A stretch of DNA of 64,000 nt from Clostridioides difficile ATCC 9689 = DSM 1296 (GTDB lineage: Bacteria; Bacillota; Clostridia; Peptostreptococcales; Peptostreptococcaceae). Position 1 is the first letter of the stretch, and each line of letters starts with the position of its first letter. The stretch covers positions 2,480,001 to 2,544,000 of the forward strand of contig NZ_CP011968.1 in the NCBI RefSeq assembly GCF_001077535.1, given 5' to 3'. Below the pieces are notes generated by a model, which saw only the letters and a program-made list of their open reading frames with translations, had not been told where the DNA came from and searched no databases. The translations under genes were made by a program, and so were the position numbers. This document shows positions 1-64,000 of this stretch, one piece after another.

Positions 1-139
1 TATTAACTACAACTCCTTCTTCATCTATCAACTTTTCTTCAGATAATATTTTTTCGTTTTTTAATATTACTTCACCTTCTTCTTTTACTGACTCACTTTT
101 TTGTCTTTTTTTCACAATACCAAACCACTTTTTTAACAC
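1..139 (-). CDS. N-terminal part of an unidentified protein (runs off left edge)
   Basis: An open frame starts at a GTG (137-139), preceded by a strong TTAGGAGG-type ribosome binding site at 146-152 (spacing 6-7), and stays open to the window edge for 46 codons. The visible N-terminus begins MLKKWFGIVKKRQ and becomes rich in Lys and Glu, so this is a basic/acidic, probably cytosolic start with no clear signal peptide. A TTG a few bases upstream opens a frame that closes after 16 codons, which favours the GTG. I do not recognise the protein; the rest lies outside the window. Confidence 0.6.
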   Translation of the reverse strand, partial: MLKKWFGIVKKRQKSESVKEEGEVILKNEKILSEEKLIDEEGVVVN

Positions 140-580
140 TCAATGTTCCTCCTAATACTTTATTACTATTCTATACTATCATATAAAATATTACTGTTCT
201 CATAAATCACTTAATTTTCATATGTTTTTGATATGATACTCCCCATGTTTAAAGAAAAGATATTCAAGTGAAAAAGATGACCTATTTCTAGTAGCCCAAC
301 ATGACATCAAACTTAAGATATGCAATTACTGTTCCTAAACTAATCCATACATCAATTTAGGCTAGTAGATTTTTACTTTCTACACCACTATCAAAAAACT
401 TACTATTATACTTAGGATACAATTTAACATTTACATAAATAGACTATATTATCATTTGATTTGTATTTATTGCCCATAATGGTATTATATATTAATTATT
501 TACATAATCCAACAATTTCTATCTATCACCTTATATCTTATATGTAAAAATATATTCAATAATAATTATAAATAACAAAA
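140..580. other. Intergenic stretch, no gene seen
   Basis: About 440 bases of AT-rich sequence lie between the left-edge gene and the terminator of the next gene. I see no open frame with a ribosome binding site, no RNA motif I recognise and no repeat. Confidence 0.5.
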
Positions 581-635
581 ATGGATTTAATTAATCATAT
601 AGACCTTGAAACTCAACATGATTAATTAAATCCAT
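581..635 (-). terminator. Rho-independent terminator of the DUF2238 gene
   Basis: A perfect 18-bp inverted repeat (ATGGATTTAATTAATCAT at 581-598, its complement at 618-635) is separated by 19 bases. On the minus strand it is followed by a T-run (TTTTTGTTATT). It sits about 25 bases beyond the stop of the gene at 661-1218. Confidence 0.8.
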
Positions 636-660
636 TATAATTAATATAAAAAATTTAAAA

Positions 661-1218
661 CTATATATTAGATTTTTTTACTATAAAAGGAATAGTTATA
701 ATTGTACCTATTAAAGCATCTACCATATCAATCATAGTATCTTCTAACCCTCCGGCCTGTGTAGTAGTCCCAACAAAAGTATCCATTAAAAATTCACCTA
801 TTTCCCATAAACTCGCTACTCCCATACTAAACATAAATAAAAATATAACTAAAAACACTTTACTCATTTTACTTATCTCTCTTTGTGTATAAAAGTATTT
901 AATTATAGAAAAAGCCACAATACAAGATATTATACCTGACCATAAATGCAAAAAATCATCATAATAATTTATATCATAAAAATTAAAACAAGTACCTAAC
1001 AATGATGAAAACATTATAAATAAAGCAAGCATTATATATAATTCTTTACTCAATAATCTTTCAGTTTGCTTATTTATAAAACTCAAAATGAAAGTACCAA
1101 CTAAACTAATTGCTACTAGACCTAGACTTCCATATTCTTTGTTTGCTACAAAAAATACGGCAGATAAAATATAAACTATATACAATAGTATAGTTATTGG
1201 CTTTAAAAGTTTATTCAT
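661..1218 (-). CDS. DUF2238/YjdF-type multi-pass membrane protein
   Basis: A protein of about 185 residues with five or six hydrophobic segments. The features that suggest the DUF2238 (YjdF-like) family are YYDDFLHLWSG near the middle, then SLWEIGEFLMD and a C-terminal Thr/Gly/Asp-rich stretch with DTMIDMVDALIG. The conserved acidic and His residues lie in or next to the membrane segments; the family has no firmly established function. An AGGAAGG ribosome binding site precedes both a GTG (1224) and the ATG used here (1218), so the first two residues are uncertain. It lies just downstream of the FAD/Rieske gene on the same strand (about 27 bases) and probably shares its transcript, which ends at the terminator at 581-635. 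Confidence 0.75.
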   Translation of the reverse strand: MNKLLKPITILLYIVYILSAVFFVANKEYGSLGLVAISLVGTFILSFINKQTERLLSKELYIMLALFIMFSSLLGTCFNFYDINYYDDFLHLWSGIISCIVAFSIIKYFYTQREISKMSKVFLVIFLFMFSMGVASLWEIGEFLMDTFVGTTTQAGGLEDTMIDMVDALIGTIITIPFIVKKSNI

Positions 1219-1245
1219 ATACACTTTACCTTCCTAAAAATAATT

Positions 1246-2772
1246 TTATAATAACTTAGGATTAACATCATTATCACCATGTCCATAAAGTTTTAATGGC
1301 TTAAGAGCTGGTCCTTCAAGTATATTTCCCTTATAGTCAAATCTAGAACCATGACATGGACAGTCCCATGTTTTTTCTTCACTGTTAAAATTAAGTTCAC
1401 ATCCTAAATGAGTACATGTAGTGTCTACAATATAAAAATCTCCATTATCATCCTTATATACACCATATCTTTTTCCATCAATATTAACAATCTTTCCTTC
1501 TCCATTATTTTTAGGCATATCTCCACTACCTATTTTTAATTTTCCACTTACATAATTTATTGCTACGTTTGCATTTTCCTTTATAAAATCTTTTGAAAAG
1601 TAGCTACCTAGTCTGGATGGATTAAAAGTATCTTTATAATCAGAATTATTATTTATTATTAAATCTTTTATTATTATTCCAGCAGCAGTTCCATTAGTAA
1701 TTCCCCATTTAGAGAACCCTGTAGCTACATAAATATTGTCTTCTCTTTTGTTGATATAACCAATATAAGGAACATTGTCAAAACTCATATTATCTTGAGC
1801 AGACCATTTCCCCTTAAAATCTTTTACCTTAAAGACTTCTTTACCATAATGCTCTAAATCATCAAATATTTCTTTCTCAGTTCCTCCCTGACCAACTTTA
1901 TGGTCTCCTCCTCCAAAAATCAGTAAATTTTCACTTCCATCATTATATTGTCTAAAAGTTATTGATGGGTCATCTATACTTATAAACATACCATCTGCTA
2001 ATTTATTTTCCAAAACTGCAACCATTAAATAAGCACGCTCTGCATATTCTTTTGCAAAATAAAAATTCAATCCATCATACCATGGACTATGAGATGAAAT
2101 TATAACATTCTCAGCTTCTATTATATTATCTTCTCTTGTTTTAACCCTACATATTTTTCCTTTTTCAAGGTCTACTACTGGTGTATTTTCATATATTTTT
2201 AGCCCTAAATTTACTGCTGCTTTTGCCAATCCATCAATATACTTCTTTGGGTTAAATTGACCTTGATTAGTAAAACTAATAGCCCCCTTTATATCTAATG
2301 GAATATTTTCTATAGTTTCATGATACTCACAATTTATTCCTATTTTTTTACATGTACGATATTCATCTTTAATATTCTTTATAGTATCCTCTTTTTCTGT
2401 AAATACAAAAGAAGTTTCCCTTTTAAAATCACATTTTATATTGTTTTCTTCTATTATTTGTTTAACTAAATTTAAAGCTTCATTATTTGCATTATAATAT
2501 GATTTTGCTTTATCTAATCCATATTTTTTCTCTATCTTAGAGTAAAATATATCATGCTGACAAGTTACCTTACCAGTATTCCTTCCAGAAGTTCCATATC
2601 CTATTTTATCAGCCTCAACAAGCACTACTTTTTTACCTTCTTTTGCTAATAAATATGCAGTTGTCAATCCAGTTATTCCACCACCTACTATAAGACAATC
2701 TGTTTTTATATTTTCACCTAATTTGTTATATTCTTTTGGACTTGAGTTTAAAAACCAATATGATTCATTCAT
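1246..2772 (-). CDS. FAD-dependent oxidoreductase with C-terminal Rieske [2Fe-2S] domain
   Basis: 508 residues in two domains. The N-terminal part (about 25-380) is a DAO-type FAD-dependent oxidoreductase: the dinucleotide motif GGGITGLTTAYLLAKEG comes near residue 30, followed by an acidic residue after the second strand (VLVEAD) and a late GFSKWGITNG segment typical of the FAD site. The C-terminal ~90 residues form a Rieske domain with the ligand pairs C-T-H and C-P-C-H about 17 residues apart and the GSRFD turn. The substrate is not predictable; related clostridial proteins are annotated only as FAD-dependent oxidoreductases. The start is an ATG behind AAAGGAG (spacing about 9). It is probably co-transcribed with the DUF2238 gene. 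Confidence 0.9.
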   Translation of the reverse strand: MNESYWFLNSSPKEYNKLGENIKTDCLIVGGGITGLTTAYLLAKEGKKVVLVEADKIGYGTSGRNTGKVTCQHDIFYSKIEKKYGLDKAKSYYNANNEALNLVKQIIEENNIKCDFKRETSFVFTEKEDTIKNIKDEYRTCKKIGINCEYHETIENIPLDIKGAISFTNQGQFNPKKYIDGLAKAAVNLGLKIYENTPVVDLEKGKICRVKTREDNIIEAENVIISSHSPWYDGLNFYFAKEYAERAYLMVAVLENKLADGMFISIDDPSITFRQYNDGSENLLIFGGGDHKVGQGGTEKEIFDDLEHYGKEVFKVKDFKGKWSAQDNMSFDNVPYIGYINKREDNIYVATGFSKWGITNGTAAGIIIKDLIINNNSDYKDTFNPSRLGSYFSKDFIKENANVAINYVSGKLKIGSGDMPKNNGEGKIVNIDGKRYGVYKDDNGDFYIVDTTCTHLGCELNFNSEEKTWDCPCHGSRFDYKGNILEGPALKPLKLYGHGDNDVNPKLL

Positions 2773-3151
2773 TTAAAATACTCCTTTACATATTAAATAG
2801 TAATAGTTTTCCCATCATGGAGTTTATTTATTATAAATAGTATAAAAAATAAGCTTAATAAAAAGCTAAATTAAAAATCACTTAGTTTTCTTGTTTTATA
2901 CACCAGACTAAACTTATATATATTTATAATTTCTATATTATTTTCTTAATTAATAGTATTTATGCTAAGTAAAAATGAGGATATTTTAGATTTCAATACA
3001 TAAGATGATGTTGTGCTAACAATTATAAACTGTTAGCCACCAACTTTTTTATTGATTTAGTTAGTTTAATATTTTTCTGATATGTAATATAGCAATCTCT
3101 CTATAAAAATATTTACTTAAAAATTTATTTTATATAAATTAATTGTAATTC
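2773..3151. other. Intergenic stretch, one hairpin, no gene
   Basis: About 380 AT-rich bases lie between the oxidoreductase start and the CPBP gene end. The only structure I see is an imperfect inverted repeat GCTAACA...TGTTAGC at about 3014-3041, without a T-run. The promoter of the oxidoreductase must lie at its left side. Confidence 0.45.
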
Positions 3152-4117
3152 TTACTTATATTCTTTTGTAAATAGAAAAGGAGTATAAAATAATAGTATA
3201 AATATCAATCTTTGTATAATACTATGGTAATTAATAATTATTTCAGAATCATTGAAAATTAATCCTAAGCTATTAATTAGAACATGCATTATAGAGCAAA
3301 ACCATATGTTCTTAGTTTTCATATAAACATAACCTAAAAATATAGAAAGTCCAATACCATATATCAAATGGGCTATAGCTCCAATTATTGGAGTTTGAGG
3401 ACTATATAGTGTAAATTGTAAAGGTAAGTGCCATAAACTCCAACAAGTGCCTACCATTACAATACCTATTTTTTTGCCAAATCTATCAAATAAAATACTT
3501 TGCAAAAAAGATCTCCAACCATACTCTTCACATAAAAAAGGATAAATGTATACTAATGATATTATAGGAAGAAGAATATAATTCAAGAAATTCTTATAAT
3601 CAAATTGATTATCACTTATTATTAATCCAAAAATAATTTGAGAAAATAAAAAGTAAAAAAATAGCAAAATACCTATCTTAAAATTTTTAAAAATATATAA
3701 ACTTGTTATTTTATAAGAATAAACAATAACACATAAACTACTTATTAAAATTAACATAAGATACATTAATTGAAATTGATTAATACTTATTAACTTTAAT
3801 GATTCAATAATAAATATAAAAAAGTAAATAATAAAAAATAATATTACTGATGAATAAAAATTATATTTATCATTATTTCTTCCCTCTGTGTAAAATTTTG
3901 CAATAGAAACTGAAGATAATGGCAATATCATCATAAATTGAGCTAAAATTTCTGAATCTATTAAATGATTAAAACATATTGCTAATAAACCTAGTGAATA
4001 AGATAAACCATAAGTTATAGAAAAAAATATTATAACTTGTAGTTTTTTTCTTTTTATTTCATCACTGACATATGTTGGCTTTAAAAAGTTTACCCATTTT
4101 GATTGTAAATTCAACAA
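3152..4117 (-). CDS. CPBP-family intramembrane metalloprotease (Abi-like)
   Basis: A protein of about 320 residues with eight or so membrane segments. The CPBP glutamic protease/Abi signature is clear: motif 1 CEEYGWRSFLQ (Glu-Glu and Arg), motif 2 SLWHLPLQ (catalytic His), motif 3 HVLINSLG. Family members cleave prenylated or other membrane proteins, or act in bacteriocin immunity; the substrate here is unknown. An open frame extends to 4159, but a GGGAGG ribosome binding site at 4124-4129 lies 6 bases before TTG at 4117 (or 9 before TTG at 4114), so I start there and reject the longer form. It stands alone, with large gaps on both sides. Confidence 0.85.
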   Translation of the reverse strand: MLNLQSKWVNFLKPTYVSDEIKRKKLQVIIFFSITYGLSYSLGLLAICFNHLIDSEILAQFMMILPLSSVSIAKFYTEGRNNDKYNFYSSVILFFIIYFFIFIIESLKLISINQFQLMYLMLILISSLCVIVYSYKITSLYIFKNFKIGILLFFYFLFSQIIFGLIISDNQFDYKNFLNYILLPIISLVYIYPFLCEEYGWRSFLQSILFDRFGKKIGIVMVGTCWSLWHLPLQFTLYSPQTPIIGAIAHLIYGIGLSIFLGYVYMKTKNIWFCSIMHVLINSLGLIFNDSEIIINYHSIIQRLIFILLFYTPFLFTKEYK

Positions 4118-4509
4118 ACATAACCTCCCTTTTTTATAAAAAATAATTGTAAAAATCATAAAATTTTTCTACTTATACTCATATCATTATATTTCTATAT
4201 TTATAAAGTCCTTATTACTTACACGACTGCTGACTAAACTCTTATAATTCTTTTTTTGAATATGTATTTACAGAAGAAATATCCAATTTCGTTAGAAATT
4301 TATTCTTCTGCTTAAATTTTATATAAAAATCATTTTTATGCAATCAGTTTACTATTATTTTTTTAATATTACAATATATTTTATATACAAAAAAATACAA
4401 CAAATATTATTTTATAGTTCGAGTGAATATTAAAATAATATATAATTTTCTTTATGTTCTAACTTGAAAACAATTTAAATACAAATAAAGCAAAACACAC
4501 TTATTTTAC
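4118..4509. other. Intergenic stretch upstream of the CPBP gene
   Basis: About 390 bases without a gene. An imperfect inverted repeat (CAGAAGAAAT...ATTCTTCTG, about 4274-4311) is the only structure I see; it has no T-run on either strand. The promoter of the CPBP gene must lie in the left part. Confidence 0.4.
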
Positions 4510-4566
4510 TTATATAAAAATAAAAGACTGTCAAGATAACAATTACAAATCGTTATATAACAGCCT
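4510..4566 (-). terminator. Terminator of the fructose PTS operon
   Basis: Reading the minus strand, GGCTGT-ATAAC pairs with GTTAT-ACAGTC through a short loop and is followed by TTTTATTTTTA. It lies about 90 bases past the fruABC stop. Confidence 0.65.
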
Positions 4567-4652
4567 CATAAAATCCTTATTTTAAAATAATTCAGCAATA
4601 TATTAATTTTTATAAAACATCATATTTTAAGTTCTTGAATATCCTTTAATTG

Positions 4653-6572
4653 CTATACTTCTTGATTTAATGGTTTTTTAAGTAATGCTAAAAGCATCAT
4701 TCCAACCAAAGCGCCTACAGCTATAGCTAATATATATGCAAATGGATGGGTAACCACTGGTATAACAAATACTCCTCCATGAGGTGCACGAAGAGCTGCG
4801 TTGAACAACATACTAAGTGCTCCTGCCACTGCTGAACCTCCAACACAAGCTGGTATAACATGAAGTGGGTCTCCAGCTGCAAAAGGTATCGCTCCTTCAG
4901 TAACAAATGATAATCCCATTACATAATTAACTTTACCAGAATCTCTTTCTTCTTTAGTAAATCTATTCTTAAAAAATGTAGTTGCAAGAGCTATAGCAAG
5001 TGGCGGAACCATACCACCAGCCATTACTGCTGCCATTATTTCAAACTGCCCTGATTCAAGTGATGCAACTCCAAATACATATGCTGCTTTATTTACAGGT
5101 CCACCCATATCCACAGCCATCATTCCACCTAATACTAATCCTAAAAATATTTTTGAAGTTCCACCTAAACCATTTAAAAATCCAACCATTGCATTATTAA
5201 TTGCTGTAACTGGAGGTATTACTAAAAATGTCATTATAATTCCCATCAAAAGTGTTCCAAGTAAAGGATATAACAATACTGGTTTTATTCCTTCCAATGA
5301 AGCTGGTAGTACACTAAATATTTTCTTAAGCCCTTCTACTAAATAACCTGCTATAAAACCTGCAAGTAGTGCACCTAAAAATCCTGAACCACCATCACCT
5401 GCTAGAGCACCTCCTACAAATCCTACAACAAACGCTGGTCTATCAGATATAGAGTATGCTATATATCCAGCAAGTACAGGTAACATAAATCCAAAAGCTT
5501 TATCTCCTATTCCTTTAAAAAAAGCTGCTATAGGTGTATTTGAACCAAAGTTTGAAGGGTTAATAGTATAATCATCAAGTAAAAAGGCTATCGCTATAAG
5601 TATCCCTCCACCAATAACAAATGGTAACATATTAGATACACCATTCATTAAGTGTTTGTATACTTTTCTAAATCCACTTTCACTTTCTTCATTTGATTCG
5701 TTGTGACTTCCATCTCCTCCATGGTAAATTGGAGCATCTCCATTTACAGCCTTGTCTATAAGTTCTTCCGCTTTGTGTATACCATCAGCCACCTTAGTTT
5801 TTATGACTTTTTTGCCATTAAATCTAGCCATCTCAACATTTTTATCTGCTGCCACTATTATACATGTTGCATTTTCTATTTCATCTTTTGTAAGCTTATT
5901 TTTAACACCTGCTGAACCATTAGTTTCTACTTTTATTGATACACCTTTGTTTTCTGCCATTTTATTTAAACTTTCAGCTGCCATAAATGTATGTGCTATT
6001 CCAGTTGGACATGCTGTTACTGCTAAAACCTTAGGATACTTATTAGCATCATTCTCTTTAGTATCTATTATATTTTTTTCAGTAACTTTCTCATCTTGAT
6101 ATTCTTCACTGAATTTTTCTCTTTCCTTTTTATCTATTATTTCCTTAAATTCTTTTTCAGAGCTTGAATTTATAAGTTTATTTCTAAAGTCTTCATCCAT
6201 AAGTATTGTAGATAATCTTGATAATACTTCAAGATGAGTATTGTTAGCTCCGTCTGGTGCAGCTATCATAAAAAATAGATTTGATAAACTTCCGTCAAAC
6301 GATTCATAATCTATACCTTCTTTTGACACTGCTGCTGCTATACAAGCTTTAGTAACTGAAGAATTTTTAGCATGAGGTATAGCTACACCTTCTCCAATTC
6401 CTGTTGTACTCATTTCTTCACGAGCCAAAATTGCTTTTTTGTAGTTTTCTTTATCATTTAAATTTCCACTATTTGCGACCAAATCTACTAATTCTTCTAT
6501 TGCTTCTGATTTGGTTTTTGAATTTAAATTTAACTTAATTGACTTTTCATCTAATAAATCTATAATTTTCAT
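4653..6572 (-). CDS. fruABC: Fructose-specific PTS enzyme IIABC
   Basis: A 639-residue three-domain permease that imports fructose and phosphorylates it to fructose 1-phosphate. EIIA occupies about 1-150, with the phosphorylated His67 in GVAIPHAKN. EIIB occupies about 180-275, with Cys188 in LAVTACPTGIAHTF. After a charged linker, EIIC (about 300-635) spans the membrane with many Gly/Ala-rich helices and ends in a basic tail. The A-B-C order and length fit the single-chain fructose permeases of Gram-positive bacteria. It follows fruK by 36 bases on the same strand, so the pair is one operon; the PRD-type regulator lies just upstream of fruK. All key phosphorylation residues are present. Confidence 0.95.
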   Translation of the reverse strand: MKIIDLLDEKSIKLNLNSKTKSEAIEELVDLVANSGNLNDKENYKKAILAREEMSTTGIGEGVAIPHAKNSSVTKACIAAAVSKEGIDYESFDGSLSNLFFMIAAPDGANNTHLEVLSRLSTILMDEDFRNKLINSSSEKEFKEIIDKKEREKFSEEYQDEKVTEKNIIDTKENDANKYPKVLAVTACPTGIAHTFMAAESLNKMAENKGVSIKVETNGSAGVKNKLTKDEIENATCIIVAADKNVEMARFNGKKVIKTKVADGIHKAEELIDKAVNGDAPIYHGGDGSHNESNEESESGFRKVYKHLMNGVSNMLPFVIGGGILIAIAFLLDDYTINPSNFGSNTPIAAFFKGIGDKAFGFMLPVLAGYIAYSISDRPAFVVGFVGGALAGDGGSGFLGALLAGFIAGYLVEGLKKIFSVLPASLEGIKPVLLYPLLGTLLMGIIMTFLVIPPVTAINNAMVGFLNGLGGTSKIFLGLVLGGMMAVDMGGPVNKAAYVFGVASLESGQFEIMAAVMAGGMVPPLAIALATTFFKNRFTKEERDSGKVNYVMGLSFVTEGAIPFAAGDPLHVIPACVGGSAVAGALSMLFNAALRAPHGGVFVIPVVTHPFAYILAIAVGALVGMMLLALLKKPLNQEV

Positions 6573-6608
6573 AAATATTAATTACCTTTCTATATATTTT
6601 TTAATATT

Positions 6609-7526
6609 TTAAAACTTCTTTACAGATATCTCATTTACCAATTTATCAATGTATTCTCTTTTGGCTAAGTCATATGAAAAAGCAGTTGCACTACCTGAAG
6701 CTGCTCCCAATTTAAGAGCATAATCATATTTCCCAGTATTCAAATACCCAGATATAAATCCTGCTACCATTGAATCACCTGCTCCTACAGAATTTTTTAC
6801 TTTTCCTTTTGGAACATCACTTATAAGCACTTCTTCTTCCTCTGTAATCAACAATGCTCCACCTTTTCCCATTGATACCAAGACATTTATAGCTCCCATT
6901 TCCTTTAACCTTCTAGCATATTTTACCATGTCTTCAATTGAATTTAATTTAACACCAAATAGTTCTTCTAATTCGTCGTTATTAGGCTTAATTAGAAAAG
7001 GTTTGTATTTTAAAACATTAAGAAGAAGATTTTTAGTTGCATCTACTACAACTTTTATATTCTTTTTTTCTAATCTAGCCATTATATTTTCGTATAGTTT
7101 TTCATCTAAAGTAGATGGTATACTTCCTGCCAATATTAAAATATCATCTTGATTTAGCTTATCAAGTTTTTTATATAAAGTATCAATGTCTTCATCATCT
7201 ATATTTGGACCTTGTCCATTAATCTCAGTTTCCTTTAACGCCTTTATTTTTACATTTATTCTTGAAAAACCACTTTTTATCTTTATAAAATCTGTCTTCA
7301 ATTCTTTTTCTTCCAATGTTCTTATTATATATTCTCCAGTAAAACCACTTATAAAACCTAAAGATGTGTTATCATTTCCAAGTTCCTTAAGTATGCGAGA
7401 TACATTTATACCTTTTCCTCCTGGATAAACGTATTCTTCTTTTACACGATTTGTACTTCCTGTCTTTAGCTCATCTAGCTTAACTATATAATCTATTGAT
7501 GGATTTAATGTCACTGTATAAATCAT
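6609..7526 (-). CDS. fruK: 1-phosphofructokinase
   Basis: 305 residues, PfkB family. It phosphorylates fructose 1-phosphate to fructose 1,6-bisphosphate, the step after import by the adjacent PTS permease. It starts MIYTVTLNPSIDYIVKLDEL, carries the Gly-rich substrate segment VYPGGKGINVSRIL, and ends with the PfkB signature SVGAGDSMVAGF (catalytic Asp). Its length is normal for the family. The ATG follows AAAGAGGTGG with good spacing. It is the first gene of the fruK-fruABC operon, with a vegetative-type promoter just upstream (7571-7598). Confidence 0.93.
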   Translation of the reverse strand: MIYTVTLNPSIDYIVKLDELKTGSTNRVKEEYVYPGGKGINVSRILKELGNDNTSLGFISGFTGEYIIRTLEEKELKTDFIKIKSGFSRINVKIKALKETEINGQGPNIDDEDIDTLYKKLDKLNQDDILILAGSIPSTLDEKLYENIMARLEKKNIKVVVDATKNLLLNVLKYKPFLIKPNNDELEELFGVKLNSIEDMVKYARRLKEMGAINVLVSMGKGGALLITEEEEVLISDVPKGKVKNSVGAGDSMVAGFISGYLNTGKYDYALKLGAASGSATAFSYDLAKREYIDKLVNEISVKKF

Positions 7527-7570
7527 ATTGCCACCTCTTTTTTATTTATTTGCTTTATGTTTATATCTTA

Positions 7571-7598
7571 ACTTTATATTAATATCCTTGAAAGTCAA
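7571..7598 (-). promoter_or_regulatory. Probable sigma-A promoter of fruK-fruABC
   Basis: On the minus strand TTGACT (7598-7593) and TAAAGT (7576-7571) are spaced 16 bases apart, about 45 bases before fruK. The -35 box overlaps the T-run of the upstream terminator. Confidence 0.5.
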
Positions 7599-7627
7599 AA
7601 AATTTCTCTTAATTAAAAGAGAAATTT
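7598..7627 (-). terminator. Terminator of the PRD regulator gene
   Basis: The perfect stem AAATTTCTCTT (7600-7610) / AAGAGAAATTT (7617-7627) is followed on the minus strand by TTTTTT. It separates the regulator transcript from fruK. Confidence 0.75.
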
Positions 7628-7692
7628 ATCGTTTTTATCTTATTTAGTTTTATATTATCCAAATTTACAGGTGTATATACAATACTACCCAT

Positions 7693-9471
7693 CTAATTAA
7701 ATAAATTTACAAATTTTTCAAAACTACTATTTTCACATATACTTATAACTTTTGCTATAGAATCTACTCTTTTATATATTTTTGAAAATATTACTTCATA
7801 ATCTAATATTTTATCTTTATCAAGGGCTAACATTATTATTAAACGAACATCTGATATTTCCCAAGAAATAGGCTTCTTTAATATACCAATTGCTATTTTA
7901 TTATCAAAAATTTTTCCAATAGCTCCATGTGGTATAGTTACCATATTCCCTATTTCTGTTGTTGCTATTTTTTCTCTCTCAAAGTAAGATTTTTTCATAT
8001 CCTCATCTATATAGCCCTTTTGTACAAGTTTACTTGCCATAAAATCTATAACTTCTTCTTTCCTTTTAAACACCAAATCAGTAAAAAACAATTCACTATC
8101 AAACAGGCTTTTTATATCTAAATCTAGGTATATATTTCCTGTTTCTATATATTTTTCAATTAATCTAATTTCTTTCTCACTTAAAATTGGAGATATATTT
8201 ATTACTGGCACATCTCCTACTTCAATAGGAACAGTAGATATTACAAAATCAACATCTATAACTTTTATATATTCAACTAAGTATGAAGGAATAATCTTTA
8301 GTATTTCTAATTTTTCCTTAAATATATTCTCTAATTTAGCTTTTATTAACATTGATGTGCCTATGCCTGAAGTACAAACTATTATAGTTTTGAAAACCTT
8401 ATCTTTATTATTATAAGATGCTCTTTCAACTGCTCCTCCTATATGTAGGGCTATGTTTGCAACTTCATCTTCATTAATTTCTATCTTCAAATCTTTTTCT
8501 ATTGTCTTTTTAGCTATATTAGCTAGTTCAAAAGCAAATGGATATTTTATTTTTATATCTTGAGCCATTATAGGTGATTGATTTATACCTAACTTTATTT
8601 TTTTACATAAACTACTAATATGCTTATATAAAAACTCTTCAAATACCTTATCATTACTTATATCTATTGATGTAGCTAATTTTAAATTTTTACAAAATGT
8701 TTTTATTGAATTTATTATAATTTCTTTGTTTTGTTCATTTTCTAAAATTGAGCTTCTTTTGCTCCTATAATTTTCTATATAATTCTCTATAAATTCTTTT
8801 TCATTATACTTATGTCTGCTTAACATAACTAATATATTATTTAACACACTCTTAAATTCTATATCAGTTAATACCAATCCATTTTCATTTAATATGTCTA
8901 ATAATAATTTTTTTATTAATAGTTTTCTTTCCTTTATATCATCATTTAAAAAATCATTTAAACTCAATTGATTATCTCTCTTATTGCTTAAGTCAACTAT
9001 ACAATTTAATATCTTATCTTCACTTTCCAAAACACATATACCTTGTTTATGCTTAGATTTAACTGATATTGAATACTTTTCCAATATTCTTTTTACTTCT
9101 TTTAAATCATTTTTTACTGTTGAAACACTTACATACATAGAATCGGCTAAATCTTCAAGTTTTATAGTATTTTTTTCTTCATTACTTAAGGTTAATATTT
9201 TTCTGATTATATATTCTACTCTATCTACATCATCATAGAGATTGCTATTTAGATTTACCTCATCAAAACTTCCTTCTAGTTTATAACCAACTCCTCTTAT
9301 TGACAAAATTTTACCATTTCTAAGTTGTTTATTAATATCCTTTATTTCATTTTGTATAGTTTTTGAAGAACATCCTATCTCTTGACTTAAGGCAATACCA
9401 CTAATTGTATCTTTTGAATTTAACAATATTTTTATTATATTTATCTGTCTTGCTGTTATATTTAAACTCAT
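7693..9471 (-). CDS. PRD-domain transcriptional activator (MtlR/LicR type), probable fructose operon regulator
   Basis: 592 residues. N-terminal winged helix-turn-helix segments (about 1-65 and a second about 90-160, with VSVSTVKNDLKEVKRIL) are followed by two PTS regulation domains (about 170-400). An EIIB-like domain with TIIVCTSGIGTSMLIK (phosphorylatable Cys) comes next, then an EIIA-like C-terminus with TTEIGNMVTIPHGAIG (His). This is the architecture of MtlR/LicR activators, whose activity is set by PTS-dependent phosphorylation. Its position directly upstream of fruK-fruABC, on the same strand but with its own terminator, suggests it controls that operon; this is inference. ATG start after GGTGAG. 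The tyrosine phosphatase gene lies 11 bases upstream on the same strand. Confidence 0.88.
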   Translation of the reverse strand: MSLNITARQINIIKILLNSKDTISGIALSQEIGCSSKTIQNEIKDINKQLRNGKILSIRGVGYKLEGSFDEVNLNSNLYDDVDRVEYIIRKILTLSNEEKNTIKLEDLADSMYVSVSTVKNDLKEVKRILEKYSISVKSKHKQGICVLESEDKILNCIVDLSNKRDNQLSLNDFLNDDIKERKLLIKKLLLDILNENGLVLTDIEFKSVLNNILVMLSRHKYNEKEFIENYIENYRSKRSSILENEQNKEIIINSIKTFCKNLKLATSIDISNDKVFEEFLYKHISSLCKKIKLGINQSPIMAQDIKIKYPFAFELANIAKKTIEKDLKIEINEDEVANIALHIGGAVERASYNNKDKVFKTIIVCTSGIGTSMLIKAKLENIFKEKLEILKIIPSYLVEYIKVIDVDFVISTVPIEVGDVPVINISPILSEKEIRLIEKYIETGNIYLDLDIKSLFDSELFFTDLVFKRKEEVIDFMASKLVQKGYIDEDMKKSYFEREKIATTEIGNMVTIPHGAIGKIFDNKIAIGILKKPISWEISDVRLIIMLALDKDKILDYEVIFSKIYKRVDSIAKVISICENSSFEKFVNLFN

Positions 9472-9482
9472 AAACTCACCTT

Positions 9483-10223
9483 TTACTCTAGATATTGATT
9501 TCTTAATTTTCTTATTTCTTCTTTATTTAAATTAAATTCTCCATATAAATATGCTTCTACACTAATGTATTCTTCATCAATTCTTCTAAATGCAGTTTTC
9601 ATATACTCTTCATTTACACCAAATATATATTTCAAATTTTCTTTTGGAATGTCCTTAAATTTAGGCTTATATTCTATAAATCTTTCTATCTCTTTATCTG
9701 CAAAATCATTACTTTTTAGATAATCTTTCATTATATTCTCTCTCGATACCCCTAAAATCATAAGAATTATAGCACTCCCCACACCAGTTCTATCCTTACC
9801 AGCTGTACAATGATTTAATATTGGTAAATTAGAATAGTCTCTTATAAGTTCTACTAATTTTTTATATGACGGATTATTTATAGGCAAATTATAGTAACTA
9901 TTATTTAACATATTAAATGCACCATCTTTTTCAAACAATCCATCAATCATATCTTCAATAGAACCAAAACTTCCTCCTGATTCTTCTAGCTCTCTCATTG
10001 CTGGTATTCTTATATTTTTTATATTTGATATTATTGTTGATGGATGTTTACGAGCTTCTTCATCACTTCTATAATCAAATATATATTTAATATTTAACTC
10101 TTTTAAAATCTTTATATCATTTTCACTTAGATTTGATAATTTTGCAGACCTATAAAATAATCCCTTCTTTACAGTTCTGCCATCCTCAGTTTTGTTCCCA
10201 CCTAAATCTCTAAAATTTTTCAT
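9483..10223 (-). CDS. Tyrosine-protein phosphatase (Y_phosphatase3 family)
   Basis: 246 residues. It starts MKNFRDLGGNKTEDGRTVKK, the usual opening of this family, and has the active-site P-loop HCTAGKDRTG (Cys139, Arg145). Residues FDYRSDEEA form the acidic part of the fold. These DSP/tyrosine phosphatases dephosphorylate phosphotyrosine and in some members phosphoinositides; the natural substrate here is unknown. The gene ends 11 bases before the PRD regulator gene, so the two are probably co-transcribed. The start is an ATG after AAGAGGTGC. Confidence 0.88.
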   Translation of the reverse strand: MKNFRDLGGNKTEDGRTVKKGLFYRSAKLSNLSENDIKILKELNIKYIFDYRSDEEARKHPSTIISNIKNIRIPAMRELEESGGSFGSIEDMIDGLFEKDGAFNMLNNSYYNLPINNPSYKKLVELIRDYSNLPILNHCTAGKDRTGVGSAIILMILGVSRENIMKDYLKSNDFADKEIERFIEYKPKFKDIPKENLKYIFGVNEEYMKTAFRRIDEEYISVEAYLYGEFNLNKEEIRKLRNQYLE

Positions 10224-10496
10224 CTTAGCACCTCTTAAAAACCATATATTATACTTTTTTTAATATCTATAAATTAATTTTATCACAATTTTAAGTTCTT
10301 TATTTAAAATATTTTTTAGTATTTGGTTATTAATTGTAAAATATAAAAGTATCTCTTTATACAAAATTAACCTAAATTTTACATAATTTATTTACTTTAC
10401 ATAAGCTTTATAGTTTATAATCAATATACAGTAGTATATTTTCTGTAAAAAAGACCATATTTAGAATAATATCAAATACATTGGAGGTTTTATATT

Positions 10497-11558
10497 ATGG
10501 ATATTCAAAAGCAAAAGAATTTTATAATTAAATTTACATATGTAGTTTTAATAACAAGTATTGTATATATTGTATTAAAATTCTTATTGCCATTATTAAT
10601 GCCTTTTGTAATCAGTTTTATCATTGCATCCATCTTAAGACCTATTATAAGACTTATTACAAATAATACAAATTTAAATCGTACACTTATTTCTATAGTA
10701 ATACTTTTAATTTTTTATGGGTTGTGTATATTTTTATTAGTTAGCTTTGGTGTGAAGATATTTGCAAGTGTAAGTGATGTATTTTTTAGACTTCCTGAAA
10801 TATATAAATCAAGTATACAACCAACGCTAAATACTTTATTTTCAAAGATAGATGCTAGTACACCTAATGTTAACCTAGCATTAATACTTGGTTGGGATAA
10901 TATAAGTCAATCTATGATGTCTTTAGTAGCTTCTATTTCAACAAATGCACTCAATGCTATTGCTAGTATTGCAAGTAAAACACCTGCATTTATGTTAAAA
11001 CTTATTATTACTTTAATTGCTTCTTTTTTCTTTACTTTTGACTATCAAAAAATAGTAAACTTTATCTTAAAACAATTTCCAGAAAAAAGTCAATTTATGA
11101 TAATAAATATAAAAAATAGCAGTATTAATGCTCTTTTAAAACTACTAAAAGCCTATGCAATACTACTATCAGTGACATTCATAGAACTACTTATTGGACT
11201 TACTATCCTAAAGGTTGAAAATGCATTTACTATATCTGTCATCATAGCACTTGTTGATATTTTGCCAGTCTTGGGTACAGGAAGTATTTTGACACCTTGG
11301 ATGATTATCTCACTCATTAATGGAAATATTAATTTAGCAATAGGACTTTTAATACTATACATAATTATAACCGTTGTTAGACAAATATTAGAACCAAAGG
11401 TAGTAGGACACCAAATTGGCCTATATCCTTTAATAACATTAATGTGTATGTTTGTTGGAGCTCAACTATTTGGAATAGCTGGATTATTTGGATTCCCTAT
11501 CGCAGCTACAATCATAAAAAACTTACATGATAATGGGATTATTACTGCATTTAAATAG
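10497..11558 (+). CDS. AI-2E family transporter / permease
   Basis: 353 residues with eight likely membrane helices and the family signature DILPVLGTGSILTPW around 250-265, then RQILEPKVVGHQIGLYPL near the C-terminus. The family includes TqsA and sporulation-linked permeases (YtvI-like); many members have no known substrate and the name does not prove transport of autoinducer 2. ATG start behind TTGGAGG. Divergent from the phosphatase gene across 273 bases; single gene followed by its own terminator. Confidence 0.85.
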   Translation: MDIQKQKNFIIKFTYVVLITSIVYIVLKFLLPLLMPFVISFIIASILRPIIRLITNNTNLNRTLISIVILLIFYGLCIFLLVSFGVKIFASVSDVFFRLPEIYKSSIQPTLNTLFSKIDASTPNVNLALILGWDNISQSMMSLVASISTNALNAIASIASKTPAFMLKLIITLIASFFFTFDYQKIVNFILKQFPEKSQFMIINIKNSSINALLKLLKAYAILLSVTFIELLIGLTILKVENAFTISVIIALVDILPVLGTGSILTPWMIISLINGNINLAIGLLILYIIITVVRQILEPKVVGHQIGLYPLITLMCMFVGAQLFGIAGLFGFPIAATIIKNLHDNGIITAFK

Positions 11559-11585
11559 TTTAACCTTGACATTTTTATTTAAATT

Positions 11586-11621
11586 AAAAAGGGCTTTCTC
11601 AAATAGGGATAAGCTCTTTTT
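11586..11621 (+). terminator. Terminator of the AI-2E family gene
   Basis: AAAAAGGGCTT pairs with AAGCTCTTTTT (one G-U) across a 14-base loop, ending in T5, 28 bases after the stop. Confidence 0.8.
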
Positions 11622-11657
11622 AATTATTAAAATGATGAAAATACATTTGATTTTATA

Positions 11658-11704
11658 CAAAAAGAGTGCCTCATAAACTAAAAAGTCTATTCTAAGACAC
11701 TCCC
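11658..11704 (-). terminator. Terminator of the isoprenoid-synthase-like gene
   Basis: On the minus strand GAGTGTCT pairs with AGGCACTC (one G-U) and is followed by TTTTTG, directly after the stop codon at 11712. Confidence 0.7.
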
Positions 11705-11711
11705 TTTTTTT

Positions 11712-12965
11712 CTACTCTGCACAAATAATATCAATCATTTCTTTATATTCATTTTCATTATTTAAAACATCTATATTTTTAAATTTTTCTTTTATTTTTT
11801 CTTCAATCTCTAATGAATAATCTATTGTATATGGAATAAATTTCTCTACTTCTTTTATATATCCTACAGAAAAAAATTCAGCATTATAAACTACAGAAAA
11901 TAAAATTAACATTAAGCAATCATTCTTTATCATAGTTATTACAGATTTATTTTTATTATTAATTTTAAAACTATCTATTAACTCAATAGTAAAATTTATT
12001 AGTTTATTTACAACTTTATCTAAAGTACCCTCTTTTGACATCTCTGTAATAATAGTTTTATGGTTGTATTTTAAATCTTCTTTTATATCTTGTAAATCAT
12101 CAGATATTTGTAATAAAAATCCATATCCTATACAAAACTCTATTTCTTCCTTTGTCATCAATCCACTTATTAAATATCCATCTACTAAAACGGATGAACC
12201 TCCTTTTTCAATAGAAATGGATAATAAATCTTCTTTACACAAATGATTTTCCTTACCATGTTGTTTTAAACTATTTACTTGACTTTTAAATATTAATAAT
12301 AACGATTCATAAACTTCTGTAAACTTTTCTCTAGGGTATACACTTTCAATATAATCTATCATTTGAGATACTTTACTTTCATGATAATCCTTAGATTTAA
12401 TGTGTTCTCCCAGGAGCCTTTTTTCTAACCAGTTATTAAATAAAATCTTATCATTTTTATCTATATTTGTATTGTCTAAATAATTATCAGTATATGGATA
12501 TAACATACTATATGCAAAGTTAGCTTTTGAATAATATACTTCTTTACCAAATAATAATTGTAATGCATTTGAAATCCATACATTCCTCATAGCTTGCATA
12601 ATATCACCTATAGGTAAATCATCATCAAATTTTCTAGCATCTCTAATAAACTGTTTTGTTATATCTAAAAATTTTTTTCTATCCTCTACATCCATTTTTT
12701 CTAACTTAAAAATATTTTCTTTTTCCAATGTCTTTTGTAAGAAAACCTCGCCCTTTTTTACCCACATTTTTCTCAATACAGCATCACTTGGATACCTCTC
12801 TAAATGAACTGATATTGTATTTAGCAATTTATCTAATTCTTTTTCCCTCTTTTTTTGTGAATCTTTACTATACGTTTCTATATTCTCAAATAATTCAACA
12901 CTCGAATTATTCCATGTATTTTCACACTCTTTACAATAGTATTTAAATATGCCACTTAAATCCAT
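11712..12965 (-). CDS. Class I isoprenoid-synthase-like protein
   Basis: 417 residues, predicted largely helical. The segment around 95-125 (KFDDDLPIGDIMQAMRNVWI) and the later ISDDLQDIKEDL (about 305) look like the two metal/diphosphate-binding acidic patches of class I prenyl/terpene synthases (a DDxxD-type DDLQD and an acidic DDDLP). Similar proteins in clostridia are annotated only as class 1 isoprenoid biosynthesis enzymes. No prenyltransferase, P450 or quinone gene sits next to it, and the N-terminus has a Cys pair (YYCKECENTW) that is unusual for a terpene synthase. The product, if any, is unknown. It stands between a permease gene (opposite strand) and topB, and ends at its own terminator. 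Confidence 0.6.
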   Translation of the reverse strand: MDLSGIFKYYCKECENTWNNSSVELFENIETYSKDSQKKREKELDKLLNTISVHLERYPSDAVLRKMWVKKGEVFLQKTLEKENIFKLEKMDVEDRKKFLDITKQFIRDARKFDDDLPIGDIMQAMRNVWISNALQLLFGKEVYYSKANFAYSMLYPYTDNYLDNTNIDKNDKILFNNWLEKRLLGEHIKSKDYHESKVSQMIDYIESVYPREKFTEVYESLLLIFKSQVNSLKQHGKENHLCKEDLLSISIEKGGSSVLVDGYLISGLMTKEEIEFCIGYGFLLQISDDLQDIKEDLKYNHKTIITEMSKEGTLDKVVNKLINFTIELIDSFKINNKNKSVITMIKNDCLMLILFSVVYNAEFFSVGYIKEVEKFIPYTIDYSLEIEEKIKEKFKNIDVLNNENEYKEMIDIICAE

Positions 12966-13068
12966 TTAACAGCCCTACTTTCATGCCTAAACTATACACT
13001 ATATTATATCAGTACATATAACTAATATACAGTTAAAGTTATAATTGTGTATAATAATAACTTTAAAA

Positions 13069-15189
13069 TTATTTGTTTTTTAGCTTAGCTAATGCTTCTG
13101 CAAATGGATTATTAAATGTCTCTTGATTTTTATTTTGATTTTTTAAATATTGATTAACATCTTTTTTTGATGCCTTCTGTTTTTCTTCTTGCTTTCTCTT
13201 GTTGAAAGAAGACAACTTTTCTCTGTATCCACAACTACAAGTGAAGATTCTCCCCTCACCTTCTCCACGAAGTTCTAATTTTTTATGACAGTTAGGACAT
13301 CTTGAATTGGTTACTTGTGATATAGTTTTTCTAGTATTACATTCTCTATCTTCACAAATCAACATCTTACCTTTTTTACCATTTACCTCTAACATAAATT
13401 TTCCACATTCTGGACATCTATTTTTAGTTAAGTTATCATGTTTAAATTTATTATCACTATTTTTTACTTCTAGTACAATATCTTTTGAATAATCTTTCAT
13501 GTCATTTATGAATGTATTTTTACTAAGTTTTCCCTTTGAAATATCCAATAATTTCTTTTCCCATGAAGCTGTAAGTTCTGGTGTCTTTAAGTCTACTGGA
13601 ACTAAATCTAATAATTGTCTTCCTTTTGATGTTATATATATATCTTTATTTTTCTTTTCCATTAAAAATGAATTGAATAATTTTTCTATTATATCTGCTC
13701 TTGTAGCAACTGTCCCTAGACCATTCTTTTCCATAGCAGTCAATAATGTTCCCTCATTTAAGTATGGTGGTGGATTTGTTTTTCCTGAAGTTATCTTTAA
13801 TCCCTTGACCTTAAGTACATCTTTTTCTAAAACATTTGGTATACTTTCATACTCATCTTCATCTTCAATATCTTTATAACTTTCTTTCCAACCTAAATTT
13901 ATTACTTTGTTTCCCTTAGCCTTAAATATTTCTCCTTCTACAGTTGCACTTATAGTTGTCTGCTCATATTCAAAAGGAGGAGATAGTACTGCTAAAAATC
14001 TTTTTACTACAAGATTATATATTTTTCGCTCTTTATCACTAAAATCACTCATGAATACCTTCTGTTCTGTTGGTATTATTGCATGATGGTCTGTTACCTT
14101 TGAATTGTCAACAAACGATTTATTAGCTATAATATTGCTTTTTAATAATCTATTACAAATCTTTGAATAATCACTAATATTTACAGCTTTTATTCTATCT
14201 TTTAATGTTCCAACAATATCTGATGTTAAATATCTAGAATCAGTTCTAGGATAAGTAAGTACTTTATGATGTTCATACAGTTTTTGCATTATAGATAAAG
14301 TTTCTTTTGCTGAAAATCCAAACATTTTATTTGCATCTCTTTGTAATTCTGTTAAATCATAGAGTGCAGGTGAATATTTTTTCTTATATGACTTGTTTAC
14401 TTCAGATATTTTTATGTCTACACCTTTTACTTTTTTTAATGTGGATTCTATCTTTTCTTTACTAAAAGTTGAAGAATTATTGTTTTTATCATTCCAAATA
14501 AATTTTATATCTGAATTTCCCTTTGTAGCAATTAATTCTAATCCATAATACTCTTTAGGTTTGAAATTTCTTATTTCTTCTTCTCTTTTAAGCAACATTG
14601 CAAGAGTAGGAGTTTGTACTCTTCCACAAGAAAGCTGTGCATTGTACTTTGTTGTCAAAGCTCTGGTTGCATTTATTCCAATAATCCAATCAGCTTCTGC
14701 TCGTGCTATTGCTGAGTAATACAAATTTTCATATTCTTTTCCACTTTTTAATTTTGCAAATCCGTCTTTTATTGCTTTGTCTGTACTTGAAGAAATCCAA
14801 AGACGTTTTATAGGTTTTTTTACCTGTGATTTTTCTATTATCCACCTTGCTACAAGTTCTCCTTCACGACCTGCATCTGTTGCTATAACTATTTCATCTA
14901 TATCATTTCTATTCATTTGCGATTTAACTGTATTAAACTGCTTTCCACTCTTTTTTATTACAACAGTCTTAAGGTGCTTGGGAAGTATTGGCAGGTCTTC
15001 TAAGCTCCATGATTTATATCTTTCTCCATAACTTTCGGGGTCAGCAAGTGTAACCAAATGACCTAGTGCCCAAGTTATCACATACTTTGGCCCCTCTATA
15101 TAACCATTTTTTTCATTTTTTGACCCTAAAACTTTTGCTATATCTCTTCCAACAGAAGGTTTTTCTGCTAGCACTAATATTTTTCCCAT
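13069..15189 (-). CDS. topB: DNA topoisomerase III (type IA)
   Basis: 706 residues, relaxing or decatenating DNA through a 5'-phosphotyrosyl intermediate. The Toprim domain opens with LVLAEKPSVGRDIA (Glu9) and includes ATDAGREGELVARW (Asp105). The catalytic Tyr313 lies in LTYPRTDSRYL. CGRVQTPTLAML (about 188-200) is the usual conserved segment. The C-terminus carries two cysteine clusters, CPECGKFM...CEDREC and CPNCHKK...CSCGY, typical of topoisomerase zinc ribbons, then a Lys/Gln-rich tail. ATG start after AGAAAGGATG. Transcribed alone. Confidence 0.95.
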   Translation of the reverse strand: MGKILVLAEKPSVGRDIAKVLGSKNEKNGYIEGPKYVITWALGHLVTLADPESYGERYKSWSLEDLPILPKHLKTVVIKKSGKQFNTVKSQMNRNDIDEIVIATDAGREGELVARWIIEKSQVKKPIKRLWISSSTDKAIKDGFAKLKSGKEYENLYYSAIARAEADWIIGINATRALTTKYNAQLSCGRVQTPTLAMLLKREEEIRNFKPKEYYGLELIATKGNSDIKFIWNDKNNNSSTFSKEKIESTLKKVKGVDIKISEVNKSYKKKYSPALYDLTELQRDANKMFGFSAKETLSIMQKLYEHHKVLTYPRTDSRYLTSDIVGTLKDRIKAVNISDYSKICNRLLKSNIIANKSFVDNSKVTDHHAIIPTEQKVFMSDFSDKERKIYNLVVKRFLAVLSPPFEYEQTTISATVEGEIFKAKGNKVINLGWKESYKDIEDEDEYESIPNVLEKDVLKVKGLKITSGKTNPPPYLNEGTLLTAMEKNGLGTVATRADIIEKLFNSFLMEKKNKDIYITSKGRQLLDLVPVDLKTPELTASWEKKLLDISKGKLSKNTFINDMKDYSKDIVLEVKNSDNKFKHDNLTKNRCPECGKFMLEVNGKKGKMLICEDRECNTRKTISQVTNSRCPNCHKKLELRGEGEGRIFTCSCGYREKLSSFNKRKQEEKQKASKKDVNQYLKNQNKNQETFNNPFAEALAKLKNK

Positions 15190-15468
15190 CTAAAAATACA
15201 TCCTTTCTCTATACATAATCTCATATTACGCTTAAAATCTAACTAAATAGAACTTTTCTTAATATCGTAACTATAATATTACCATAATTTAATCATATCT
15301 AATTAATTATTTAAGATTTTATTATTTTTTTATTTAAAACTTATTTTACACTTCATTTGTATGTGTATTACAAAATTCATTTTCACGTATATTACTCATC
15401 TTTCTAAGTTTATAATTCGTAAATAGGCTTACATTTTTATATTTTTTCTTTGTTTTTTAATTTTTTAG

Positions 15469-15497
15469 TTGACAAAACATAAAAACTTATATTAATA
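15469..15497 (+). promoter_or_regulatory. Promoter of the glycine riboswitch transcript
   Basis: TTGACA (15469-15474), a 17-base spacer and TTAATA (15492-15497), about 45 bases upstream of the first aptamer. Confidence 0.55.
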
Positions 15498-15544
15498 TTA
15501 TTAATACAATAAGCTATGACAAATCAATATCCGGTTAAGATTTT

Positions 15545-15705
15545 ATAGAAGAGTTGCTATATAGCACACCGAAGGAGTAACACTCTCAGGTACTTTTAAA
15601 AGTAGGACTGTAAAATTTACGGAACTCTGGAGAGACCCATTATGGGCGCCGAAGGGGCAAGGCTTTTATGCTCAATCTCTCAGGCAAAAGGACAGGGATT
15701 ATCTA
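15545..15705 (+). ncRNA. Tandem glycine riboswitch
   Basis: Two consecutive aptamers are visible. The first has CACCGAAGGAGTAAC, then CTCTCAGGTAC and AGGACTGT. The second has GGAGAGACC, GCGCCGAAGGGGCAAGG, then CTCTCAGGCAAAAGGACAGG. The paired CCGAAGG and CTCTCAGG motifs with a short linker are diagnostic of the cooperative two-aptamer glycine riboswitch. It precedes an alanine/glycine symporter, and a terminator lies between the aptamers and the gene, so it probably controls transcription read-through. Confidence 0.95.
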
Positions 15706-15759
15706 CCAAAAACAGTATTTACTAATACTTTTATTTTGGTTGCTAATTAGTGTACATCC

Positions 15760-15793
15760 AGAGCTGAATCTTTTTTAGATTTAGCTTTTTTTA
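15760..15793 (+). terminator. Riboswitch expression-platform terminator
   Basis: AGCTGAATC (15762-15770) pairs with GATTTAGCT (15778-15786) followed by T7. It lies between the glycine aptamers and the symporter gene, where conditional termination is expected. Confidence 0.8.
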
Positions 15794-15894
15794 TTACACT
15801 AGAAATTATTAATAAATTATACTTATTTCCTGTCAATTACTTCATTAAAAATTCTATTGATTATGTAAAGCAAAAAAAATGAGGGAGTGTTTTT

Positions 15895-17262
15895 ATGAAT
15901 CTAATTGATATTTTAAACAAAGTTGATGCTTTTATTTGGGGACCACCCCTACTGGTACTATTAGTTGGTACTGGTATACTACTTACTGTTAAGCTTGGAG
16001 TTGTTCAAATAACTAAACTGCCAAGAGCTCTTAAGTTAATATTCTCTGCTGAAAACAAAGGTAGTGGTGATGTTTCAAGTTTTGCAGCCTTATGTACTGC
16101 TCTAGCTGCTACAGTTGGTACTGGTAATATTGTTGGTGTTGCTACAGCTATCAAAGCTGGTGGACCTGGTGCACTTTTTTGGATGTGGATAGCAGCATTC
16201 TTTGGAATGGCTACTAAGTATTCAGAAGGTGTTCTTGCAATAAAATACAGAACTAAAGATAAAAATGGTCAAGTGTCTGGTGGGCCAATGTATTACATAG
16301 TAAATGGTATGGGAGAAAAATGGAGACCTCTTGCAATATTTTTCGCTATAAGTGGTATACTAGTTGCACTTTTAGGAATCGGTACTTTTACTCAAGTAAA
16401 TTCAATAACAGATGCAATAAATAATAGTTTCGGGATAGACCCTAGAATTACAGGGGTTGTATTAGCAGTATTTGTAGCTTTAGTTGTATTTGGAGGACTT
16501 AAAAGTATATCTAATGTAGCTACTAAAATAGTACCTTTTATGGCAGTTATATATGTTGTAATCTGTGGAATCATTTTAATATCTTTTTGGAATAAAATCC
16601 CTGAAACTTTTATGTTAATAATTAAAAGTGCATTTACACCTACTGCTGCTACTGGTGGTTTTTTAGGAGCAACTATGTCACTGGCAATTAGAAATGGTAT
16701 CGCTCGTGGTGTATTTTCAAATGAGTCTGGTCTAGGTAGTGCTCCAATAGCTGCAGCTGCTGCTAAAACTGAATGGCCAGCGGAACAAGGTCTTATATCT
16801 ATGACAGGTACTTTTATAGATACTATTATAATCTGTACTCTTACTGGATTCTCTCTTGTTATTTCAGGAGTGTGGTGTTCAGACCTAAATGGAGCTGTTA
16901 TGACACAAGCAGCTTTTAACGGAGCAATTCCTACATTTGGACCAATATTACTTACAATTAGTTTAACATTATTTGCATTTACTACAATTTTGGGATGGAG
17001 TTATTATGGAGAAAGATGTTTTGAATTTCTGTTTGGTGTAAAAGGCATGAATGGGTATAGAACTGTATTTGTGGCTATGGTGTTATTAGGTGCTTTCTTA
17101 AAGTTAGAAGTTGTTTGGATAATTGCTGATATTGTAAATGGGCTTATGGCAATACCTAACCTTATAGCTTTACTTGCATTATCACCTATAATAGTATCTG
17201 AAACTAAAAAATATTTTGAACATATAAATTCTCCAGAAAATCAGATAAAGAAAAATGCATAA
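15895..17262 (+). CDS. Sodium:alanine/glycine symporter (AgcS family)
   Basis: 455 residues with about ten hydrophobic segments. The family motif GTGNIVGVATAIKAGGPGALFWMW lies near residue 75-100 and NESGLGSAPIAAAAAKT near 275-290. Members take up alanine or glycine with Na+. The upstream tandem glycine riboswitch makes glycine the likely physiological effector and probably a substrate; whether the switch turns the gene on (degradation, as in gcvT) or off cannot be read from sequence alone. ATG start behind GAGGGAG. Followed by a strong terminator. Confidence 0.92.
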   Translation: MNLIDILNKVDAFIWGPPLLVLLVGTGILLTVKLGVVQITKLPRALKLIFSAENKGSGDVSSFAALCTALAATVGTGNIVGVATAIKAGGPGALFWMWIAAFFGMATKYSEGVLAIKYRTKDKNGQVSGGPMYYIVNGMGEKWRPLAIFFAISGILVALLGIGTFTQVNSITDAINNSFGIDPRITGVVLAVFVALVVFGGLKSISNVATKIVPFMAVIYVVICGIILISFWNKIPETFMLIIKSAFTPTAATGGFLGATMSLAIRNGIARGVFSNESGLGSAPIAAAAAKTEWPAEQGLISMTGTFIDTIIICTLTGFSLVISGVWCSDLNGAVMTQAAFNGAIPTFGPILLTISLTLFAFTTILGWSYYGERCFEFLFGVKGMNGYRTVFVAMVLLGAFLKLEVVWIIADIVNGLMAIPNLIALLALSPIIVSETKKYFEHINSPENQIKKNA

Positions 17263-17270
17263 ATAAAAAG

Positions 17271-17320
17271 TATAGAATCCCAAGTCAATTTTATATGGCT
17301 TTTGGATTCTATATTTTTTT
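17271..17320 (+). terminator. Terminator of the symporter gene
   Basis: TATAGAATCC (17271-17280) and GGATTCTATA (17304-17313) are perfectly complementary and followed by T7. Confidence 0.85.
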
Positions 17321-17434
17321 GAAAAAATGTAATAAATATATTTACAAAATACGGTAATTAATATAATAAAACATAGTAATTGATATAAATAATACATATA
17401 TTTTAATTAACCACTTCAATGAAAATTATTTAGA

Positions 17435-18082
17435 TTAAAACTTTATTTCTTCTGGGTATTTCCAAGATTTAAACTCATCAACATCTACTACTTCAAGTTC
17501 TTTAAATTGATTTAATACTAAAGACCTATAGTATATTTCTGCTACCTCTTCCACATATCTTGATTTTAATAATGCTTCGTCTAAATCATTACCTACAGTT
17601 GTCAACCCATGTCTTTCTAATAAGCATGCATCTGTATCTATCAGTAATTTTGAAACACTCTTAGCTAATTTTAAAGTTCCTGGTCTTTCGTATGAAGCAA
17701 TATCTACATAACCGCCATAATTAACTGATTCATATACAATTGGTATAATTGGTTTCTTTGCTACTGAAAATGCTGTTGCATATAAAGAATGAGTATGTGA
17801 TATGGCATTTATATTTTCTCTTGTTTTGTATATTTCAATATGCATCAATACCTCACTACTTGGCTTAATACCTTTCTCAACTTCTATTACATTTCCATCC
17901 AAATCCAATACACAAATATGTTCAACTTTTAATTCTTCTCTTCCTACACCTGATGGGGTTATAAGTATATATCCAGTATCCTTATCTCTAATACTAAAAT
18001 TACCAGTCTTTTCTTTACATAAACCATAATGCTCTGCTTTAATTGCTATTTCCACAACTTTACCTTTTAAAGAGTCTAGCAT
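17435..18082 (-). CDS. Class II aldolase, L-fuculose-phosphate aldolase-like
   Basis: 215 residues, class II aldolase/adducin fold. Zinc-ligand His residues are in ISHTHSLYATAF (about 92-103) and LLERHGLTTVG (about 153-163); the acidic catalytic residue is expected in the EIYKT/SSEVLMH segment before the HTH motif. Members cleave ketose 1-phosphates to dihydroxyacetone phosphate and an aldehyde. Last gene of the operon that begins with the LevR-like activator; 17 bases after the paralogous AraD-like gene. The exact sugar is not predictable. Confidence 0.85.
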   Translation of the reverse strand: MLDSLKGKVVEIAIKAEHYGLCKEKTGNFSIRDKDTGYILITPSGVGREELKVEHICVLDLDGNVIEVEKGIKPSSEVLMHIEIYKTRENINAISHTHSLYATAFSVAKKPIIPIVYESVNYGGYVDIASYERPGTLKLAKSVSKLLIDTDACLLERHGLTTVGNDLDEALLKSRYVEEVAEIYYRSLVLNQFKELEVVDVDEFKSWKYPEEIKF

Positions 18083-18099
18083 AATTCACCTCCAGATAA

Positions 18100-18786
18100 T
18101 CATTTTTGACCATAGTATGCATTTTTTCCATGTTTTCTTGAAAAATGTTTATTCATAAGAACCTTATCCATAATATTATCAGGACTCATTAACTCTGTAT
18201 AATAAGCCATCTTTGCGACTTCTTCTAAAACTACTGCATTGTGTACAGCCTCATTTGCATCTTTTCCCCATGTAAAAGGTCCGTGGTCATTTACAATTAT
18301 TCCTGGACAATGAATTGGATTTCTTCCCATAAATTCTTCAATGATTACATTTCCAGTTTCCTTTTCGTATTCATTGCAAATTTCTTCTCTAGTCATTTTT
18401 CTGGTACATGGTATACTTCCATAAAAATAATCTGCATGAGTAGTACCACAAGATGGTATAGATTTTCCTATTTGAGCCCAAATTGTTGCCCAACTTGAAT
18501 GTGTATGTACTATTCCCCCCAATTCTTCAAACTCTTTATATAAAACTAGATGAGTCGGGGTATCTGAAGAAGGTCTTAATTTGCCATCAACTATATTTCC
18601 CTCTAAATCAACTACAACCATATCTTCTACAGTCATATTACTATACTCTACACCACTTGGCTTTATCACCACTAATCCTTTTTCTCTATCTATCCCACTT
18701 ACATTTCCCCAAGTATAAGTAATTAGCTTTTTCTTAGGTAATTCTAAGTTTGCTTTTAATACTTCTTCTTTTAAATTTTCTAACAC
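18100..18786 (-). CDS. L-ribulose-5-phosphate 4-epimerase (AraD/UlaF/SgbE-like)
   Basis: 228 residues in the same fold as its neighbour. [20 protein letters not shown] (zinc His pair) and [14 protein letters not shown] are typical of the epimerase branch rather than the aldolases, as are NDHGPFTWG (third His) and the C-terminal tail. Such enzymes interconvert L-ribulose 5-phosphate and D-xylulose 5-phosphate, which would feed the pentose phosphate pathway. Located between a zinc dehydrogenase and a second class II aldolase in one operon. ATG after GGAGGAAGAAAAG. Confidence 0.85.
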
Positions 18787-18884
18787 TTTTCTTCCTCCTA
18801 TATTTTATTTAAGAAAATTATTTTTATTTTATTTAATGTCATAGTTATAAAATTTAATTGCTTTTAGAATTTTTTATTAAATTT

Positions 18885-19943
18885 TTACATTTCTACTAGG
18901 ATTTTATTGAAATTAATTTCTCTCTTGCTCATTTTACTTAAAAAGTCACCCACTTCATTAAGACCTATTTTATCTGAAATCATGGGTTTAAAAATAATGT
19001 CACCTTTTTCCATAAAATCCAATGTTGCAGTCCATGCTCTTCCAGGATAAGGGCTTGTATATGAATTCCAAGAACCTTTCAAGGTAAGTTCTCCACGTAA
19101 TATACACTCAGTAGCGTCTGCACTAAGTGGTAATTCTGTGTGTGATATACCTACAAACACTATATTTCCTCTCTTTTTTGCTACAAATAGAGATTGTTCT
19201 TGTGTAAATCGGCTACCAGCAGTTTCTATTACAACATCAGCACCACCATTTGTTATTTTTTTTATTTCTTTGATTACATTTACTTCTTTTGAGTTAAGTA
19301 TATAGTTTGCTCCTAGAAGTTTAGAAAGTTCTAATTTTTCATCAAAAATATCAACTGCTATAATCTTAGATGCACCAAACACCTTTGCCCATTGTATAAC
19401 AAACTGACCTATTGGACCACATCCTAACACAACTACACTATCTCCTACTCTAATATTAGACTTTGAAATCCCATGATAAGCTATAGTTGCTGGTTCAATT
19501 CCGGCAGCAGTTTCATAATCCAATGTATCTGGTAGTTTTAAAATATGTTCTTCTGGAACTCTTACATATTCTGCAAACGCTCCATTTACTCTTGTTCCAA
19601 TTATATTGTAATCATCACACAAGCCAAAATTACCTTCATTACAATAATCACATTTTCCACAAGGTACTAATGGTGCAACAGCTACTCTATCTCCTACATT
19701 AATATGCTTTACTTTTTCTCCAATTTTAACAACTTCACCAGAAAATTCATGCCCTAAAATCAATGGATATTTTGTATTTCCACTCAAACCACTTACCATA
19801 GACCTAGGTAAATCTGAACCACATATCCCAACATATTTTACATTTACAAGCACTTGCGTATCTGTTATTTCTGGTATATCTACCATTTCATATCTGACAT
19901 CACCTACATTATACAATACTGATGCTCTCATTTTATCTCCCAT
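18885..19943 (-). CDS. Zinc-dependent alcohol dehydrogenase, galactitol-1-phosphate dehydrogenase-like
   Basis: About 352 residues, medium-chain dehydrogenase. Catalytic zinc residues are in YVGICGSDLPR and the GHEFSG motif; the structural zinc loop is PCGKCDYCNEGNFGLC. The Rossmann motif VLGCGPIGQFVIQW lies near 180. GatD-like enzymes oxidise the polyol phosphate delivered by the galactitol-type PTS, and this gene directly follows the IIC gene of such a PTS. An upstream in-frame ATG at 19961 exists, but AAAGGAG sits inside that extension 8 bases before the ATG at 19943, so I use the latter. Confidence 0.88.
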   Translation of the reverse strand: MGDKMRASVLYNVGDVRYEMVDIPEITDTQVLVNVKYVGICGSDLPRSMVSGLSGNTKYPLILGHEFSGEVVKIGEKVKHINVGDRVAVAPLVPCGKCDYCNEGNFGLCDDYNIIGTRVNGAFAEYVRVPEEHILKLPDTLDYETAAGIEPATIAYHGISKSNIRVGDSVVVLGCGPIGQFVIQWAKVFGASKIIAVDIFDEKLELSKLLGANYILNSKEVNVIKEIKKITNGGADVVIETAGSRFTQEQSLFVAKKRGNIVFVGISHTELPLSADATECILRGELTLKGSWNSYTSPYPGRAWTATLDFMEKGDIIFKPMISDKIGLNEVGDFLSKMSKREINFNKILVEM

Positions 19944-20286
19944 ATAAATATCTCCTTTCATACTATATACTTCTATATAGCAATATCTATGCCATACAAA
20001 AGATAAATGGTTTATTCAGGCAAATGCCTTATATACAAAGTCTTTTACCAGTAGAGATTACATTTTATAAAATTAAACCACATTACTGTATAAATATAAA
20101 AGAGTATGTTTTAAATAGCAGGTTATACAGAAAACTCAACTATAAAAATACAATGCATTATAATTACAAATATTATCAAATAAAAAGAAGTCTATATTTC
20201 ATTTAAATATTTCTCAGGTATTATCTGATACTTATATAAAATCAATTATAAACTCCTTTAATTATTTTTATTTCATTTTTATAAAC
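19944..20286. other. Gap inside the PTS operon
   Basis: About 340 bases separate the IIC gene from the dehydrogenase. I see no open frame with a ribosome binding site and no clear terminator or promoter. Confidence 0.4.
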
Positions 20287-21693
20287 TTAAACTGCTACAG
20301 GCTCTTCTTCTACATTTTTGAGTGCTTGTTTTTCTAAATAATCAAGAATACTTGTTTTGTTCTTTCTAAACAATGCCCATAGAACAAAGTAAATTACAAC
20401 TGAAAGACCTATATAAATTGGATTTGCACTTAGAAATGCAAAGAAAACTAATCCCATCAAAGGTTTTCCTAGTATATTAAAGCTTGTTATTAACATTGCT
20501 CCTGCAGGTATAGCTACACCTATATTTGTAGCCATATCTGTAAATAATGGTGCTGTAGATGTACAAACATATAATCCTAATCCAAACCAAATTATACCTG
20601 AAACTAATACTTTTGGTATATTACCATTATGTATGGCAACTAAACCTTGAACCATATATGGAATTGCCAATAAATCCACAACTGGTAATACCTTATTACC
20701 AGGAAGTACCATAGCTATTACAAGCATTATTGGAATTAATATAAGACCTGATATTAAAGTTGCAGGTTCACCATATCCAACAGCATCATTTACTGCTATG
20801 TACCACTCACGGTTTCCAGCTTTTTGCATAATCTTTCTAGCTGCTTCTGTTATAGGTGCAAATGCTTGAGCAAACATACTTGCTACTTTAGGGAAAATTG
20901 CCATCACTGCACTTGTAGATATACCTACTTTCATTATTTCTCCCCAAGCTTCCATAGTATTTATTCTCGTCATATTACCTAATATACCTATAAACATACC
21001 TAAAAAAAGACCTAAAGTAATTGGTTCACCTAAAAACCCTAATTTCTTCTCTAATTCTTTTGGATTTAATTTTATTTTATTTAATCCCAATTTATTGTAT
21101 ATAGGGTCTGCAAATACTGCAAACACAGAAGCTTCAACATTATGCATAGCTATTATTGTACAATTAGGATATCTATAGTAACTAGACCATCTCTTTGCAA
21201 CTAACTCTGATATTAATAAACTATATAGGTTTAATAAAACCATACATGCTATACCTAAAGGAAAATTTCCTGTTACTCCTATAACCATTGCTCCCCATAC
21301 CATATAAGAATAGTTATTCCATAAATCTGATGGTTGAAACACGTCTGTCCATTTTATCAAAAATAAAATTGTTTGTAATAATATACCAAGACCTAAATAT
21401 ATCATACCTGCACTTGTTGAAAATGCAACCAATGATGTTGCTTGCCAACCAACATCAAAAACTGGTAGGTTTACTCCTGTACTCTCAACCATCCTATTGA
21501 TAACTGGTGTTATTATTGGTGTAAATGAATTTAAAATCAGTGTAAAACCTTGTAAAGCAACTCCTGCATACACAGCAGAAAGAAACGATTTCTTAGTAGT
21601 TACTTTAAATATCTTTGCGATTATGAATATTATAATTGGAACTATAATTGCAGAACCAAATGTATCGATTATAGATTTCATAAATTCTAACAT
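20287..21693 (-). CDS. PTS galactitol-family enzyme IIC
   Basis: 468 residues with about ten hydrophobic helices; it forms the sugar channel of a GatC-type PTS. Family hallmarks are the N-terminal VPIIIFIIAKIF, FDVGWQATSLVAFSTSAGM, a conserved GYGEPATL segment around 330, and LPGNKVLPVVDLLAIPY near 355-370. It ends in a short basic tail. Its partners IIB and IIA are encoded just upstream as separate genes. A paralogous IIC (62055-63329) exists in this window and shares the LPGNKVLP motif. Confidence 0.92.
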   Translation of the reverse strand: MLEFMKSIIDTFGSAIIVPIIIFIIAKIFKVTTKKSFLSAVYAGVALQGFTLILNSFTPIITPVINRMVESTGVNLPVFDVGWQATSLVAFSTSAGMIYLGLGILLQTILFLIKWTDVFQPSDLWNNYSYMVWGAMVIGVTGNFPLGIACMVLLNLYSLLISELVAKRWSSYYRYPNCTIIAMHNVEASVFAVFADPIYNKLGLNKIKLNPKELEKKLGFLGEPITLGLFLGMFIGILGNMTRINTMEAWGEIMKVGISTSAVMAIFPKVASMFAQAFAPITEAARKIMQKAGNREWYIAVNDAVGYGEPATLISGLILIPIMLVIAMVLPGNKVLPVVDLLAIPYMVQGLVAIHNGNIPKVLVSGIIWFGLGLYVCTSTAPLFTDMATNIGVAIPAGAMLITSFNILGKPLMGLVFFAFLSANPIYIGLSVVIYFVLWALFRKNKTSILDYLEKQALKNVEEEPVAV

Positions 21694-21873
21694 CTTTTTC
21701 CCTCCTACTTATAAATATTTATAAGCTTAATTTAATACTTAAGTGACTATTTTTATAATTTTTTAATTTATGACAACATATAAAATGTTTTTTCCACAAA
21801 TATTTAGTTAATATTAGCTTATTATAGTATCTAAGTCATTGATTTAAATACTATAAATTCACGTCTCCAAAAC

Positions 21874-22176
21874 TTACTTATCTATCCCTTCAATAACAGT
21901 CAAAACTTCTTCAAAGAATGCCTCTTCCCCTATACCAGTTAGGCAAGCAAATGCATTTATAGTTGGTATTCCATAATCGCCTGTTTGAAGTGGACTCGTA
22001 AATGTTATAAAGTCAAATCTTCCTGATTGTGCTAAATTTAGTGCTTCTGTTGGTCTAGCTTCTGTTGTAGTAATAGAAATCCCCTTATTACCTAGTACTT
22101 CTTTTAATTTACCTGCTACCATAGATGATGTAACTGTCCCTGAACCACAAACTGATAATACATTAAATTGTTTCAT
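21874..22176 (-). CDS. PTS galactitol-family enzyme IIB
   Basis: 100 residues. The phosphorylated Cys is in LSVCGSGTVTSSM near the N-terminus, where the GatB fold places it. It passes phosphate from IIA to the sugar bound by IIC. The start is an ATG after AGGAGG. It lies 180 bases before the IIC gene and 122 bases after IIA, on the same transcript. Confidence 0.92.
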   Translation of the reverse strand: MKQFNVLSVCGSGTVTSSMVAGKLKEVLGNKGISITTTEARPTEALNLAQSGRFDFITFTSPLQTGDYGIPTINAFACLTGIGEEAFFEEVLTVIEGIDK

Positions 22177-22298
22177 AATTATTTCCTCCTAATTTTTCAC
22201 TCTAAATTTTTATTTTATATAAGATTAAACCTATTAAAAAAATAATACTTACTTTGATTGTTTAAATTTTAATTTTTTATTTATAAAATTCTCCTACA

Positions 22299-22745
22299 TT
22301 AAATTTCTATAAAGTCCAATAATTTAGCTACTTCTTCTTTTGTTGATGCGTTTTTTATATTTTTTAATAACTTTATATTTTGAAAAACTGACATTAAATC
22401 CTTTAACAGTTTTACTTGTGAATCTGGGTTCTTTACTGCTAATAAAAATACAAGTTCTACATCAAGTCTATCTTTTGGGTCTATCATTGAATTAAACTTT
22501 ACAGGATTTTTCAATATCCCTACAGCTACATTAGACTCATTTACATGCTTTGAATCTGTATGTGGAATAGCAACACACATTTCTCCAATATCTAGACCTG
22601 TTGGTAATGTCCTTTCTCTTTCCAAGACAGCATTTATGTATGTTTCTTTTACATATTCTTTTTTACACATTATACTTCCTAATTCTTCAATAACACTTTC
22701 ATAATCATTAGATTCTAAACCCAATGATATTAAATCTACATTCAT
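22299..22745 (-). CDS. PTS enzyme IIA, fructose/galactitol type
   Basis: 148 residues, PTS_EIIA_2 fold with the active-site His in CVAIPHTDSKH. A longer reading from 22763 is possible, but GAGGAG lies inside it 8 bases before the ATG at 22745, which I prefer. The gene begins 33 bases after the LevR-like activator stop, so the two are transcribed together. Confidence 0.88.
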   Translation of the reverse strand: MNVDLISLGLESNDYESVIEELGSIMCKKEYVKETYINAVLERERTLPTGLDIGEMCVAIPHTDSKHVNESNVAVGILKNPVKFNSMIDPKDRLDVELVFLLAVKNPDSQVKLLKDLMSVFQNIKLLKNIKNASTKEEVAKLLDFIEI

Positions 22746-22777
22746 TACTCTAACTCCTCTCAATTTTTTTGCTATGG

Positions 22778-25681
22778 CTACAGATGTTTAAATTTATCAA
22801 ATATAATCCTTCTAAAAGCATCTTTATCAAAACACTTATTGGCATTGTTCATAAATTCTGCATCTTTTAGTATCTCAAGAACATTTTTAACAATCTCTTT
22901 ATCATTAGCCTGAAAAACTGGCATAAATATGAAATTTACATTACCTACACCCCAATCAATAGGATTCTTTAGTTTAACAAAAACAAACCTTGTACTATTT
23001 ACAGTAGAAGAATCTCCATGAGGCACACCTATAGCTCCTTTAGAATATGTTGGAAGCATTTCTTCTCTATGTAAAACAGAATCTAAGTAATCTTTTTCTA
23101 CATATTCTTTATTTATAAGAATTGAACATACATATTCTAATAAATCCTTTTTAAAATATATATCTGGTTCAAAAATCACTAAATCCTCATCAAGCATTCT
23201 TTCATACGATTTAATTGGTCTGTCATCTTGTTGTTTTGATTTTGATAGATAGATATCCAAATTTTTGAAAAGTTCTTTATTATAGGGTATAAAATTTATA
23301 CCTGGTATCTTAGGGTTTATTGTCCCAACAATAGCTAATATATTGTTTGTCTCTTTTAGATTTTCAATTTTACAAAATAAATTTTCATCCAATGCACTCA
23401 TTTGATAACATTTAGTGTTATCATACTTTTCTTCCAACGTTTTACTTATATACTTAGCAGTTCCTTCTCCAGTAAGACATAATGTTATAATTGCATTTGA
23501 TTTATCTATGTGTTTTTCTAATTCATAGTTATATCCCATCCTATCTTTTAGCAAAGAAAAAAATATTTCATCAAGTTCTTCCTCTCCCATAGAAACTTTT
23601 CTAGTTGCTTCTAGTGCCATTAGGAGGTCTACTCTATCAATAGTTTTAGTGCTTATATTGGTTCTCTTATTTACTATTTGACCTATGTTTGTAAGTGAAC
23701 CAATATCCACCAAAAACAATATGCCTTTCCCTTGGTCTATTATTTTTGACAGTTCTACTGCCTTATTGTATATATTTATTGGTTTTTCATCTAAAGGCAT
23801 ATCTATAGCCACAGGAAACTTTACACCTAAAAGTTCTTTAACTACATTTACAGTCTCTGTAGCTATACGTCCATGAGAAATTATTATTAACCCTACTTTA
23901 TCTTTTTTCACTTCATTTTTTAGAGCAGACTTTATGTAGAGTGTTATAAATCCAATTTCATCATCTGGAATCTTAATACCAATTGATTCCTCAATTTTTA
24001 TTGCAAAACTTTTACTAATTTCATATTCTTTTGAAAAGTCAATCTTTATTTTTTCTAAATTTACATTTATTATCTTTTGATTTAGCTTAATTCTTTTTAT
24101 AGCTTCTTCTAAGTGTATTGCTAGATATTTGAACATATTTTTATTTACTTCTAAATTCATATTTTTTTCAACTATATCATTCATAAGTTCTTTTACCAGT
24201 TTAACTAAACTATCACTTACAAAACTATTTAAATCACTCATTGAAAAAATTTCTTCATTACTATCGAGATTAAACTTTAAGTCAGCAAATCTATTTAAAA
24301 TAAAAGTCCATAAAATATTCTCTATATCTATATCTTCAATGTCTAGGGATTTTAGGTCATAATATTTCTTTTCAATTGTTTTGTATATGTCCTCTGGTAA
24401 TATATATTCATCACTTAAAAGACTTCCTTTTACTGATGATTCTTCTAAATTAAATGGTATAAATATAGCATTTTTCAAATATTTTCTTATCTCTGTATAT
24501 TCAATCTCTTGAAAGGCAGCATCTTTAAAAGAATCTTTAAGCTTTAAAACTTCATTTATATCTACTACTACTATCGATTCACTATCTTCATCTTTGGAAT
24601 TTATAAACTTCATAAAAGCTCTTGCACAAAGAACCTGAATCATATTTTGTAATTGTCCTATATTTCCACTAAACTTTTTTAGTGCAAGTATTTCAATCAC
24701 ATTTTTATCTACAAATATTTTTGCATTTATTCTATTACACTCTTGTTGAAAGATATTGTATATAAGGTCTATTTTCTCTTTTAGTAATCTATCATGTAAT
24801 GGTGGCAAAGTTATTAGCATTGGTATCCTTCTTCTGAATGTTAATAATAAATTAGTCTCTACATTTTCAGTAGTTGCCCCAATCAACATAATACTTACTT
24901 TTCTTTCAGCATTAGTTTCACCTAATCTCCTAAACTTTCCCCTATCTAAAATAGAAAATAGTATTTCTTGGCCTTTTGGAGGCAATCTATGTATTTCATC
25001 CAAAAATAAAACTCCTTCATCAGCTTCTTCTACAAGACCTGGTGTATCATATTCAGCACCTGTAAATGCACCTTTTTTATATCCAAATAACAAAGATAAT
25101 AATAATTGTGGATTGTCACTATAATCAGCACAGTTAAATACAACAAAATTGGAGCTTTCTTTTACTATCTTTTTTTGCTTTGCAAACTCATACATATGTC
25201 TAGAAAATAAACTCTTACCAACTCCACTTTCCCCAATAATCAACGTTGGTAACCCTTTTGGTGGATACAATATAGCAGATTTAGCCTGCTCTACAGCATT
25301 TCTAAGACTCCCTTTATTACCTATCAGAGTTTCAAATGGGTCATTCGATTCTTCTTCAGATTCCTCTACTACATCCATTTCTAAACTTTCTTTAGGTAAA
25401 AGTTCCTCCACAACTCTTCTAGATATATTAAAGCCTTCTGTCATCAATTCCCTTGTAATTTCTGATATAGAAATATTCTTATTCTTTTGTAATATTGCCG
25501 AAATTGCTGATTTTAAATAAGGATATCTTCTTTGCCTTGAATTACTTATATTAAGTTCTTTTCTCAAATTAGTTATGTTCTCTCTAGTTGTACTTAAAAA
25601 CTTTGCTATTTGAACATCTGTTAATGGATCTTTTTTATTTTCTGTATTTATGATGTTTACAAGTTTATCTCTCAACTCCAT
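22778..25681 (-). CDS. Sigma-54-dependent LevR-type activator with PRD and PTS domains
   Basis: 967 residues. An N-terminal DNA-binding region with a helix-turn-helix (about 20-45) is followed by a AAA+ sigma-54 interaction domain (about 120-380) with Walker A GESGVGKSLF, the sigma-54 contact loop GAFTGAEYD and the Walker B/sensor segment GVLFLDEIHRLPP. Then come a PRD, an EIIA-man-like domain (IISHGRIATETV), a GatB-like domain, another PRD remnant, and a C-terminal EIIA_2 domain (GAIGVPHGDSS). Such activators are controlled by PTS phosphorylation and act at -12/-24 promoters. I chose the ATG at 25681, behind AAAGGAG, over an upstream ATG at 25717. A sigma-54 promoter lies just upstream, so the gene may activate its own operon. 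Confidence 0.92.
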   Translation of the reverse strand: MELRDKLVNIINTENKKDPLTDVQIAKFLSTTRENITNLRKELNISNSRQRRYPYLKSAISAILQKNKNISISEITRELMTEGFNISRRVVEELLPKESLEMDVVEESEEESNDPFETLIGNKGSLRNAVEQAKSAILYPPKGLPTLIIGESGVGKSLFSRHMYEFAKQKKIVKESSNFVVFNCADYSDNPQLLLSLLFGYKKGAFTGAEYDTPGLVEEADEGVLFLDEIHRLPPKGQEILFSILDRGKFRRLGETNAERKVSIMLIGATTENVETNLLLTFRRRIPMLITLPPLHDRLLKEKIDLIYNIFQQECNRINAKIFVDKNVIEILALKKFSGNIGQLQNMIQVLCARAFMKFINSKDEDSESIVVVDINEVLKLKDSFKDAAFQEIEYTEIRKYLKNAIFIPFNLEESSVKGSLLSDEYILPEDIYKTIEKKYYDLKSLDIEDIDIENILWTFILNRFADLKFNLDSNEEIFSMSDLNSFVSDSLVKLVKELMNDIVEKNMNLEVNKNMFKYLAIHLEEAIKRIKLNQKIINVNLEKIKIDFSKEYEISKSFAIKIEESIGIKIPDDEIGFITLYIKSALKNEVKKDKVGLIIISHGRIATETVNVVKELLGVKFPVAIDMPLDEKPINIYNKAVELSKIIDQGKGILFLVDIGSLTNIGQIVNKRTNISTKTIDRVDLLMALEATRKVSMGEEELDEIFFSLLKDRMGYNYELEKHIDKSNAIITLCLTGEGTAKYISKTLEEKYDNTKCYQMSALDENLFCKIENLKETNNILAIVGTINPKIPGINFIPYNKELFKNLDIYLSKSKQQDDRPIKSYERMLDEDLVIFEPDIYFKKDLLEYVCSILINKEYVEKDYLDSVLHREEMLPTYSKGAIGVPHGDSSTVNSTRFVFVKLKNPIDWGVGNVNFIFMPVFQANDKEIVKNVLEILKDAEFMNNANKCFDKDAFRRIIFDKFKHL

Positions 25682-25712
25682 GCTTAATAACTCCTTTCTT
25701 GATAAATATATA

Positions 25713-25728
25713 AGCAACTATCATGCCA
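25713..25728 (-). promoter_or_regulatory. Sigma-54 (-24/-12) promoter
   Basis: TGGCATGATAGTTGCT on the minus strand fits the sigma-54 consensus, with GG and GC exactly 10 bases apart. The predicted start is near 25702, about 20 bases before the activator ATG. Confidence 0.8.
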
Positions 25729-25741
25729 TACTTACTTTGAT

Positions 25742-26158
25742 ATTTTTTTCTACTTAAACCCTGTAAGTAACTAGATGTCATAAGTATTTATACATTTTGA
25801 TAAGTATTTACATTTTGTATATTTAGTAATTTACTAAATGTATTAGTTATTCATAATCTTAAATAATTTAATTCTTTGTTTAAATTTTAATGCAAAATAC
25901 TTTATAAATTTATGATTGAAAAACTTGCTCAATCATATATAATAGTACGTATCTACTCAACAATAAAAATTATAATAAACTGTGTTTTTAACCCTTTCTA
26001 TTTTAAGATTTTATTTTTATATGATAGTATACATACTTATATAGGTAAGATTTTAGCTATATAAATAGTTTTAACATGATTTAATATGGCATATTATACT
26101 ATTTTAACTTAAAAATTAACTTATAAATATTAAATTTATATACAGAAGGGAAAACGAT
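25742..26158. other. Divergent intergenic region
   Basis: About 415 bases lie between the sigma-54 operon and the DUF3284 gene. It should contain upstream activator sites for the LevR-like protein, but I see no obvious palindrome. No gene seen. Confidence 0.4.
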
Positions 26159-26581
26159 ATGAATACATTTAAAACTGAAGTTTTATTAAAATATTCTGCA
26201 AAAGACATATTTAATATATTTACAAAATCTGCAAGACTAAATTTTCCTAATTTTAATGAGAAAAAAGCAGTAGGAACATTTGTACAGCAAAAAAATAATA
26301 AAAGATTTAAGGTTGAAATAACTAATTTCGAAAAAAATAGAGTATATGAGATAAAAACAAGCAATAAAAGAGAAAGTACTATTACTAGATATGAATTAGT
26401 ACATATTGACTTAGAAAATACAAAACTTATTTTTATTGAAAGTGAGAGCAAGAGGAATATATTTGGAAAAATCAATTCAGCTCTTGTAAGAGTATTGTTT
26501 GGAAAAAGGCAACCAGAAGAATTTAATAAATTTATAAAAAAACTAGAAATGGAATTGGAGAATAATAGTGTTAATTTATAG
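26159..26581 (+). CDS. DUF3284 family protein
   Basis: 140 residues with a START/SRPBCC-like alternation of strands and a C-terminal basic helix (KFIKKLEMELENN). The N-terminus (FKTEVLLKYSAKDIF) and length fit DUF3284, small cytosolic proteins often found near PTS genes in Firmicutes; the function is unknown. ATG start behind GAAGGG. It is divergent from the PTS operon and followed by a decayed small gene. Confidence 0.65.
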   Translation: MNTFKTEVLLKYSAKDIFNIFTKSARLNFPNFNEKKAVGTFVQQKNNKRFKVEITNFEKNRVYEIKTSNKRESTITRYELVHIDLENTKLIFIESESKRNIFGKINSALVRVLFGKRQPEEFNKFIKKLEMELENNSVNL

Positions 26582-26711
26582 ATATAAGTTAGATTATATA
26601 TTTAAAATTTATCTAAAAACATATTTCTAAGTATTTTATGAGTCCTACTATTCGTTACAATAATTACTGAAAAAACTATTGATAGACATGTGACACTATG
26701 ACTATATACCA

Positions 26712-26919
26712 CATTAAGAGTATCATTAGCAATAATAATTTTATGTATTATTGCTTTTAGTTAAAAAAAAGAAATTTGTACGATTGTGATAATCAACCAA
26801 AGACACCAGAAGAAGCTGTTTTATATACAAGAAAAAGAAATTTTAATATATTTAAAAAAACAATCCCTCTTTATGATAAAGAAGGTATAAAAATTATAGG
26901 AAGATTTGAAATCAATTAA
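26712..26919 (+). pseudogene. Decayed small membrane-anchored protein
   Basis: A hydrophobic stretch (LRVSLAIIILCIIAF) near 26712-26760 ends at a stop. After a frame change, an open frame of about 50 codons without a start continues to 26919, with NQPKTPEEAVLYTRKRN and a C-terminal GRFEIN. The combination looks like a small protein with one N-terminal membrane helix, broken by a frameshift; I do not recognise the family. A strong terminator follows directly, as for a former gene. Confidence 0.4.
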
Positions 26920-26924
26920 AAGAC

Positions 26925-26957
26925 AAAAACTGATAGAATTATTTCCTATCAGTTTTT
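26925..26957 (+). terminator. Rho-independent terminator
   Basis: AAAAACTGATAG (26925-26936) is perfectly complementary to CTATCAGTTTTT (26946-26957), followed by ATTTG. Confidence 0.8.
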
Positions 26958-27026
26958 ATTTGTATCTTTAGAATTTATTGTTTTAGATAAAGAAAAAATC
27001 AAATTAATAATGTGAGGTGAAAACTT

Positions 27027-28412
27027 ATGCCAATTAATTCTTTTGAAAATTATCCTATGAACTGGAAACCAAAGAGACCTTCAAAAGGTCAAATATTATA
27101 TAAGGCTCTTGCAGAACAACTAGAACAAGATATCAACAATGGATTTTTATTACCAGGTACTAAATTACCACCCCAACGTGAATTGGCAGATTTCTTAGAT
27201 GTTAATGTGAGTACTATCTCTAGAGCTTTTAAAATTTGTGAAAAAAAAGGTCTAATAAGTGGAGTTACAGGAAGTGGAACTTTTGTATCTTATGATACAC
27301 GTTCAAATCTATTCTTGATGTCCAGTAATAATAAAATTACATTTATTGAAATGGGCACAATGAATCCAGATTTCACGCTAGAAGAAATGAATACTTTGTT
27401 TAAACACATAATTAAGGAAATAGATTTTAAAACTATATTCCAATATGGACAAAGAGATGGTGCTAAATGGCAAAAAGAAGCTATTGCCAAATTAATTTAT
27501 AAAGCTGGGCTTGAAACTACATCAGATAGCTTACTTCCTGCAAGTGGTGGACAAAATGCAATTGTTGCTATTTTAGCTGGTTTGTTTCAACATGGAGATA
27601 GAATAGGTGTAGACCCATTAACTTATCCTGGAATAAAGACAGCAGCTAAAATGCTTGGGATTCAACTAATTCCAATTAAACAAGAAGATAATGAGATTAG
27701 TGAAGAAGGACTATTATATGCTTGTAAAAATGAAAATATTAAAGGTCTATACATAATACCAGATTATCAAAATCCAACTACACATATAATGTCACAAAAT
27801 GGACGAAAAATGATTGCAAATATTGCATCTAAATACAATTTAATTGTTATTGAGGATGCTATTCATAGTTTACTTAATGAAACACATTTAAATCCAGTGG
27901 CTTCCTATCTGCCCAATCAAACAATTTATATTACGAGTTTATCAAAAATTATTGCACCTAGTTTACGGCTAGCATATATCTCTACACCTAAACAGTATCG
28001 AGAGGCATTATCAAGCGCATTATACAACATTAATCTATCTCAATCTTATTTTTTAACAGAAATTGCTTATCGCATGATTACATCAGGTGAAGCCGATAAA
28101 TTAATTAATGCACGCCGTAAATCTGCAAGAAGAAGAAACAAGATTATTAATCAATATTTATCTGGATATAATCTTTTGGGAAATGAAGAATGTATATTTA
28201 GATGGTTGATTCTACCTGATGGAATAATGGCAGAAAAATTTGAGATACAAGCACTTAAAGAAGGTGTACAGGTCTATGCTTCTGAACGTTTTGCTGTTGG
28301 AAAAGAAAAACCAATTTCTGCAATAAGAATAGCTGTATGTGCTACAGAAAGTACAGAAGAACTTAAAGCTGGTTTGAGCGTATTAAAAAGACTATTAGAA
28401 GAGAAAAAATAA
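27027..28412 (+). CDS. MocR/GntR-type transcriptional regulator with aminotransferase domain
   Basis: 461 residues. An N-terminal GntR winged helix (about 20-90: LPPQRELADFLDVNVSTISRAFKICEKKGL) is fused to a class I aminotransferase-like domain with IIPDYQNPTTHIM and the PLP-Lys segment YITSLSKIIAPSLRLAYI. MocR proteins bind PLP and respond to an amine or amino acid; the target here is unknown. It lies upstream of azlCD on the same strand, so control of amino-acid export is a reasonable guess. ATG start behind GAGGTG. It has its own terminator. Confidence 0.9.
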   Translation: MPINSFENYPMNWKPKRPSKGQILYKALAEQLEQDINNGFLLPGTKLPPQRELADFLDVNVSTISRAFKICEKKGLISGVTGSGTFVSYDTRSNLFLMSSNNKITFIEMGTMNPDFTLEEMNTLFKHIIKEIDFKTIFQYGQRDGAKWQKEAIAKLIYKAGLETTSDSLLPASGGQNAIVAILAGLFQHGDRIGVDPLTYPGIKTAAKMLGIQLIPIKQEDNEISEEGLLYACKNENIKGLYIIPDYQNPTTHIMSQNGRKMIANIASKYNLIVIEDAIHSLLNETHLNPVASYLPNQTIYITSLSKIIAPSLRLAYISTPKQYREALSSALYNINLSQSYFLTEIAYRMITSGEADKLINARRKSARRRNKIINQYLSGYNLLGNEECIFRWLILPDGIMAEKFEIQALKEGVQVYASERFAVGKEKPISAIRIAVCATESTEELKAGLSVLKRLLEEKK

Positions 28413-28419
28413 TTGTATT

Positions 28420-28453
28420 GCACACAATATTTTAATTGTGTGTATTTTTTTTT
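28420..28453 (+). terminator. Terminator of the MocR gene
   Basis: CACACAA (28421-28427) / TTGTGTG (28436-28442) followed by a long T-run. Confidence 0.75.
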
Positions 28454-28523
28454 GTTGTTAAAATAAAATTACACCAGATAGTAATTAACTTATAGAGATT
28501 AATATGTATTATTACATCATAAT

Positions 28524-28569
28524 AACAAATAGATAAAATTTAATAACCGTTTAAGATTATCTATTTGTT
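28524..28569. promoter_or_regulatory. Inverted repeat upstream of azlC
   Basis: AACAAATAGATAA (28524-28536) and TTATCTATTTGTT (28557-28569) form a perfect 13-bp inverted repeat without a T-run, 120 bases before azlC. It could be an operator, for example for the MocR protein encoded next door, or a leader hairpin. Confidence 0.4.
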
Positions 28570-28689
28570 GTATAGTATTTTATATATTAATCCAAATTTA
28601 TTTTTAATTATAATTGCAATTATACAATTAATCTATTTTTCTGTTTTACGAATACTTTAATACATTTAATACAAAAGGAGTGATTTATT

Positions 28690-29391
28690 GTGGAAAGAAC
28701 TCAACAATTAAAAGAAAGCTTTATTGCTTCAATTCCTATATTCTTAGGTTATATACCTATAGGTATAGTAGGAGGAATACTATTACAAAAATCTGGTCTT
28801 TCACCTTTTCAAATAGCACTAATGGTAACTTTAGTATTTGGAGGAAGTTCTCAATTCATTGCAGCTTCAATGATTTCTACTGGTGCAAGTGTAACATCTA
28901 TTGTTTTGACTACATTTATAGTTAACTTAAGACATTTTCTAATGAGTTCTAATTTGAACATGTACATAAAAAATAAAAGTCCAAAATTTATATTGCCATT
29001 TTGTCATACTATAACAGATGAAACTTTTGCAGTTAATTATGAAAAATTTACTGCTGGAAATTGGTCTGATAGAAATGCTATTTATCTTAATTTCTTCTGC
29101 TTAATTTCATCAGTTTTAGCTAATTTTATTGGAGCATTTTTAGGAGAAAGTATATCTATAGACAGTTCTATTTCTGGCTTCATATTGACTTCTATGTTTA
29201 TAGCTTTAATAGTTTCTCAAATAAAAAATAAGATTTATATTGTAGTATTTATATCATCAATCATTATTTCTGTTATTTTATATGCATTATTCAAAAGCAA
29301 TTTAGTAATAATAGTTGCATCAATTTTAGCATCTTTAATTGGTTTCTTTATAGAAGAATCTTACTGTAAAAAGGAGGAATCTTATGAATAA
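28690..29391 (+). CDS. azlC: AzlC family branched-chain amino acid exporter subunit
   Basis: 233 residues with seven or eight helices. The N-terminal LGYIPIGIVGGILLQKSGLS and the VFGGSSQFIAASM / NLRHFLMSSNL segments are characteristic of AzlC. Together with AzlD it exports branched-chain or other amino acids. The start is a GTG behind AAAGGAGTG. The stop overlaps the azlD start by 8 bases, showing translational coupling. Confidence 0.9.
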   Translation: MERTQQLKESFIASIPIFLGYIPIGIVGGILLQKSGLSPFQIALMVTLVFGGSSQFIAASMISTGASVTSIVLTTFIVNLRHFLMSSNLNMYIKNKSPKFILPFCHTITDETFAVNYEKFTAGNWSDRNAIYLNFFCLISSVLANFIGAFLGESISIDSSISGFILTSMFIALIVSQIKNKIYIVVFISSIIISVILYALFKSNLVIIVASILASLIGFFIEESYCKKEESYE

Positions 29392-29707
29392 TAATTATAT
29401 ATTTTTTATTATAATTGGAATGTACATTGTTACATATCTACCAAGAGTGCTTCCTATGTTAATTTTTTCAAAAAAAGAGATGCCTGATTTTTTGAAAAAA
29501 ATCATGAAATTTATACCTGTAGCAATACTTACTTCCTTAACTGCTAAAGATGTATTTTTTAATGGAGATAGTCTATATTTATCTATAGCTAACCCTAAAA
29601 TTATATCTTTTATGATTGTACTTCTTGTTGCATATAAGTTTAAATCTATTGGTATTTCTATTATTACAGGAGTGATATCTATATATTTATTTGGAATTAT
29701 CTTGTGA
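29384..29707 (+). CDS. azlD: AzlD family small exporter subunit
   Basis: 107 residues, four hydrophobic segments, with TYLPRVLPMLIFSKKEMPDF near the N-terminus, the AzlD signature. It overlaps the end of azlC and is preceded by AAGGAGG. Forms the exporter with AzlC in the membrane. Confidence 0.88.
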   Translation: MNNNYIFFIIIGMYIVTYLPRVLPMLIFSKKEMPDFLKKIMKFIPVAILTSLTAKDVFFNGDSLYLSIANPKIISFMIVLLVAYKFKSIGISIITGVISIYLFGIIL

Positions 29708-29793
29708 TATTTGGATAATGTTTTATTGTATAAGTTATTTTAAAACTATGTGTACAATTTTAATTTAAGTTGTTATATTATTGATTTTAAATA

Positions 29794-29826
29794 AAAAACA
29801 GAGTGACTTAAAGTTACTCTGTTTTT
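29794..29826 (+). terminator. Terminator of azlCD
   Basis: AAAAACAGAGTGACT pairs with AGTTACTCTGTTTTT (one G-U); it ends in T5. Confidence 0.8.
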
Positions 29827-29912
29827 ACTCTTCATTCTCTACTGTAAATATTCTAATATATTATAATAAAAGCTTTCGACAGTAAAAAAAATATATATAC
29901 TTAAATACTATC

Positions 29913-31973
29913 TCATTCCATATTTGTTATTTCTTCTTCATATTTTTGAAACTCTAAATTTGCTTTAAATAAATCTCCATCTATTTCTATATAAAATTTT
30001 CCACCTTGTAAAGCTACTAAATCTCTTGCAATAGCAAGCCCTAATCCACTTCCTTCAGTATTCCTTGATTCATCAGCTCTTTTAAATCTTTCCATAATCT
30101 CACTTGGGTCAAAATTTAATTCATAAGAAGATATATTTTTCATAGTTACCTTTACATTTTCACCATAGTCATATACATCAATATAGACTCTAGTTTCTTC
30201 TAAGGAATATTTTGCTATATTAGATAAAAGATTTTCAAATACTCTATACATTCTTCTTCCATCTGCCCATATATACACCTTATCATTTGGAACATTTAAT
30301 TTTAAATATAAATTATTTTTAGATAATTTTTCTTCAAGTTCACCTATACTTTGTCTTAATAGTTGCACTAAATCAATCTTGCTAATTTGTAATTCTATAT
30401 TGCCACTACTTACTCTACTCGCTTCAAATAAATCTTCTATCAATAATTTTAGTCTTTTTGACTTTGACTCAAGTACATTTATATAATCATTTATATACTC
30501 TGGTTGTATTGATTCTTCTTTTTTAATTAAATCTACATAATTTATTATAGAAGTAAGTGGAGTTTTCAAATCATGAGATACATTTGTTATAAGGTCAGAC
30601 TTCATTCTTTCACTTTTTACTTGCTCTTCTATAGCTCTATCAAGACCTTCTCCAATATTATTTATATTTTCAGCTAAAGACGTAAAATTATCATTCCCAG
30701 TAATTTTTATCTTATAATCTAATTCTCCCTTTTTTATTCTTTCTGTACCTTCTATTACGTAACTAAGATATGAAAGTCTTTTAGTTATATATATTGTAAA
30801 TCCTAAAAAAATACATATAGAAAACAGTAATCCCATACCTATACTTCGAGTGCTAATTACCATGATTAAAGCTAAAGATATTATCACTATAACAATAACT
30901 TTCCTTGCTAAAGATACTTTCTTTATAGCGTTACTGACCTCCCTTACAGTTTTTATTAACCATAAAATCACTCTTACTATAATACTTGTCTTAAATATAC
31001 ACATTTTATTTTCTAAATAACTCAATTGCACATTTATAAAAAATATATTATTTGATACTATCAGTAAAGATAAAGAAACTAATGCAATTACATCAATATG
31101 ATAAGATACAGCAAGAGCATATATAGTTAAAATTGCAATTGAAATAGATACTAATATTACATTAAATTCCATAGGTATCTTACTGTATATTAGTAAAAAT
31201 ACATTATTTCTTTTTAAAACTTCACCTTTTATTTTGATATATAAAATTATAGATAATAAACATATAATTGCTAAACTTAAACTAGCTACAAAAAATAATC
31301 TTACTTTTTCTGTAGCTTGTTTAAATATTTGAAAATTAGTATATACTATTCCATCTTCTATAGTTGGCTCTTCTGGAAAAGATACATATGCCTCAAAACC
31401 TTCATCTACTTCATTTAGTTCCAGACTCAGATTATTCAGTTCAAATTTTTCTCCATTTATTGTTTTAATATATGAGCTCTTTCCTATCTTATTTATTATC
31501 TCTACATTACAATAGCTCTTAGTTTTTTGTTTAAAATCATATAAACTAGCATATGACGTATTTGTATAAAATACTCCTGTGTATGTATTAATAACATACA
31601 CTTTTATATTTTTTAGATAACTTAAATATTCTTCAGAAGCTTGTTCATTAATCATGATTTTATCATACTCAGAATCACTACTACTTAAATCTATACTTTT
31701 ACCTTCTTGTTGGAATTTACCTTTTTCTTTACTAGTTAATTTACCACCTACAGATAGCTTAAACTTGGGTAATAGACTTGCCATTGTTCCTTCGTCAAAT
31801 ATATTACTATCATAAAAATCATCAGATATATCAAAAATCCCACTCTTTGTAGAAGTTTTTTGTATATTGTATTTAGGCTCAGCAAGTCCTATTGTCACCA
31901 ACAATATAGTTAATGGAAATGAGATAGATATTATGATTAATGAAACTAACTTTAATACTCTATATTTCTCCAA
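29913..31973 (-). CDS. Sensor histidine kinase, large extracellular and multi-helix sensor
   Basis: About 686 residues. One N-terminal helix is followed by an extracellular domain (about 40-215), then roughly seven membrane helices (225-390), HAMP-like linker, HisKA with NVSHDLKTPLTSIINYVDL (phosphorylated His about 465), and HATPase with NLLSNIAKYS and GSGLGLAIARD. It pairs with the OmpR-type regulator upstream. A GTG at 31982 is possible, but AGGTGG lies 5 bases before TTG at 31973, which I use. The signal is unknown. A paralogous kinase is at 53186-54775. Confidence 0.9.
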   Translation of the reverse strand: MEKYRVLKLVSLIIISISFPLTILLVTIGLAEPKYNIQKTSTKSGIFDISDDFYDSNIFDEGTMASLLPKFKLSVGGKLTSKEKGKFQQEGKSIDLSSSDSEYDKIMINEQASEEYLSYLKNIKVYVINTYTGVFYTNTSYASLYDFKQKTKSYCNVEIINKIGKSSYIKTINGEKFELNNLSLELNEVDEGFEAYVSFPEEPTIEDGIVYTNFQIFKQATEKVRLFFVASLSLAIICLLSIILYIKIKGEVLKRNNVFLLIYSKIPMEFNVILVSISIAILTIYALAVSYHIDVIALVSLSLLIVSNNIFFINVQLSYLENKMCIFKTSIIVRVILWLIKTVREVSNAIKKVSLARKVIVIVIISLALIMVISTRSIGMGLLFSICIFLGFTIYITKRLSYLSYVIEGTERIKKGELDYKIKITGNDNFTSLAENINNIGEGLDRAIEEQVKSERMKSDLITNVSHDLKTPLTSIINYVDLIKKEESIQPEYINDYINVLESKSKRLKLLIEDLFEASRVSSGNIELQISKIDLVQLLRQSIGELEEKLSKNNLYLKLNVPNDKVYIWADGRRMYRVFENLLSNIAKYSLEETRVYIDVYDYGENVKVTMKNISSYELNFDPSEIMERFKRADESRNTEGSGLGLAIARDLVALQGGKFYIEIDGDLFKANLEFQKYEEEITNME

Positions 31974-31987
31974 GTTGCCCACCTCAT

Positions 31988-32194
31988 CTACATTGTCAGT
32001 ATTTTATATAAAATAAAGTTTAAGAAAAGCATAATCCCCATAGAGTAAATTAAACTCTCAGAGAAAAAATTAAAACATATTAAAATTCCTAACATTTGTG
32101 TAAATGTAAAAATGACTAAAATCAAAATGCAATTAAATATTAAACTCTTTTCTTTTATAATTTTTCCACTAAAATTTTTCAATCTTATAACCAA
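31988..32194 (-). CDS. Small two-helix membrane protein between response regulator and kinase
   Basis: 68 residues: a basic N-terminus (MVIRLKNFSGKIIKEK) and two hydrophobic helices. Its start overlaps the response regulator's last 26 bases and its stop lies 15 bases before the kinase start, so the three genes are translationally coupled. The paralogous system at 52-55 kb has no such protein; there the kinase itself starts at the equivalent overlapping position with a similar MVTKLKN sequence. It may therefore be a detached kinase N-terminus or a small accessory sensor subunit. Start is TTG. Confidence 0.6.
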   Translation of the reverse strand: MVIRLKNFSGKIIKEKSLIFNCILILVIFTFTQMLGILICFNFFSESLIYSMGIMLFLNFILYKILTM

Positions 32195-32861
32195 CTCCCC
32201 ACACCACCTTTAAAAATCTTGGTTCTTTTGGATTTATTTCAATCTTTTCTCTTATTCGTCTGATATGTACTGCTACTGTATTTTCTGAATTAAAACTTTC
32301 CTCATTCCATACTTTTTCGTATATCTCATCTATTGAGAAAACTCGTCCTTTATTTTCTAAAAGAAGTTCAATTATTTTATACTCAATTGGAGTCATTTTT
32401 ATGTTTTCACCATCAATTTTAACTTCTTTTGTTAGTGTATTTAACTCCAAAGCTCCACTTTTTAAAATTTCTTTACATGTATCTTCATAATTACCTAAAG
32501 TTACATATCGTCTTAAGTTTGATTTAACCCTAGCTATAAGCTCTAATAGATTAAATGGCTTTGTTATATAATCATCAGCTCCAATATTTAATCCTATTAT
32601 TTTATCTGTATCTTCACTTTTTGCTGAAATTAAAATTATTGGAATATTTCTTTCTTCTCGTATTTTTACAGTTGCTTTGATTCCATCTAATTTAGGCATC
32701 ATTATATCCATTAGTATTAGATGAATGTCATTCTCTGTTATTATTTCCAAAGCTTTCATTCCATCATATGCTTTATATATTTTAAATCCTTCTGATTTAA
32801 GATATATTTCTATCGAATCAACAATTTCTTTATCATCGTCTACTACTAATATATTGTACAT
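32169..32861 (-). CDS. OmpR-family response regulator
   Basis: 230 residues: receiver domain (VVDDDKEIVD, phosphorylated Asp in LMDIMMPKLDG, Lys in YITKPFNLLEL) and a winged-helix output domain ending RRIREKIEINPKEPRFLKVV. It is first in a three-gene unit with the small membrane protein and the kinase. ATG start behind AGAGGAAG. The second regulator at 52501 is highly similar, including LSAKSEDxDKIIGLNxGADDY. Confidence 0.93.
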   Translation of the reverse strand: MYNILVVDDDKEIVDSIEIYLKSEGFKIYKAYDGMKALEIITENDIHLILMDIMMPKLDGIKATVKIREERNIPIILISAKSEDTDKIIGLNIGADDYITKPFNLLELIARVKSNLRRYVTLGNYEDTCKEILKSGALELNTLTKEVKIDGENIKMTPIEYKIIELLLENKGRVFSIDEIYEKVWNEESFNSENTVAVHIRRIREKIEINPKEPRFLKVVWGVGYKIEKF

Positions 32862-33180
32862 ATTTTCACTTCCTCTATTGTATAATAATACTTATCTATA
32901 TTATACAATATCTTTCACTCCCTTTCTCAACAATGACTAAATTGTTATATTACTTTGGCTTACATTTTTGTAACTTTCCCTTATAACTATATAATAAAAT
33001 ATAAATCTTAAGAAAATATTATCCTAATTCTTAAATATTTCTTAAGATTTAAGATAAATTGAGGTTTATTTGAATAAATTGATTTGAATTATGTTGTTTT
33101 CAGATTACTTTCATTTAAGTATTTTGATTGCATTCAGCTGAATTAATGTATATTAATTCTTATTAAACAGTTTCTATTTT

Positions 33181-33302
33181 CTAGGTGGAAGAATGGTGGA
33201 AGAATTACATTTCACTAATTTTCTTCCACCATTCTTCCACCCAAATATACTTAGAAACATTCATTTCACTGCAATAATAGCTACTTATTTAAATTCTATT
33301 TT
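33181..33302. repeat. 122-bp hairpin-containing insertion flanked by TTCTATTTT direct repeats
   Basis: Relative to copy B, copy A has 122 extra bases. TTCTATTTT occurs at 33172-33180 and again at 33294-33302, as a 9-bp target duplication or slippage repeat would. Inside is a perfect inverted repeat of about 21 bp: GGTGGAAGAATGGTGG onward at 33184-33204 against its complement at about 33221-33241. No coding sequence. Confidence 0.6.
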
Positions 33303-33402
33303 TATACATTCTATCTACTATATACTGTACATATTCTATTAAAATTTATATAACTAAAATACAAACTTATTTCATTTTCTTAACATGTTCAGAATAATAA
33401 AC

Positions 33403-33444
33403 AAAATGAAGGTAGAAAAAGTTATAATTTCATACCTTCATTTT
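33403..33444 (-). terminator. Terminator of the blaI-like gene
   Basis: AAAATGAAGGTA (33403-33414) / TACCTTCATTTT (33433-33444) form a perfect 12-bp stem just past the stop. The same hairpin is kept in copy B (42108-42149). Confidence 0.65.
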
Positions 33445-33472
33445 ATTTATTATGTATCAATTTGTCATTTTC

Positions 33473-33847
33473 TTATTTCAAATTCTTAAAACATTCTTCG
33501 AGTTCACTTAATTTATCTTCATCCACTTCGTCGTCTTCACCATGTAACGCTGACATTAAACTTGAAATTGAATTTTTATGTATGTTCTTCAAAAATTCCT
33601 TTGTTTCAAACCTTAGATATTTTTTCTCTTTTACTAGTATATTATAATGTGTAAGTTTGCCTATTTTCTCTGTACTTAAAAACTCCCTTCGCTCTAATCT
33701 TTTCAAAACTGTAAATGTAGTTGATTCATTCCACTCATATTTTTCTTCCATTGCAGCAACTAATTCCCTAGAAGTTAATACCTTGTTAGCTTCACAAATA
33801 TATCTCATAACTTTTAATTCCGCTTCTGGTAATTTACTAATTTTCAT
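33473..33847 (-). CDS. BlaI/MecI/CopY family transcriptional repressor
   Basis: 124 residues: winged helix with LPEAELKVMRYICEANKVLTSRELVAAM and TTFTVLKRLERREFL, then a helical C-terminal dimerisation region rich in Asp/Glu. BlaI-type repressors normally work with a BlaR1-type membrane protease; none is encoded here. Intact member of a repeated pair: a decayed copy is at 42181-42551 and a different paralogue at 42656-43030. It is divergent from the XRE regulator at 34066. Confidence 0.85.
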   Translation of the reverse strand: MKISKLPEAELKVMRYICEANKVLTSRELVAAMEEKYEWNESTTFTVLKRLERREFLSTEKIGKLTHYNILVKEKKYLRFETKEFLKNIHKNSISSLMSALHGEDDEVDEDKLSELEECFKNLK

Positions 33848-33988
33848 AATTCGCGCCCCTTTGCCGATTTATGTATATGTTAAATTCTATATCAATAAAG
33901 TTTTACAAACAAGAGAATTAAGGTAAATAATTCCATCCAATTTTTACCATATTATTCTTTTAGGTTTTATAATACTTATCTAATGAGA

Positions 33989-34045
33989 TTGACATTTTAC
34001 TCATTTTAGGATATTATGAAGTTAACTTCACATGAAGTTAGCTTC
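33989..34045 (+). promoter_or_regulatory. Promoter with two palindromic operators for the XRE cassette
   Basis: TTGACA (33989-33994), 17-base spacer, TATTAT (34012-34017), immediately followed by GAAGTTAACTTC (34018-34029, perfect palindrome) and GAAGTTAGCTTC (34034-34045, one mismatch), spaced 16 bases centre to centre. This is a classic layout for autorepression by the XRE protein encoded just downstream. Confidence 0.75.
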
Positions 34046-34065
34046 ATATAGAAAGAGGTTATGGA

Positions 34066-34299
34066 ATGAAAACAAAAGTACGAGAATTTCGAACAAATAT
34101 GGGTCTAACACAGCAACAACTCGCTGATTTAGTCCATGTATCAAACAGAACAATTATTTCTATTGAAAAAGAGCAATATAGCCCTTCTCTTATGCTTGCC
34201 TATCGTATGGCACAAGTGTTTGGTACAACGATTGAAGAACTATGTTGTTTAAAAGAAAATAAAGAAATGGAGGATAAAAAACATGAAAGTAAAGAGTAA
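34066..34299 (+). CDS. XRE-family transcriptional regulator
   Basis: 77 residues, nearly all a Cro/C1-type helix-turn-helix: REFRTNMGLTQQQLADLVHVSNRTIISIEKEQYSPSLML, then an acidic/basic tail. ATG start after AGAGG; a nearer-upstream ATG runs into a stop after two codons. Its 3' end overlaps the following membrane-protein gene by 17 bases. It probably represses its own promoter through the two GAAGTTAACTTC boxes. A similar pair in reversed order lies at 45709-46261. Confidence 0.9.
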   Translation: MKTKVREFRTNMGLTQQQLADLVHVSNRTIISIEKEQYSPSLMLAYRMAQVFGTTIEELCCLKENKEMEDKKHESKE

Positions 34300-34696
34300 A
34301 CGAAGTTTTATAGTGGGTATTATAGTTTGTGTGTTATGTTGTGCTAGTTTAGTTATTTATTGCATTTTAAAAGATAAAAGATTCCTAATTTCATCATTTC
34401 TTTTAATTGTAATAGCAATCTTTAATTTTTGTAATGCTTTTTCAAGAAAAGGCATTGTTGAAGAATTACACGATAGTACAGATGAAAGAGACTTGTACTT
34501 AACAATGAAAACAAGTCATATCTTAGTTAAAATTATGAATTATACATTATTTACTTTTACATTTCTTTTCATCATAGCTTATAGTGCATGGAAAAATCAA
34601 TCACTTCTAGTTATAGCTATAACACTATGTGTCATTGAGATTTTTTTATTTGTTGCATATTTACTTATCAATATATTTTTAGAGAAAAAAGAGTAA
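34283..34696 (+). CDS. Four-helix membrane protein paired with XRE regulator
   Basis: 137 residues with four hydrophobic helices in two pairs and a charged middle segment containing STDERDLYL. Small XRE regulator plus DERD-type membrane protein pairs are common in Firmicutes; the function is not established. ATG start after ATGGAGG, inside the end of the regulator gene, so the two are translationally coupled. Confidence 0.7.
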   Translation: MKVKSKRSFIVGIIVCVLCCASLVIYCILKDKRFLISSFLLIVIAIFNFCNAFSRKGIVEELHDSTDERDLYLTMKTSHILVKIMNYTLFTFTFLFIIAYSAWKNQSLLVIAITLCVIEIFLFVAYLLINIFLEKKE

Positions 34697-34714
34697 ATAC
34701 AAGGGGTGATATAA

Positions 34715-35011
34715 ATGTATTTTAAAACTTATATACTAAAAAGAGAAGTAAATAACAAACAACTAGAGATAACTCGAAGTTTTGACTTAGATAATCTAAT
34801 TTGTACTGCAACAGAGATTTTGAAAGATAATGAGATTGATTTGATAATTACTGATGAAGTAAATAATGTTGTTTGGAGAAATGAAAAAAGCACTCCCCCA
34901 GCAAGAGAATGCTTAGTTATAGCTATAGAAGTGTATTGGTGGTACACTTCTATTTTTTTATTATATCATATAAATTATGTTATCAAAAAGAGCTATTTAA
35001 ATCGATTTTAA
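34715..35011 (+). CDS. Small protein of unknown function, C-terminus overlaps a terminator
   Basis: 98 residues. The N-terminal 60 residues (MYFKTYILKREVNNKQ..., with DNEIDLIITDEVNNVVW) look like a small folded domain; the rest runs through a terminator hairpin at 34926-34958 and ends in a hydrophobic stretch. ATG start after AAGGGGTGA, 18 bases past the membrane-protein gene. In copy B only the tail of this gene remains, next to pilA3. The C-terminal third may be an artefact of a lost stop codon. Confidence 0.5.
   Translation: MYFKTYILKREVNNKQLEITRSFDLDNLICTATEILKDNEIDLIITDEVNNVVWRNEKSTPPARECLVIAIEVYWWYTSIFLLYHINYVIKKSYLNRF
34926..34958 (+). terminator. Terminator of the XRE cassette
   Basis: AGAAGTGTA (34926-34934) / TACACTTCT (34942-34950) followed by ATTTTTTTA. 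It lies inside the last third of the 98-residue frame. Confidence 0.75.
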
Positions 35012-35068
35012 GGTGTGTTGAATAAGGTTCTTGATAGTTTATATATTGATGAATTTCAAAAAAATAAG

Positions 35069-35096
35069 CACTCTTTATTATAAGGAGTGCTTTGGT
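35069..35096 (-). terminator. Terminator-like hairpin, minus strand
   Basis: AAGCACTC / GAGTGCTT stem, followed on the minus strand by ATTTTTTTG. A diverged version is found in copy B near 44552-44580. No minus-strand gene reads into it now. Confidence 0.4.
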
Positions 35097-35293
35097 GTAT
35101 GTTAATCTTCTATCTAATACAATTATAACATGTCTTATGTTTTAGTATGATAATTTTCGTTCGCTTTATTATTACAATTTTTACTATAGTTTTATCTATC
35201 CTGTTAATATTTGTAATATTTTAGATACTCTTTGTACTTGTGTTACTGATATACTTTGATTAAGAAAAGCAAATTTAATAGGAGGTATCTGCT

Positions 35294-35611
35294 ATGGATT
35301 TTGGAAATATCAATCTTATACTTATTGGAATAATAGTTATAATAGGAACTACAATAATATATTTAATTAAACCTAAAACTGCTTTTTGTAGTAAAAAATA
35401 TTTTAATAAATTAGAATCAATATATGGAAATATAGATAAGAAAAAAACTGTTAAACTAGAAGTACTTTATCGCTATGTAACAGGTCTTGAGTATATAGCA
35501 ATAGGCTTATTTACAAGAAGATTAGATATTACAATAATAGCAATAATATTAGTAGCCATTATAACAACAGCATTATATTATCTAATTAGAAAGAAATATA
35601 TAACTATATAA
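35294..35611 (+). CDS. Small membrane protein, unknown function
   Basis: 105 residues. One N-terminal helix (LILIGIIVIIGTTIIYLI), a basic cytosolic middle and two C-terminal helices. ATG start behind ATAGGAGG with 8-base spacing, so it is very likely translated. I do not recognise the family. It shares the first residues MDFG with the next gene. Confidence 0.6.
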   Translation: MDFGNINLILIGIIVIIGTTIIYLIKPKTAFCSKKYFNKLESIYGNIDKKKTVKLEVLYRYVTGLEYIAIGLFTRRLDITIIAIILVAIITTALYYLIRKKYITI

Positions 35612-35746
35612 AAAATAATATCTTATAAATAATAAGCCTATCATTATACTCTATTTTTAGCTAAAATCGTTCGACAAATTGCTGATATAAGTTCTTAAAT
35701 ATGCTATAAATTAAAGTATATTATATAACATTGTAGGAGGGATTTT

Positions 35747-36211
35747 ATGGATTTTGGGGAAGTTAAATCAGAGTTAAGTGACAAAGACCTTAAAGATAAT
35801 GAAGAAGCTTTAAACAAGTATAAAAAATATTATTTAAAAGTTTATAAGTATTATAGTGAAATGGATTCCATAAAAAGTATTCAAGATATAGAAATAGAGC
35901 AATCTAGGCTTAAAGGACAGTTACAAAAAAATAGTAACCCCATTTTTGCTTTGTATATATCTATTATGGCTGTTGTATTTTCTACAACAATTAACTTAAC
36001 ATTTGATTTATCAGATATCACTAATTATTTTATTAGAATGATTATGACACTTTTATTTATTGTACTTCTTATTTTTTTAGTTAACAAGGGCATTCTTCCA
36101 ATAGCTATACCTTATAGAAATAATATACAATTTTATACTACTGCATTAGATGTATTCGAAGATATGAAAAATAAAATACTTAGAGAGAGAAAGTATAAAA
36201 AAAGAAGGTAA
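35747..36211 (+). CDS. Membrane protein with N-terminal coiled-coil, unknown function
   Basis: 154 residues: a charged helical N-terminal half (about 1-65, SELSDKDLKDNEEALNKYKK), two adjacent membrane helices (about 67-120) and a short basic C-terminus. ATG start behind GTAGGAGGG. A terminator overlaps its last codons. Nothing identifies its role. Confidence 0.6.
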   Translation: MDFGEVKSELSDKDLKDNEEALNKYKKYYLKVYKYYSEMDSIKSIQDIEIEQSRLKGQLQKNSNPIFALYISIMAVVFSTTINLTFDLSDITNYFIRMIMTLLFIVLLIFLVNKGILPIAIPYRNNIQFYTTALDVFEDMKNKILRERKYKKRR

Positions 36212-36237
36212 CAACCAACTCTAGTTGCTACCTTCTA
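36207..36237 (+). terminator. Terminator after the coiled-coil membrane protein
   Basis: AGAAGGTAACAA pairs with TTGCTACCTTCT (one mismatch) with a short loop; the following T-content is poor, so it may serve the opposite strand too. Confidence 0.5.
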
Positions 36238-36239
36238 AT

Positions 36240-36455
36240 CTATTTAACTAAGTTTTCTACTTCACTAAATGCTTTCTCATTTCCATTTCCACCAATTTGA
36301 GTTATATTTCTAAATTCTCTTTTATTTATTAAACTTTTTTGAGTATCACTTATTCCATCTCCAACTAATCGTACTAGAGATTCTGTCTTACCTACAGGTA
36401 CTCCTACTGATAAAGCGTCAACTAAATCATCTTCTCTATTTTCTCCATTTTTTGG
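36240..36455 (-). pseudogene. 5'-truncated phage-type gene remnant
   Basis: Between an in-frame stop at 36456-36458 and the stop at 36240 lies a 71-codon frame with protein-like composition (DDLVDALSVGVPVGKTESLV, later QIGGNGNEKAF) but no start codon or ribosome binding site. It is best read as the C-terminal remnant of a larger gene. Family not recognised; neighbouring genes suggest phage origin. Confidence 0.45.
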
Positions 36456-36498
36456 TTAATATAATTCTCTATCTCCATTATACCATTTTATACCAAAC

Positions 36499-36532
36499 AA
36501 GCACTTGAAACAGTAGAATATCCAAGTGCTTT
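36499..36532 (-). terminator. Terminator of the 53-residue gene (GCACTT hairpin family)
   Basis: AAGCACTTG / CAAGTGCTT perfect 9-bp stem directly after the stop of the gene at 36539. Related in sequence to the four hairpins at 37987, 38744, 39691 and 40215. Confidence 0.6.
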
Positions 36533-36538
36533 ATATGT

Positions 36539-36700
36539 CTATTTATTATTTTTCTCTAATTTTTTCTCAGAAAGTTTATATACTATACTTTCTAACTTAT
36601 TATATATATCTATATCTGTTTCTCTTATTTTCAAAAGTTTAATTCTATATTCTTCTTTTCTCTTTTCAATATACATATTATCAAGTAAATTCTCACACAT
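36539..36700 (-). CDS. Small charged helical protein (53 residues), phage-type
   Basis: 53 residues: MCENLLDNMYIEKRKEEYRI, then Lys/Glu/Ile-rich helix to the end. Strong ribosome binding site GGGGGGA at about 36709-36715 with normal spacing to the ATG. Immediately followed by a terminator hairpin. It has no recognisable domain; its size and location next to BRO/antirepressor genes suggest a phage accessory protein. Confidence 0.6.
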   Translation of the reverse strand: MCENLLDNMYIEKRKEEYRIKLLKIRETDIDIYNKLESIVYKLSEKKLEKNNK

Positions 36701-36751
36701 TGTATTAATCCCCCCAAAACTAAACTAAATTATTTAATACAACTGATAAAT

Positions 36752-37204
36752 TTACTCAATTTTGTAAAATACATAATAATTCTTCTTCTCACCTGCAATC
36801 TTGGTAGGTCTATTATTTTCCTCTATCCAAGTTCTCACCTTATCTATTACACTCTTTGTATATTTATTTACAGTACCAGTCCAAGAACCATTAATTTCCC
36901 AAACACCTTTAACTTCACCATCTTCTAAATCAATCTTTTTAATAATCTCACAAACTGCCATCTGAGCTGGTTTATTACTCTTAGAATATATTTTCAGTTT
37001 AGATGCTATTTGTTTTGTATCAAAATAATGTTCTTCTTCGTTTATCTCTATTGGTAAATCAATTCCTGCTTTCTTATATAATGTTTTAGCTGTTAATAGT
37101 TTTGATTTATTGTCAAAGCCTGCATCATCTAGCAATTCTTTTAACATAGATGTACTGTTATAAACCAACTGTAATTTTTCAATCTCACTTGCTTTTTCTC
37201 TCAA
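36752..37204 (-). CDS. C-terminal part of phage antirepressor, out of frame with the BRO-N gene
   Basis: 150 residues from a TTG that overlaps the stop of the BRO-N gene (TTGA). It begins with a coiled-coil (REKASEIEKLQLVYNS), then a helical DNA-binding-like segment (DTKQIASKLKIYSKSNKPA) and a C-terminal basic domain. It looks like the second domain of a phage antirepressor. There is no ribosome binding site of its own. One extra A in the A4 tract before the BRO stop would join both frames into one protein of about 270 residues, so this is probably a frameshifted gene. Confidence 0.6.
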   Translation of the reverse strand: MREKASEIEKLQLVYNSTSMLKELLDDAGFDNKSKLLTAKTLYKKAGIDLPIEINEEEHYFDTKQIASKLKIYSKSNKPAQMAVCEIIKKIDLEDGEVKGVWEINGSWTGTVNKYTKSVIDKVRTWIEENNRPTKIAGEKKNYYVFYKIE

Positions 37205-37566
37205 CTTTTCGGTATTGCATTATTATTTATGTATGCACCAGTTTGTCTTATGCTTGGTAAAACTTCATCACTTATCCAGCCTTGGAATCTCTCAGCTTCT
37301 TCTTTTCTTGATTTAAAGATTAATTTATACACTCCACTTTCAGTAAGAAAATTTTCTCCAGCATTATTAAGTTTTCGGATGTCAGTATTACTGATATCCG
37401 AATTTCTTAACTTTACAACTTGCTTTTCATTCATAAGTCTTATATTCTCATTAACATTTTTTATGTCTAAACAGTTTACTACATCTTTTGAGTTGAATAA
37501 AATTCTTCCTTCAAATTCAAATACTTCAATCTCTTTTCCTTCAAACATCATTAATTCATTTTTCAT
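37201..37566 (-). CDS. BRO-N domain phage antirepressor, probably frameshifted
   Basis: 121 residues of the BRO N-terminal fold: FEGKEIEVFEFEGRILFNSK, VVNCLDIKNVNENIRLM and the late ERFQGWISDEVLPSIRQTGAY signature. BRO-N proteins bind DNA and in phages act as antirepressors. It stops just after the signature with a TGA, while the continuing domain is in the next frame (36752-37204). ATG start after AAGGAGTG. A palindrome at 37605-37640 lies in its promoter region. Confidence 0.8.
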   Translation of the reverse strand: MKNELMMFEGKEIEVFEFEGRILFNSKDVVNCLDIKNVNENIRLMNEKQVVKLRNSDISNTDIRKLNNAGENFLTESGVYKLIFKSRKEEAERFQGWISDEVLPSIRQTGAYINNNAIPKS

Positions 37567-37604
37567 AATATTACACTCCTTAATAATTGATTTTTTTAAG
37601 GAAT

Positions 37605-37640
37605 GACATATACTATAATTGATATACGATAGTATACGTC
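37605..37640. promoter_or_regulatory. Operator-like palindrome upstream of the BRO gene
   Basis: GACATATACTAT (37605-37616) and ATAGTATACGTC (37629-37640) are complementary at 11 of 12 positions, centred about 57 bases before the BRO ATG. Probable repressor site. Confidence 0.5.
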
Positions 37641-37685
37641 ATAGGGGTTACTCAAACTTTGGTCGGTGGGAGTGACCCTTATTTT

Positions 37686-37874
37686 TTATTCCTTTTGTTC
37701 CAGTTCCTCGTCGATTTTTTCTTCTAGCCATTCTTTCTTGGTTAGATTCTTTTCCTCTAACACTTCATCAAATTTATCTAACTTTTCTTTGTCTAAAAGT
37801 ACACTAAAACCTCTTTTATCTTTTCGACGATTTTTCATATACTCTGCCCTACTTTTAGTTGCTATTTTATTCAC
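37686..37874 (-). CDS. Ribbon-helix-helix (Arc-like) phage repressor
   Basis: About 60 residues: ATKSRAEYMKNRRKDKRGFS (strand), LLDKEKLDKFDEVLEEK and TKKEWLEEKIDEELEQ (two helices), the pattern of small phage RHH repressors. A longer frame (to 37928) exists, but its extra codons run through the promoter and operator. The real start is therefore GTG at 37874, or the ATA at 37865 where relatives of this family usually have ATG-GCA-ACT. The AGAGGTG ribosome binding site overlaps the GTG and is well placed (7 bases) for the ATA. Probably binds the inverted repeat upstream. Confidence 0.65.
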   Translation of the reverse strand: MNKIATKSRAEYMKNRRKDKRGFSVLLDKEKLDKFDEVLEEKNLTKKEWLEEKIDEELEQKE

Positions 37875-37881
37875 CTCTTTT

Positions 37882-37928
37882 CTGTAACTCGTTACATTAA
37901 TAACAATATTGTAACGAGTTACAGTCAA
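37882..37928 (-). promoter_or_regulatory. Promoter overlapped by paired GTAAC-N2-GTTAC operators
   Basis: On the minus strand TTGACT (37928-37923), 17-base spacer, TGTTAT (37905-37900). A perfect 15-bp inverted repeat (CTGTAACTCGTTACA at 37882-37896, complement at 37910-37924) covers the spacer and the transcription start. Each arm is itself a near-palindrome GTAAC-TC-GTTAC. Strong candidate for autoregulation by the RHH protein. Confidence 0.75.
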
Positions 37929-37986
37929 TAGGTTTTTACTAACTTTTTCTAATTATTTTACCCAACCGACCAATTTTGAGCAGAAT

Positions 37987-38015
37987 AAAAGCACCTACAT
38001 ATTTGTAAGTGCTTT
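37987..38015. repeat. GCACCTACAT hairpin repeat, copy 2
   Basis: AAAAGCACCTACA...TGTAAGTGCTTT hairpin, lying just past the trailer end of the CRISPR array. On the plus strand it is followed by a T-rich tail. Member of the family at 36499, 38744, 39691 and 40215. Confidence 0.65.
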
Positions 38016-38029
38016 CTTTGTTTATTTAA

Positions 38030-38515
38030 TTTTGAATCCACATAGTTAATCTAAAACACAATTATTAATTGTTTTATTATTGAAATCACAGCAATTTACA
38101 TTCCATATAGTTAATCTAAAATGTACCCTGCTAAATTTAATTTATACCGTTGTAGCCGATTTACATTCCATATAGTTAATCTAAAACAAGCATATACACA
38201 TGTCAGAAGATATTTATAAAAGGATTTTACATTCCATATAGTTAATCTAAAACAAGACTTAACACAGTAACTAAACTGTACATAATTGGTTTTACATTCC
38301 ATATAGTTAATCTAAAACGATATAATAATGAAACCTTTTTTTAAACTTATTTTCTTTTTTACATTCCATATAGTTAATCTAAAACGACAGCGAACAAGAG
38401 GTTTGGGAGGATGAAAAAAGTTTTTACATTCCATATAGTTAATCTAAAACAAATTTTGTAGTAAATTTCTTCATAGCGTCAAAAATTTTTACATTCCATA
38501 TAGTTAATCTAAAAC
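38030..38515 (-). CRISPR. CRISPR array, 8 repeats and 7 spacers, no cas genes nearby
   Basis: A 28-bp repeat (minus strand: starts GTTTTAGATT, ends GGAATGTAAA) occurs at 38030, 38095, 38160, 38226, 38291, 38358, 38423 and 38488. Spacers are 37, 37, 38, 37, 39, 37 and 37 bp and all different. The leftmost unit (38030-38057) has several changes and the second has one end change (T for C), as at a trailer end. The array is therefore read on the minus strand from a leader at its right. The repeat resembles the type I-B repeats of C. difficile. No cas gene lies in the window, so it must depend on Cas proteins encoded elsewhere. Confidence 0.97.
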
Positions 38516-38720
38516 CCCAAAATAAACTTAGCATTTCCAATACCTACATATATACAATACTCTTAAAATTGCAGTGAGGGGGCAATAGTGCAATTGATAA
38601 CACTTATCACGCACCCTCAACATCTTAGATTTCAAGTATTAAGCCCTACTTTGTAACAAATATCGCACACTGCAAAACTTCTATATTTTTATTATATCAT
38701 AAAATCTAAACTATAAAATT
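38516..38720 (-). promoter_or_regulatory. CRISPR leader
   Basis: About 200 bases directly next to the intact end of the array. It has a TATAAT -10 box on the minus strand (38691-38696), a G/C-richer block unlike the surroundings, and an inverted pair TTGCAGTG (38569-38576) / CACTGCAA (38668-38675). No open frame. Confidence 0.65.
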
Positions 38721-38743
38721 AAAATGGAATACTTTGTAAATTT

Positions 38744-38771
38744 AAAAGCACCTACATACCTGTAAGTGCTT
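38744..38771. repeat. GCACCTACAT hairpin repeat, copy 3
   Basis: AAAAGCACCTACATA...TGTAAGTGCTT, located just after the end of the SHOCT-protein gene (minus strand), where a terminator is expected. Confidence 0.6.
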
Positions 38772-38820
38772 ACTATATTATCTATTCTAATAATTCTTTT
38801 TTCTTTTTATTATATTCTTC

Positions 38821-39657
38821 CTATGTAATTGCTCCTGAATCTAGCAACTCTTTTAGTTTCTTTATTCTATCTAGTGGGTCAACCACTCTGTTTTGAATGT
38901 AGTTATTATAACTGTTTTTTTCTTGTTCTATTTTCTCTTGTTCTCGCTTCTCTTCTTCTTCGGTTTTAAGTTCAAACTCATTGAATTCTAAATTTTCAAC
39001 ATTATCTACATTATTTTGTATGTTTCTAAAATAATCAATATAAACAGAATTATATATACCGCCGTCATCTTTTGAATGAAACTTAAAGTACGCCTTGCTT
39101 ATTTTAATTTTTTTAAGATCATTAGCAATTTCTTTTACAAATTTTTTACATTCTTCAGAATTACTAAATTTTTCATTTTGTACAGTTAAATCAAAATACA
39201 TACTATATCTTTTAAATTTTCCTACTTTTAATTCATATTTCTTCCCCTTATATTCTTGAGGTACTAAAGCCTCTAGCTTAACTTTTAAATCATTTTCTGA
39301 TATTTCCATTCCATGTTTTTCAATATATCTTTCTTTGTCTACTTCTTCTTGTATTCTTCTTCTTTCCATTTCTTTTTCTCTTTCTACAGTTTCTCTTTGT
39401 GCCTTAACAGTCTCAACTTTATTATCTGCTATCAAGGATTTATCTTCCCAAGTTGCACAAAGATAAATTGAATAAGTGAAAAAAAGAACTGACACAAGAC
39501 CCATAACTATTTTCTTTTCTATAAAAGAATATATAATCAACAAAAAAGCTATCATAACTAAAATATATTGCATAGAAGAAACAGCTATTATAAGTAATAC
39601 TATTGTTATTATTGGTACTAATATCCACATTATAAAATTCCCCCACAAATTACTCAT
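38821..39657 (-). CDS. Membrane protein with SHOCT domain truncated by an in-frame TAG
   Basis: 278 residues: three or four N-terminal helices (about 1-75), a charged coiled-coil (TVKAQRETVEREKEMERRR), a middle domain of unknown type (about 120-215), and a C-terminal SHOCT motif DPLDRIKKLKELLDSGAIT. The frame then meets TAG (38821-38823), yet continues for 12 more residues, EEYNKKKKELLE, to a second stop at 38782. That is exactly the missing half of a SHOCT domain, so the TAG is a recent nonsense mutation. I start at the ATG at 39657 (MSNLWGNF); the longer frame from 39705 runs through a hairpin repeat and a TATAAT box. Confidence 0.75.
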   Translation of the reverse strand: MSNLWGNFIMWILVPIITIVLLIIAVSSMQYILVMIAFLLIIYSFIEKKIVMGLVSVLFFTYSIYLCATWEDKSLIADNKVETVKAQRETVEREKEMERRRIQEEVDKERYIEKHGMEISENDLKVKLEALVPQEYKGKKYELKVGKFKRYSMYFDLTVQNEKFSNSEECKKFVKEIANDLKKIKISKAYFKFHSKDDGGIYNSVYIDYFRNIQNNVDNVENLEFNEFELKTEEEEKREQEKIEQEKNSYNNYIQNRVVDPLDRIKKLKELLDSGAIT

Positions 39658-39690
39658 CTCACTCAATATTATAGCATAATTTGGCAAAAC

Positions 39691-39720
39691 AAAAGCACCT
39701 ACCATTTAAGTAAGTACTTT
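39691..39720. repeat. GCACCTACAT hairpin repeat, copy 4 (diverged)
   Basis: AAAAGCACCTACCATTTAAG followed by TAAGTACTTT: the same hairpin with changes in the loop and right arm. It lies upstream of the SHOCT gene. Confidence 0.5.
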
Positions 39721-39836
39721 CTTATTTACAATTAAATTTATTCATCTAGTTAGATTCATCATCATTGTGTATAAAAAATTTCATATTTTTATTGACTATA
39801 AAAAATATTATATGCAATATTTTTTCTAATTTGTGG

Positions 39837-39969
39837 TATAATAAAAACAAGAAGAACTACAATCTATTTGCGGTAGAGTGAAGTTCTATAACTGAAAGTT
39901 ATTTTTTACGATGATATTTAAAATTTATATCAATCTTTAAGTCACTCTTTGCGGTAGAGTGGCTTTTTA
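39837..39969 (+). ncRNA. Antisense antitoxin RNA of a type I toxin-antitoxin system
   Basis: An extended -10 promoter (TG-N-TATAAT, 39834-39842) predicts transcription from about 39849. A terminator stem AAGTCACTCT (39939-39948) / AGAGTGGCTT (39956-39965) with T5 ends it near 39969. The RNA is about 120 bases and covers the last third of the toxin gene on the other strand. This fits the RCd antitoxins found next to C. difficile CRISPR arrays. Coordinates include the -10 box. Confidence 0.8.
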
Positions 39970-40051
39970 CTTTTTTGATTAACTTGCTAATCAAATAAAC
40001 TATGTAACTAGCTGTTACACTAGCTAACACATTAAATAAAAAATTATCCAT
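39899..40051 (-). CDS. Type I toxin, small membrane peptide (50 residues)
   Basis: 50 residues: MDNFLFNVLASVTASYIVYL, then ISKLIKKVKSHSTAK and a basic end FKYHRKK. One N-terminal membrane helix followed by a Lys-rich tail is the pattern of the C. difficile type I toxins (CD0956.2/CD2517.1 group), which kill or arrest cells when freed from their antisense RNA. Ribosome binding site GGGAGG (40061-40066), 9 bases from the ATG. Its promoter has a TATAAT at 40146-40151, giving a leader of about 90 bases. The antisense RNA overlaps the 3' part. Located 1.4 kb from the CRISPR leader. Confidence 0.88.
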   Translation of the reverse strand: MDNFLFNVLASVTASYIVYLISKLIKKVKSHSTAKSDLKIDINFKYHRKK

Positions 40052-40060
40052 GTATATTCA

Positions 40061-40083
40061 CCTCCCTTCTTATCGTTGGGAGG
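40061..40083 (-). promoter_or_regulatory. Leader hairpin that hides the toxin ribosome binding site
   Basis: In the toxin mRNA CCTCCC (plus coordinates 40078-40083) pairs perfectly with the Shine-Dalgarno GGGAGG (40061-40066) across an 11-base loop. Folding would block translation until opened. Confidence 0.6.
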
Positions 40084-40145
40084 ATAATTTTTTAATACAT
40101 GAACTCCACTCTATAAATTGTAGATTACATCTTCTTGCTACAATT

Positions 40146-40154
40146 ATTATAACA
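40146..40154 (-). promoter_or_regulatory. Extended -10 promoter of the toxin gene
   Basis: TGTTATAAT on the minus strand (TG-N-TATAAT), about 95 bases before the toxin ATG. It has the same promoter type as the antisense RNA. Confidence 0.55.
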
Positions 40155-40214
40155 TATAATTCTTACATATTTTTCCTATATCTTACTTTTTATTTTATTT
40201 TCTATTTTTTCAAT

Positions 40215-40244
40215 AAAAAGCACCTACATATTTGTAAGTGCTTT
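40215..40244. repeat. GCACCTACAT hairpin repeat, copy 5
   Basis: AAAAAGCACCTACATA then TTTGTAAGTGCTTT, nearly identical to copy 2. It lies between the toxin locus and the DUF6054 gene. Confidence 0.65.
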
Positions 40245-40324
40245 CTATGTTTATTTAGTTTTATTGATTACTTAATAGGTTAGTACAAATTCCATACCAA
40301 CCTAAGAATATCTACATAAAATAA

Positions 40325-40657
40325 TTAAATAATATAATCAATAAGTATTTTTTTTACTCTTTTAATCAAATTATTACCTGTTCCCCAATCAATCTGAAAT
40401 AGTCCAATTGCACTACCAGTTGAGGTAATTTTAACAAGTGTTTTTCCTGTAGTATTTTCACAAATCACTACCAAACCTGCATCACTATTGCTTCTTGCAT
40501 AATATTTTTCAAAGATTGTAACTATTATAGACTTATTATTTTCTAGGTTATAAATATCAACAGAAACTAAATCTGCTTCCAAATTTTTTTCTACCATTTT
40601 CTGTGCTTCTAGTGGTGTCATCTTTACACTAAATACATCTCTTGCCATATCATTCAT
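40325..40657 (-). CDS. DUF6054-like protein
   Basis: About 110 residues. The pattern KYYARSNSDAGLVVICENTTGKTLV followed by GSAIGLFQIDWGTGNN fits small proteins now grouped as DUF6054; the function is unknown. The N-terminus (FSVKMTPLEAQKMV) is helical and the rest mostly strands. Start ATG at 40657 or 40648; AGGATG lies just upstream of both. It probably forms a unit with the small membrane protein 24 bases upstream. Confidence 0.6.
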   Translation of the reverse strand: MNDMARDVFSVKMTPLEAQKMVEKNLEADLVSVDIYNLENNKSIIVTIFEKYYARSNSDAGLVVICENTTGKTLVKITSTGSAIGLFQIDWGTGNNLIKRVKKILIDYII

Positions 40658-40683
40658 CACATCCTAAATAAAAATATACTTTT

Positions 40684-40938
40684 TTAGTATTTTCTGACAC
40701 TTTTATCAAACAGTATTCCTATTCCTCCTAGTAAAACCAGTATAGAACCAAAATTTCTATATTGTGAAATAGATTGTTCTAAATATATGTTGTATTGTTC
40801 GGTAGCTATTGACCCACCATTTTGTTTTATAATACAATCCATATTAAATTGACCTAGACCTATACAGCAAAATAACACTATTATTCCAATTACAAAAGCA
40901 AATATACATATTGTAAGTTTAATATCTTTATTTTCCAC
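40684..40938 (-). CDS. Small two-helix membrane protein
   Basis: 84 residues with two membrane helices (LTICIFAFVIGIIVLFCCIG and a second near the C-terminus, FGSILVLLGGIGILF). Encoded just upstream of the DUF6054-like gene on the same strand. The only start in frame is a GTG that touches the GAGGGG ribosome binding site, so the precise start is doubtful. No family recognised. Confidence 0.5.
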   Translation of the reverse strand: MENKDIKLTICIFAFVIGIIVLFCCIGLGQFNMDCIIKQNGGSIATEQYNIYLEQSISQYRNFGSILVLLGGIGILFDKSVRKY

Positions 40939-41078
40939 CCCTCATAATTTAGATTTATTTGTTGTTTTTTACTTGGTGATATATTATCTACATTATACTA
41001 TACAACATATATATCCATCTATTTCCAAATTTGTAACATTTTCATATATTAGCAATGTAACTATTTTAACTTTAAATT

Positions 41079-41250
41079 CTACCTTCTTCTACCTCTCTTT
41101 TTCTCTCTTTCAGCTTCTTTCATTGTTTCTTCTTCATCTTCAATTTTAATAAGTATTGAGTCGGCTGCTAATGCTCTCTAATTAACTTCTAAATTCATAT
41201 ATTCACTAGGTTTCCACTTTAGCTTTTGAATACAATAATGAGTAATACTA
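41079..41250 (-). pseudogene. Phage protein remnant with internal stop, cut by the IS605-type end
   Basis: Read on the minus strand from the IS end, the frame gives THYCIQKLKWKPSEYMNLEV, one residue, then TAG, and continues RALAADSILIKIEDEEETMK to a basic C-terminus at 41079. The pattern resembles small phage tail-assembly-type proteins. Both the missing start and the internal TAG show decay. Confidence 0.5.
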
Positions 41251-41395
41251 GCCTGAACCTCCCATGACTAAAGTCACAGGTTTCCTGCTTCACAGAATTT
41301 TGCATACTAACATATGTCTTACTAATTCTCCACAGGCTATCCCCGTAGTTCCTACGGTTCTTACATACGTTATTTATTTTGAATTGTTATTAGTC
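41251..41395 (-). ncRNA. TnpB-associated omega RNA and IS right end
   Basis: Downstream of the tnpB stop the minus strand carries GAACCGTAGGAACTACGGGG (a hairpin), GCCTGTGG, a stem GCAGG...CCTGT, and the terminal GTGACTTTAGTCATGGGAGG with GGTTCAGGC. This is the typical scaffold RNA and right end of IS605/IS1341-type elements. The adjacent bases to the left (TAGTATTACTCATTATTG) would be the guide. Confidence 0.75.
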
Positions 41396-41905
41396 TTAAT
41401 CCTTCTTTTAATATATTTATACTTGCATTTATATCTCTATCGTGAGTTTCATTACAACTAGGATAAATCCATTCTCTTATATTTAAGTCCTTCACTTCCT
41501 CGTTTTTATACCCACATTTATTGCATATTTGTGAACTTGCAAAGAATTTACCCACCTTTACAATTTGTCTACCATGCCAATTAGCCTTGTATTCTAATTG
41601 ACGAATAAACTCTGACCATGACACATCAGAAATTGAGCGAGATAGTTTACGATTCCTAATCATATTCTTTACTTGTAAATCTTCTATGCAAATAATATCG
41701 TTCTCTTTTATTAATTTAGTAGATAGTTTTTGTAGAAAATCATTTCTTTGATTAGCTATATGTTCTTGAAGTCTTGCAACTTTTAATCTTGCTTTATTTC
41801 TATTTAAACTACCGATTGTTTTTCTTGATAATTCTCTTTGTAATTTAGCAAGTTTGTTTAATGACTTCTTAAGATTTGAGATAAATTGAGGTTTATTTGA
41901 ATAAA
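41370..41905 (-). pseudogene. tnpB (IS605/IS1341 type), 5'-truncated
   Basis: The frame is open from about 41905 to 41370 and encodes the C-terminal part of Tnp[28 protein letters not shown] (the RuvC-II Glu), CNKCGYKN and [11 protein letters not shown] (the RuvC-III Asp). The N-terminal half with the RuvC-I Asp is missing, because the frame runs into the segmental repeat at 41867. In the zinc ribbon the second knuckle reads WIYPSC where CPxC is normal, so one zinc Cys is lost. Not expected to be an active nuclease. Confidence 0.8.
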
Positions 41906-42107
41906 TTGATTTGAATTATGTTATTTTCAGATTACTTTTATTTAAGTATTTTGATTGGATTCAGCTGAATTAATGTATATTAATTCTTATTGAACAGTTT
42001 TTATTTTTATACATTCTATCTACTATATACTATACATATTCTATTAAAATTTATATAAATAAAATACAAACTTATTTCATTTTCTTAACATGTTCAGAAT
42101 AATAAAC

Positions 42108-42149
42108 AAAATGAAGGTAGAAAAAGTTATAATTTCATACCTTCATTTT
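42108..42149 (-). terminator. Terminator hairpin of the decayed blaI copy
   Basis: AAAATGAAGGTA / TACCTTCATTTT, identical to 33403-33444. Confidence 0.55.
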
Positions 42150-42180
42150 ATTTATTATGTATCAATTTGTCATTTTCTTA

Positions 42181-42551
42181 TTTCAAATTCTTAAAATATT
42201 CTTCTAATAAATTTAAAATATCACCATCTACTTCATCATCCTTACTACATAGTGCTGACATTAAACTTAATATTGAATTTTTATGTGTATTCTTTAAAAA
42301 TTCTTTTGTTTAAAATCTCTGATATTATTTTTTTTACTAATACATTATAGTGTGTACACTTATCTATTTTCTCCGCTTCTAAAAACTCTCTTCTTTAGTA
42401 ATCTTTTTAATACTGTAAATATAGTTGTATCTTTCCATTCATATTTTTGTTCCATAGACTTGGTGATTTCTCTTGATATTAATACCTTTTCTGATTCCCA
42501 AATATATCTCATAACTTTTAATTCCGCTTCTGGTAATTTACTAATTTTCAT
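42181..42551 (-). pseudogene. Decayed blaI-like gene (copy B)
   Basis: The first 50 or so codons match the intact gene at 33473-33847 (MKISKLPEAELKVMRYIWES). A frameshift in the LKRL segment and stops in the second half then break it. Clearly a pseudogene of the same repressor. Confidence 0.8.
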
Positions 42552-42655
42552 AGTATACATTCCTTTACCAATTTATGTATATGTTAAATTCTGTATCAAT
42601 AAAGTTTTACAAACAAAAGAATTAAGGTAAATAATTACATTCGATTTTTACTATA

Positions 42656-43030
42656 TCATTCTTTTAAGTTTCTATAATACTCATCTAATAGGTCTAACTT
42701 CTCTTTACTTACATTTTTATGTGTAGTGGTAAGTGAACGCATTATTTTTATGCTTTTACTAGATTTTAGTACCTTTTTCTTAAAAGTATAATATTCTTTA
42801 CTATCTATTATTTTATAATGAGATTGAGAATTTATAATATATCTAGCCAAATACCTTTTAGCAACTAGCCTTTTTAGTAGTATTTTTATTGTACTTTTAT
42901 GCCATCCATAAATCTGTTTTATTTCTTTTACAATTTCTTTTTTAGGCATTAGAGTGTCTTTTTTCCATAAATACTCCATTACTATTAATTCTGCTCTTAA
43001 TAATTTTTCTATTAATATTTCTTCTTTCAA
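42656..43030 (-). CDS. BlaI-family repressor paralogue
   Basis: 124 residues with the BlaI/MecI winged-helix pattern: LLRAELIVMEYLWKKDTLMPKKEIVKEIKQ, then TIKILLKRLVAKRYLARY and a basic C-terminal part ending LLDEYYRNLKE. TTG start behind AAGGAAGTG. Only its last codons survive in copy A near 33950-33985. No BlaR1-like partner is nearby. It is more basic than the other BlaI-like protein, and target genes are unknown; the pilin gene lies 0.8 kb away on the opposite strand. Confidence 0.75.
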   Translation of the reverse strand: MKEEILIEKLLRAELIVMEYLWKKDTLMPKKEIVKEIKQIYGWHKSTIKILLKRLVAKRYLARYIINSQSHYKIIDSKEYYTFKKKVLKSSKSIKIMRSLTTTHKNVSKEKLDLLDEYYRNLKE

Positions 43031-43248
43031 TTTATGTCACTTCCTTAATTCTTCTAACTTAAGTTAATAATAGGAGCTTTTTAAGACAAAAACTAGAGGT
43101 AAGTTTTACCAAATATTCTACATATTTAGTCTGTTTTTTTGAATGTAAAATAATATTCATATGTATAAATTTGTTTAATTTACAAACAATGCTACCAAAC
43201 AATAAATAGCTCTATTGTATTATTTTAGTTGTAGAATAGCACTAAATC
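43031..43248. other. Divergent region between the BlaI paralogue and the riboswitch relic
   Basis: AT-rich region of about 220 bases that should hold the promoter of the BlaI paralogue and of the pilA3 leader. No gene seen. Confidence 0.4.
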
Positions 43249-43335
43249 GTTAGAATCAAAGAGATTTAGTAGCACAAAGCTATATAGGCTAATGCTTATA
43301 AAATAAATTATAAGTTATGTTAACAAGTTACTAAA
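43249..43335 (+). ncRNA. Degenerate c-di-GMP-I riboswitch relic
   Basis: Aligned to the intact aptamer at 46451-46527, the core GACGCAAAGC has become TAGCACAAAGC, and the 3' motif TCAGCCAGTTGCC has become TTAACAAGTTACTA. The loop GCTTATAAAATAA is kept. Conserved binding-core bases are lost, so ligand binding is doubtful. Confidence 0.6.
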
Positions 43336-43394
43336 AGCATATTTTATTTTTGTTTTTATGAAAGTTTTTTAGGTATGTAATAATATATATCTTT

Positions 43395-43562
43395 TAAAAT
43401 ATGTATTCATGTATACATATTTTGACTTATTATACTGATAGTTCATATAATTATTTTGATTTTATAGATACACAGTTAGATGATTTTATACTAGAGCATA
43501 AAAAAATGTAGTATAATCTTGTTTATATCAAGTTATGGTATTGGTAAGTAAGTATAATTAAA
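43395..43562 (+). pseudogene. Decayed copy of the 58-codon riboswitch-linked ORF
   Basis: About 160 bases align with the intact small gene at 46584-46760, including a long identical block (ATAGATACACAGTTAGATGA) and the shared 3' end GGTATTGGTAAGTAAGTATA. Start codon and frame are lost through deletions and substitutions. Confidence 0.7.
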
Positions 43563-43833
43563 TAGACATTATTTTCTGAGTCCTCTTTTTATTTTCATCT
43601 GCTTTTAAATAATATTATTGACATTGATATGACTGTAGTTTTCTTTATTTTAATCCATTTCTTATATCTTTTCTAACAAGAAATGTCATTTTAAATCATT
43701 TCCATAAATTGTAAAATAATAGTATATTTGTCATAGAAAGTGATTTTTTTGTCTATATATGGTAAAATATAGAAAGTAGAAATCAACAAAATAAAAATTT
43801 ATATATTATTAATTTTATATGGAGGGGAAATAA

Positions 43834-44322
43834 ATGAAAAATAAAAAAGGATTTACTCTAGTGGAATTATTAGTAGTAATTGCTATAATAGGAATATTGG
43901 CAATAGTAGCACTTCCAGCATTATTTAAAAATATAGAAAAAGCAAAGATAGCTAAACTTGAAGCTGATATAAGTGCAATAAAAAGTGCGTCTCTTAGCTA
44001 CTATGCAGATGAATCAAAATATACTGAAGGAAACATAATATGGTGGACTAAAAAAGATGGAAAAATAACAGTAAACTCTGGTATTGGTGATGAAGACCCT
44101 TTGGCACATAAAATAGAAAATTTAGGCATGCCTTATAATGGTTCGTACACTTTAGTGTCATCTAATGGTAGTGAAGAATACTTAGAATTAAACATAATTA
44201 TAGATGGAGAAATAAGTAAAAGTGGTCTAGATAAATTAGAAGAAGATTATGGTAGTTCAATAACAATACCAAATGATAAAAATATGATAATAACTTTTTT
44301 ATCTAATAAATCAGACAATTAA
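43834..44322 (+). CDS. pilA3: Type IV pilin (major-pilin-like)
   Basis: 162 residues. A class III signal: the short basic leader MKNKKG is cleaved before Phe in GFTLVELLVVIAIIGILA, with Glu5 present, followed by the hydrophobic N-terminal helix. The soluble head runs from about 40 and is rich in Ser/Gly/Asp. ATG start behind TGGAGGGG. It needs the prepilin peptidase and assembly genes encoded elsewhere. Gene context agrees with the pilin known as pilA3 in C. difficile (symbol from memory of gene order). It is preceded by a decayed c-di-GMP riboswitch and small ORF, and followed by a terminator. Confidence 0.88.
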   Translation: MKNKKGFTLVELLVVIAIIGILAIVALPALFKNIEKAKIAKLEADISAIKSASLSYYADESKYTEGNIIWWTKKDGKITVNSGIGDEDPLAHKIENLGMPYNGSYTLVSSNGSEEYLELNIIIDGEISKSGLDKLEEDYGSSITIPNDKNMIITFLSNKSDN

Positions 44323-44378
44323 AAATAAATATATAGGTCTGATAATTATTGTTAAAGTAAAAAGAGTTGGTTATAAAA

Positions 44379-44690
44379 ATGAAAAAAGCACTCCTCAAGA
44401 ATAGAATGCTTAGTTATAACTACAGAAGTGTATTGGCATACACTTCTATTTTTTATTATATCACATAATTTAAAAATACCTATTCAAGTTGTTTTTAAAT
44501 TATGTTGAGTAATATTCTTGATAGTTTATACATTAATGAATTTCAAAAAAATAAGTACTCTTTATAATAAAAAGTACTTTAGTGTATGTTAATGTCCTAT
44601 CTAATAAAATTGTAACATGCCTTATGCTTTAGTATGATAATTTTCATTTTCTTTATTGTTGCAACTTATACTATAGTTTTGCTAATTTAT
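44379..44690. repeat. Segmental repeat, copy B part 2
   Basis: Matches 34881-35215 downstream of the XRE cassette, including the two hairpins. The 5' part of the 98-residue gene present in copy A is absent. Confidence 0.75.
44424..44453 (+). terminator. Terminator downstream of pilA3
   Basis: AGAAGTGTA / TACACTTCT with a 6-base loop, followed by ATTTTTTA. Confidence 0.75.
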
Positions 44691-44857
44691 CTGCAAACAC
44701 AACTTCTTTATTGCATGTGTATCAACCAAAAACATCAGAATACTTACTTAATACATATGCAAAATCGTATCTTTCATCTATAGTATTCTTATTTGACTAT
44801 ATAACAAAAAATGAATCGAGATATGCCTTTTTTATAATTGATTTTCCATTTTTATCA

Positions 44858-45547
44858 TTAGATATATTTTATAAATTCTAGCATATCATTTGTTATTTTC
44901 TGATATGCTATTGATGTTTTAAATCTTCTATTTGTTTTATTATTTTTTACTTTTCCAATTATACCTTTATAGGAGTTATATTTATGTGATTTATGAAAAA
45001 ATGCTATGCATTTAAGTTCTAATTTTTTGATAATACATCTAACTTTCTTTTGATTAATAATGATACCACTGTTTTTTAATGTGGCTTCCCTGAGACACAC
45101 ATCTTTTTTAAAAACTCAAGCTCATCTTTTAAAAATTTATTTTCATATTCTAATTCTTGTTCTCTTGTTAATTTATTTTTTCTTTAGTGTTTTTGTTTTT
45201 ATTCATTATGGTCTTCCTTTCATTTTAGAAAAGGCATCAACACCACTATGTAAAAATTTTTATTTTCATGTTGCTATAACTGTGCTATTGTTTATTCCAA
45301 AATACTTAGCGATTTATTGTACACTATATTTAGTTATCATCATATAGTTTATAACATCTAACTTGAACCATATAGTATAGAAAATTTTTTTTATTTTTAG
45401 TGCACACTCTCCTAATATATTAACCCATCTTTCAACTTGAGAATGGTTATAAACTCCATATTGTTTTACTATTAAAATATCTCTTCCTTCTCTATTCAAA
45501 TAAAATTTAGCTACTTTTAATTTGAAATTAAAATCATATTTAGTCAT
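44858..45547 (-). pseudogene. IS3-family transposase remnant (OrfA and OrfB fragments)
   Basis: From 45547 leftward a frame encodes an OrfA helix-turn-helix (MTKYDFNFKLKVAKFYLN, KQYGVYNHSQVERWV). After stops and frame changes, a fragment of OrfB follows (GIIINQKKVRCIIKKLELK, then YKGIIGKVKNNKTNRRF) that ends at 44858, before the DDE catalytic core. Both genes are truncated; the element cannot move by itself. Confidence 0.75.
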
Positions 45548-45626
45548 ACATAAACATCTCAAGCAGTAGATTTTTGCTCTAACAATTATGGTGCAGTACA
45601 AATATTGTATAATACTGATTTTCTAT

Positions 45627-45686
45627 TGACAAAAGAATATAAAAGAGATATATTTGTATCATAAAGATATAAATATATCTCTTTTA
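45627..45686 (+). promoter_or_regulatory. Promoter with 15-bp inverted repeat operator
   Basis: TTGACA (45627-45632), 17-base spacer, TATATT (45650-45655). A perfect inverted repeat AAAAGAGATATATTT (45642-45656) / AAATATATCTCTTTT (45672-45686) covers the -10 box and start site. Probable target of the XRE protein of the same operon. Confidence 0.65.
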
Positions 45687-45708
45687 AAATTACTAAGGAG
45701 GATAAAAA

Positions 45709-46059
45709 ATGATTCAGAAAAAATTTTTTATGGGTTTTTGTGGTTTCCTTGGATTTTTAAGTCTTAGATATTTTTCATCTGGCAATGTTGCTGACCTTAC
45801 ATATATTGGATTTTTTGCTTTTTTCTCAAACTTTATTATAGCAAAAATAAATGGTGATAAAGCAGATGAAAGGTATGTACAAGATGAAAAAGCAGCTATG
45901 GCATTTACAGGACAGCTTGCTATTATAGAATTATTCATTTTATGGTGTATTACTATAGTGTCTAGGAATATAGAATTAATGTGTGTTTTACTATCAATTA
46001 CATATGCAATCACTTTAAATGTTTATGCTATAAAACTTTATATTTTAGAGGAAAAATAA
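45709..46059 (+). CDS. DUF3796-like membrane protein
   Basis: 116 residues with three or four hydrophobic segments and the central charged motif [13 protein letters not shown], as in small Firmicutes membrane proteins encoded beside XRE regulators (DUF3796-type). ATG start behind AAGGAGGA. The following regulator starts one base after its stop, so both are in one operon. The function is unknown. It is the mirror-order counterpart of 34066-34696. Confidence 0.7.
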
Positions 46060-46060
46060 T

Positions 46061-46261
46061 ATGCCTAAATTCACTTGTAACCTAAAAAAATATAGACAAT
46101 TAAAAGAATTAACTCAAGAACAATTAGCAGAAAAAGTAGGAGTTAGAAGAGAAACCATTATGCGTTTAGAAGCAGGAAAGTATAATCCTTCTTTGAAATT
46201 AGCAATAGATATATCAAAAATAGTAGATACACCTATTGATGAATTGTTTATTTTTGATTAG
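46061..46261 (+). CDS. XRE-family transcriptional regulator
   Basis: 66 residues consisting almost only of a helix-turn-helix: [38 protein letters not shown] and IDELFIF at the end. It is translationally coupled to the membrane protein upstream. Likely repressor of the promoter at 45627-45686. Confidence 0.9.
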
Positions 46262-46272
46262 TTTTTGCATTA

Positions 46273-46420
46273 TTAAAAATGTGTTTTAAATACAAACTTA
46301 AATTCAATTTTTAAGTCACTCCTGACAGAGGGGCTTTTTATTTTTTCAGATAATTTAACGTTCATATATAAATTTATTAATTTTTCAGCTAGATATGTTG
46401 AATAATAACTAATTCTATTG
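46273..46420 (-). pseudogene. Remnant of a type I toxin-antitoxin locus
   Basis: On the minus strand a frame without a proper start reads TYLAEKLINLYMNVK, then KSPSVRSDLKIEFKF, and ends at 46273. The KxKSxSxxSDLKI pattern matches the C-terminal half of the intact toxin at 39899-40051. On the plus strand the antitoxin-type terminator AAGTCACTC...GGGGCTTTTT is partly kept (about 46311-46340). The hydrophobic helix and ribosome binding site are gone. Confidence 0.5.
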
Positions 46421-46450
46421 TATTATTAATCTGTAGAATAAAACTAAATC

Positions 46451-46527
46451 GGCAAAACTAGAGAAATTTAGTGACGCAAAGCTATAGGGACTAACGCTTA
46501 TAAAATAAGTTATGTCAGCCAGTTGCC
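46451..46527 (+). ncRNA. c-di-GMP-I (GEMM) riboswitch
   Basis: The stem GGCAA (46451-46455) / TTGCC (46523-46527) encloses a GAGAAA loop helix, the conserved GTGACGCAAAGC, then GGGACTAA and GTCAGCCAGTTGCC. This is the class I c-di-GMP aptamer with its tetraloop and receptor elements in place. A weak A/T-rich hairpin followed by GTTTTT directly after it (about 46528-46556) may be the terminator. It precedes a 58-codon gene. Confidence 0.9.
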
Positions 46528-46583
46528 AAAAAGATATTTTCTTTTTGTTTTTCATGAAAGTTTTTTAGGGGGATAAATACATT

Positions 46584-46760
46584 ATGTTTAGAGATAAAAT
46601 GGATAAATGTACACATATGTTAACTGCTTATATTGGTAGTTCATATGATTATTGTGATTTTATAGATACACAGTTAGATGATTTTATATTAGAGTACGGA
46701 GAAAAAGTTGTGGAATCTTGCTTGCATCAAGTGATGGTATTGGTAAGTAAGTATAATTAG
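46584..46760 (+). CDS. 58-residue protein under a c-di-GMP riboswitch, unknown function
   Basis: 58 residues: MFRDKMDKCTHMLTAYIGSS, then an acidic stretch YDYCDFIDTQLDDFILEYGE and a C-terminal helix CLHQVMVLVSKYN. Soluble, mostly helical, with three Cys. The ribosome binding site TAGGGGG lies 10 bases before the ATG. It is 57 bases downstream of the aptamer. A decayed paralogue with the same arrangement lies upstream of pilA3. Both its signal and its conservation argue that it is translated; no known family is recognised. Confidence 0.65.
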   Translation: MFRDKMDKCTHMLTAYIGSSYDYCDFIDTQLDDFILEYGEKVVESCLHQVMVLVSKYN

Positions 46761-46984
46761 ACAGATTTTTTTCTAGAAAACCCTTTTTAGTTTTATCTAC
46801 ATTTACATTAATATATTGGTAATATAAAATGTTTAAATTTATTTTCATATTAAGAATAAATAAAAATGTTAACTAAAAATTATAATTAAATAGACATTTA
46901 TGTTAATCTATGATACAATAGTATTTGTGGTAATACACAAGTAAATCAAGTATATCTTGATATAGGTTAATAGGAGTATTTTTA

Positions 46985-47185
46985 ATGAATAATGGAATAG
47001 TAAAATGGTTTAATAATGAAAAAGGATTTGGATTTATATCAATGGAAAGTGGAGATGACGTATTTGCTCATTTCTCAGCTATACAAACTTCAGGATTTAA
47101 ATCATTAGAAGAAGGTCAAAAAGTAAGCTTTGATATAGTTAAAGGCGCTAGAGGTCCTCAAGCAGAAAATATAACTATATTATAA
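46985..47185 (+). CDS. Cold-shock domain protein
   Basis: 66 residues, single [21 protein letters not shown] contains the RNP1 motif (KGFGFI) and DVFAHFSAI the RNP2 motif. Binds single-stranded RNA or DNA in the cytoplasm. ATG start behind AATAGGAG. Its 5' region is only about 220 bases after the small riboswitch gene, so read-through from there is possible. Ends in a strong terminator. Confidence 0.95.
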
Positions 47186-47201
47186 TATATAGATTTTTCG
47201 G

Positions 47202-47228
47202 AAAGACTCTTTTAAGAGTCTTTTTTTT
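47202..47228 (+). terminator. Terminator of the cold-shock gene
   Basis: AAAGACTC / GAGTC stem with T8 run, directly after the stop. Confidence 0.85.
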
Positions 47229-47229
47229 A

Positions 47230-47707
47230 TTTACGCATTTTGTAAAAAAGGAAAAAATAACTTCAACAAAAAAATACTTAAAAATAATACTTAGTCTAAA
47301 TACTTTTTATAAAATAAATCTGACAAAAATATATTTATAAAGTATGTACTTAAACCTACAAGTACTCTTTTAATTAGAATATATAGTAATATAATAATTT
47401 TAGTTGTGGCACATCAAAATTTTCAACTATCTCATAAATACATACTCTTTCTTTTGTATTCAATTCTGATATAATACTTTTAGTAATTTGTTAATAAAAA
47501 GCAATTAAAACATATCTATATGTTTCAATGTTCTATTTTTTCACTGAAATATAATAAATATAAAATTAGTTAAAAAGTAAAAAATCTACAATAAGTTAAT
47601 TTGATTTAAGTTTTTAAATTTAAAATACTTTAAAGTATTAATAAAAATTAAAAATAAAATAACTACCTATGGAAATGACATTATGAATAGATTTTTTCTT
47701 AACTATA
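47230..47707. other. Intergenic stretch before the molybdate operon
   Basis: About 480 AT-rich bases with no open frame that has a ribosome binding site and no RNA motif I recognise. The regulatory repeats of the mod operon begin at 47708. Confidence 0.4.
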
Positions 47708-47747
47708 CATAACAAAACATAACAAAACATTATAAAACACAACAAAA
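47708..47747 (+). promoter_or_regulatory. Four phased 10-bp repeats, probable activator or repressor site
   Basis: CATAACAAAA, CATAACAAAA, CATTATAAAA and CACAACAAAA follow each other without gaps, one per helical turn, and end 3 bases before the -35 box of the transporter operon. Such phasing is typical for cooperative protein binding. Confidence 0.55.
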
Positions 47748-47750
47748 ACT

Positions 47751-47779
47751 TAGACATCGTTTTCTTAGTATGATATACT
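47751..47779 (+). promoter_or_regulatory. Promoter of the molybdate/tungstate operon
   Basis: TAGACA (47751-47756), 17-base spacer, TATACT (47774-47779), about 40 bases before modA. Confidence 0.55.
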
Positions 47780-47819
47780 AAAAAAGAATTTACACTAATT
47801 TAATAAGGGGGAATATCTT

Positions 47820-48632
47820 ATGTTTAAAAAACTTTCAGTACTAGCTTTAGCTATGATTATTTCATTAAGTATTACTGCATGTAATTCTAAAGAAAACAAA
47901 GCTAATGATGAATCTAATACTAAAGTGACAACAGCTGATGATTCAAAAGAAAAAGAGACTCTTTTTGTCTATTCAGGGGCAGGTTTAAAGAAACCAATGG
48001 ATGAAATAGCAAAAAAATTTGAGAAAGAAAATAATGTCAAAGTTGAATATAGCTATGCAGGTTCTGCACAGCTAATAGCTCAAATTGAGACAAGTCACAA
48101 AGGAGACGTATTTATTGTTGGTTCTGAACCAATTTATTCAAAGGCCTTTGAAAAAGAACTTGTAGGTGAACATAAAACGGTTGCACATCATACACCTGCA
48201 ATAGTTGTACCTAAAGGAAATCCAGCTAATATTCAAAAATTGGAAGACTTAAATAAAGATGGAGTTAAACTTATTTTGGGAGACAAAGAGTCTAATGCTA
48301 TAGGTAAGACTACACAAAAAATACTTGAAAAAAATAATTTAAAATCTATAAATGATAATGTTGTCTCTACAGCTGCAACTGTAAATGAAATGATTGTACA
48401 GTTAACATCAAGTAAAGCTGATGCTACAATAGCCACAAAAGATTCGGTCTTTGGTAATGAAGATGTAGAAGTTATAGAAATTGCCCAAGATAAAAATATA
48501 GACCAACTCATATCAGCAGGAATCGTAAACTATAGTGATAAAAAAGATTTAGCTAATAAATTTATAAATTATATAGAGTCAGACGAAGCTAAACAGATAT
48601 TTAAAAAATATGGTTTTGAACCTGTTAAGTAG
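47820..48632 (+). CDS. modA: Molybdate/tungstate ABC transporter, substrate-binding lipoprotein
   Basis: 270 residues. A lipoprotein signal (lipobox SITAC, Cys21) is followed by a short acidic linker and a SBP_bac_11/ModA-type domain: LFVYSGAGLKKPMDEIA at its start, YSYAGSAQLIAQIE, and GDVFIVGSEP. It captures an oxyanion at the cell surface for the permease encoded next. The Ser-based anion site of ModA fits, but molybdate and tungstate cannot be told apart from sequence. ATG after AAGGGGG. First gene of a four-gene operon. Confidence 0.85.
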   Translation: MFKKLSVLALAMIISLSITACNSKENKANDESNTKVTTADDSKEKETLFVYSGAGLKKPMDEIAKKFEKENNVKVEYSYAGSAQLIAQIETSHKGDVFIVGSEPIYSKAFEKELVGEHKTVAHHTPAIVVPKGNPANIQKLEDLNKDGVKLILGDKESNAIGKTTQKILEKNNLKSINDNVVSTAATVNEMIVQLTSSKADATIATKDSVFGNEDVEVIEIAQDKNIDQLISAGIVNYSDKKDLANKFINYIESDEAKQIFKKYGFEPVK

Positions 48633-48641
48633 TGATTAAAC

Positions 48642-49433
48642 TTGAAAAATAAATTTTTTACTACTCTACTTACTGGATTTTTTGCTATAGTCTTTTTGTT
48701 TATTGTATCACCACTTCTTATGTTAATCATTAAAGGGATAAGTTATGTTCCTATATGCTTAAAATCAGTGGAAGTACAGTATGCAATAACACTTAGTATT
48801 AAAACATCTTTAATATCTACTATAGTATGCCTTTTATTAGCTATTCCAGTAGCATATTTTTTACATATTACTAAATTACCATTTAAAAAACTGATTATAC
48901 AGATAATAAATCTCCCTATGTCTCTTCCACACTTAGTATCAGGAATTGCTCTTTTACTTTTGTTTGGAAGAATGGGGATTGGAGATTCCATTTATAAGAT
49001 TTTTAAGCTTGATTTTATATTTACAAAGCAAGGTATAGTTTTAGCACAAATATTTGTAAATCTTCCACTTACTATTAAAATACTTCACACTTCATTAAAT
49101 GAAAGTAATGAAAAGATGATATTTGTTGCACGTACCCTTGGATGTAATAGTTGGGAAGCATTTAGATTTATAATTCTTCCAAATCTAAAAACTGGAATCA
49201 TATCTGCAACTGTAATGACTTGGTCAAGAGCACTTGGTGAATTTGGTGCAGTAGCTATGATAGCAGGTTCTACACGTATGAAAACTGAAATTATTCCTAC
49301 ATCTATATATTTAAATATGTCTACTGGTGATATAGACATTGCTATCGGAATAGCTGTAATTTTGATATTTCTCTCACTTACATGCTTGATGCTTTTTGAG
49401 ATATTTTTTAATAGAGAGGTTGATAAGAATTAA
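48642..49433 (+). CDS. modB: Molybdate/tungstate ABC transporter permease
   Basis: 263 residues with five or six membrane helices and the EAA-type cytoplasmic loop FVARTLGCNSWEAFRFIILPNL (about 160-180), which contacts the ATPase. The ending GEFGAVAMIAGSTRMKTEIIP is typical of ModB/CysT-like permeases. TTG start nine bases after the modA stop with a weak ribosome binding site, so translation is probably coupled. Confidence 0.88.
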   Translation: MKNKFFTTLLTGFFAIVFLFIVSPLLMLIIKGISYVPICLKSVEVQYAITLSIKTSLISTIVCLLLAIPVAYFLHITKLPFKKLIIQIINLPMSLPHLVSGIALLLLFGRMGIGDSIYKIFKLDFIFTKQGIVLAQIFVNLPLTIKILHTSLNESNEKMIFVARTLGCNSWEAFRFIILPNLKTGIISATVMTWSRALGEFGAVAMIAGSTRMKTEIIPTSIYLNMSTGDIDIAIGIAVILIFLSLTCLMLFEIFFNREVDKN

Positions 49434-49434
49434 T

Positions 49435-50130
49435 ATGTTAAAAATAAAAAATTTATCTCTTGATTTACCTAATTTTAAATTACAAGAAAATAGTTTAAAT
49501 ATTAATAATCATGAATACTTTGTTTTATTAGGAGCTAGTGGGTCAGGTAAAACTCTATTTCTAGAAACATTAGCAGGAAGATATCCATCTGCTAAAGGAA
49601 ATGTATCATACAAAGAAAATTTAATATCAAACTTACCTCCAGAAAATAGAAATATAGGATTTGTATATCAAAATTTTGAATTATTTCCAAATATGAATGT
49701 TGAAGATAATATAAGGTTTCCACTTAAATTGAGAAAAATACCTATAGATGAACAGATTCTTAAGGCTAACCACTTGTCTAAATTAATGCAGATAGAAGAT
49801 ATAAAAAATAGGTATCCTAAAAATTTAAGTGGAGGCGAAAAGCAACGAGTTGCTTTTGCACGTGCCTTAATAGCTGAACCTGATATATTACTTTTAGATG
49901 AACCTATGAGTTCATTGGATTATATTACAAAAAAACATATAAGCAAAATTTTGAAGGATGTCTACATAAAATACAAACCAACAGTGATTCATGTTACTCA
50001 TGATATTTCTGAAGCAATGTTTTTTGCTCATAAGATAGGAATAATGAACAATGGAAAAATAAATCATATTTTTGATTTAAATGAAGAAATAAAAAATAAA
50101 GGAGAATCTTTTTTCTATGAATATATTTGA
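49435..50130 (+). CDS. modC: Molybdate/tungstate ABC transporter ATP-binding protein
   Basis: 231 residues: Walker A GASGSGKT, Q-loop FVYQNFELFPN, signature LSGGEKQRVAFARAL, Walker B DILLLDEPMSSLD and the switch His in IHVTHDISEA. It ends right after the ATPase core, so the regulatory C-terminal TOBE domain of classical ModC is absent. The start used is ATG at 49435, one base after the modB stop; a frame extension to 49396 lies inside modB and is rejected. Overlaps the next gene by 14 bases. Confidence 0.9.
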   Translation: MLKIKNLSLDLPNFKLQENSLNINNHEYFVLLGASGSGKTLFLETLAGRYPSAKGNVSYKENLISNLPPENRNIGFVYQNFELFPNMNVEDNIRFPLKLRKIPIDEQILKANHLSKLMQIEDIKNRYPKNLSGGEKQRVAFARALIAEPDILLLDEPMSSLDYITKKHISKILKDVYIKYKPTVIHVTHDISEAMFFAHKIGIMNNGKINHIFDLNEEIKNKGESFFYEYI

Positions 50131-50848
50131 TATTTTGAGAGATTATCTATTAGTACAAGTCGATAAATATAATTTAAATATGGATATGATAAGTATTGTG
50201 TCCAAATCTCTATCTTCAAAAGAAGCAATTGGAAATACTAAGCGTAAAGATTTCCCAATTATAGTTGGTAAAGAAATAATGCTTGAAGCTGACTTTAAAG
50301 GAGCTAAAGGACAAGCATTTACTTCTACTCCATCTACATTTGAAGGTTCTTTAAAAGACATATTATCATTAGATTTACATGACAATTCTCATGATAGAAG
50401 TCTTTTTATAGCATCATTAAATGCAGTTATGAAATACTTAGGCAAGACGGATAGAACCATTCATTGTAAAAATAACGAGCCAGAGGTATGTGCAAAAAAA
50501 TTCCCTGAGTTTATAAAAATGGAATTTGGTAATCCAAAAGTAGCAATTATAGGATATCAACCAGCCATAATTGATAATATTAAGGACTTTTTCGAAACAA
50601 GAGTATTAGATTTAAATCCTGAATTTGTGGATACTATTCAATATAATGTTAAGATTGAAGATGGTATACGAGATTATGAAGATGTAATATCTTGGGCTGA
50701 TTTAGTGATTTGCACAGGAAGTACATTATGTAATAACTCAATTATAAATTTTCTATCACTTAACAAACCAGTTTACTATTATGGAACTACGATAGCTGGT
50801 GCATCAAATATTTTAGGTTTAAAAAGACTCTGTTTTTGTAGTAAATAA
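50117..50848 (+). CDS. DUF364/DUF4213 protein linked to the transporter
   Basis: 243 residues in two parts: an N-terminal DUF4213-like enolase-N-type fold (about 1-85) and a C-terminal DUF364 Rossmann-like domain with VAIIGYQPAII, the acidic EDVISWADLVICTGSTLCNNS and a final YYYGTTIAGAS loop. These proteins are proposed to handle heavy metals or metal-cofactor precursors. Overlap with modC and absence of any gap make a role in molybdenum or tungsten use likely, but the activity is not known. A terminator follows. Confidence 0.8.
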   Translation: MNIFDILRDYLLVQVDKYNLNMDMISIVSKSLSSKEAIGNTKRKDFPIIVGKEIMLEADFKGAKGQAFTSTPSTFEGSLKDILSLDLHDNSHDRSLFIASLNAVMKYLGKTDRTIHCKNNEPEVCAKKFPEFIKMEFGNPKVAIIGYQPAIIDNIKDFFETRVLDLNPEFVDTIQYNVKIEDGIRDYEDVISWADLVICTGSTLCNNSIINFLSLNKPVYYYGTTIAGASNILGLKRLCFCSK

Positions 50849-50862
50849 GCAATCATATCATC

Positions 50863-50894
50863 AAGGAGTACACAAATATATATGTGTACTCTTT
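50863..50894 (+). terminator. Terminator of the molybdate/tungstate operon
   Basis: GAGTACACA / TGTGTACTC perfect stem ending in CTTTAAATTT; the T-run is short. Confidence 0.65.
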
Positions 50895-51161
50895 AAATTT
50901 AAAAAGTTATTACTTTTATTCTAAGTACTAAAGTAAAATTCTATTAAAATGAATCCCGAATAAATGTACAATCCCTTTAAATCTCAATTCCTATCAATCA
51001 TTAATATTTTGATTAGTCTTATACATAAATGTTTTCTTTATTTTAAACTAATAAAAAAATTTTATTCCATTAATCTACTCTATATTTTTCAGCATTTAAG
51101 AAATAATTTTTAGTACTTTGTTTGATAATATAACTAAGACAACCTTTCAGGAGATGATTAA

Positions 51162-51962
51162 ATGACATTTAAGAATAAAAAATTTACTATAAATAAATAT
51201 AAAATTCTATCTATTATTCTAGTTTTATGTTTGATTTTAACCGCTTTTAGTAGCTATGTGAATTATAGTCATAAAAAATTTAAAGATTATGTTGTCTTCT
51301 ATGTTCAGCATCAAGATGATGAAGTGTTGTGGGCTGGGAGTGCTATTGTTAATGCTATAAAAGAAAGAGGAAAAAATCATGTATTTGTGGTTTTAGTATC
51401 TACTGGATGTGGTATATCCGTCTTTGATAAATATAAAAAATATGAAAACCTAACAAATATACAAAAATCAGAATATAGAAATAGAGAATTTTTAGCTTCT
51501 CTTAATAGCCTTGGTGTAATAAGGGAAAATATAATATTATTACCAGAAACAAATACAAATGGTAATACTGACTTCAATTACATGGAAAAAATTGCTCTTA
51601 CATTTGAAGAAAAATTTAAAAATGTAACTCATATAGCACATACTTATAAATTAGATGACCATTTACAACATTTAAAAAATGGTTCTGTTATCCAAAATTT
51701 ATATAATGCTGGTAAAATAAAAGATGCTAAATATTTTGTAAAACCTAAATTTGCTGATAAAATAACTTTTAATAATAAGATAGTTTATAAAGCTCATTCT
51801 ACTGAGGACTATGAAAAGGTTAAAAATGCCTGTCAACAATACAAAATTGTTGATGAATTAGAATATAGAGAAGGTATTGGCTATAAGTCTGACCATAAAT
51901 CATTTGATAAGTTATTAAATAATAAAGATGTTCCTGCTATACTTCATACACCTAATTTATAA
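51162..51962 (+). CDS. PIG-L (LmbE-like) deacetylase, membrane-anchored
   Basis: 266 residues. One N-terminal membrane helix (ILSIILVLCLILTAFSSYV) anchors an extracellular PIG-L domain: VQHQDDEVLWAGS is the metal site (HPDDE in most relatives, here HQDDE), and DDHLQHLKN supplies later His ligands. Members remove acetyl groups from N-acetylglucosamine-type substrates; outside the membrane the target may be a cell-wall glycan. ATG start behind AGGAGATG. Monocistronic, with terminator. Confidence 0.82.
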   Translation: MTFKNKKFTINKYKILSIILVLCLILTAFSSYVNYSHKKFKDYVVFYVQHQDDEVLWAGSAIVNAIKERGKNHVFVVLVSTGCGISVFDKYKKYENLTNIQKSEYRNREFLASLNSLGVIRENIILLPETNTNGNTDFNYMEKIALTFEEKFKNVTHIAHTYKLDDHLQHLKNGSVIQNLYNAGKIKDAKYFVKPKFADKITFNNKIVYKAHSTEDYEKVKNACQQYKIVDELEYREGIGYKSDHKSFDKLLNNKDVPAILHTPNL

Positions 51963-52018
51963 GAAATATTTATTCTTTAATTTAAGTTATAAAAAGGAAA
52001 TTATTTGAGATTTTGTGA

Positions 52019-52049
52019 TATAGCACTTTTTGTGCTATACTACTTTTTC
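52019..52049 (+). terminator. Terminator of the PIG-L gene
   Basis: TATAGCAC (52019-52026) / GTGCTATA (52032-52039) with a T5 run shortly after. Confidence 0.7.
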
Positions 52050-52500
52050 TCATACAACTATTACCCATATCTAATTTCATCATCTCTTAAAATATATAAA
52101 GATATCATCATTAAAACCTATAAGCCTTATTAAATGCTTTATACATACCTACATTAAACTACCTGTTTATATTAAACTACATTAAAATAAATATTTGTTA
52201 TAAATTCTTAATAATTATGAAACTCATTTGTTATTTATATTTGTTAATATATGTTTAAACCTAAAAAATTAATAAACCAAAATAACATAAGAAGTGTGAT
52301 AGATTACCCTAGATATTTTCATAAACTTTTACCTTCAGATTAATATGGGCGTCTATACTTTTAAATTTACTATATGCATTGACAATATATTAAAAGTACT
52401 AGTTTTTATTTCATAATGAACGGGCTTACTGTTTTCTAATACCTCTTTTTGGTATAAAATAAAAATTGGTTAAAAATAAAATTTCAAGGGGGTTAATAAA
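52050..52500. other. Intergenic region upstream of the second two-component system
   Basis: About 450 bases. It includes short repeats of a TTAAACTAC motif near 52153-52185 and a TTGACA near 52379-52384. The small palindrome ATACC-TCTTTTT-GGTAT lies near 52439-52455. No open frame with a ribosome binding site. Confidence 0.4.
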
Positions 52501-53217
52501 TTGAATCAAAATATATTGGTTGTAGATGATGATAGAGAGATAGTTGATGCTATAGAGTTCTATTTGAGACCTGATAACTTTAATGTTTTAAAGGCATATG
52601 ATGGACTTGAAGCATTGGACATACTAATCGAAAATGATATTAAATTAATAATAATGGATGTAATGATGCCCAATTTAGATGGGCTTAAAACTACACTTAA
52701 AATAAGAGAAAAAAGGAATATACCAATAATTCTCTTATCTGCAAAATCAGAAGATATGGACAAAATTATAGGTCTTAATATGGGTGCTGATGACTATATA
52801 ACTAAACCATTTAATCCACTAGAACTTACTGCTCGAGTAAAATCTCAACTTAGAAGGTATATAAATTTAGGTGATTTTAGTAATACAAATAACTCAAATG
52901 ATACTAATTATATTCTAAAAAGTGGTGGCCTAGAGCTAAATACAGATACAAAAATAGTTTCTTTAGATGGTGAGGAAATTAAAATGACACCACTTGAATA
53001 TAAAATACTTACACTTCTTATGTCACGAAAAGGTAAAATTTTCTCTTCTCATGAGATTTATGAAAATGTCTGGAATGAGGATGCTTATAGTTGTGAGAGA
53101 ACTATTGCTGTTCATATTAGAAGAATTAGAGAAAAGATTGAAATTAATCCAAAAGAACCAAAATATTTAAAGGTGGTGTGGGGCATTGGTTACAAAATTG
53201 AAAAACTTAATTATTAA
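52501..53217 (+). CDS. OmpR-family response regulator (second system)
   Basis: 238 residues with VVDDDREIVD, phospho-Asp in IIMDVMMPNLDG, YITKPFNPLEL, and winged-helix end RRIREKIEINPKEPKYLKVVWG. Very similar to the regulator at 32169-32861 apart from a short Asn-rich insertion between the domains. TTG start behind AAGGGGG. Its last 32 bases overlap the kinase gene. Confidence 0.92.
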   Translation: MNQNILVVDDDREIVDAIEFYLRPDNFNVLKAYDGLEALDILIENDIKLIIMDVMMPNLDGLKTTLKIREKRNIPIILLSAKSEDMDKIIGLNMGADDYITKPFNPLELTARVKSQLRRYINLGDFSNTNNSNDTNYILKSGGLELNTDTKIVSLDGEEIKMTPLEYKILTLLMSRKGKIFSSHEIYENVWNEDAYSCERTIAVHIRRIREKIEINPKEPKYLKVVWGIGYKIEKLNY

Positions 53218-54775
53218 TGATTCTAAAGCAAAATTTATTTTATTATTATTACTGTTTCTATTAGTTTCTATATTATTTGAAGCAGTTTATGATTTGAATA
53301 ATAACTTTTCTAATATTAATTATTATTATAGAGAGTTTGCTCTCCCTCATTTTTATTTTTTCGGTACTCCTGTACATTTGTCAAAAGTAGAATTAGAGTT
53401 TGTCTGCATAGGTATTATATTATCAAGTTTTTTATTGACTATACTATGTTTTACATTGTATAAAAAAAATAAACAAACTAAAGTCAAATTCTTAGAGAAT
53501 GTCATAAACCTTTTTTCTAAGGTAAAAATAGAACTTACACTTATATTAACTTTGATACTATTAACCTTAAGGTTTCATGCATTTACAAGTAATAAAATGT
53601 TTTACAACACTAATTTAATAATCTACAATTTTATAATTATATCTATAGTCTATATAATATATGAAAATATTAAATATAATAACTATAATCTAAAAGATAT
53701 GTCTATAACATATGTATTCTTTTCAAACTTACTTAGTATGTATAATAAAAAAACTATAAATAAAAAATTAGCTATAGTATTTTTAATATCTATAGTTGTA
53801 CAAGCTATTATCCAATATCTTGTTTTGATATTCTTTATGTATATATATTATGCTGAGGCAATAGCTATAGTAATTTTATTTACACTTGTAAACACAGTTT
53901 TTCATTTTTATATATACAACTTTTTATCTGTTAAGTTTAATTACATAAATAACATATCAAAAAATATAAAAAATATAGAAAATGGCAATTTAAAGTATAA
54001 ATTAGAAGTTATAGGAGATGATGAAATATCTACTTTAGCCAAAAGTATAAATAATATAACAGGCGGTCTTGAAACTGCTGTAGATGCTAATATAAAAAAT
54101 GAAAGGATGAAGGCAGAGCTTATCACAAACGTATCTCATGACTTAAAAACTCCACTTACATCTATATTAAGCTATGTTGATATGTTAAAAAATAATGACT
54201 TTGACAGAGAGACTATAAATGACTATATAAATATTTTAGATAAAAAATCACAAAGATTAAAATTATTAATAGATGACATATTTGAAGCATCTAAGCTAAG
54301 TAGTGGAGATGTAGAATTTAATATAACAAAAACCGATATAAGAGAACTTTTAATTCAAAGTATTGTAGAATTTGAAGACAAAATTCAAAATAGCAGTTTA
54401 GATTTTATAATAGAAACACCTGAATATGCTGTTTTTACCATGATAGATGGTAAAAAAACTTGGAGAGTTTTTGAGAATCTAATTTGCAATATACTAAAAT
54501 ACTCTATGCCTAACACTAGGGTCTATATAGATATGTTTATAAAGGAAGAAAATATAATATTAACGTTTAAAAATATTTCAAATGATAAACTAAATCTAAA
54601 ACCAGAAGAGTTAATAGAAAGATTTAGAAGGGGTGATATATCTAGAAAAACAGATGGCTCTGGTCTTGGTTTATCAATTGCTCAAAATATAATTGAATTA
54701 GAAAATGCACACATGGAAATAATTATAGATGCTGATTTATTTAAGGTAATGCTTACTTTTAGAAGAGTTAATTGA
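53186..54775 (+). CDS. Sensor histidine kinase (second system)
   Basis: 529 residues. About six membrane helices in the first 255 residues with short loops, then a HAMP-like linker, HisKA (NVSHDLKTPLTSILSYVDML, His about 315) and HATPase (FENLICNILKYS, GSGLGLSIAQN). It lacks the large extracellular domain of the paralogous kinase at 29913. TTG start inside the response-regulator gene, with AGGTGG upstream. Its first residues resemble the separate 68-residue protein of the other system. Confidence 0.9.
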   Translation: MVTKLKNLIINDSKAKFILLLLLFLLVSILFEAVYDLNNNFSNINYYYREFALPHFYFFGTPVHLSKVELEFVCIGIILSSFLLTILCFTLYKKNKQTKVKFLENVINLFSKVKIELTLILTLILLTLRFHAFTSNKMFYNTNLIIYNFIIISIVYIIYENIKYNNYNLKDMSITYVFFSNLLSMYNKKTINKKLAIVFLISIVVQAIIQYLVLIFFMYIYYAEAIAIVILFTLVNTVFHFYIYNFLSVKFNYINNISKNIKNIENGNLKYKLEVIGDDEISTLAKSINNITGGLETAVDANIKNERMKAELITNVSHDLKTPLTSILSYVDMLKNNDFDRETINDYINILDKKSQRLKLLIDDIFEASKLSSGDVEFNITKTDIRELLIQSIVEFEDKIQNSSLDFIIETPEYAVFTMIDGKKTWRVFENLICNILKYSMPNTRVYIDMFIKEENIILTFKNISNDKLNLKPEELIERFRRGDISRKTDGSGLGLSIAQNIIELENAHMEIIIDADLFKVMLTFRRVN

Positions 54776-54815
54776 TATATTAATATAAAAATATATTTTA
54801 AGTTATTTAAACAAG

Positions 54816-54841
54816 AAAAAAACCTCCTTAGAGGTCTTTTT
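54816..54841 (+). terminator. Terminator of the second two-component system
   Basis: AAAAACCTC / GAGGTCTTTTT stem with tetraloop CTTA, ending in T5. Confidence 0.8.
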
Positions 54842-54998
54842 CTAAATGTTGGGGTTTATATTTACATATTTTTTGATTATACCTTTTTGGTGTGATATTA
54901 ATACATTTTAAATTATATTTCTCTATAATTCATCACATATTTCATCTCTCTGTATCTATAATATCACATAGTGTTTCCATAATCAGTTACATCTCTGT

Positions 54999-55039
54999 TA
55001 CCTAAGATTACAATTTTGTAATATTTGTAATCTTAGGTA
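54999..55039. promoter_or_regulatory. Perfect 14-bp inverted repeat of unknown role
   Basis: TACCTAAGATTACA (54999-55012) and TGTAATCTTAGGTA (55026-55039). There is no T-run on either strand. It lies between two convergent genes, so it could be a bidirectional stop hairpin. Confidence 0.5.
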
Positions 55040-55086
55040 CAAATTTACATTTATTCTTCAATATAAATATATTCTTTCTATTTACC

Positions 55087-56589
55087 CTAAAGACCTTTTA
55101 AATCATATTTTTCTAAGAAAAGTTTTAACTTAGAATAAATTTGTTCTGCTCCGCCAATTTTATTTGATTCAATATTTAAAGCTAATAATGGTTCATGTAG
55201 TGATATTCTAAGTAAAAACCATCCATCTCCATTTGATTCATCACAATTAACTCTTATGCCTTCAAAATTATTTGGTGCTACAGACCATCCATCAATACTC
55301 TTAACATGAGAATCTAAATCTTTTAATATATCCTCTGCATATGTTCTAAAATCTTCTTTATTAATGCCTATTCTAACTTCTTTCTCTTCTTGAGCTTCTT
55401 CAAGGTTTTCTATCAATTCTTCTATAGTCTTTCCTTCCAAGGATAGCTTTGCTACTTTTATTAAAATTTTAGCTATTAAATATGCCCCATCATCTAAGAA
55501 ATAATTTTCTTTTAAAGCAGCATGTCCAGACGTTTCTATAGCTAAATGGCACTCTTCACCTTCACTATTTAATCTTATAGCTTCATTTATTACATTTTTA
55601 TATCCTCTTTTAAATCTATGATGTCTTCCTTGTAATTCATTTATAAATTTAGCAAGTCCTTCAGAAGTAATCGAATCTGTTACTATAGCTGTTTTTGGAT
55701 GTTCTTCTAATACTATTGATGATATAACAGCTATAAGAGCATTTTTATTTATTGGTTTGCCATTTTTACCTACAATAGCAGCTCTGTCTACATCTGTATC
55801 AAAGATTATTCCTAGGTCGCTCTTATTATCCAACACAGCTTTACATATGCTTTCCATTGCTTCTTTGTTTTCGGGATTAGGTATATGATTTGGGAACATA
55901 CCATCTGGGTTCAAAAACTGACTACCTGTCGTATCTGCTCCCAGTATGTGTAAAACTTTTTCAGCAAAGAATCCACCAGCCCCATTTCCTGCATCAACCA
56001 ATATCTTAAGCCCAGAAAAAGGCTTTTCATAATTTTTACTTGAATTTACACCTTTTCTAATTTTATCTATCAATAAATTAGAATAATCTTCTATTAAATT
56101 TTTTACTATAACTTCACCTTTTTTATTTACTTCCTCATAGTCTACACTATCATTTTTAACAGCTATATCCAACATCTCTTTTATATCAGTTTTTTCTAAA
56201 CCTCCACTTTCTGTGAAAAACTTTAAACCATTATAGTAATAAGGTAAGTGACTTGCTGTAATCATAATCGCCCCATCAGAATTGTATCCATCCATAATAG
56301 TTGTCATAAACATAGCTGGAGTTGTGGCAATCTCACAATCAATTACATTACAATCATCATTAGTTAAAGTTTCAATAACAGTACTTCTAAATTGGCTTCC
56401 TGTTATCCTAGAATCAGTTCCTATGGCAACAGTTACTTTATCTTTCTTAGTCTTTTCTTTTAACCAAATATGAAACGCTTTAGCTATTTTTTTTACTTCT
56501 TCTACAGTTAGGTTAACTTCTTTAGAATCATTTTCATACGCTATTCCTCTAATATCAGTACCATTTTGTAGTTTATATAGGTCTCCCAT
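55087..56589 (-). CDS. Phosphoglucomutase/phosphomannomutase-family protein
   Basis: 500 residues, alpha-D-phosphohexomutase superfamily. The phosphoserine loop is ITASHLPYYYNGLKFF (about 100-115, TASHLP instead of the common TASHNP), the metal loop is FDTDVDRAAIVG (about 265-275), and the sugar-binding ETSGHAALKENYF lies near 355. It interconverts hexose 1- and 6-phosphates. Located downstream of rpe and rpiB on the same strand and perhaps co-transcribed with them. ATG start behind AAGGAGAA. Confidence 0.9.
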   Translation of the reverse strand: MGDLYKLQNGTDIRGIAYENDSKEVNLTVEEVKKIAKAFHIWLKEKTKKDKVTVAIGTDSRITGSQFRSTVIETLTNDDCNVIDCEIATTPAMFMTTIMDGYNSDGAIMITASHLPYYYNGLKFFTESGGLEKTDIKEMLDIAVKNDSVDYEEVNKKGEVIVKNLIEDYSNLLIDKIRKGVNSSKNYEKPFSGLKILVDAGNGAGGFFAEKVLHILGADTTGSQFLNPDGMFPNHIPNPENKEAMESICKAVLDNKSDLGIIFDTDVDRAAIVGKNGKPINKNALIAVISSIVLEEHPKTAIVTDSITSEGLAKFINELQGRHHRFKRGYKNVINEAIRLNSEGEECHLAIETSGHAALKENYFLDDGAYLIAKILIKVAKLSLEGKTIEELIENLEEAQEEKEVRIGINKEDFRTYAEDILKDLDSHVKSIDGWSVAPNNFEGIRVNCDESNGDGWFLLRISLHEPLLALNIESNKIGGAEQIYSKLKLFLEKYDLKGL

Positions 56590-56698
56590 AAAAAATTCTC
56601 CTTACTCAACCAAAATTTTTATTAAATATTATAAAATTTCTTGTTTCCACCTAAATTTTTACTATTAAACAGAAACATATTATAATTTTATTACATGG

Positions 56699-57364
56699 TT
56701 ACTTTATACTTTCTTTTAGTTCTTCTATTTTATCTTTATATGAAATTGGAGGCTTATCATTAAATAAAGCTGAAGTACCAACAACATATATATCTACTTT
56801 TTTACCATTCATAAGTTTAATAGTATCCTTATTTATATTTCCATCAACCTCTATAAATGGAGGATTATCATAATCTTTTAGTATCTCTGTAAGTTTATCC
56901 AACTTATCCAATACAGAAAGATTAAACTTTTGACCTGCAAACCCTGGATTTACTGTCATTACTAAGATACCCTCAACTAAACTTATATATTCTTCTATTT
57001 TATCCACACTTGTTTGAGGGCTTATTGCTAACACTGGCCCTATACCATAATTTCTTAACTTTTGTATATCAGCTTTTACATTTGTACTTGATTCTACATG
57101 AAAAGAAATATATTTTGGCTTTATATAAGACATCATATCAATATATTTATCTGGAGTTTCTGTGGCTAAGTGTATGTCTAAAGGTATTGTTGTATTTTCA
57201 CTTATTGATTTTAATAACTCTGGTCCCATAGCCAAGTTTTTAACAAATATTCCATCCATAACATCACAATGAAGTAATTTTACACCTGCTTCTTCAAGAG
57301 CTTCTAATTCCTCTTTTAACTTCATTTGGTCTGCACACATTATTGAAGCACAAATAATAGACAT
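56699..57364 (-). CDS. rpe: Ribulose-phosphate 3-epimerase
   Basis: 221 residues of the TIM-barrel epimerase family: starts SIICASIMCADQMKL, has HCDVMDGIFVKNLAMGPELL (metal His/Asp), HLATETPDKYI, VMTVNPGFAGQKFN and EVDGNINKDTIKLM. Interconverts ribulose 5-phosphate and xylulose 5-phosphate. ATG start behind AAGGGGGAG. Sits between rpiB and the hexomutase gene, 30 bases after rpiB. Confidence 0.93.
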   Translation of the reverse strand: MSIICASIMCADQMKLKEELEALEEAGVKLLHCDVMDGIFVKNLAMGPELLKSISENTTIPLDIHLATETPDKYIDMMSYIKPKYISFHVESSTNVKADIQKLRNYGIGPVLAISPQTSVDKIEEYISLVEGILVMTVNPGFAGQKFNLSVLDKLDKLTEILKDYDNPPFIEVDGNINKDTIKLMNGKKVDIYVVGTSALFNDKPPISYKDKIEELKESIK

Positions 57365-57393
57365 AACGCTCCCCCTTGTTATAAATTATATAT

Positions 57394-57840
57394 TTATAAA
57401 TTTTCTTTTTCTATATCATCAATCATTTGTAATCTTCTTGCATGTCTTTCTCCATTATAACTTGAATTTAACCATTCTTCAACAATTCTCATTGCTAATC
57501 CTTTCCCAATAACTCTTTCTCCTAAACAAAGTACATTTGTATTATTGTGTTCTCTAGTTGCCTTAGCTGAAAAACAGTCAGAAACAACAGCTGCTCTGAT
57601 TCCTTTAAACTTATTTGCTGCAATAGACATACCTATTCCTGTTCCACAACAAAGTATGCCTAAATCAGATTTTTTACTTTGAACATTTTGACTTACCTTT
57701 TTTGCATATATTGGAAAATCTACACTTTCTTTTGAATTTGTACCCACATCTTCAACTTCTATACCTTTATTTATTAAATTTTCCTTTATATATTCCTTTA
57801 ATTCATAACCACCATGGTCACATCCAATAGATATTTTCAT
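57394..57840 (-). CDS. rpiB: Ribose-5-phosphate isomerase B
   Basis: 148 residues, RpiB/LacAB family. KISIGCDHGGYELKEYIKE and the active-site Cys in GILCCGTGIGMSIAANK are diagnostic, as are the His/Arg-rich HNNTNVLCLGERVIG. Interconverts ribose 5-phosphate and ribulose 5-phosphate, though related enzymes act on allose or galactose 6-phosphate. First gene after a terminator that follows the transketolase genes, so it needs its own promoter in 57841-57922 or read-through. Confidence 0.9.
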   Translation of the reverse strand: MKISIGCDHGGYELKEYIKENLINKGIEVEDVGTNSKESVDFPIYAKKVSQNVQSKKSDLGILCCGTGIGMSIAANKFKGIRAAVVSDCFSAKATREHNNTNVLCLGERVIGKGLAMRIVEEWLNSSYNGERHARRLQMIDDIEKENL

Positions 57841-57922
57841 TAAATAGCACCTCTTTTTATAATTTTTTTGATTACTTTCAGACTATTTTATAATTATCAT
57901 AAAAATAAAGTATTGTAAAAAT

Positions 57923-57969
57923 AAAGCTGTCCCATTGTAGAAATTTCTTTCTATTTTTAAGACAGCTTT
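57923..57969 (-). terminator. Terminator after the transketolase genes
   Basis: On the minus strand AAAGCTGTC (57969-57961) pairs with GACAGCTTT (57931-57923), followed by ATTTTTAC. Confidence 0.75.
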
Positions 57970-58014
57970 AATTGACTTATGTCAAATCAATTTGTTATTT
58001 AGATATATTTATAT

Positions 58015-58935
58015 CTATAATAACTCTTTTATATTTTTTACTATATCTTCTGTAGTTAAACCATAGTGTTTTAATAAATCAGCTGGTGTACCTGATTGAC
58101 CAAATACATCTTTAACACCAATTCTTCTAACTACTACATCTTTAGTTTCTGCTAAAGCTTCACATACAGCTGAACCTAAACCACCTATTATACTGTGCTC
58201 CTCTGCTGTAACTACTTTTCCAGTTTTCTTAGCAGTTTCTTTTATTAATGCTTCATCTAATGGTTTTATTGTAGATATATTAACAACTTCTACATTTATA
58301 CCTTCTTTAGCAAGTTCTTCTGCTGCTTCTAAGGCTTTTGCTACCATTATTCCTGTAGCTATTACTGTTATGTCAGAACCTTCTCTTAAAACAGTTCCTT
58401 TTCCTATTTCAAATTTATAATTTTCACTGTTTACATCAGGAGTTGCAGCTCTACCTAATCTTATATAAACAGGTCCATTATAATCAATAGATGCAAGAAT
58501 AGCTTGTCTTGCTTCTAAAGCATCTGCTGGATTTAATACAACCATATTTGGTATACCTCTCATTAGAGATATATCCTCTATAGCTTGATGGCTACCACCA
58601 TCTTCACCTACTGTTACACCTGCATGAGTAGCTGCTATTTTTACATTTAAATTTGGATATGCTACAGAGTTTCTTATTTGCTCATAGCCTCTTCCTGCTG
58701 CAAATATTGCAAAAGTACTCGCAAAAGGTATTTTTCCACAAGTAGCAAGACCTGCTGCTGTACCAATCATGTCACCTTCTGCTATCCCCATGTCAAAAAA
58801 TCTATCTGGGGCAACTTCTTTAAATGATATACTTTTTGTAGCTTTTCCTAAATCTGCATCTAATACTACTATATCTTTATTTTCTGCAAGTTCTTTTAAC
58901 ACTTGTCCGTAAGCTTCTCTAGTTGCTATTCCCAT
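58015..58935 (-). CDS. Transketolase, C-terminal subunit
   Basis: About 306 residues: the pyrimidine-binding and C-terminal domains of a split transketolase. It starts MGIATREAYGQVLKEL; the catalytic Glu segment is FFDMGIAEGDMIGTAAGLA; HAGVTVGEDGGSHQAIED and VVTAEEHSIIGGLGSAV follow. Works as a heterodimer with the upstream gene. An extension to 59007 lies inside the N-terminal-subunit gene, and the GGAGG ribosome binding site just before 58935 decides the start. The subunit genes are two bases apart. Confidence 0.93.
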   Translation of the reverse strand: MGIATREAYGQVLKELAENKDIVVLDADLGKATKSISFKEVAPDRFFDMGIAEGDMIGTAAGLATCGKIPFASTFAIFAAGRGYEQIRNSVAYPNLNVKIAATHAGVTVGEDGGSHQAIEDISLMRGIPNMVVLNPADALEARQAILASIDYNGPVYIRLGRAATPDVNSENYKFEIGKGTVLREGSDITVIATGIMVAKALEAAEELAKEGINVEVVNISTIKPLDEALIKETAKKTGKVVTAEEHSIIGGLGSAVCEALAETKDVVVRRIGVKDVFGQSGTPADLLKHYGLTTEDIVKNIKELL

Positions 58936-58937
58936 TC

Positions 58938-59750
58938 CTATAGACCTCCTTCTAAATCTTTCAATGCTTGCTCTGCTTGTTCTGCATTTGGAGCTGTTCC
59001 ATGCCATGCAGCATTATTTTCCATAAATGAAACACCTTTACCTTTTACTGTTTTAGCTATTATTACAGTTGGTTTTCCTGTAACTTTTTTAGCTTCATCA
59101 ACTGCATTTCCTATTTCTTCAAAAGAATGTCCATTTATTACTATTACATTCCATCCAAAAGATTTGAATTTGTCATCTACTGGATTTACATTCATTACTT
59201 CTTCATTAGAACCATCTATTTGTAATCCATTTAAGTCAACAAATGCAATTAAATTATCTAATTTGTAATGTGATGCTGTCATTGCAGCTTCCCATATTTG
59301 ACCTTCTTGGATTTCTCCATCACCTAATATAGTATATACTGTATAGTCTTTGTTATCTAATTTTCCTGCAAGTGCCATACCATTTGCTGCAGATAGCCCT
59401 TGACCAAGAGAACCAGTAGACATATCGATTCCTGCTACTTTTTTCATGTCTGGATGACCTTGTAACTTAGAACCAAATTTTCTTAGTGTTATTAATTCTT
59501 CTTCTGGGAAAAATCCTTTTTCTGCTAATGTAGCATATAAAGCTGGTGCTGCATGACCTTTTGATAGAACAAATCTATCTCTATCAGCCATTTTTGGATT
59601 TTCTGCACATACGTTCATCTTATCAAAATATAATACTGTCAACATATCAGCTATTGATAATGAACCACCTGGATGTCCGCTTTTAGCTTCTGCAACCATT
59701 TTTATTATGTTTTTTCTAATATTATTAGAATGATCTCTAAGAGTGCTCAT
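58938..59750 (-). CDS. Transketolase, N-terminal subunit
   Basis: 270 residues: thiamine diphosphate domain with [48 protein letters not shown] and the ThDP/metal motif [15 protein letters not shown]. It transfers two-carbon units between sugar phosphates of the pentose phosphate pathway. Follows the two polyol dehydrogenase genes and precedes the C-terminal subunit. ATG behind AGGAGGAAG. Confidence 0.94.
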
Positions 59751-59841
59751 ACTTTCTTCCTCCTGTTATTTTTTAAGACCTTACATTTTTTTATCCTACA
59801 GTAGATTTTACAATTTTTTTTAAAATAATACAAATGTTTTT

Positions 59842-60873
59842 TTAAGATTTTACTGCTACTTTTATTTCTTCCCCGTTCATTAAAGCTGTAATACCTTCTT
59901 TAAATTCGTCTAAACCAACAGTTCTAGTAACTAAAGCTTCTGTATTTACTTTCCCATTTGCCATTAAATCTAATGCTGTAATCCAAGAACTTGGCTTTTG
60001 AGACCTGCTTCCTATATATTGTAACTCTCTTTGGATTATTGCTTCTTGGTCCATTTCATTTAATTTTTTAGCAAAGATTCCAACTTGTACGAAAGTACCT
60101 TTTTTTCTAAGCAGTCTTAAGGCTTCGTTAACTGCTGGCATAAACCCAGAACAATCAAATCCTTTGTTTACTCCATTTCCATCAGTCATTTCATTCACTA
60201 CATCTGCCAAACTTTCTTTCATTACATTTACAGTTCTATCTACTCCAAGATTTTTAGCTATTTCTAATCTTTCCTTATCTTTTGTAACACCAGACATTAT
60301 AACTGTAGCACCTTGAGATTTAACAACTTGAGCTAATAATAAACCAATTGGTCCTGGTCCTATTATTAAAACTGTATCAGAACTTTCTATAGTAGTCTTT
60401 TCAAGAGCTGCATGAACACAACAAGCTAGTGGCTCTGTAAGGGCTGCTGATAATAAAGATACATTTTCAGGAAGTACATGTATGCTTTCTTCTCTTGATA
60501 ATACATACTCAGCAAAACTTCCATTTACTTGAGTACCAATACCTTTTCTAGTTGGGCATAAGTTATAATCTTTAGTTTCACAATATATACATTTCTCACA
60601 AGTTGCAAAAGTAGTCTCTGATGTAACTCTATCTCCTACTTTTATATTTTTAACATCTTCTCCTACTTCTACAACAATTCCAGAAAATTCATGACCTAAT
60701 GTTACTGGGGCTTTTATATTTGCATATTCACCTTTAAATGAATGTATATCTGAACCACATATACCACTATATTCTACTTTTATTTTAACCTTGTCTCCTG
60801 TAGCTTTTGGTTCTTCTACTTCTAAAACTTCTACATTATCATAGCCTGGTTTAGTTTTAACTACTGCTTTCAT
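59842..60873 (-). CDS. Zinc-dependent polyol dehydrogenase (first of two)
   Basis: 343 residues, medium-chain dehydrogenase. Zinc site YSGICGSDIHSF and GHEFSGIVVE; structural zinc CEKCIYCETKDYNLC; Rossmann motif IIGPGPIGLLLAQV. Resembles sorbitol/L-iditol dehydrogenases, oxidising a polyol or polyol phosphate with NAD(P). Overlaps the stop/start of the second dehydrogenase by one base (A of ATGA type). Its place between a PTS and transketolase suggests that it acts on the imported polyol phosphate. Confidence 0.88.
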   Translation of the reverse strand: MKAVVKTKPGYDNVEVLEVEEPKATGDKVKIKVEYSGICGSDIHSFKGEYANIKAPVTLGHEFSGIVVEVGEDVKNIKVGDRVTSETTFATCEKCIYCETKDYNLCPTRKGIGTQVNGSFAEYVLSREESIHVLPENVSLLSAALTEPLACCVHAALEKTTIESSDTVLIIGPGPIGLLLAQVVKSQGATVIMSGVTKDKERLEIAKNLGVDRTVNVMKESLADVVNEMTDGNGVNKGFDCSGFMPAVNEALRLLRKKGTFVQVGIFAKKLNEMDQEAIIQRELQYIGSRSQKPSSWITALDLMANGKVNTEALVTRTVGLDEFKEGITALMNGEEIKVAVKS

Positions 60874-61925
60874 TATTTTTCAACCCCTTGTGGTAAAATT
60901 AATATTTTGTTAAATTCTTCTTTTCTATCTCTTATCATTTCAAATGCTTTGTAAGTATCTTCAAGTGAGAATCTATGAGATACCATTTCTTTTAATTTTA
61001 TCTTTCCTTCATTAACTAGATTGATTCCCTTAGTCCATTCTTGTCCTGGAAATGGTGCAGAATAAGAGTTCCAAAAACCTTTTAATTCTAGTTCTTTTCT
61101 AAATATATTTTCAAATGCTTCTTCTGATAAAGTTATATCTGAATATGCTATCCCTAAAAATCCTATCTTACTTTTCTTTTTAGTTATAAGTAAACATTGT
61201 TCTTGAGTTATTTTTGAACCTGCACATTCAAGAGCTATGTCAACACCTTTTCCACCAGTAAGTTCTTTTATTTTTTCTACTGGGTTAATATCTTTAGCAT
61301 TAATTATTATATCAGCCCCTAATTCCTTTGATTCTCTTAATTTATTATCAGATATATCAACTGCTATAATTGTTCCTGCCCCTGCTATTTTAAGTCCTTG
61401 TATTACCAACTGCCCCATTGTTCCACTACCCATTACAGCTACAGTGTCTCCAACTTGAACACCTATATTAAGTACTCCATGCATAGCAACTGCTAGTGGC
61501 TCTATCATTGCAGCATCTTCAAAGTTCATATCTCCTATTGGAAGTACATTTGTAGCTTTTATATTTACATACTCTGCAAAAGCTCCAAAACTTTTAGCTC
61601 CTAACATTCCATGGTTATCACACAATGAAAATAATCCTCTTTTACAATATTCACATTCATTACAAGGTATAAAAGGAATTGCAACTACTCTATCTCCAAC
61701 TTTTACATTTTTTACATCCTTACCAACTTCAGCAATTACTCCAGAAAACTCATGTCCTGGTATAGCTGGAACTGGATATTTCCAATGTTTTAATACTCTT
61801 GGAGGATCTGACCCACATATTCCTGCTGCCATAACTTTTATTTTTACTTCATCACTTTCACATGGTTTTATTTCTATATCTTCAAATCTCATATCATTTG
61901 TGCCATGTAATACTGCTGCTTTCAC
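60873..61925 (-). CDS. Zinc-dependent polyol dehydrogenase (second of two), GatD-like
   Basis: 350 residues, same family as its neighbour and closest in look to the enzyme at 18885-19943: AGICGSDPPRVLKHW, GHEFSGVIAEVG, structural zinc PCNECEYCKRGLFSLC, AVMGSGTMGQLVIQGL, and a C-terminal FNKILILPQ. GTG start behind AGGAGGAGA. Two different dehydrogenases in one operon may handle two stereoisomers or two carbons. The intra-operon terminator 61976-62038 separates it from the PTS genes. Confidence 0.88.
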   Translation of the reverse strand: MKAAVLHGTNDMRFEDIEIKPCESDEVKIKVMAAGICGSDPPRVLKHWKYPVPAIPGHEFSGVIAEVGKDVKNVKVGDRVVAIPFIPCNECEYCKRGLFSLCDNHGMLGAKSFGAFAEYVNIKATNVLPIGDMNFEDAAMIEPLAVAMHGVLNIGVQVGDTVAVMGSGTMGQLVIQGLKIAGAGTIIAVDISDNKLRESKELGADIIINAKDINPVEKIKELTGGKGVDIALECAGSKITQEQCLLITKKKSKIGFLGIAYSDITLSEEAFENIFRKELELKGFWNSYSAPFPGQEWTKGINLVNEGKIKLKEMVSHRFSLEDTYKAFEMIRDRKEEFNKILILPQGVEK

Positions 61926-61975
61926 GATAAATCTCCTCCTCTTGTATTTTGTATTTTTAAAAATTTATAAAAAAT

Positions 61976-62038
61976 ATTACTCTTTTTTAGTAGCTGCTAA
62001 ATGTTAAATTTTCGCATACTTTACTAAAAAAGAGTAAT
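61976..62038 (-). terminator. Internal terminator between PTS IIC and the dehydrogenases
   Basis: A 17-bp perfect stem (ATTACTCTTTTTTAGTA at 61976-61992, complement at 62022-62038) followed on the minus strand by TTTTTTATAAATTTTT. It lies 17 bases past the IIC stop. Confidence 0.75.
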
Positions 62039-62054
62039 CTCTATTAACTACATA

Positions 62055-63329
62055 CTAGAATATTCCAAATGAAGAAACTAATTGAGATAATTTCAATATT
62101 CCCCATTTTAGCAAGTTTCCACCTGTATCTATACTTGTAACCATTGTTGTTCCTTCTGGCATCATATTTGCTTGTTGTAATAATTGTGTATGAACATCTG
62201 CAAAGTTTGTAGCCATATAAAGTGATATAGCTATTACTATTGTTCCTGTTATAACTGATTGAACTATATTACCTTTTCTAAAACACACTATAAATGCCAT
62301 ATAAAATGGTATTGTCGCTAAGTCTCCAAATGGTAAAACTTTGTTTCCTGGTAGTATAACTGCTAAGAACAAAGTTATAGGAACAAGTATAAGAGCTGTT
62401 GATATAACTGCTGGATGTCCAGTTGCTACTGCTGCATCCAGACCTATATAAAGTTCTCTGTCTCCATATTTTGCTTGTAAGAAATCTCTTATTGATTCTG
62501 AAATTGGAATTAAACCTTCCATTAATATTCTAACCATTCTAGGCATAAGTAACATTACTGCACCCATTGATATACCTACATTGAATATTCCTGCTACATC
62601 ATATCCCGCAAGTGCTCCAAGTATTATACCTAGTATAATCCCCATCATCATTGGTTCTCCAAATATACCAAATCTTTTTTGTATAGAGTCTGGGTCTGCT
62701 TGTATTTTATTTATTCCTGGTATTTTTTCAACAAATTTACCTACTAAATATCCAAGTGGAGCAAATGAAGCTGTTGAACCAGTTGGTAATGCTATACCTT
62801 CTAAATCATAAAACTCCTGAACATTTTTTGCTGTCTTTTCTGCAATAAACAGTACTAATAACTCCATTAGTATTGCACAGAATATAGCCCAAACATAACT
62901 TCCTGTTACTATATATCCAACTGCACCTGCTACTATAAAGTGCCAATAATTCCATATATCAACGTTTAATATCTTTGTTTTATTGAAGTATAATAATAGT
63001 AAGTTTACTAATAAACAAACTGGTATTAATATTGGTGCAACTGGTGAAGCCCATGTTGCTGATGCTGTTGTTGGCCAACCAACATCTATTACTGTTAAAT
63101 TAAGTCCGAATCTTTCAACCATTCCTTGAGCCGCTGGCCCTAGTGTTGATGTTAATAGGTTTACAACTAAGTTTATACCCACAAATCCTATACCAATTGT
63201 AAGACCTGACTTTAAAGCTTTTGTAAACTTAATTCTAAATATCATTCCTAGTACTACAATTGTTATTGGTAGTATTACTGTCGGTCCCATATTTAAAATG
63301 TATTGTACTACTGCTAATAATTTATCCAT
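62055..63329 (-). CDS. PTS galactitol-family enzyme IIC (second system)
   Basis: 424 residues, about ten membrane helices. GatC-family motifs: VIDVGWPTTASATWASP, a cytoplasmic FGIFGEPMMMGIILG, GLDAAVATGHPAVIST and LPGNKVLPFGDLATIPFYM. Imports a hexitol or pentitol that is phosphorylated through IIA and IIB encoded upstream. Its genomic partners (polyol dehydrogenases, transketolase, rpiB, rpe) favour a pentitol, which is inference. ATG after AGGAGG. Confidence 0.92.
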   Translation of the reverse strand: MDKLLAVVQYILNMGPTVILPITIVVLGMIFRIKFTKALKSGLTIGIGFVGINLVVNLLTSTLGPAAQGMVERFGLNLTVIDVGWPTTASATWASPVAPILIPVCLLVNLLLLYFNKTKILNVDIWNYWHFIVAGAVGYIVTGSYVWAIFCAILMELLVLFIAEKTAKNVQEFYDLEGIALPTGSTASFAPLGYLVGKFVEKIPGINKIQADPDSIQKRFGIFGEPMMMGIILGIILGALAGYDVAGIFNVGISMGAVMLLMPRMVRILMEGLIPISESIRDFLQAKYGDRELYIGLDAAVATGHPAVISTALILVPITLFLAVILPGNKVLPFGDLATIPFYMAFIVCFRKGNIVQSVITGTIVIAISLYMATNFADVHTQLLQQANMMPEGTTMVTSIDTGGNLLKWGILKLSQLVSSFGIF

Positions 63330-63387
63330 TTATAAATCCTCCTTTTTCTGTTTTATAAAATATTATTTCAATGTATCTATGATAGGA

Positions 63388-63663
63388 TTATTTTAAAGCA
63401 TCTAATATTTTTTTATCTAATGCTGCTGTATTTACTCCAGTTATATATGCTGTTGCTTTTATTGCTGGTATATTATAAGTTGTTGGTAGTATAGTTGTTG
63501 ATACTATTAAATCTGCTCCTTCTTGCTTTGTTGCACATTCAGCTATTTTGCATTGTATAACTTCTGCTTGTATATTATTTTCCTTAACTAATCTCTCTAC
63601 CTTGTCACAAACTACTGTTGATGTTGCTATTCCTGCTCCACATGCTACTAATATTTTTTTCAT
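63388..63663 (-). CDS. PTS galactitol-family enzyme IIB (second system)
   Basis: 91 residues with the phosphorylated Cys in KKILVACGAGIATSTVVCDK and a late NIPAIKATAYITGVNT segment. Acts between IIA and IIC. ATG after AGGAGG; 58 bases before IIC. Confidence 0.92.
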   Translation of the reverse strand: MKKILVACGAGIATSTVVCDKVERLVKENNIQAEVIQCKIAECATKQEGADLIVSTTILPTTYNIPAIKATAYITGVNTAALDKKILDALK

Positions 63664-63723
63664 TTTTATTTCCTCCTAATAATTTTTATTTTTATATTTT
63701 TTATTTTTAGTACTTTTTTATTT

Positions 63724-64000
63724 TTATAAAGACTTTAGTGTCTTTAAAACTTCTTCTTTATCAGTAGAACTCATCAACTTATCAACTAACTCTTTATTTT
63801 GCATAATTCCCATTAATTCTGTTAATACAGATAATTGACTGTGTGGTTGATTAAGTCCTAATACGAAAGCCAAATTTACAGGTACTTTTTCATCTTGGTC
63901 TTCCATAGAACTAAACACTACTGGTTCATTAAAAGTACAGACTGATATAAATTGCTCTTTAATATATTCTGCATCTGTATGTGGTATTGCTACTCCATAA
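63724..64000 (-). CDS. PTS enzyme IIA (second system), start outside the window
   Basis: The frame is open from the right window edge to 63724 and gives at least 91 residues of a PTS_EIIA_2 domain: YGVAIPHTDAEYIKEQ holds the phosphorylated His, then MEDQDEKVPVNLAFVLG and a helical C-terminus. The N-terminus and any upstream regulator lie beyond the window. Apparent starts inside (such as a GTG at about 63918) are internal codons. Confidence 0.9.
   Translation of the reverse strand, partial: YGVAIPHTDAEYIKEQFISVCTFNEPVVFSSMEDQDEKVPVNLAFVLGLNQPHSQLSVLTELMGIMQNKELVDKLMSSTDKEEVLKTLKSL

What the first reader, a model, noticed from the sequence alone, without database searches (positions are those of the whole stretch)
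46451..46760. c-di-GMP-I riboswitch controlling an unrecognised 58-codon gene
A complete class I c-di-GMP aptamer is followed 57 bases later by a clean short gene with a strong ribosome binding site. The 58-residue product matches no family I know. It is not a downstream large gene's leader: the next gene, a cold-shock protein, starts 220 bases further on. A second-messenger-controlled small protein in a pilin and mobile-element region could be a new effector of the motile/sessile switch.
Basis: partly seen in the sequence, partly recalled or inferred. Interest (0 to 1): 0.8.

Follow-up and report, generated by a model that had tools for sequence, protein, structure and literature searches.

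The report
Riboswitch-controlled cousin of sporulation brake
A known c-di-GMP riboswitch sits in front of a 58-residue protein gene that belongs to a many-copy family found only in Clostridioides in our searches; one relative is published to slow spore formation when overproduced, so this copy is predicted to act likewise when c-di-GMP is low.

Summary
In detail: a complete class I c-di-GMP aptamer (46441-46530), an intrinsic terminator, a ribosome binding site and a 58-codon ORF (46584-46760). It is not unrecognised. It matches Cdi1_9/CD2309 of C. difficile 630, a published OFF switch with a "hypothetical protein".

What is new here is what the protein is. It belongs to a family with 7-12 matches in each of 8 genomes of the genus and none in 63 other genomes of the bacterial family, under purifying selection (pooled pN/pS 0.18). 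All 34 intact riboswitch-type copies have an aptamer 41-56 nt upstream; 44 of 78 class I aptamers in these genomes precede a family member. Switchless relatives match two published genes of the RgaS-RgaR circuit: CD16671, whose overproduction lowers sporulation and which lies antisense to the sRNA SpoZ, and CD15111, a direct RgaR target. The leader of CD16671 keeps remains of the riboswitch leader, so its control likely passed from riboswitch to antisense RNA.

Best reading: CD2309 is a low-c-di-GMP member of a small-protein family that likely restrains sporulation genes. Function is inferred from one relative, its effect is modest, and the direction conflicts with the reported inhibition of sporulation by c-di-GMP.

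The parts
46398..46426 (+). sigma-70-like promoter, TTGAAT, 17 nt, TATTAT
   Evidence: consensus scan, 9 of 12 (11 such sites found in the stretch against 8.3 in shuffles, so a weak test on its own); it places transcription start near 46433
46433..46448 (+). 5' end of the mRNA (predicted), GTAGAATAAAACTAAA, complementary to the 3' end
   Evidence: duplex -26.0 kcal/mol, 0 of 1000 shuffles as low; 33 of 34 distinct A and 7 of 7 B copies scored with at most 2 of 200 shuffles as low (a further B copy, L128, was not scored because the search pattern missed its leader)
46441..46530 (+). c-di-GMP-I riboswitch aptamer (matches Cdi1_9)
   Evidence: Rfam RF01051, 76.7 bits, full length
46527..46552 (+). 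intrinsic terminator of the expression platform (OFF switch)
   Evidence: 8-bp hairpin followed by UUUUU, -6.7 kcal/mol; a terminator-like hairpin with T-rich tail in 31 of 31 distinct A leaders. The same lenient pattern also rings in all 8 B leaders, so it is a weak test by itself
46567..46572 (+). ribosome binding site AGGGGG
   Evidence: read from the sequence; the same letters stand before the intact A copies printed and the B, C and D copies printed, except L079 and L059 of C
46584..46760 (+). 58-codon gene, matches CD2309 (CD630_23090)
   Evidence: purifying selection; predicted four short helices, pLDDT 89.5
46773..46800 (+). 3' end: short hairpin and T-run, ending in the arm complementary to the 5' end (TTTTAGTTTTATCTAC, 46785-46800)
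43398..43558 (+). decayed second copy of the gene 3 kb upstream (frame broken, stop codons); homology to the L113 cassette runs from about 43013 to 43611

Best explanation
The window carries a class I c-di-GMP riboswitch and a 58-codon gene matching the published pair Cdi1_9/CD2309; the gene is a paralogue of the published sporulation inhibitor CD16671, and its protein likely restrains sporulation gene expression while c-di-GMP is low. When c-di-GMP rises, the aptamer would hold its closing stem, the terminator at 46527-46552 would form, and the gene would stay silent (shown by others for Cdi1_9 in strain 630, inferred here from the anatomy). When c-di-GMP is low, read-through makes a small, acidic protein (10 acidic, 5 Lys/Arg by count) that is predicted to fold into four short helices. 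It belongs to a family of about eight intact copies per genome with different controls: subfamily A by the riboswitch, B (matches CD16671) by the antisense RNA SpoZ, C (matches CD15111) by a promoter with RgaR-type boxes. B keeps remains of the riboswitch leader, so its control was likely handed from the riboswitch to an antisense RNA. Shown here: aptamer, terminator-like hairpin, family, selection, box positions, leader remains. Taken from papers: the OFF response and the CD16671 phenotype. Inferred: that CD2309 does what CD16671 does. The molecular partner is unknown; a protein-protein contact that dampens the sporulation sigma-factor programme is my guess.
For: Full aptamer and terminator. 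Published OFF behaviour of Cdi1_9: terminated 140-nt and full-length transcripts, repression by c-di-GMP (PMC3649979); RNA-seq -4.66 (PMC6200980). Of 80 family places in 8 genomes of the genus, A 34 of 34 intact have an aptamer 41-56 nt upstream, B 0 of 8, C/D 0 of 20. Identity of B with CD16671: 58 aa; RgaR double box on the opposite strand 404-411 nt downstream of the stop in 8 of 8 B loci, 0 of 44 A, 0 of 8 D (C not scanned); the box G residues at L117 7455 and 7476 fit the published -72/-51, which puts the SpoZ start at 7527 and its 528-nt end at 8054, just past the ORF start at 8032; B against L116 gives 79.9% nt and 81.0% aa, and the paper gives 80% and 81% for CD16671 against CD19903. 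CD2309 is 81.6% nt and 75.9% aa identical to B. CD16671 overproduction: sporulation down about 1.8-fold, sigE and sigG about 1.6-fold. Leader remains: 8 of 8 B leaders align to the window's leader better than all 200 shuffles each; the 9 of 12 C and 8 of 8 D leaders tested do not, L132 (3 of 200) the nearest; RF01051 finds no match at the B leaders up to E 10 in the four B loci searched.
Against: No test of CD2309's function was seen in the passages I read. CD16671's effect is modest, and deleting it alone did nothing. CRISPRi of CD15111 did not change sporulation. [quoted passage not shown] That paper also says none of the riboswitches appear to affect expression of sporulation-related genes, under conditions that do not favour sporulation. 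SpoZ had no clear effect on CD19903. In PMC6200980 the qRT-PCR value for 23090 was 0.31 of the control, but the text says that the falls of three genes were not significant, without naming them in what I saw. Of the two B alignments printed, the one from the own genome covers only the first part of the leader, upstream of the aptamer core; the one from L128 covers all of it. The own-genome C copy has no standard start codon. Fold searches give no informative match.
Confidence: 0.5

Rival explanations
1. CD2309 is a low-c-di-GMP effector of the motile state (surface, motility or metabolism) unrelated to sporulation; the CD16671 phenotype comes from unnatural overproduction. The protein would be made together with flagella and bind some motile-state target.
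For: Its switch has the same sign as that of the flagellar flgB operon (PMC6200980). Deleting CD16671 alone has no sporulation effect, and the overproduction effect is only 1.8-fold. CRISPRi of CD15111 has no effect.
Against: In the own-genome neighbourhoods listed I saw by eye no copy inside a motility operon; genes were not annotated systematically. Two separate family members (CD16671 through SpoZ, CD15111 directly) sit in the RgaR circuit, which promotes sporulation.
Confidence: 0.3
2. The family is accessory cargo of phages and other mobile DNA that spreads by duplication; the host uses are incidental.
For: 25 viral-contig loci encode it; phage genomes phiCD27 and phiC2 carry the promoter-riboswitch part, phiCD418 the promoter and part of the aptamer, while tblastn of the phage records finds no family member; a plasmid carries a C-type member; PHROGs has it; 18 of 80 genus places are broken.
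Against: B and D each fall into one synteny cluster and are under strong purifying selection (pN/pS 0.106 and 0.078). McKee et al. report Cdi-1-9 in all 54 complete genomes they examined.
Confidence: 0.12
3. The mRNA is the active part: it titrates SpoZ or another regulatory RNA, helped by its paired ends, and the protein matters little.
For: CD2309 mRNA shares a 27-nt and L116 (matches CD19903) a 46-nt perfect block with the strand that SpoZ is antisense to, against a maximum of 13 in 100 control pieces. The 5' and 3' mRNA ends are complementary.
Against: Strong codon constraint says that the protein is the selected product. SpoZ did not clearly change CD19903 levels. The shared blocks follow from homology; L114 shares only 14 nt.
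Confidence: 0.08

Closest known systems
Cdi1_9 riboswitch / CD2309 (CD630_23090) of C. difficile 630
   Same: Class I aptamer, 142 bp (143 here) to a 177-bp ORF, OFF switch
   Different: Nothing that I could see. The 630 record itself was not held here, so identity rests on coordinates and layout, and the OFF response was measured in 630.
CD16671, sporulation inhibitor antisense to SpoZ (PMC10602386)
   Same: 58 aa, 75.9% identical protein, same gene layout, remains of the same leader
   Different: CD16671 has lost the aptamer and is under the RgaR-driven antisense RNA; CD2309 has an aptamer, and no RgaR double box was found antisense to it.
CD19903, CD1424, CD33682, CD1981.2 (Cdi1_8, 10, 11, 6)
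   Same: Same cassette of promoter, aptamer, terminator and small gene; Soutourina et al. already noted 88-93% identity for Cdi1_8-11
   Different: Different loci; 84-97% protein identity to CD2309 for the matching loci L116, L114, L113, L115. McKee et al. detected no gene after Cdi1_6 and Cdi1_10; the places matching these, L115 and L114 here, have intact family genes.
CD15111, direct RgaR target
   Same: A member of the same family if L119 is that gene (56% identity to CD2309)
   Different: A VirR-like double box upstream instead of a riboswitch; no standard start codon in the own genome
Cdi1_4/Cdi1_5 upstream of antitoxins RCd11/RCd12 in prophages
   Same: Class I OFF switch; phage leaders related to the window's are in phiCD27 and phiC2
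   Different: No family gene found in the phage records; the published transcript runs into an antitoxin RNA instead

Membership tests
c-di-GMP-I riboswitch (RF01051) | full-length covariance-model match above gathering score | tested here: met
   76.7 bits against 35, positions 1-87 of 87
c-di-GMP-I riboswitch (RF01051) | responds to c-di-GMP | not testable with these tools
   published for Cdi1_9 in strain 630 (PMC3649979; PMC6200980)
OFF-type (terminator) riboswitch | intrinsic terminator between aptamer and gene | tested here: met
   window hairpin -6.7 kcal/mol; pattern in 31 of 31 distinct A leaders, but also in 8 of 8 B leaders
CD16671 family of small proteins | 58-60 aa with shared invariant residues | tested here: met
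   alignments; 75.9% aa identity to the B member of the same genome
CD16671 family of small proteins | RgaR-dependent antisense RNA across the gene, as for CD16671 itself | tested here: not met
   no double box antisense to any of 44 A loci, against 8 of 8 B loci. A regulatory feature of CD16671, not one that defines the protein family
CD16671 family of small proteins | overproduction lowers sporulation | not testable with these tools
   seen for CD16671 only
Spo0E-like phosphatases (PF09388) | match to the family profile | tested here: not met
   PF09388 has one place over its cut-off in the own genome, not at a family locus (4 genomes searched); no Pfam match for CD2309, none to PF09388 among 8 members
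YcaO C-terminal domain (best fold match) | significant structural match | tested here: inconclusive

The most novel reading that the evidence does not exclude
The chief job of class I c-di-GMP riboswitches in Clostridioides is to run one orphan family of small helical proteins that gate sporulation. The family is wired separately to c-di-GMP (riboswitch copies), to RgaS-RgaR (promoter boxes) and to an antisense RNA (SpoZ), so its pooled dose would be the point where the motile/sessile signal meets the spore decision. CD16671 is a former riboswitch gene whose aptamer decayed while an antisense RNA took over.
Probability: 0.33. Interest if true: 0.75.

Novelty: new member of a known kind. Interest (0 to 1): 0.52.

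Why it matters
How c-di-GMP acts on C. [quoted passage not shown] If the riboswitch-controlled "hypothetical proteins" are CD16671 paralogues that act alike, that statement needs revisiting. The copies would also offer redundancy as a reason why deleting CD16671 alone does nothing. Separately, the riboswitch remains in front of CD16671 look like one RNA control giving way to another on the same gene family.

Tried and rejected
Spo0E-like protein: the spacing of hydrophobic residues looked similar by eye, but the profile search does not support it. Fold: nothing usable in PDB or viral models; PDB by sequence gave nothing below E 0.8. Mobile cassette with terminal inverted repeats: homology blocks often end near the gene's own 3' end but start at many different points upstream; target-site duplications and empty sites were not tested, so I do not claim transposition. 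B nested inside A: the ORF tree puts it there, but an A clade without B is not rejected (p-AU 0.353), so the direction of the handover rests on the leader remains, not on the tree. Trans-pairing of SpoZ with CD2309 mRNA is possible on paper, unproven; PMC10602386 mentions two mRNAs bound to SpoZ in an Hfq RIL-seq study, and the main text of PMC10267692 gave no passage on them, so whether one is a family member stays open. D subfamily: one clear half-box at most, so RgaR control of D is not claimed.

Full report
What is in the window. Rfam finds a complete c-di-GMP-I aptamer at 46441-46530 (76.7 bits, full length). It is followed by an AT-rich intrinsic terminator at 46527-46552, AGGGGG at 46567-46572 and a 58-codon ORF at 46584-46760. 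A lenient hairpin-plus-T pattern rings in 31 of 31 distinct riboswitch-type leaders, but also in 8 of 8 leaders of the switchless subfamily B, so the pattern alone is weak. The next ORF, cold-shock-like, starts at 46985.

It is known. In strain 630, Cdi-1-9 starts at 2671809 and CD630_23090 runs from 2671951 to 2672127 (177 bp); in RNA-seq the gene fell 4.66-fold when c-di-GMP was raised (PMC6200980, passages and Table 1). By qRT-PCR it stood at 0.31 of the control; the text says that the falls of three genes were not significant and, in what I saw, does not name them. Soutourina et al. showed by Northern blot a terminated 140-nt and a full-length transcript for Cdi1_9/CD2309, with repression of the latter by c-di-GMP, and noted that the Cdi1_8, 9, 10 and 11 regions are 88-93% identical (PMC3649979, passages). 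A 2024 review lists CD2309 as a small hypothetical protein (PMC11477304, passages); a 2021 review lists it as a hypothetical protein (PMC8428550, passages). The 630 record was not held, so I match by coordinates and layout. The other class I aptamers of the own genome keep the order and rough spacing of the published list, which gives L115 = Cdi1_6, L116 = Cdi1_8, L114 = Cdi1_10, L113 = Cdi1_11 and L121 = Cdi1_7.

The protein family. A search of the own genome gives 13 rows at E up to 10, which are 11 copies, since a frameshifted copy at 317 kb and the decayed window copy appear in two pieces each. In the genus, 8 of 8 genomes have 7-12 matches each at E up to 0.01; in the bacterial family, 8 of 71 genomes, all of this genus. 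A profile search of 5.8 billion proteins returned 70 proteins; the names given by sources are Clostridioides, most have no name. Pfam and NCBIfam have nothing for it. PHROGs has it as phrog_9888, unknown function, matching 8 of 8 members given. Among fetched loci a script found 142 places (loci overlap, so places repeat), 120 of them intact, 75 distinct ORFs and 58 distinct proteins; 72 ORFs encoding at least 57 aa were used further, 3 shorter ones dropped. They fall into four subfamilies: A (riboswitch type, 58 aa), B (MFIGE...), C (VFKDK..., 60 aa) and D (MYKDK..., 60 aa).

Selection. Pooled pN/pS within subfamilies is A 0.178 (43 sequences, 903 pairs), B 0.106 (8), C 0.199 (13), D 0.078 (8). 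The pairs are not independent, but the values are far from 1. The gene is a real protein gene.

Which copies have the switch. I joined the 80 genus places with the 78 aptamers. Intact A-type: 34 of 34 have an aptamer 41-56 nt upstream (32 at 80% identity or more, 2 at 72-74%). The 8 others at 74-76% (B, one per genome): 0 of 8. C/D: 0 of 20. Broken copies: 10 of 18. "Intact" here means full-length or nearly so without a stop, which saw fetched loci only, one of the 34 (G002:C3) and the own-genome C copy lack a standard start codon. In all, 44 of 78 class I aptamers lie directly before a family member, intact or broken.

Who the switchless relatives are. Edwards et al. 2023 (PMC10602386; section 10 read in full; other passages) describe a 58-aa ORF, CD16671, lying antisense to SpoZ, an RgaR-activated RNA of 528-560 nt whose promoter has direct repeats with critical G residues at -51 and -72. 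In the own genome the B locus has such a double box on the opposite strand; its G residues at L117 7455 and 7476 both place the start at 7527, and 528 nt end at 8054, just past the B start codon at 8032. The box is present 404-411 nt downstream of the stop in 8 of 8 B loci, and in 0 of 44 A and 0 of 8 D loci; C was not scanned. The paper gives 80% nt and 81% aa identity between CD16671 and CD19903; B against L116 here gives 79.9% and 81.0%. B is therefore CD16671. C carries CCAGTTTT-type repeats upstream. Of 13 distinct C leaders, 7 have two strict 11-mers 21 bp apart, 2 more have one strict 11-mer and a CCAGTT half-site 21 bp away, 3 have one strict 11-mer only and 1 has none; the own-genome C locus, not in that count, has the double box. 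This fits CD15111, a small ORF with a VirR-like site and a direct RgaR target; its place in strain 630 was not checked against a sequence.

What CD16671 does. Ten-fold overproduction lowered sporulation about 1.8-fold and sigE and sigG about 1.6-fold; deletion alone had no effect. The authors wrote that CD19903 likely functions similarly but is under different control. The main text held has no occurrence of riboswitch, CD2309, CD1424 or CD33682, and c-di-GMP occurs only in the introduction and the reference list. My searches for these gene names found no held paper that joins the riboswitch-controlled group to CD16671, beyond that remark on CD19903; subscription papers are not searched.

Riboswitch remains before CD16671. 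All 8 B leaders align to the window's leader with scores above every one of 200 shuffles (61-114 against shuffle maxima of 29-37); of the 17 C and D leaders tested (9 of 12 C, 8 of 8 D) none does, L132 coming nearest with 3 of 200 shuffles as high. Of the two alignments printed, L128 runs the whole length from the promoter to beyond the aptamer, with the GACGC core lost, while L017 (own genome) covers only the first part, before the aptamer core. RF01051 gives no match at the leaders of the four B loci searched, even at E 10. Control by riboswitch has gone; the protein is conserved. The ORF tree places B among A, but a tree with A as one clade is not rejected (p-AU 0.353).

Phages and plasmids. 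25 viral-contig loci encode family members, often near contig ends, so some may be host flank. In phiCD27 and phiC2 the leader is present, in phiCD418 its first part, and tblastn of the phage records finds no family protein. A Clostridioides plasmid carries a C-type gene. PMC7699646 (passages) shows that the prophage switches Cdi1_4 and Cdi1_5 precede antitoxin RNAs.

Judgement. The riboswitch and its sign are settled by others and agree with the anatomy. The protein is real and belongs to the CD16671 family. That it restrains sporulation is an inference from one relative with a modest effect, and the direction sits awkwardly with the published inhibition of early sporulation by raised c-di-GMP (PMC8653836, passages). 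Low-c-di-GMP cells would be holding sporulation back by one route while high c-di-GMP does so by another. I give the sporulation reading about one in two.

Noticed in passing
window 46433-46448 and 46785-46800: The predicted 5' and 3' ends of the mRNA are complementary (duplex -26.0 kcal/mol, 0 of 1000 shuffles), also in 33 of 34 A and 7 of 7 B copies scored with at most 2 of 200 shuffles as low, B having lost the aptamer. Unexplained: fold-back, end protection or remains of inverted repeats.
   Followed up: partly
window 42360-43611: Two BlaI/CopY-like ORFs followed by a decayed riboswitch-gene cassette, then the pilin at 43834. phiC2, phiCD418 and the prophage-end locus L118 also have repressor-like genes beside the cassette or its leader (names of the window and L118 repressors by eye).
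   Followed up: partly
L121 around 8103 (G000 2765102): A riboswitch cassette whose gene stops matching after codon 31, where CRISPR-repeat-like sequence begins; matches the orphan Cdi1_7.
   Followed up: no
L117 14-769: A CRISPR array (RF01327 repeats) about 7 kb from the CD16671-matching gene.
   Followed up: no
L114 (G000 1535000-1551000): The copy matching CD1424 lies near ORFs that look like GGDEF/PAS proteins (by eye), probably the dccA region.
   Followed up: no
L118 8116-8253 (G000 317115): A frameshifted copy with an intact aptamer beside endolysin-like and repressor-like genes at what looks like a prophage end (by eye).
   Followed up: no
D subfamily upstream regions, e.g. L020: A conserved single CCAGTT half-site about 150 nt before D (8 of 8 leaders; strict 11-mer in 6); a weaker partner 20 nt away in the own genome. 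Possibly a distant RgaR-like site.
   Followed up: no
window 15617-15705 and 38159-38187: Glycine riboswitch aptamer (67 bits) and a single CRISPR-DR14 repeat match.
   Followed up: no
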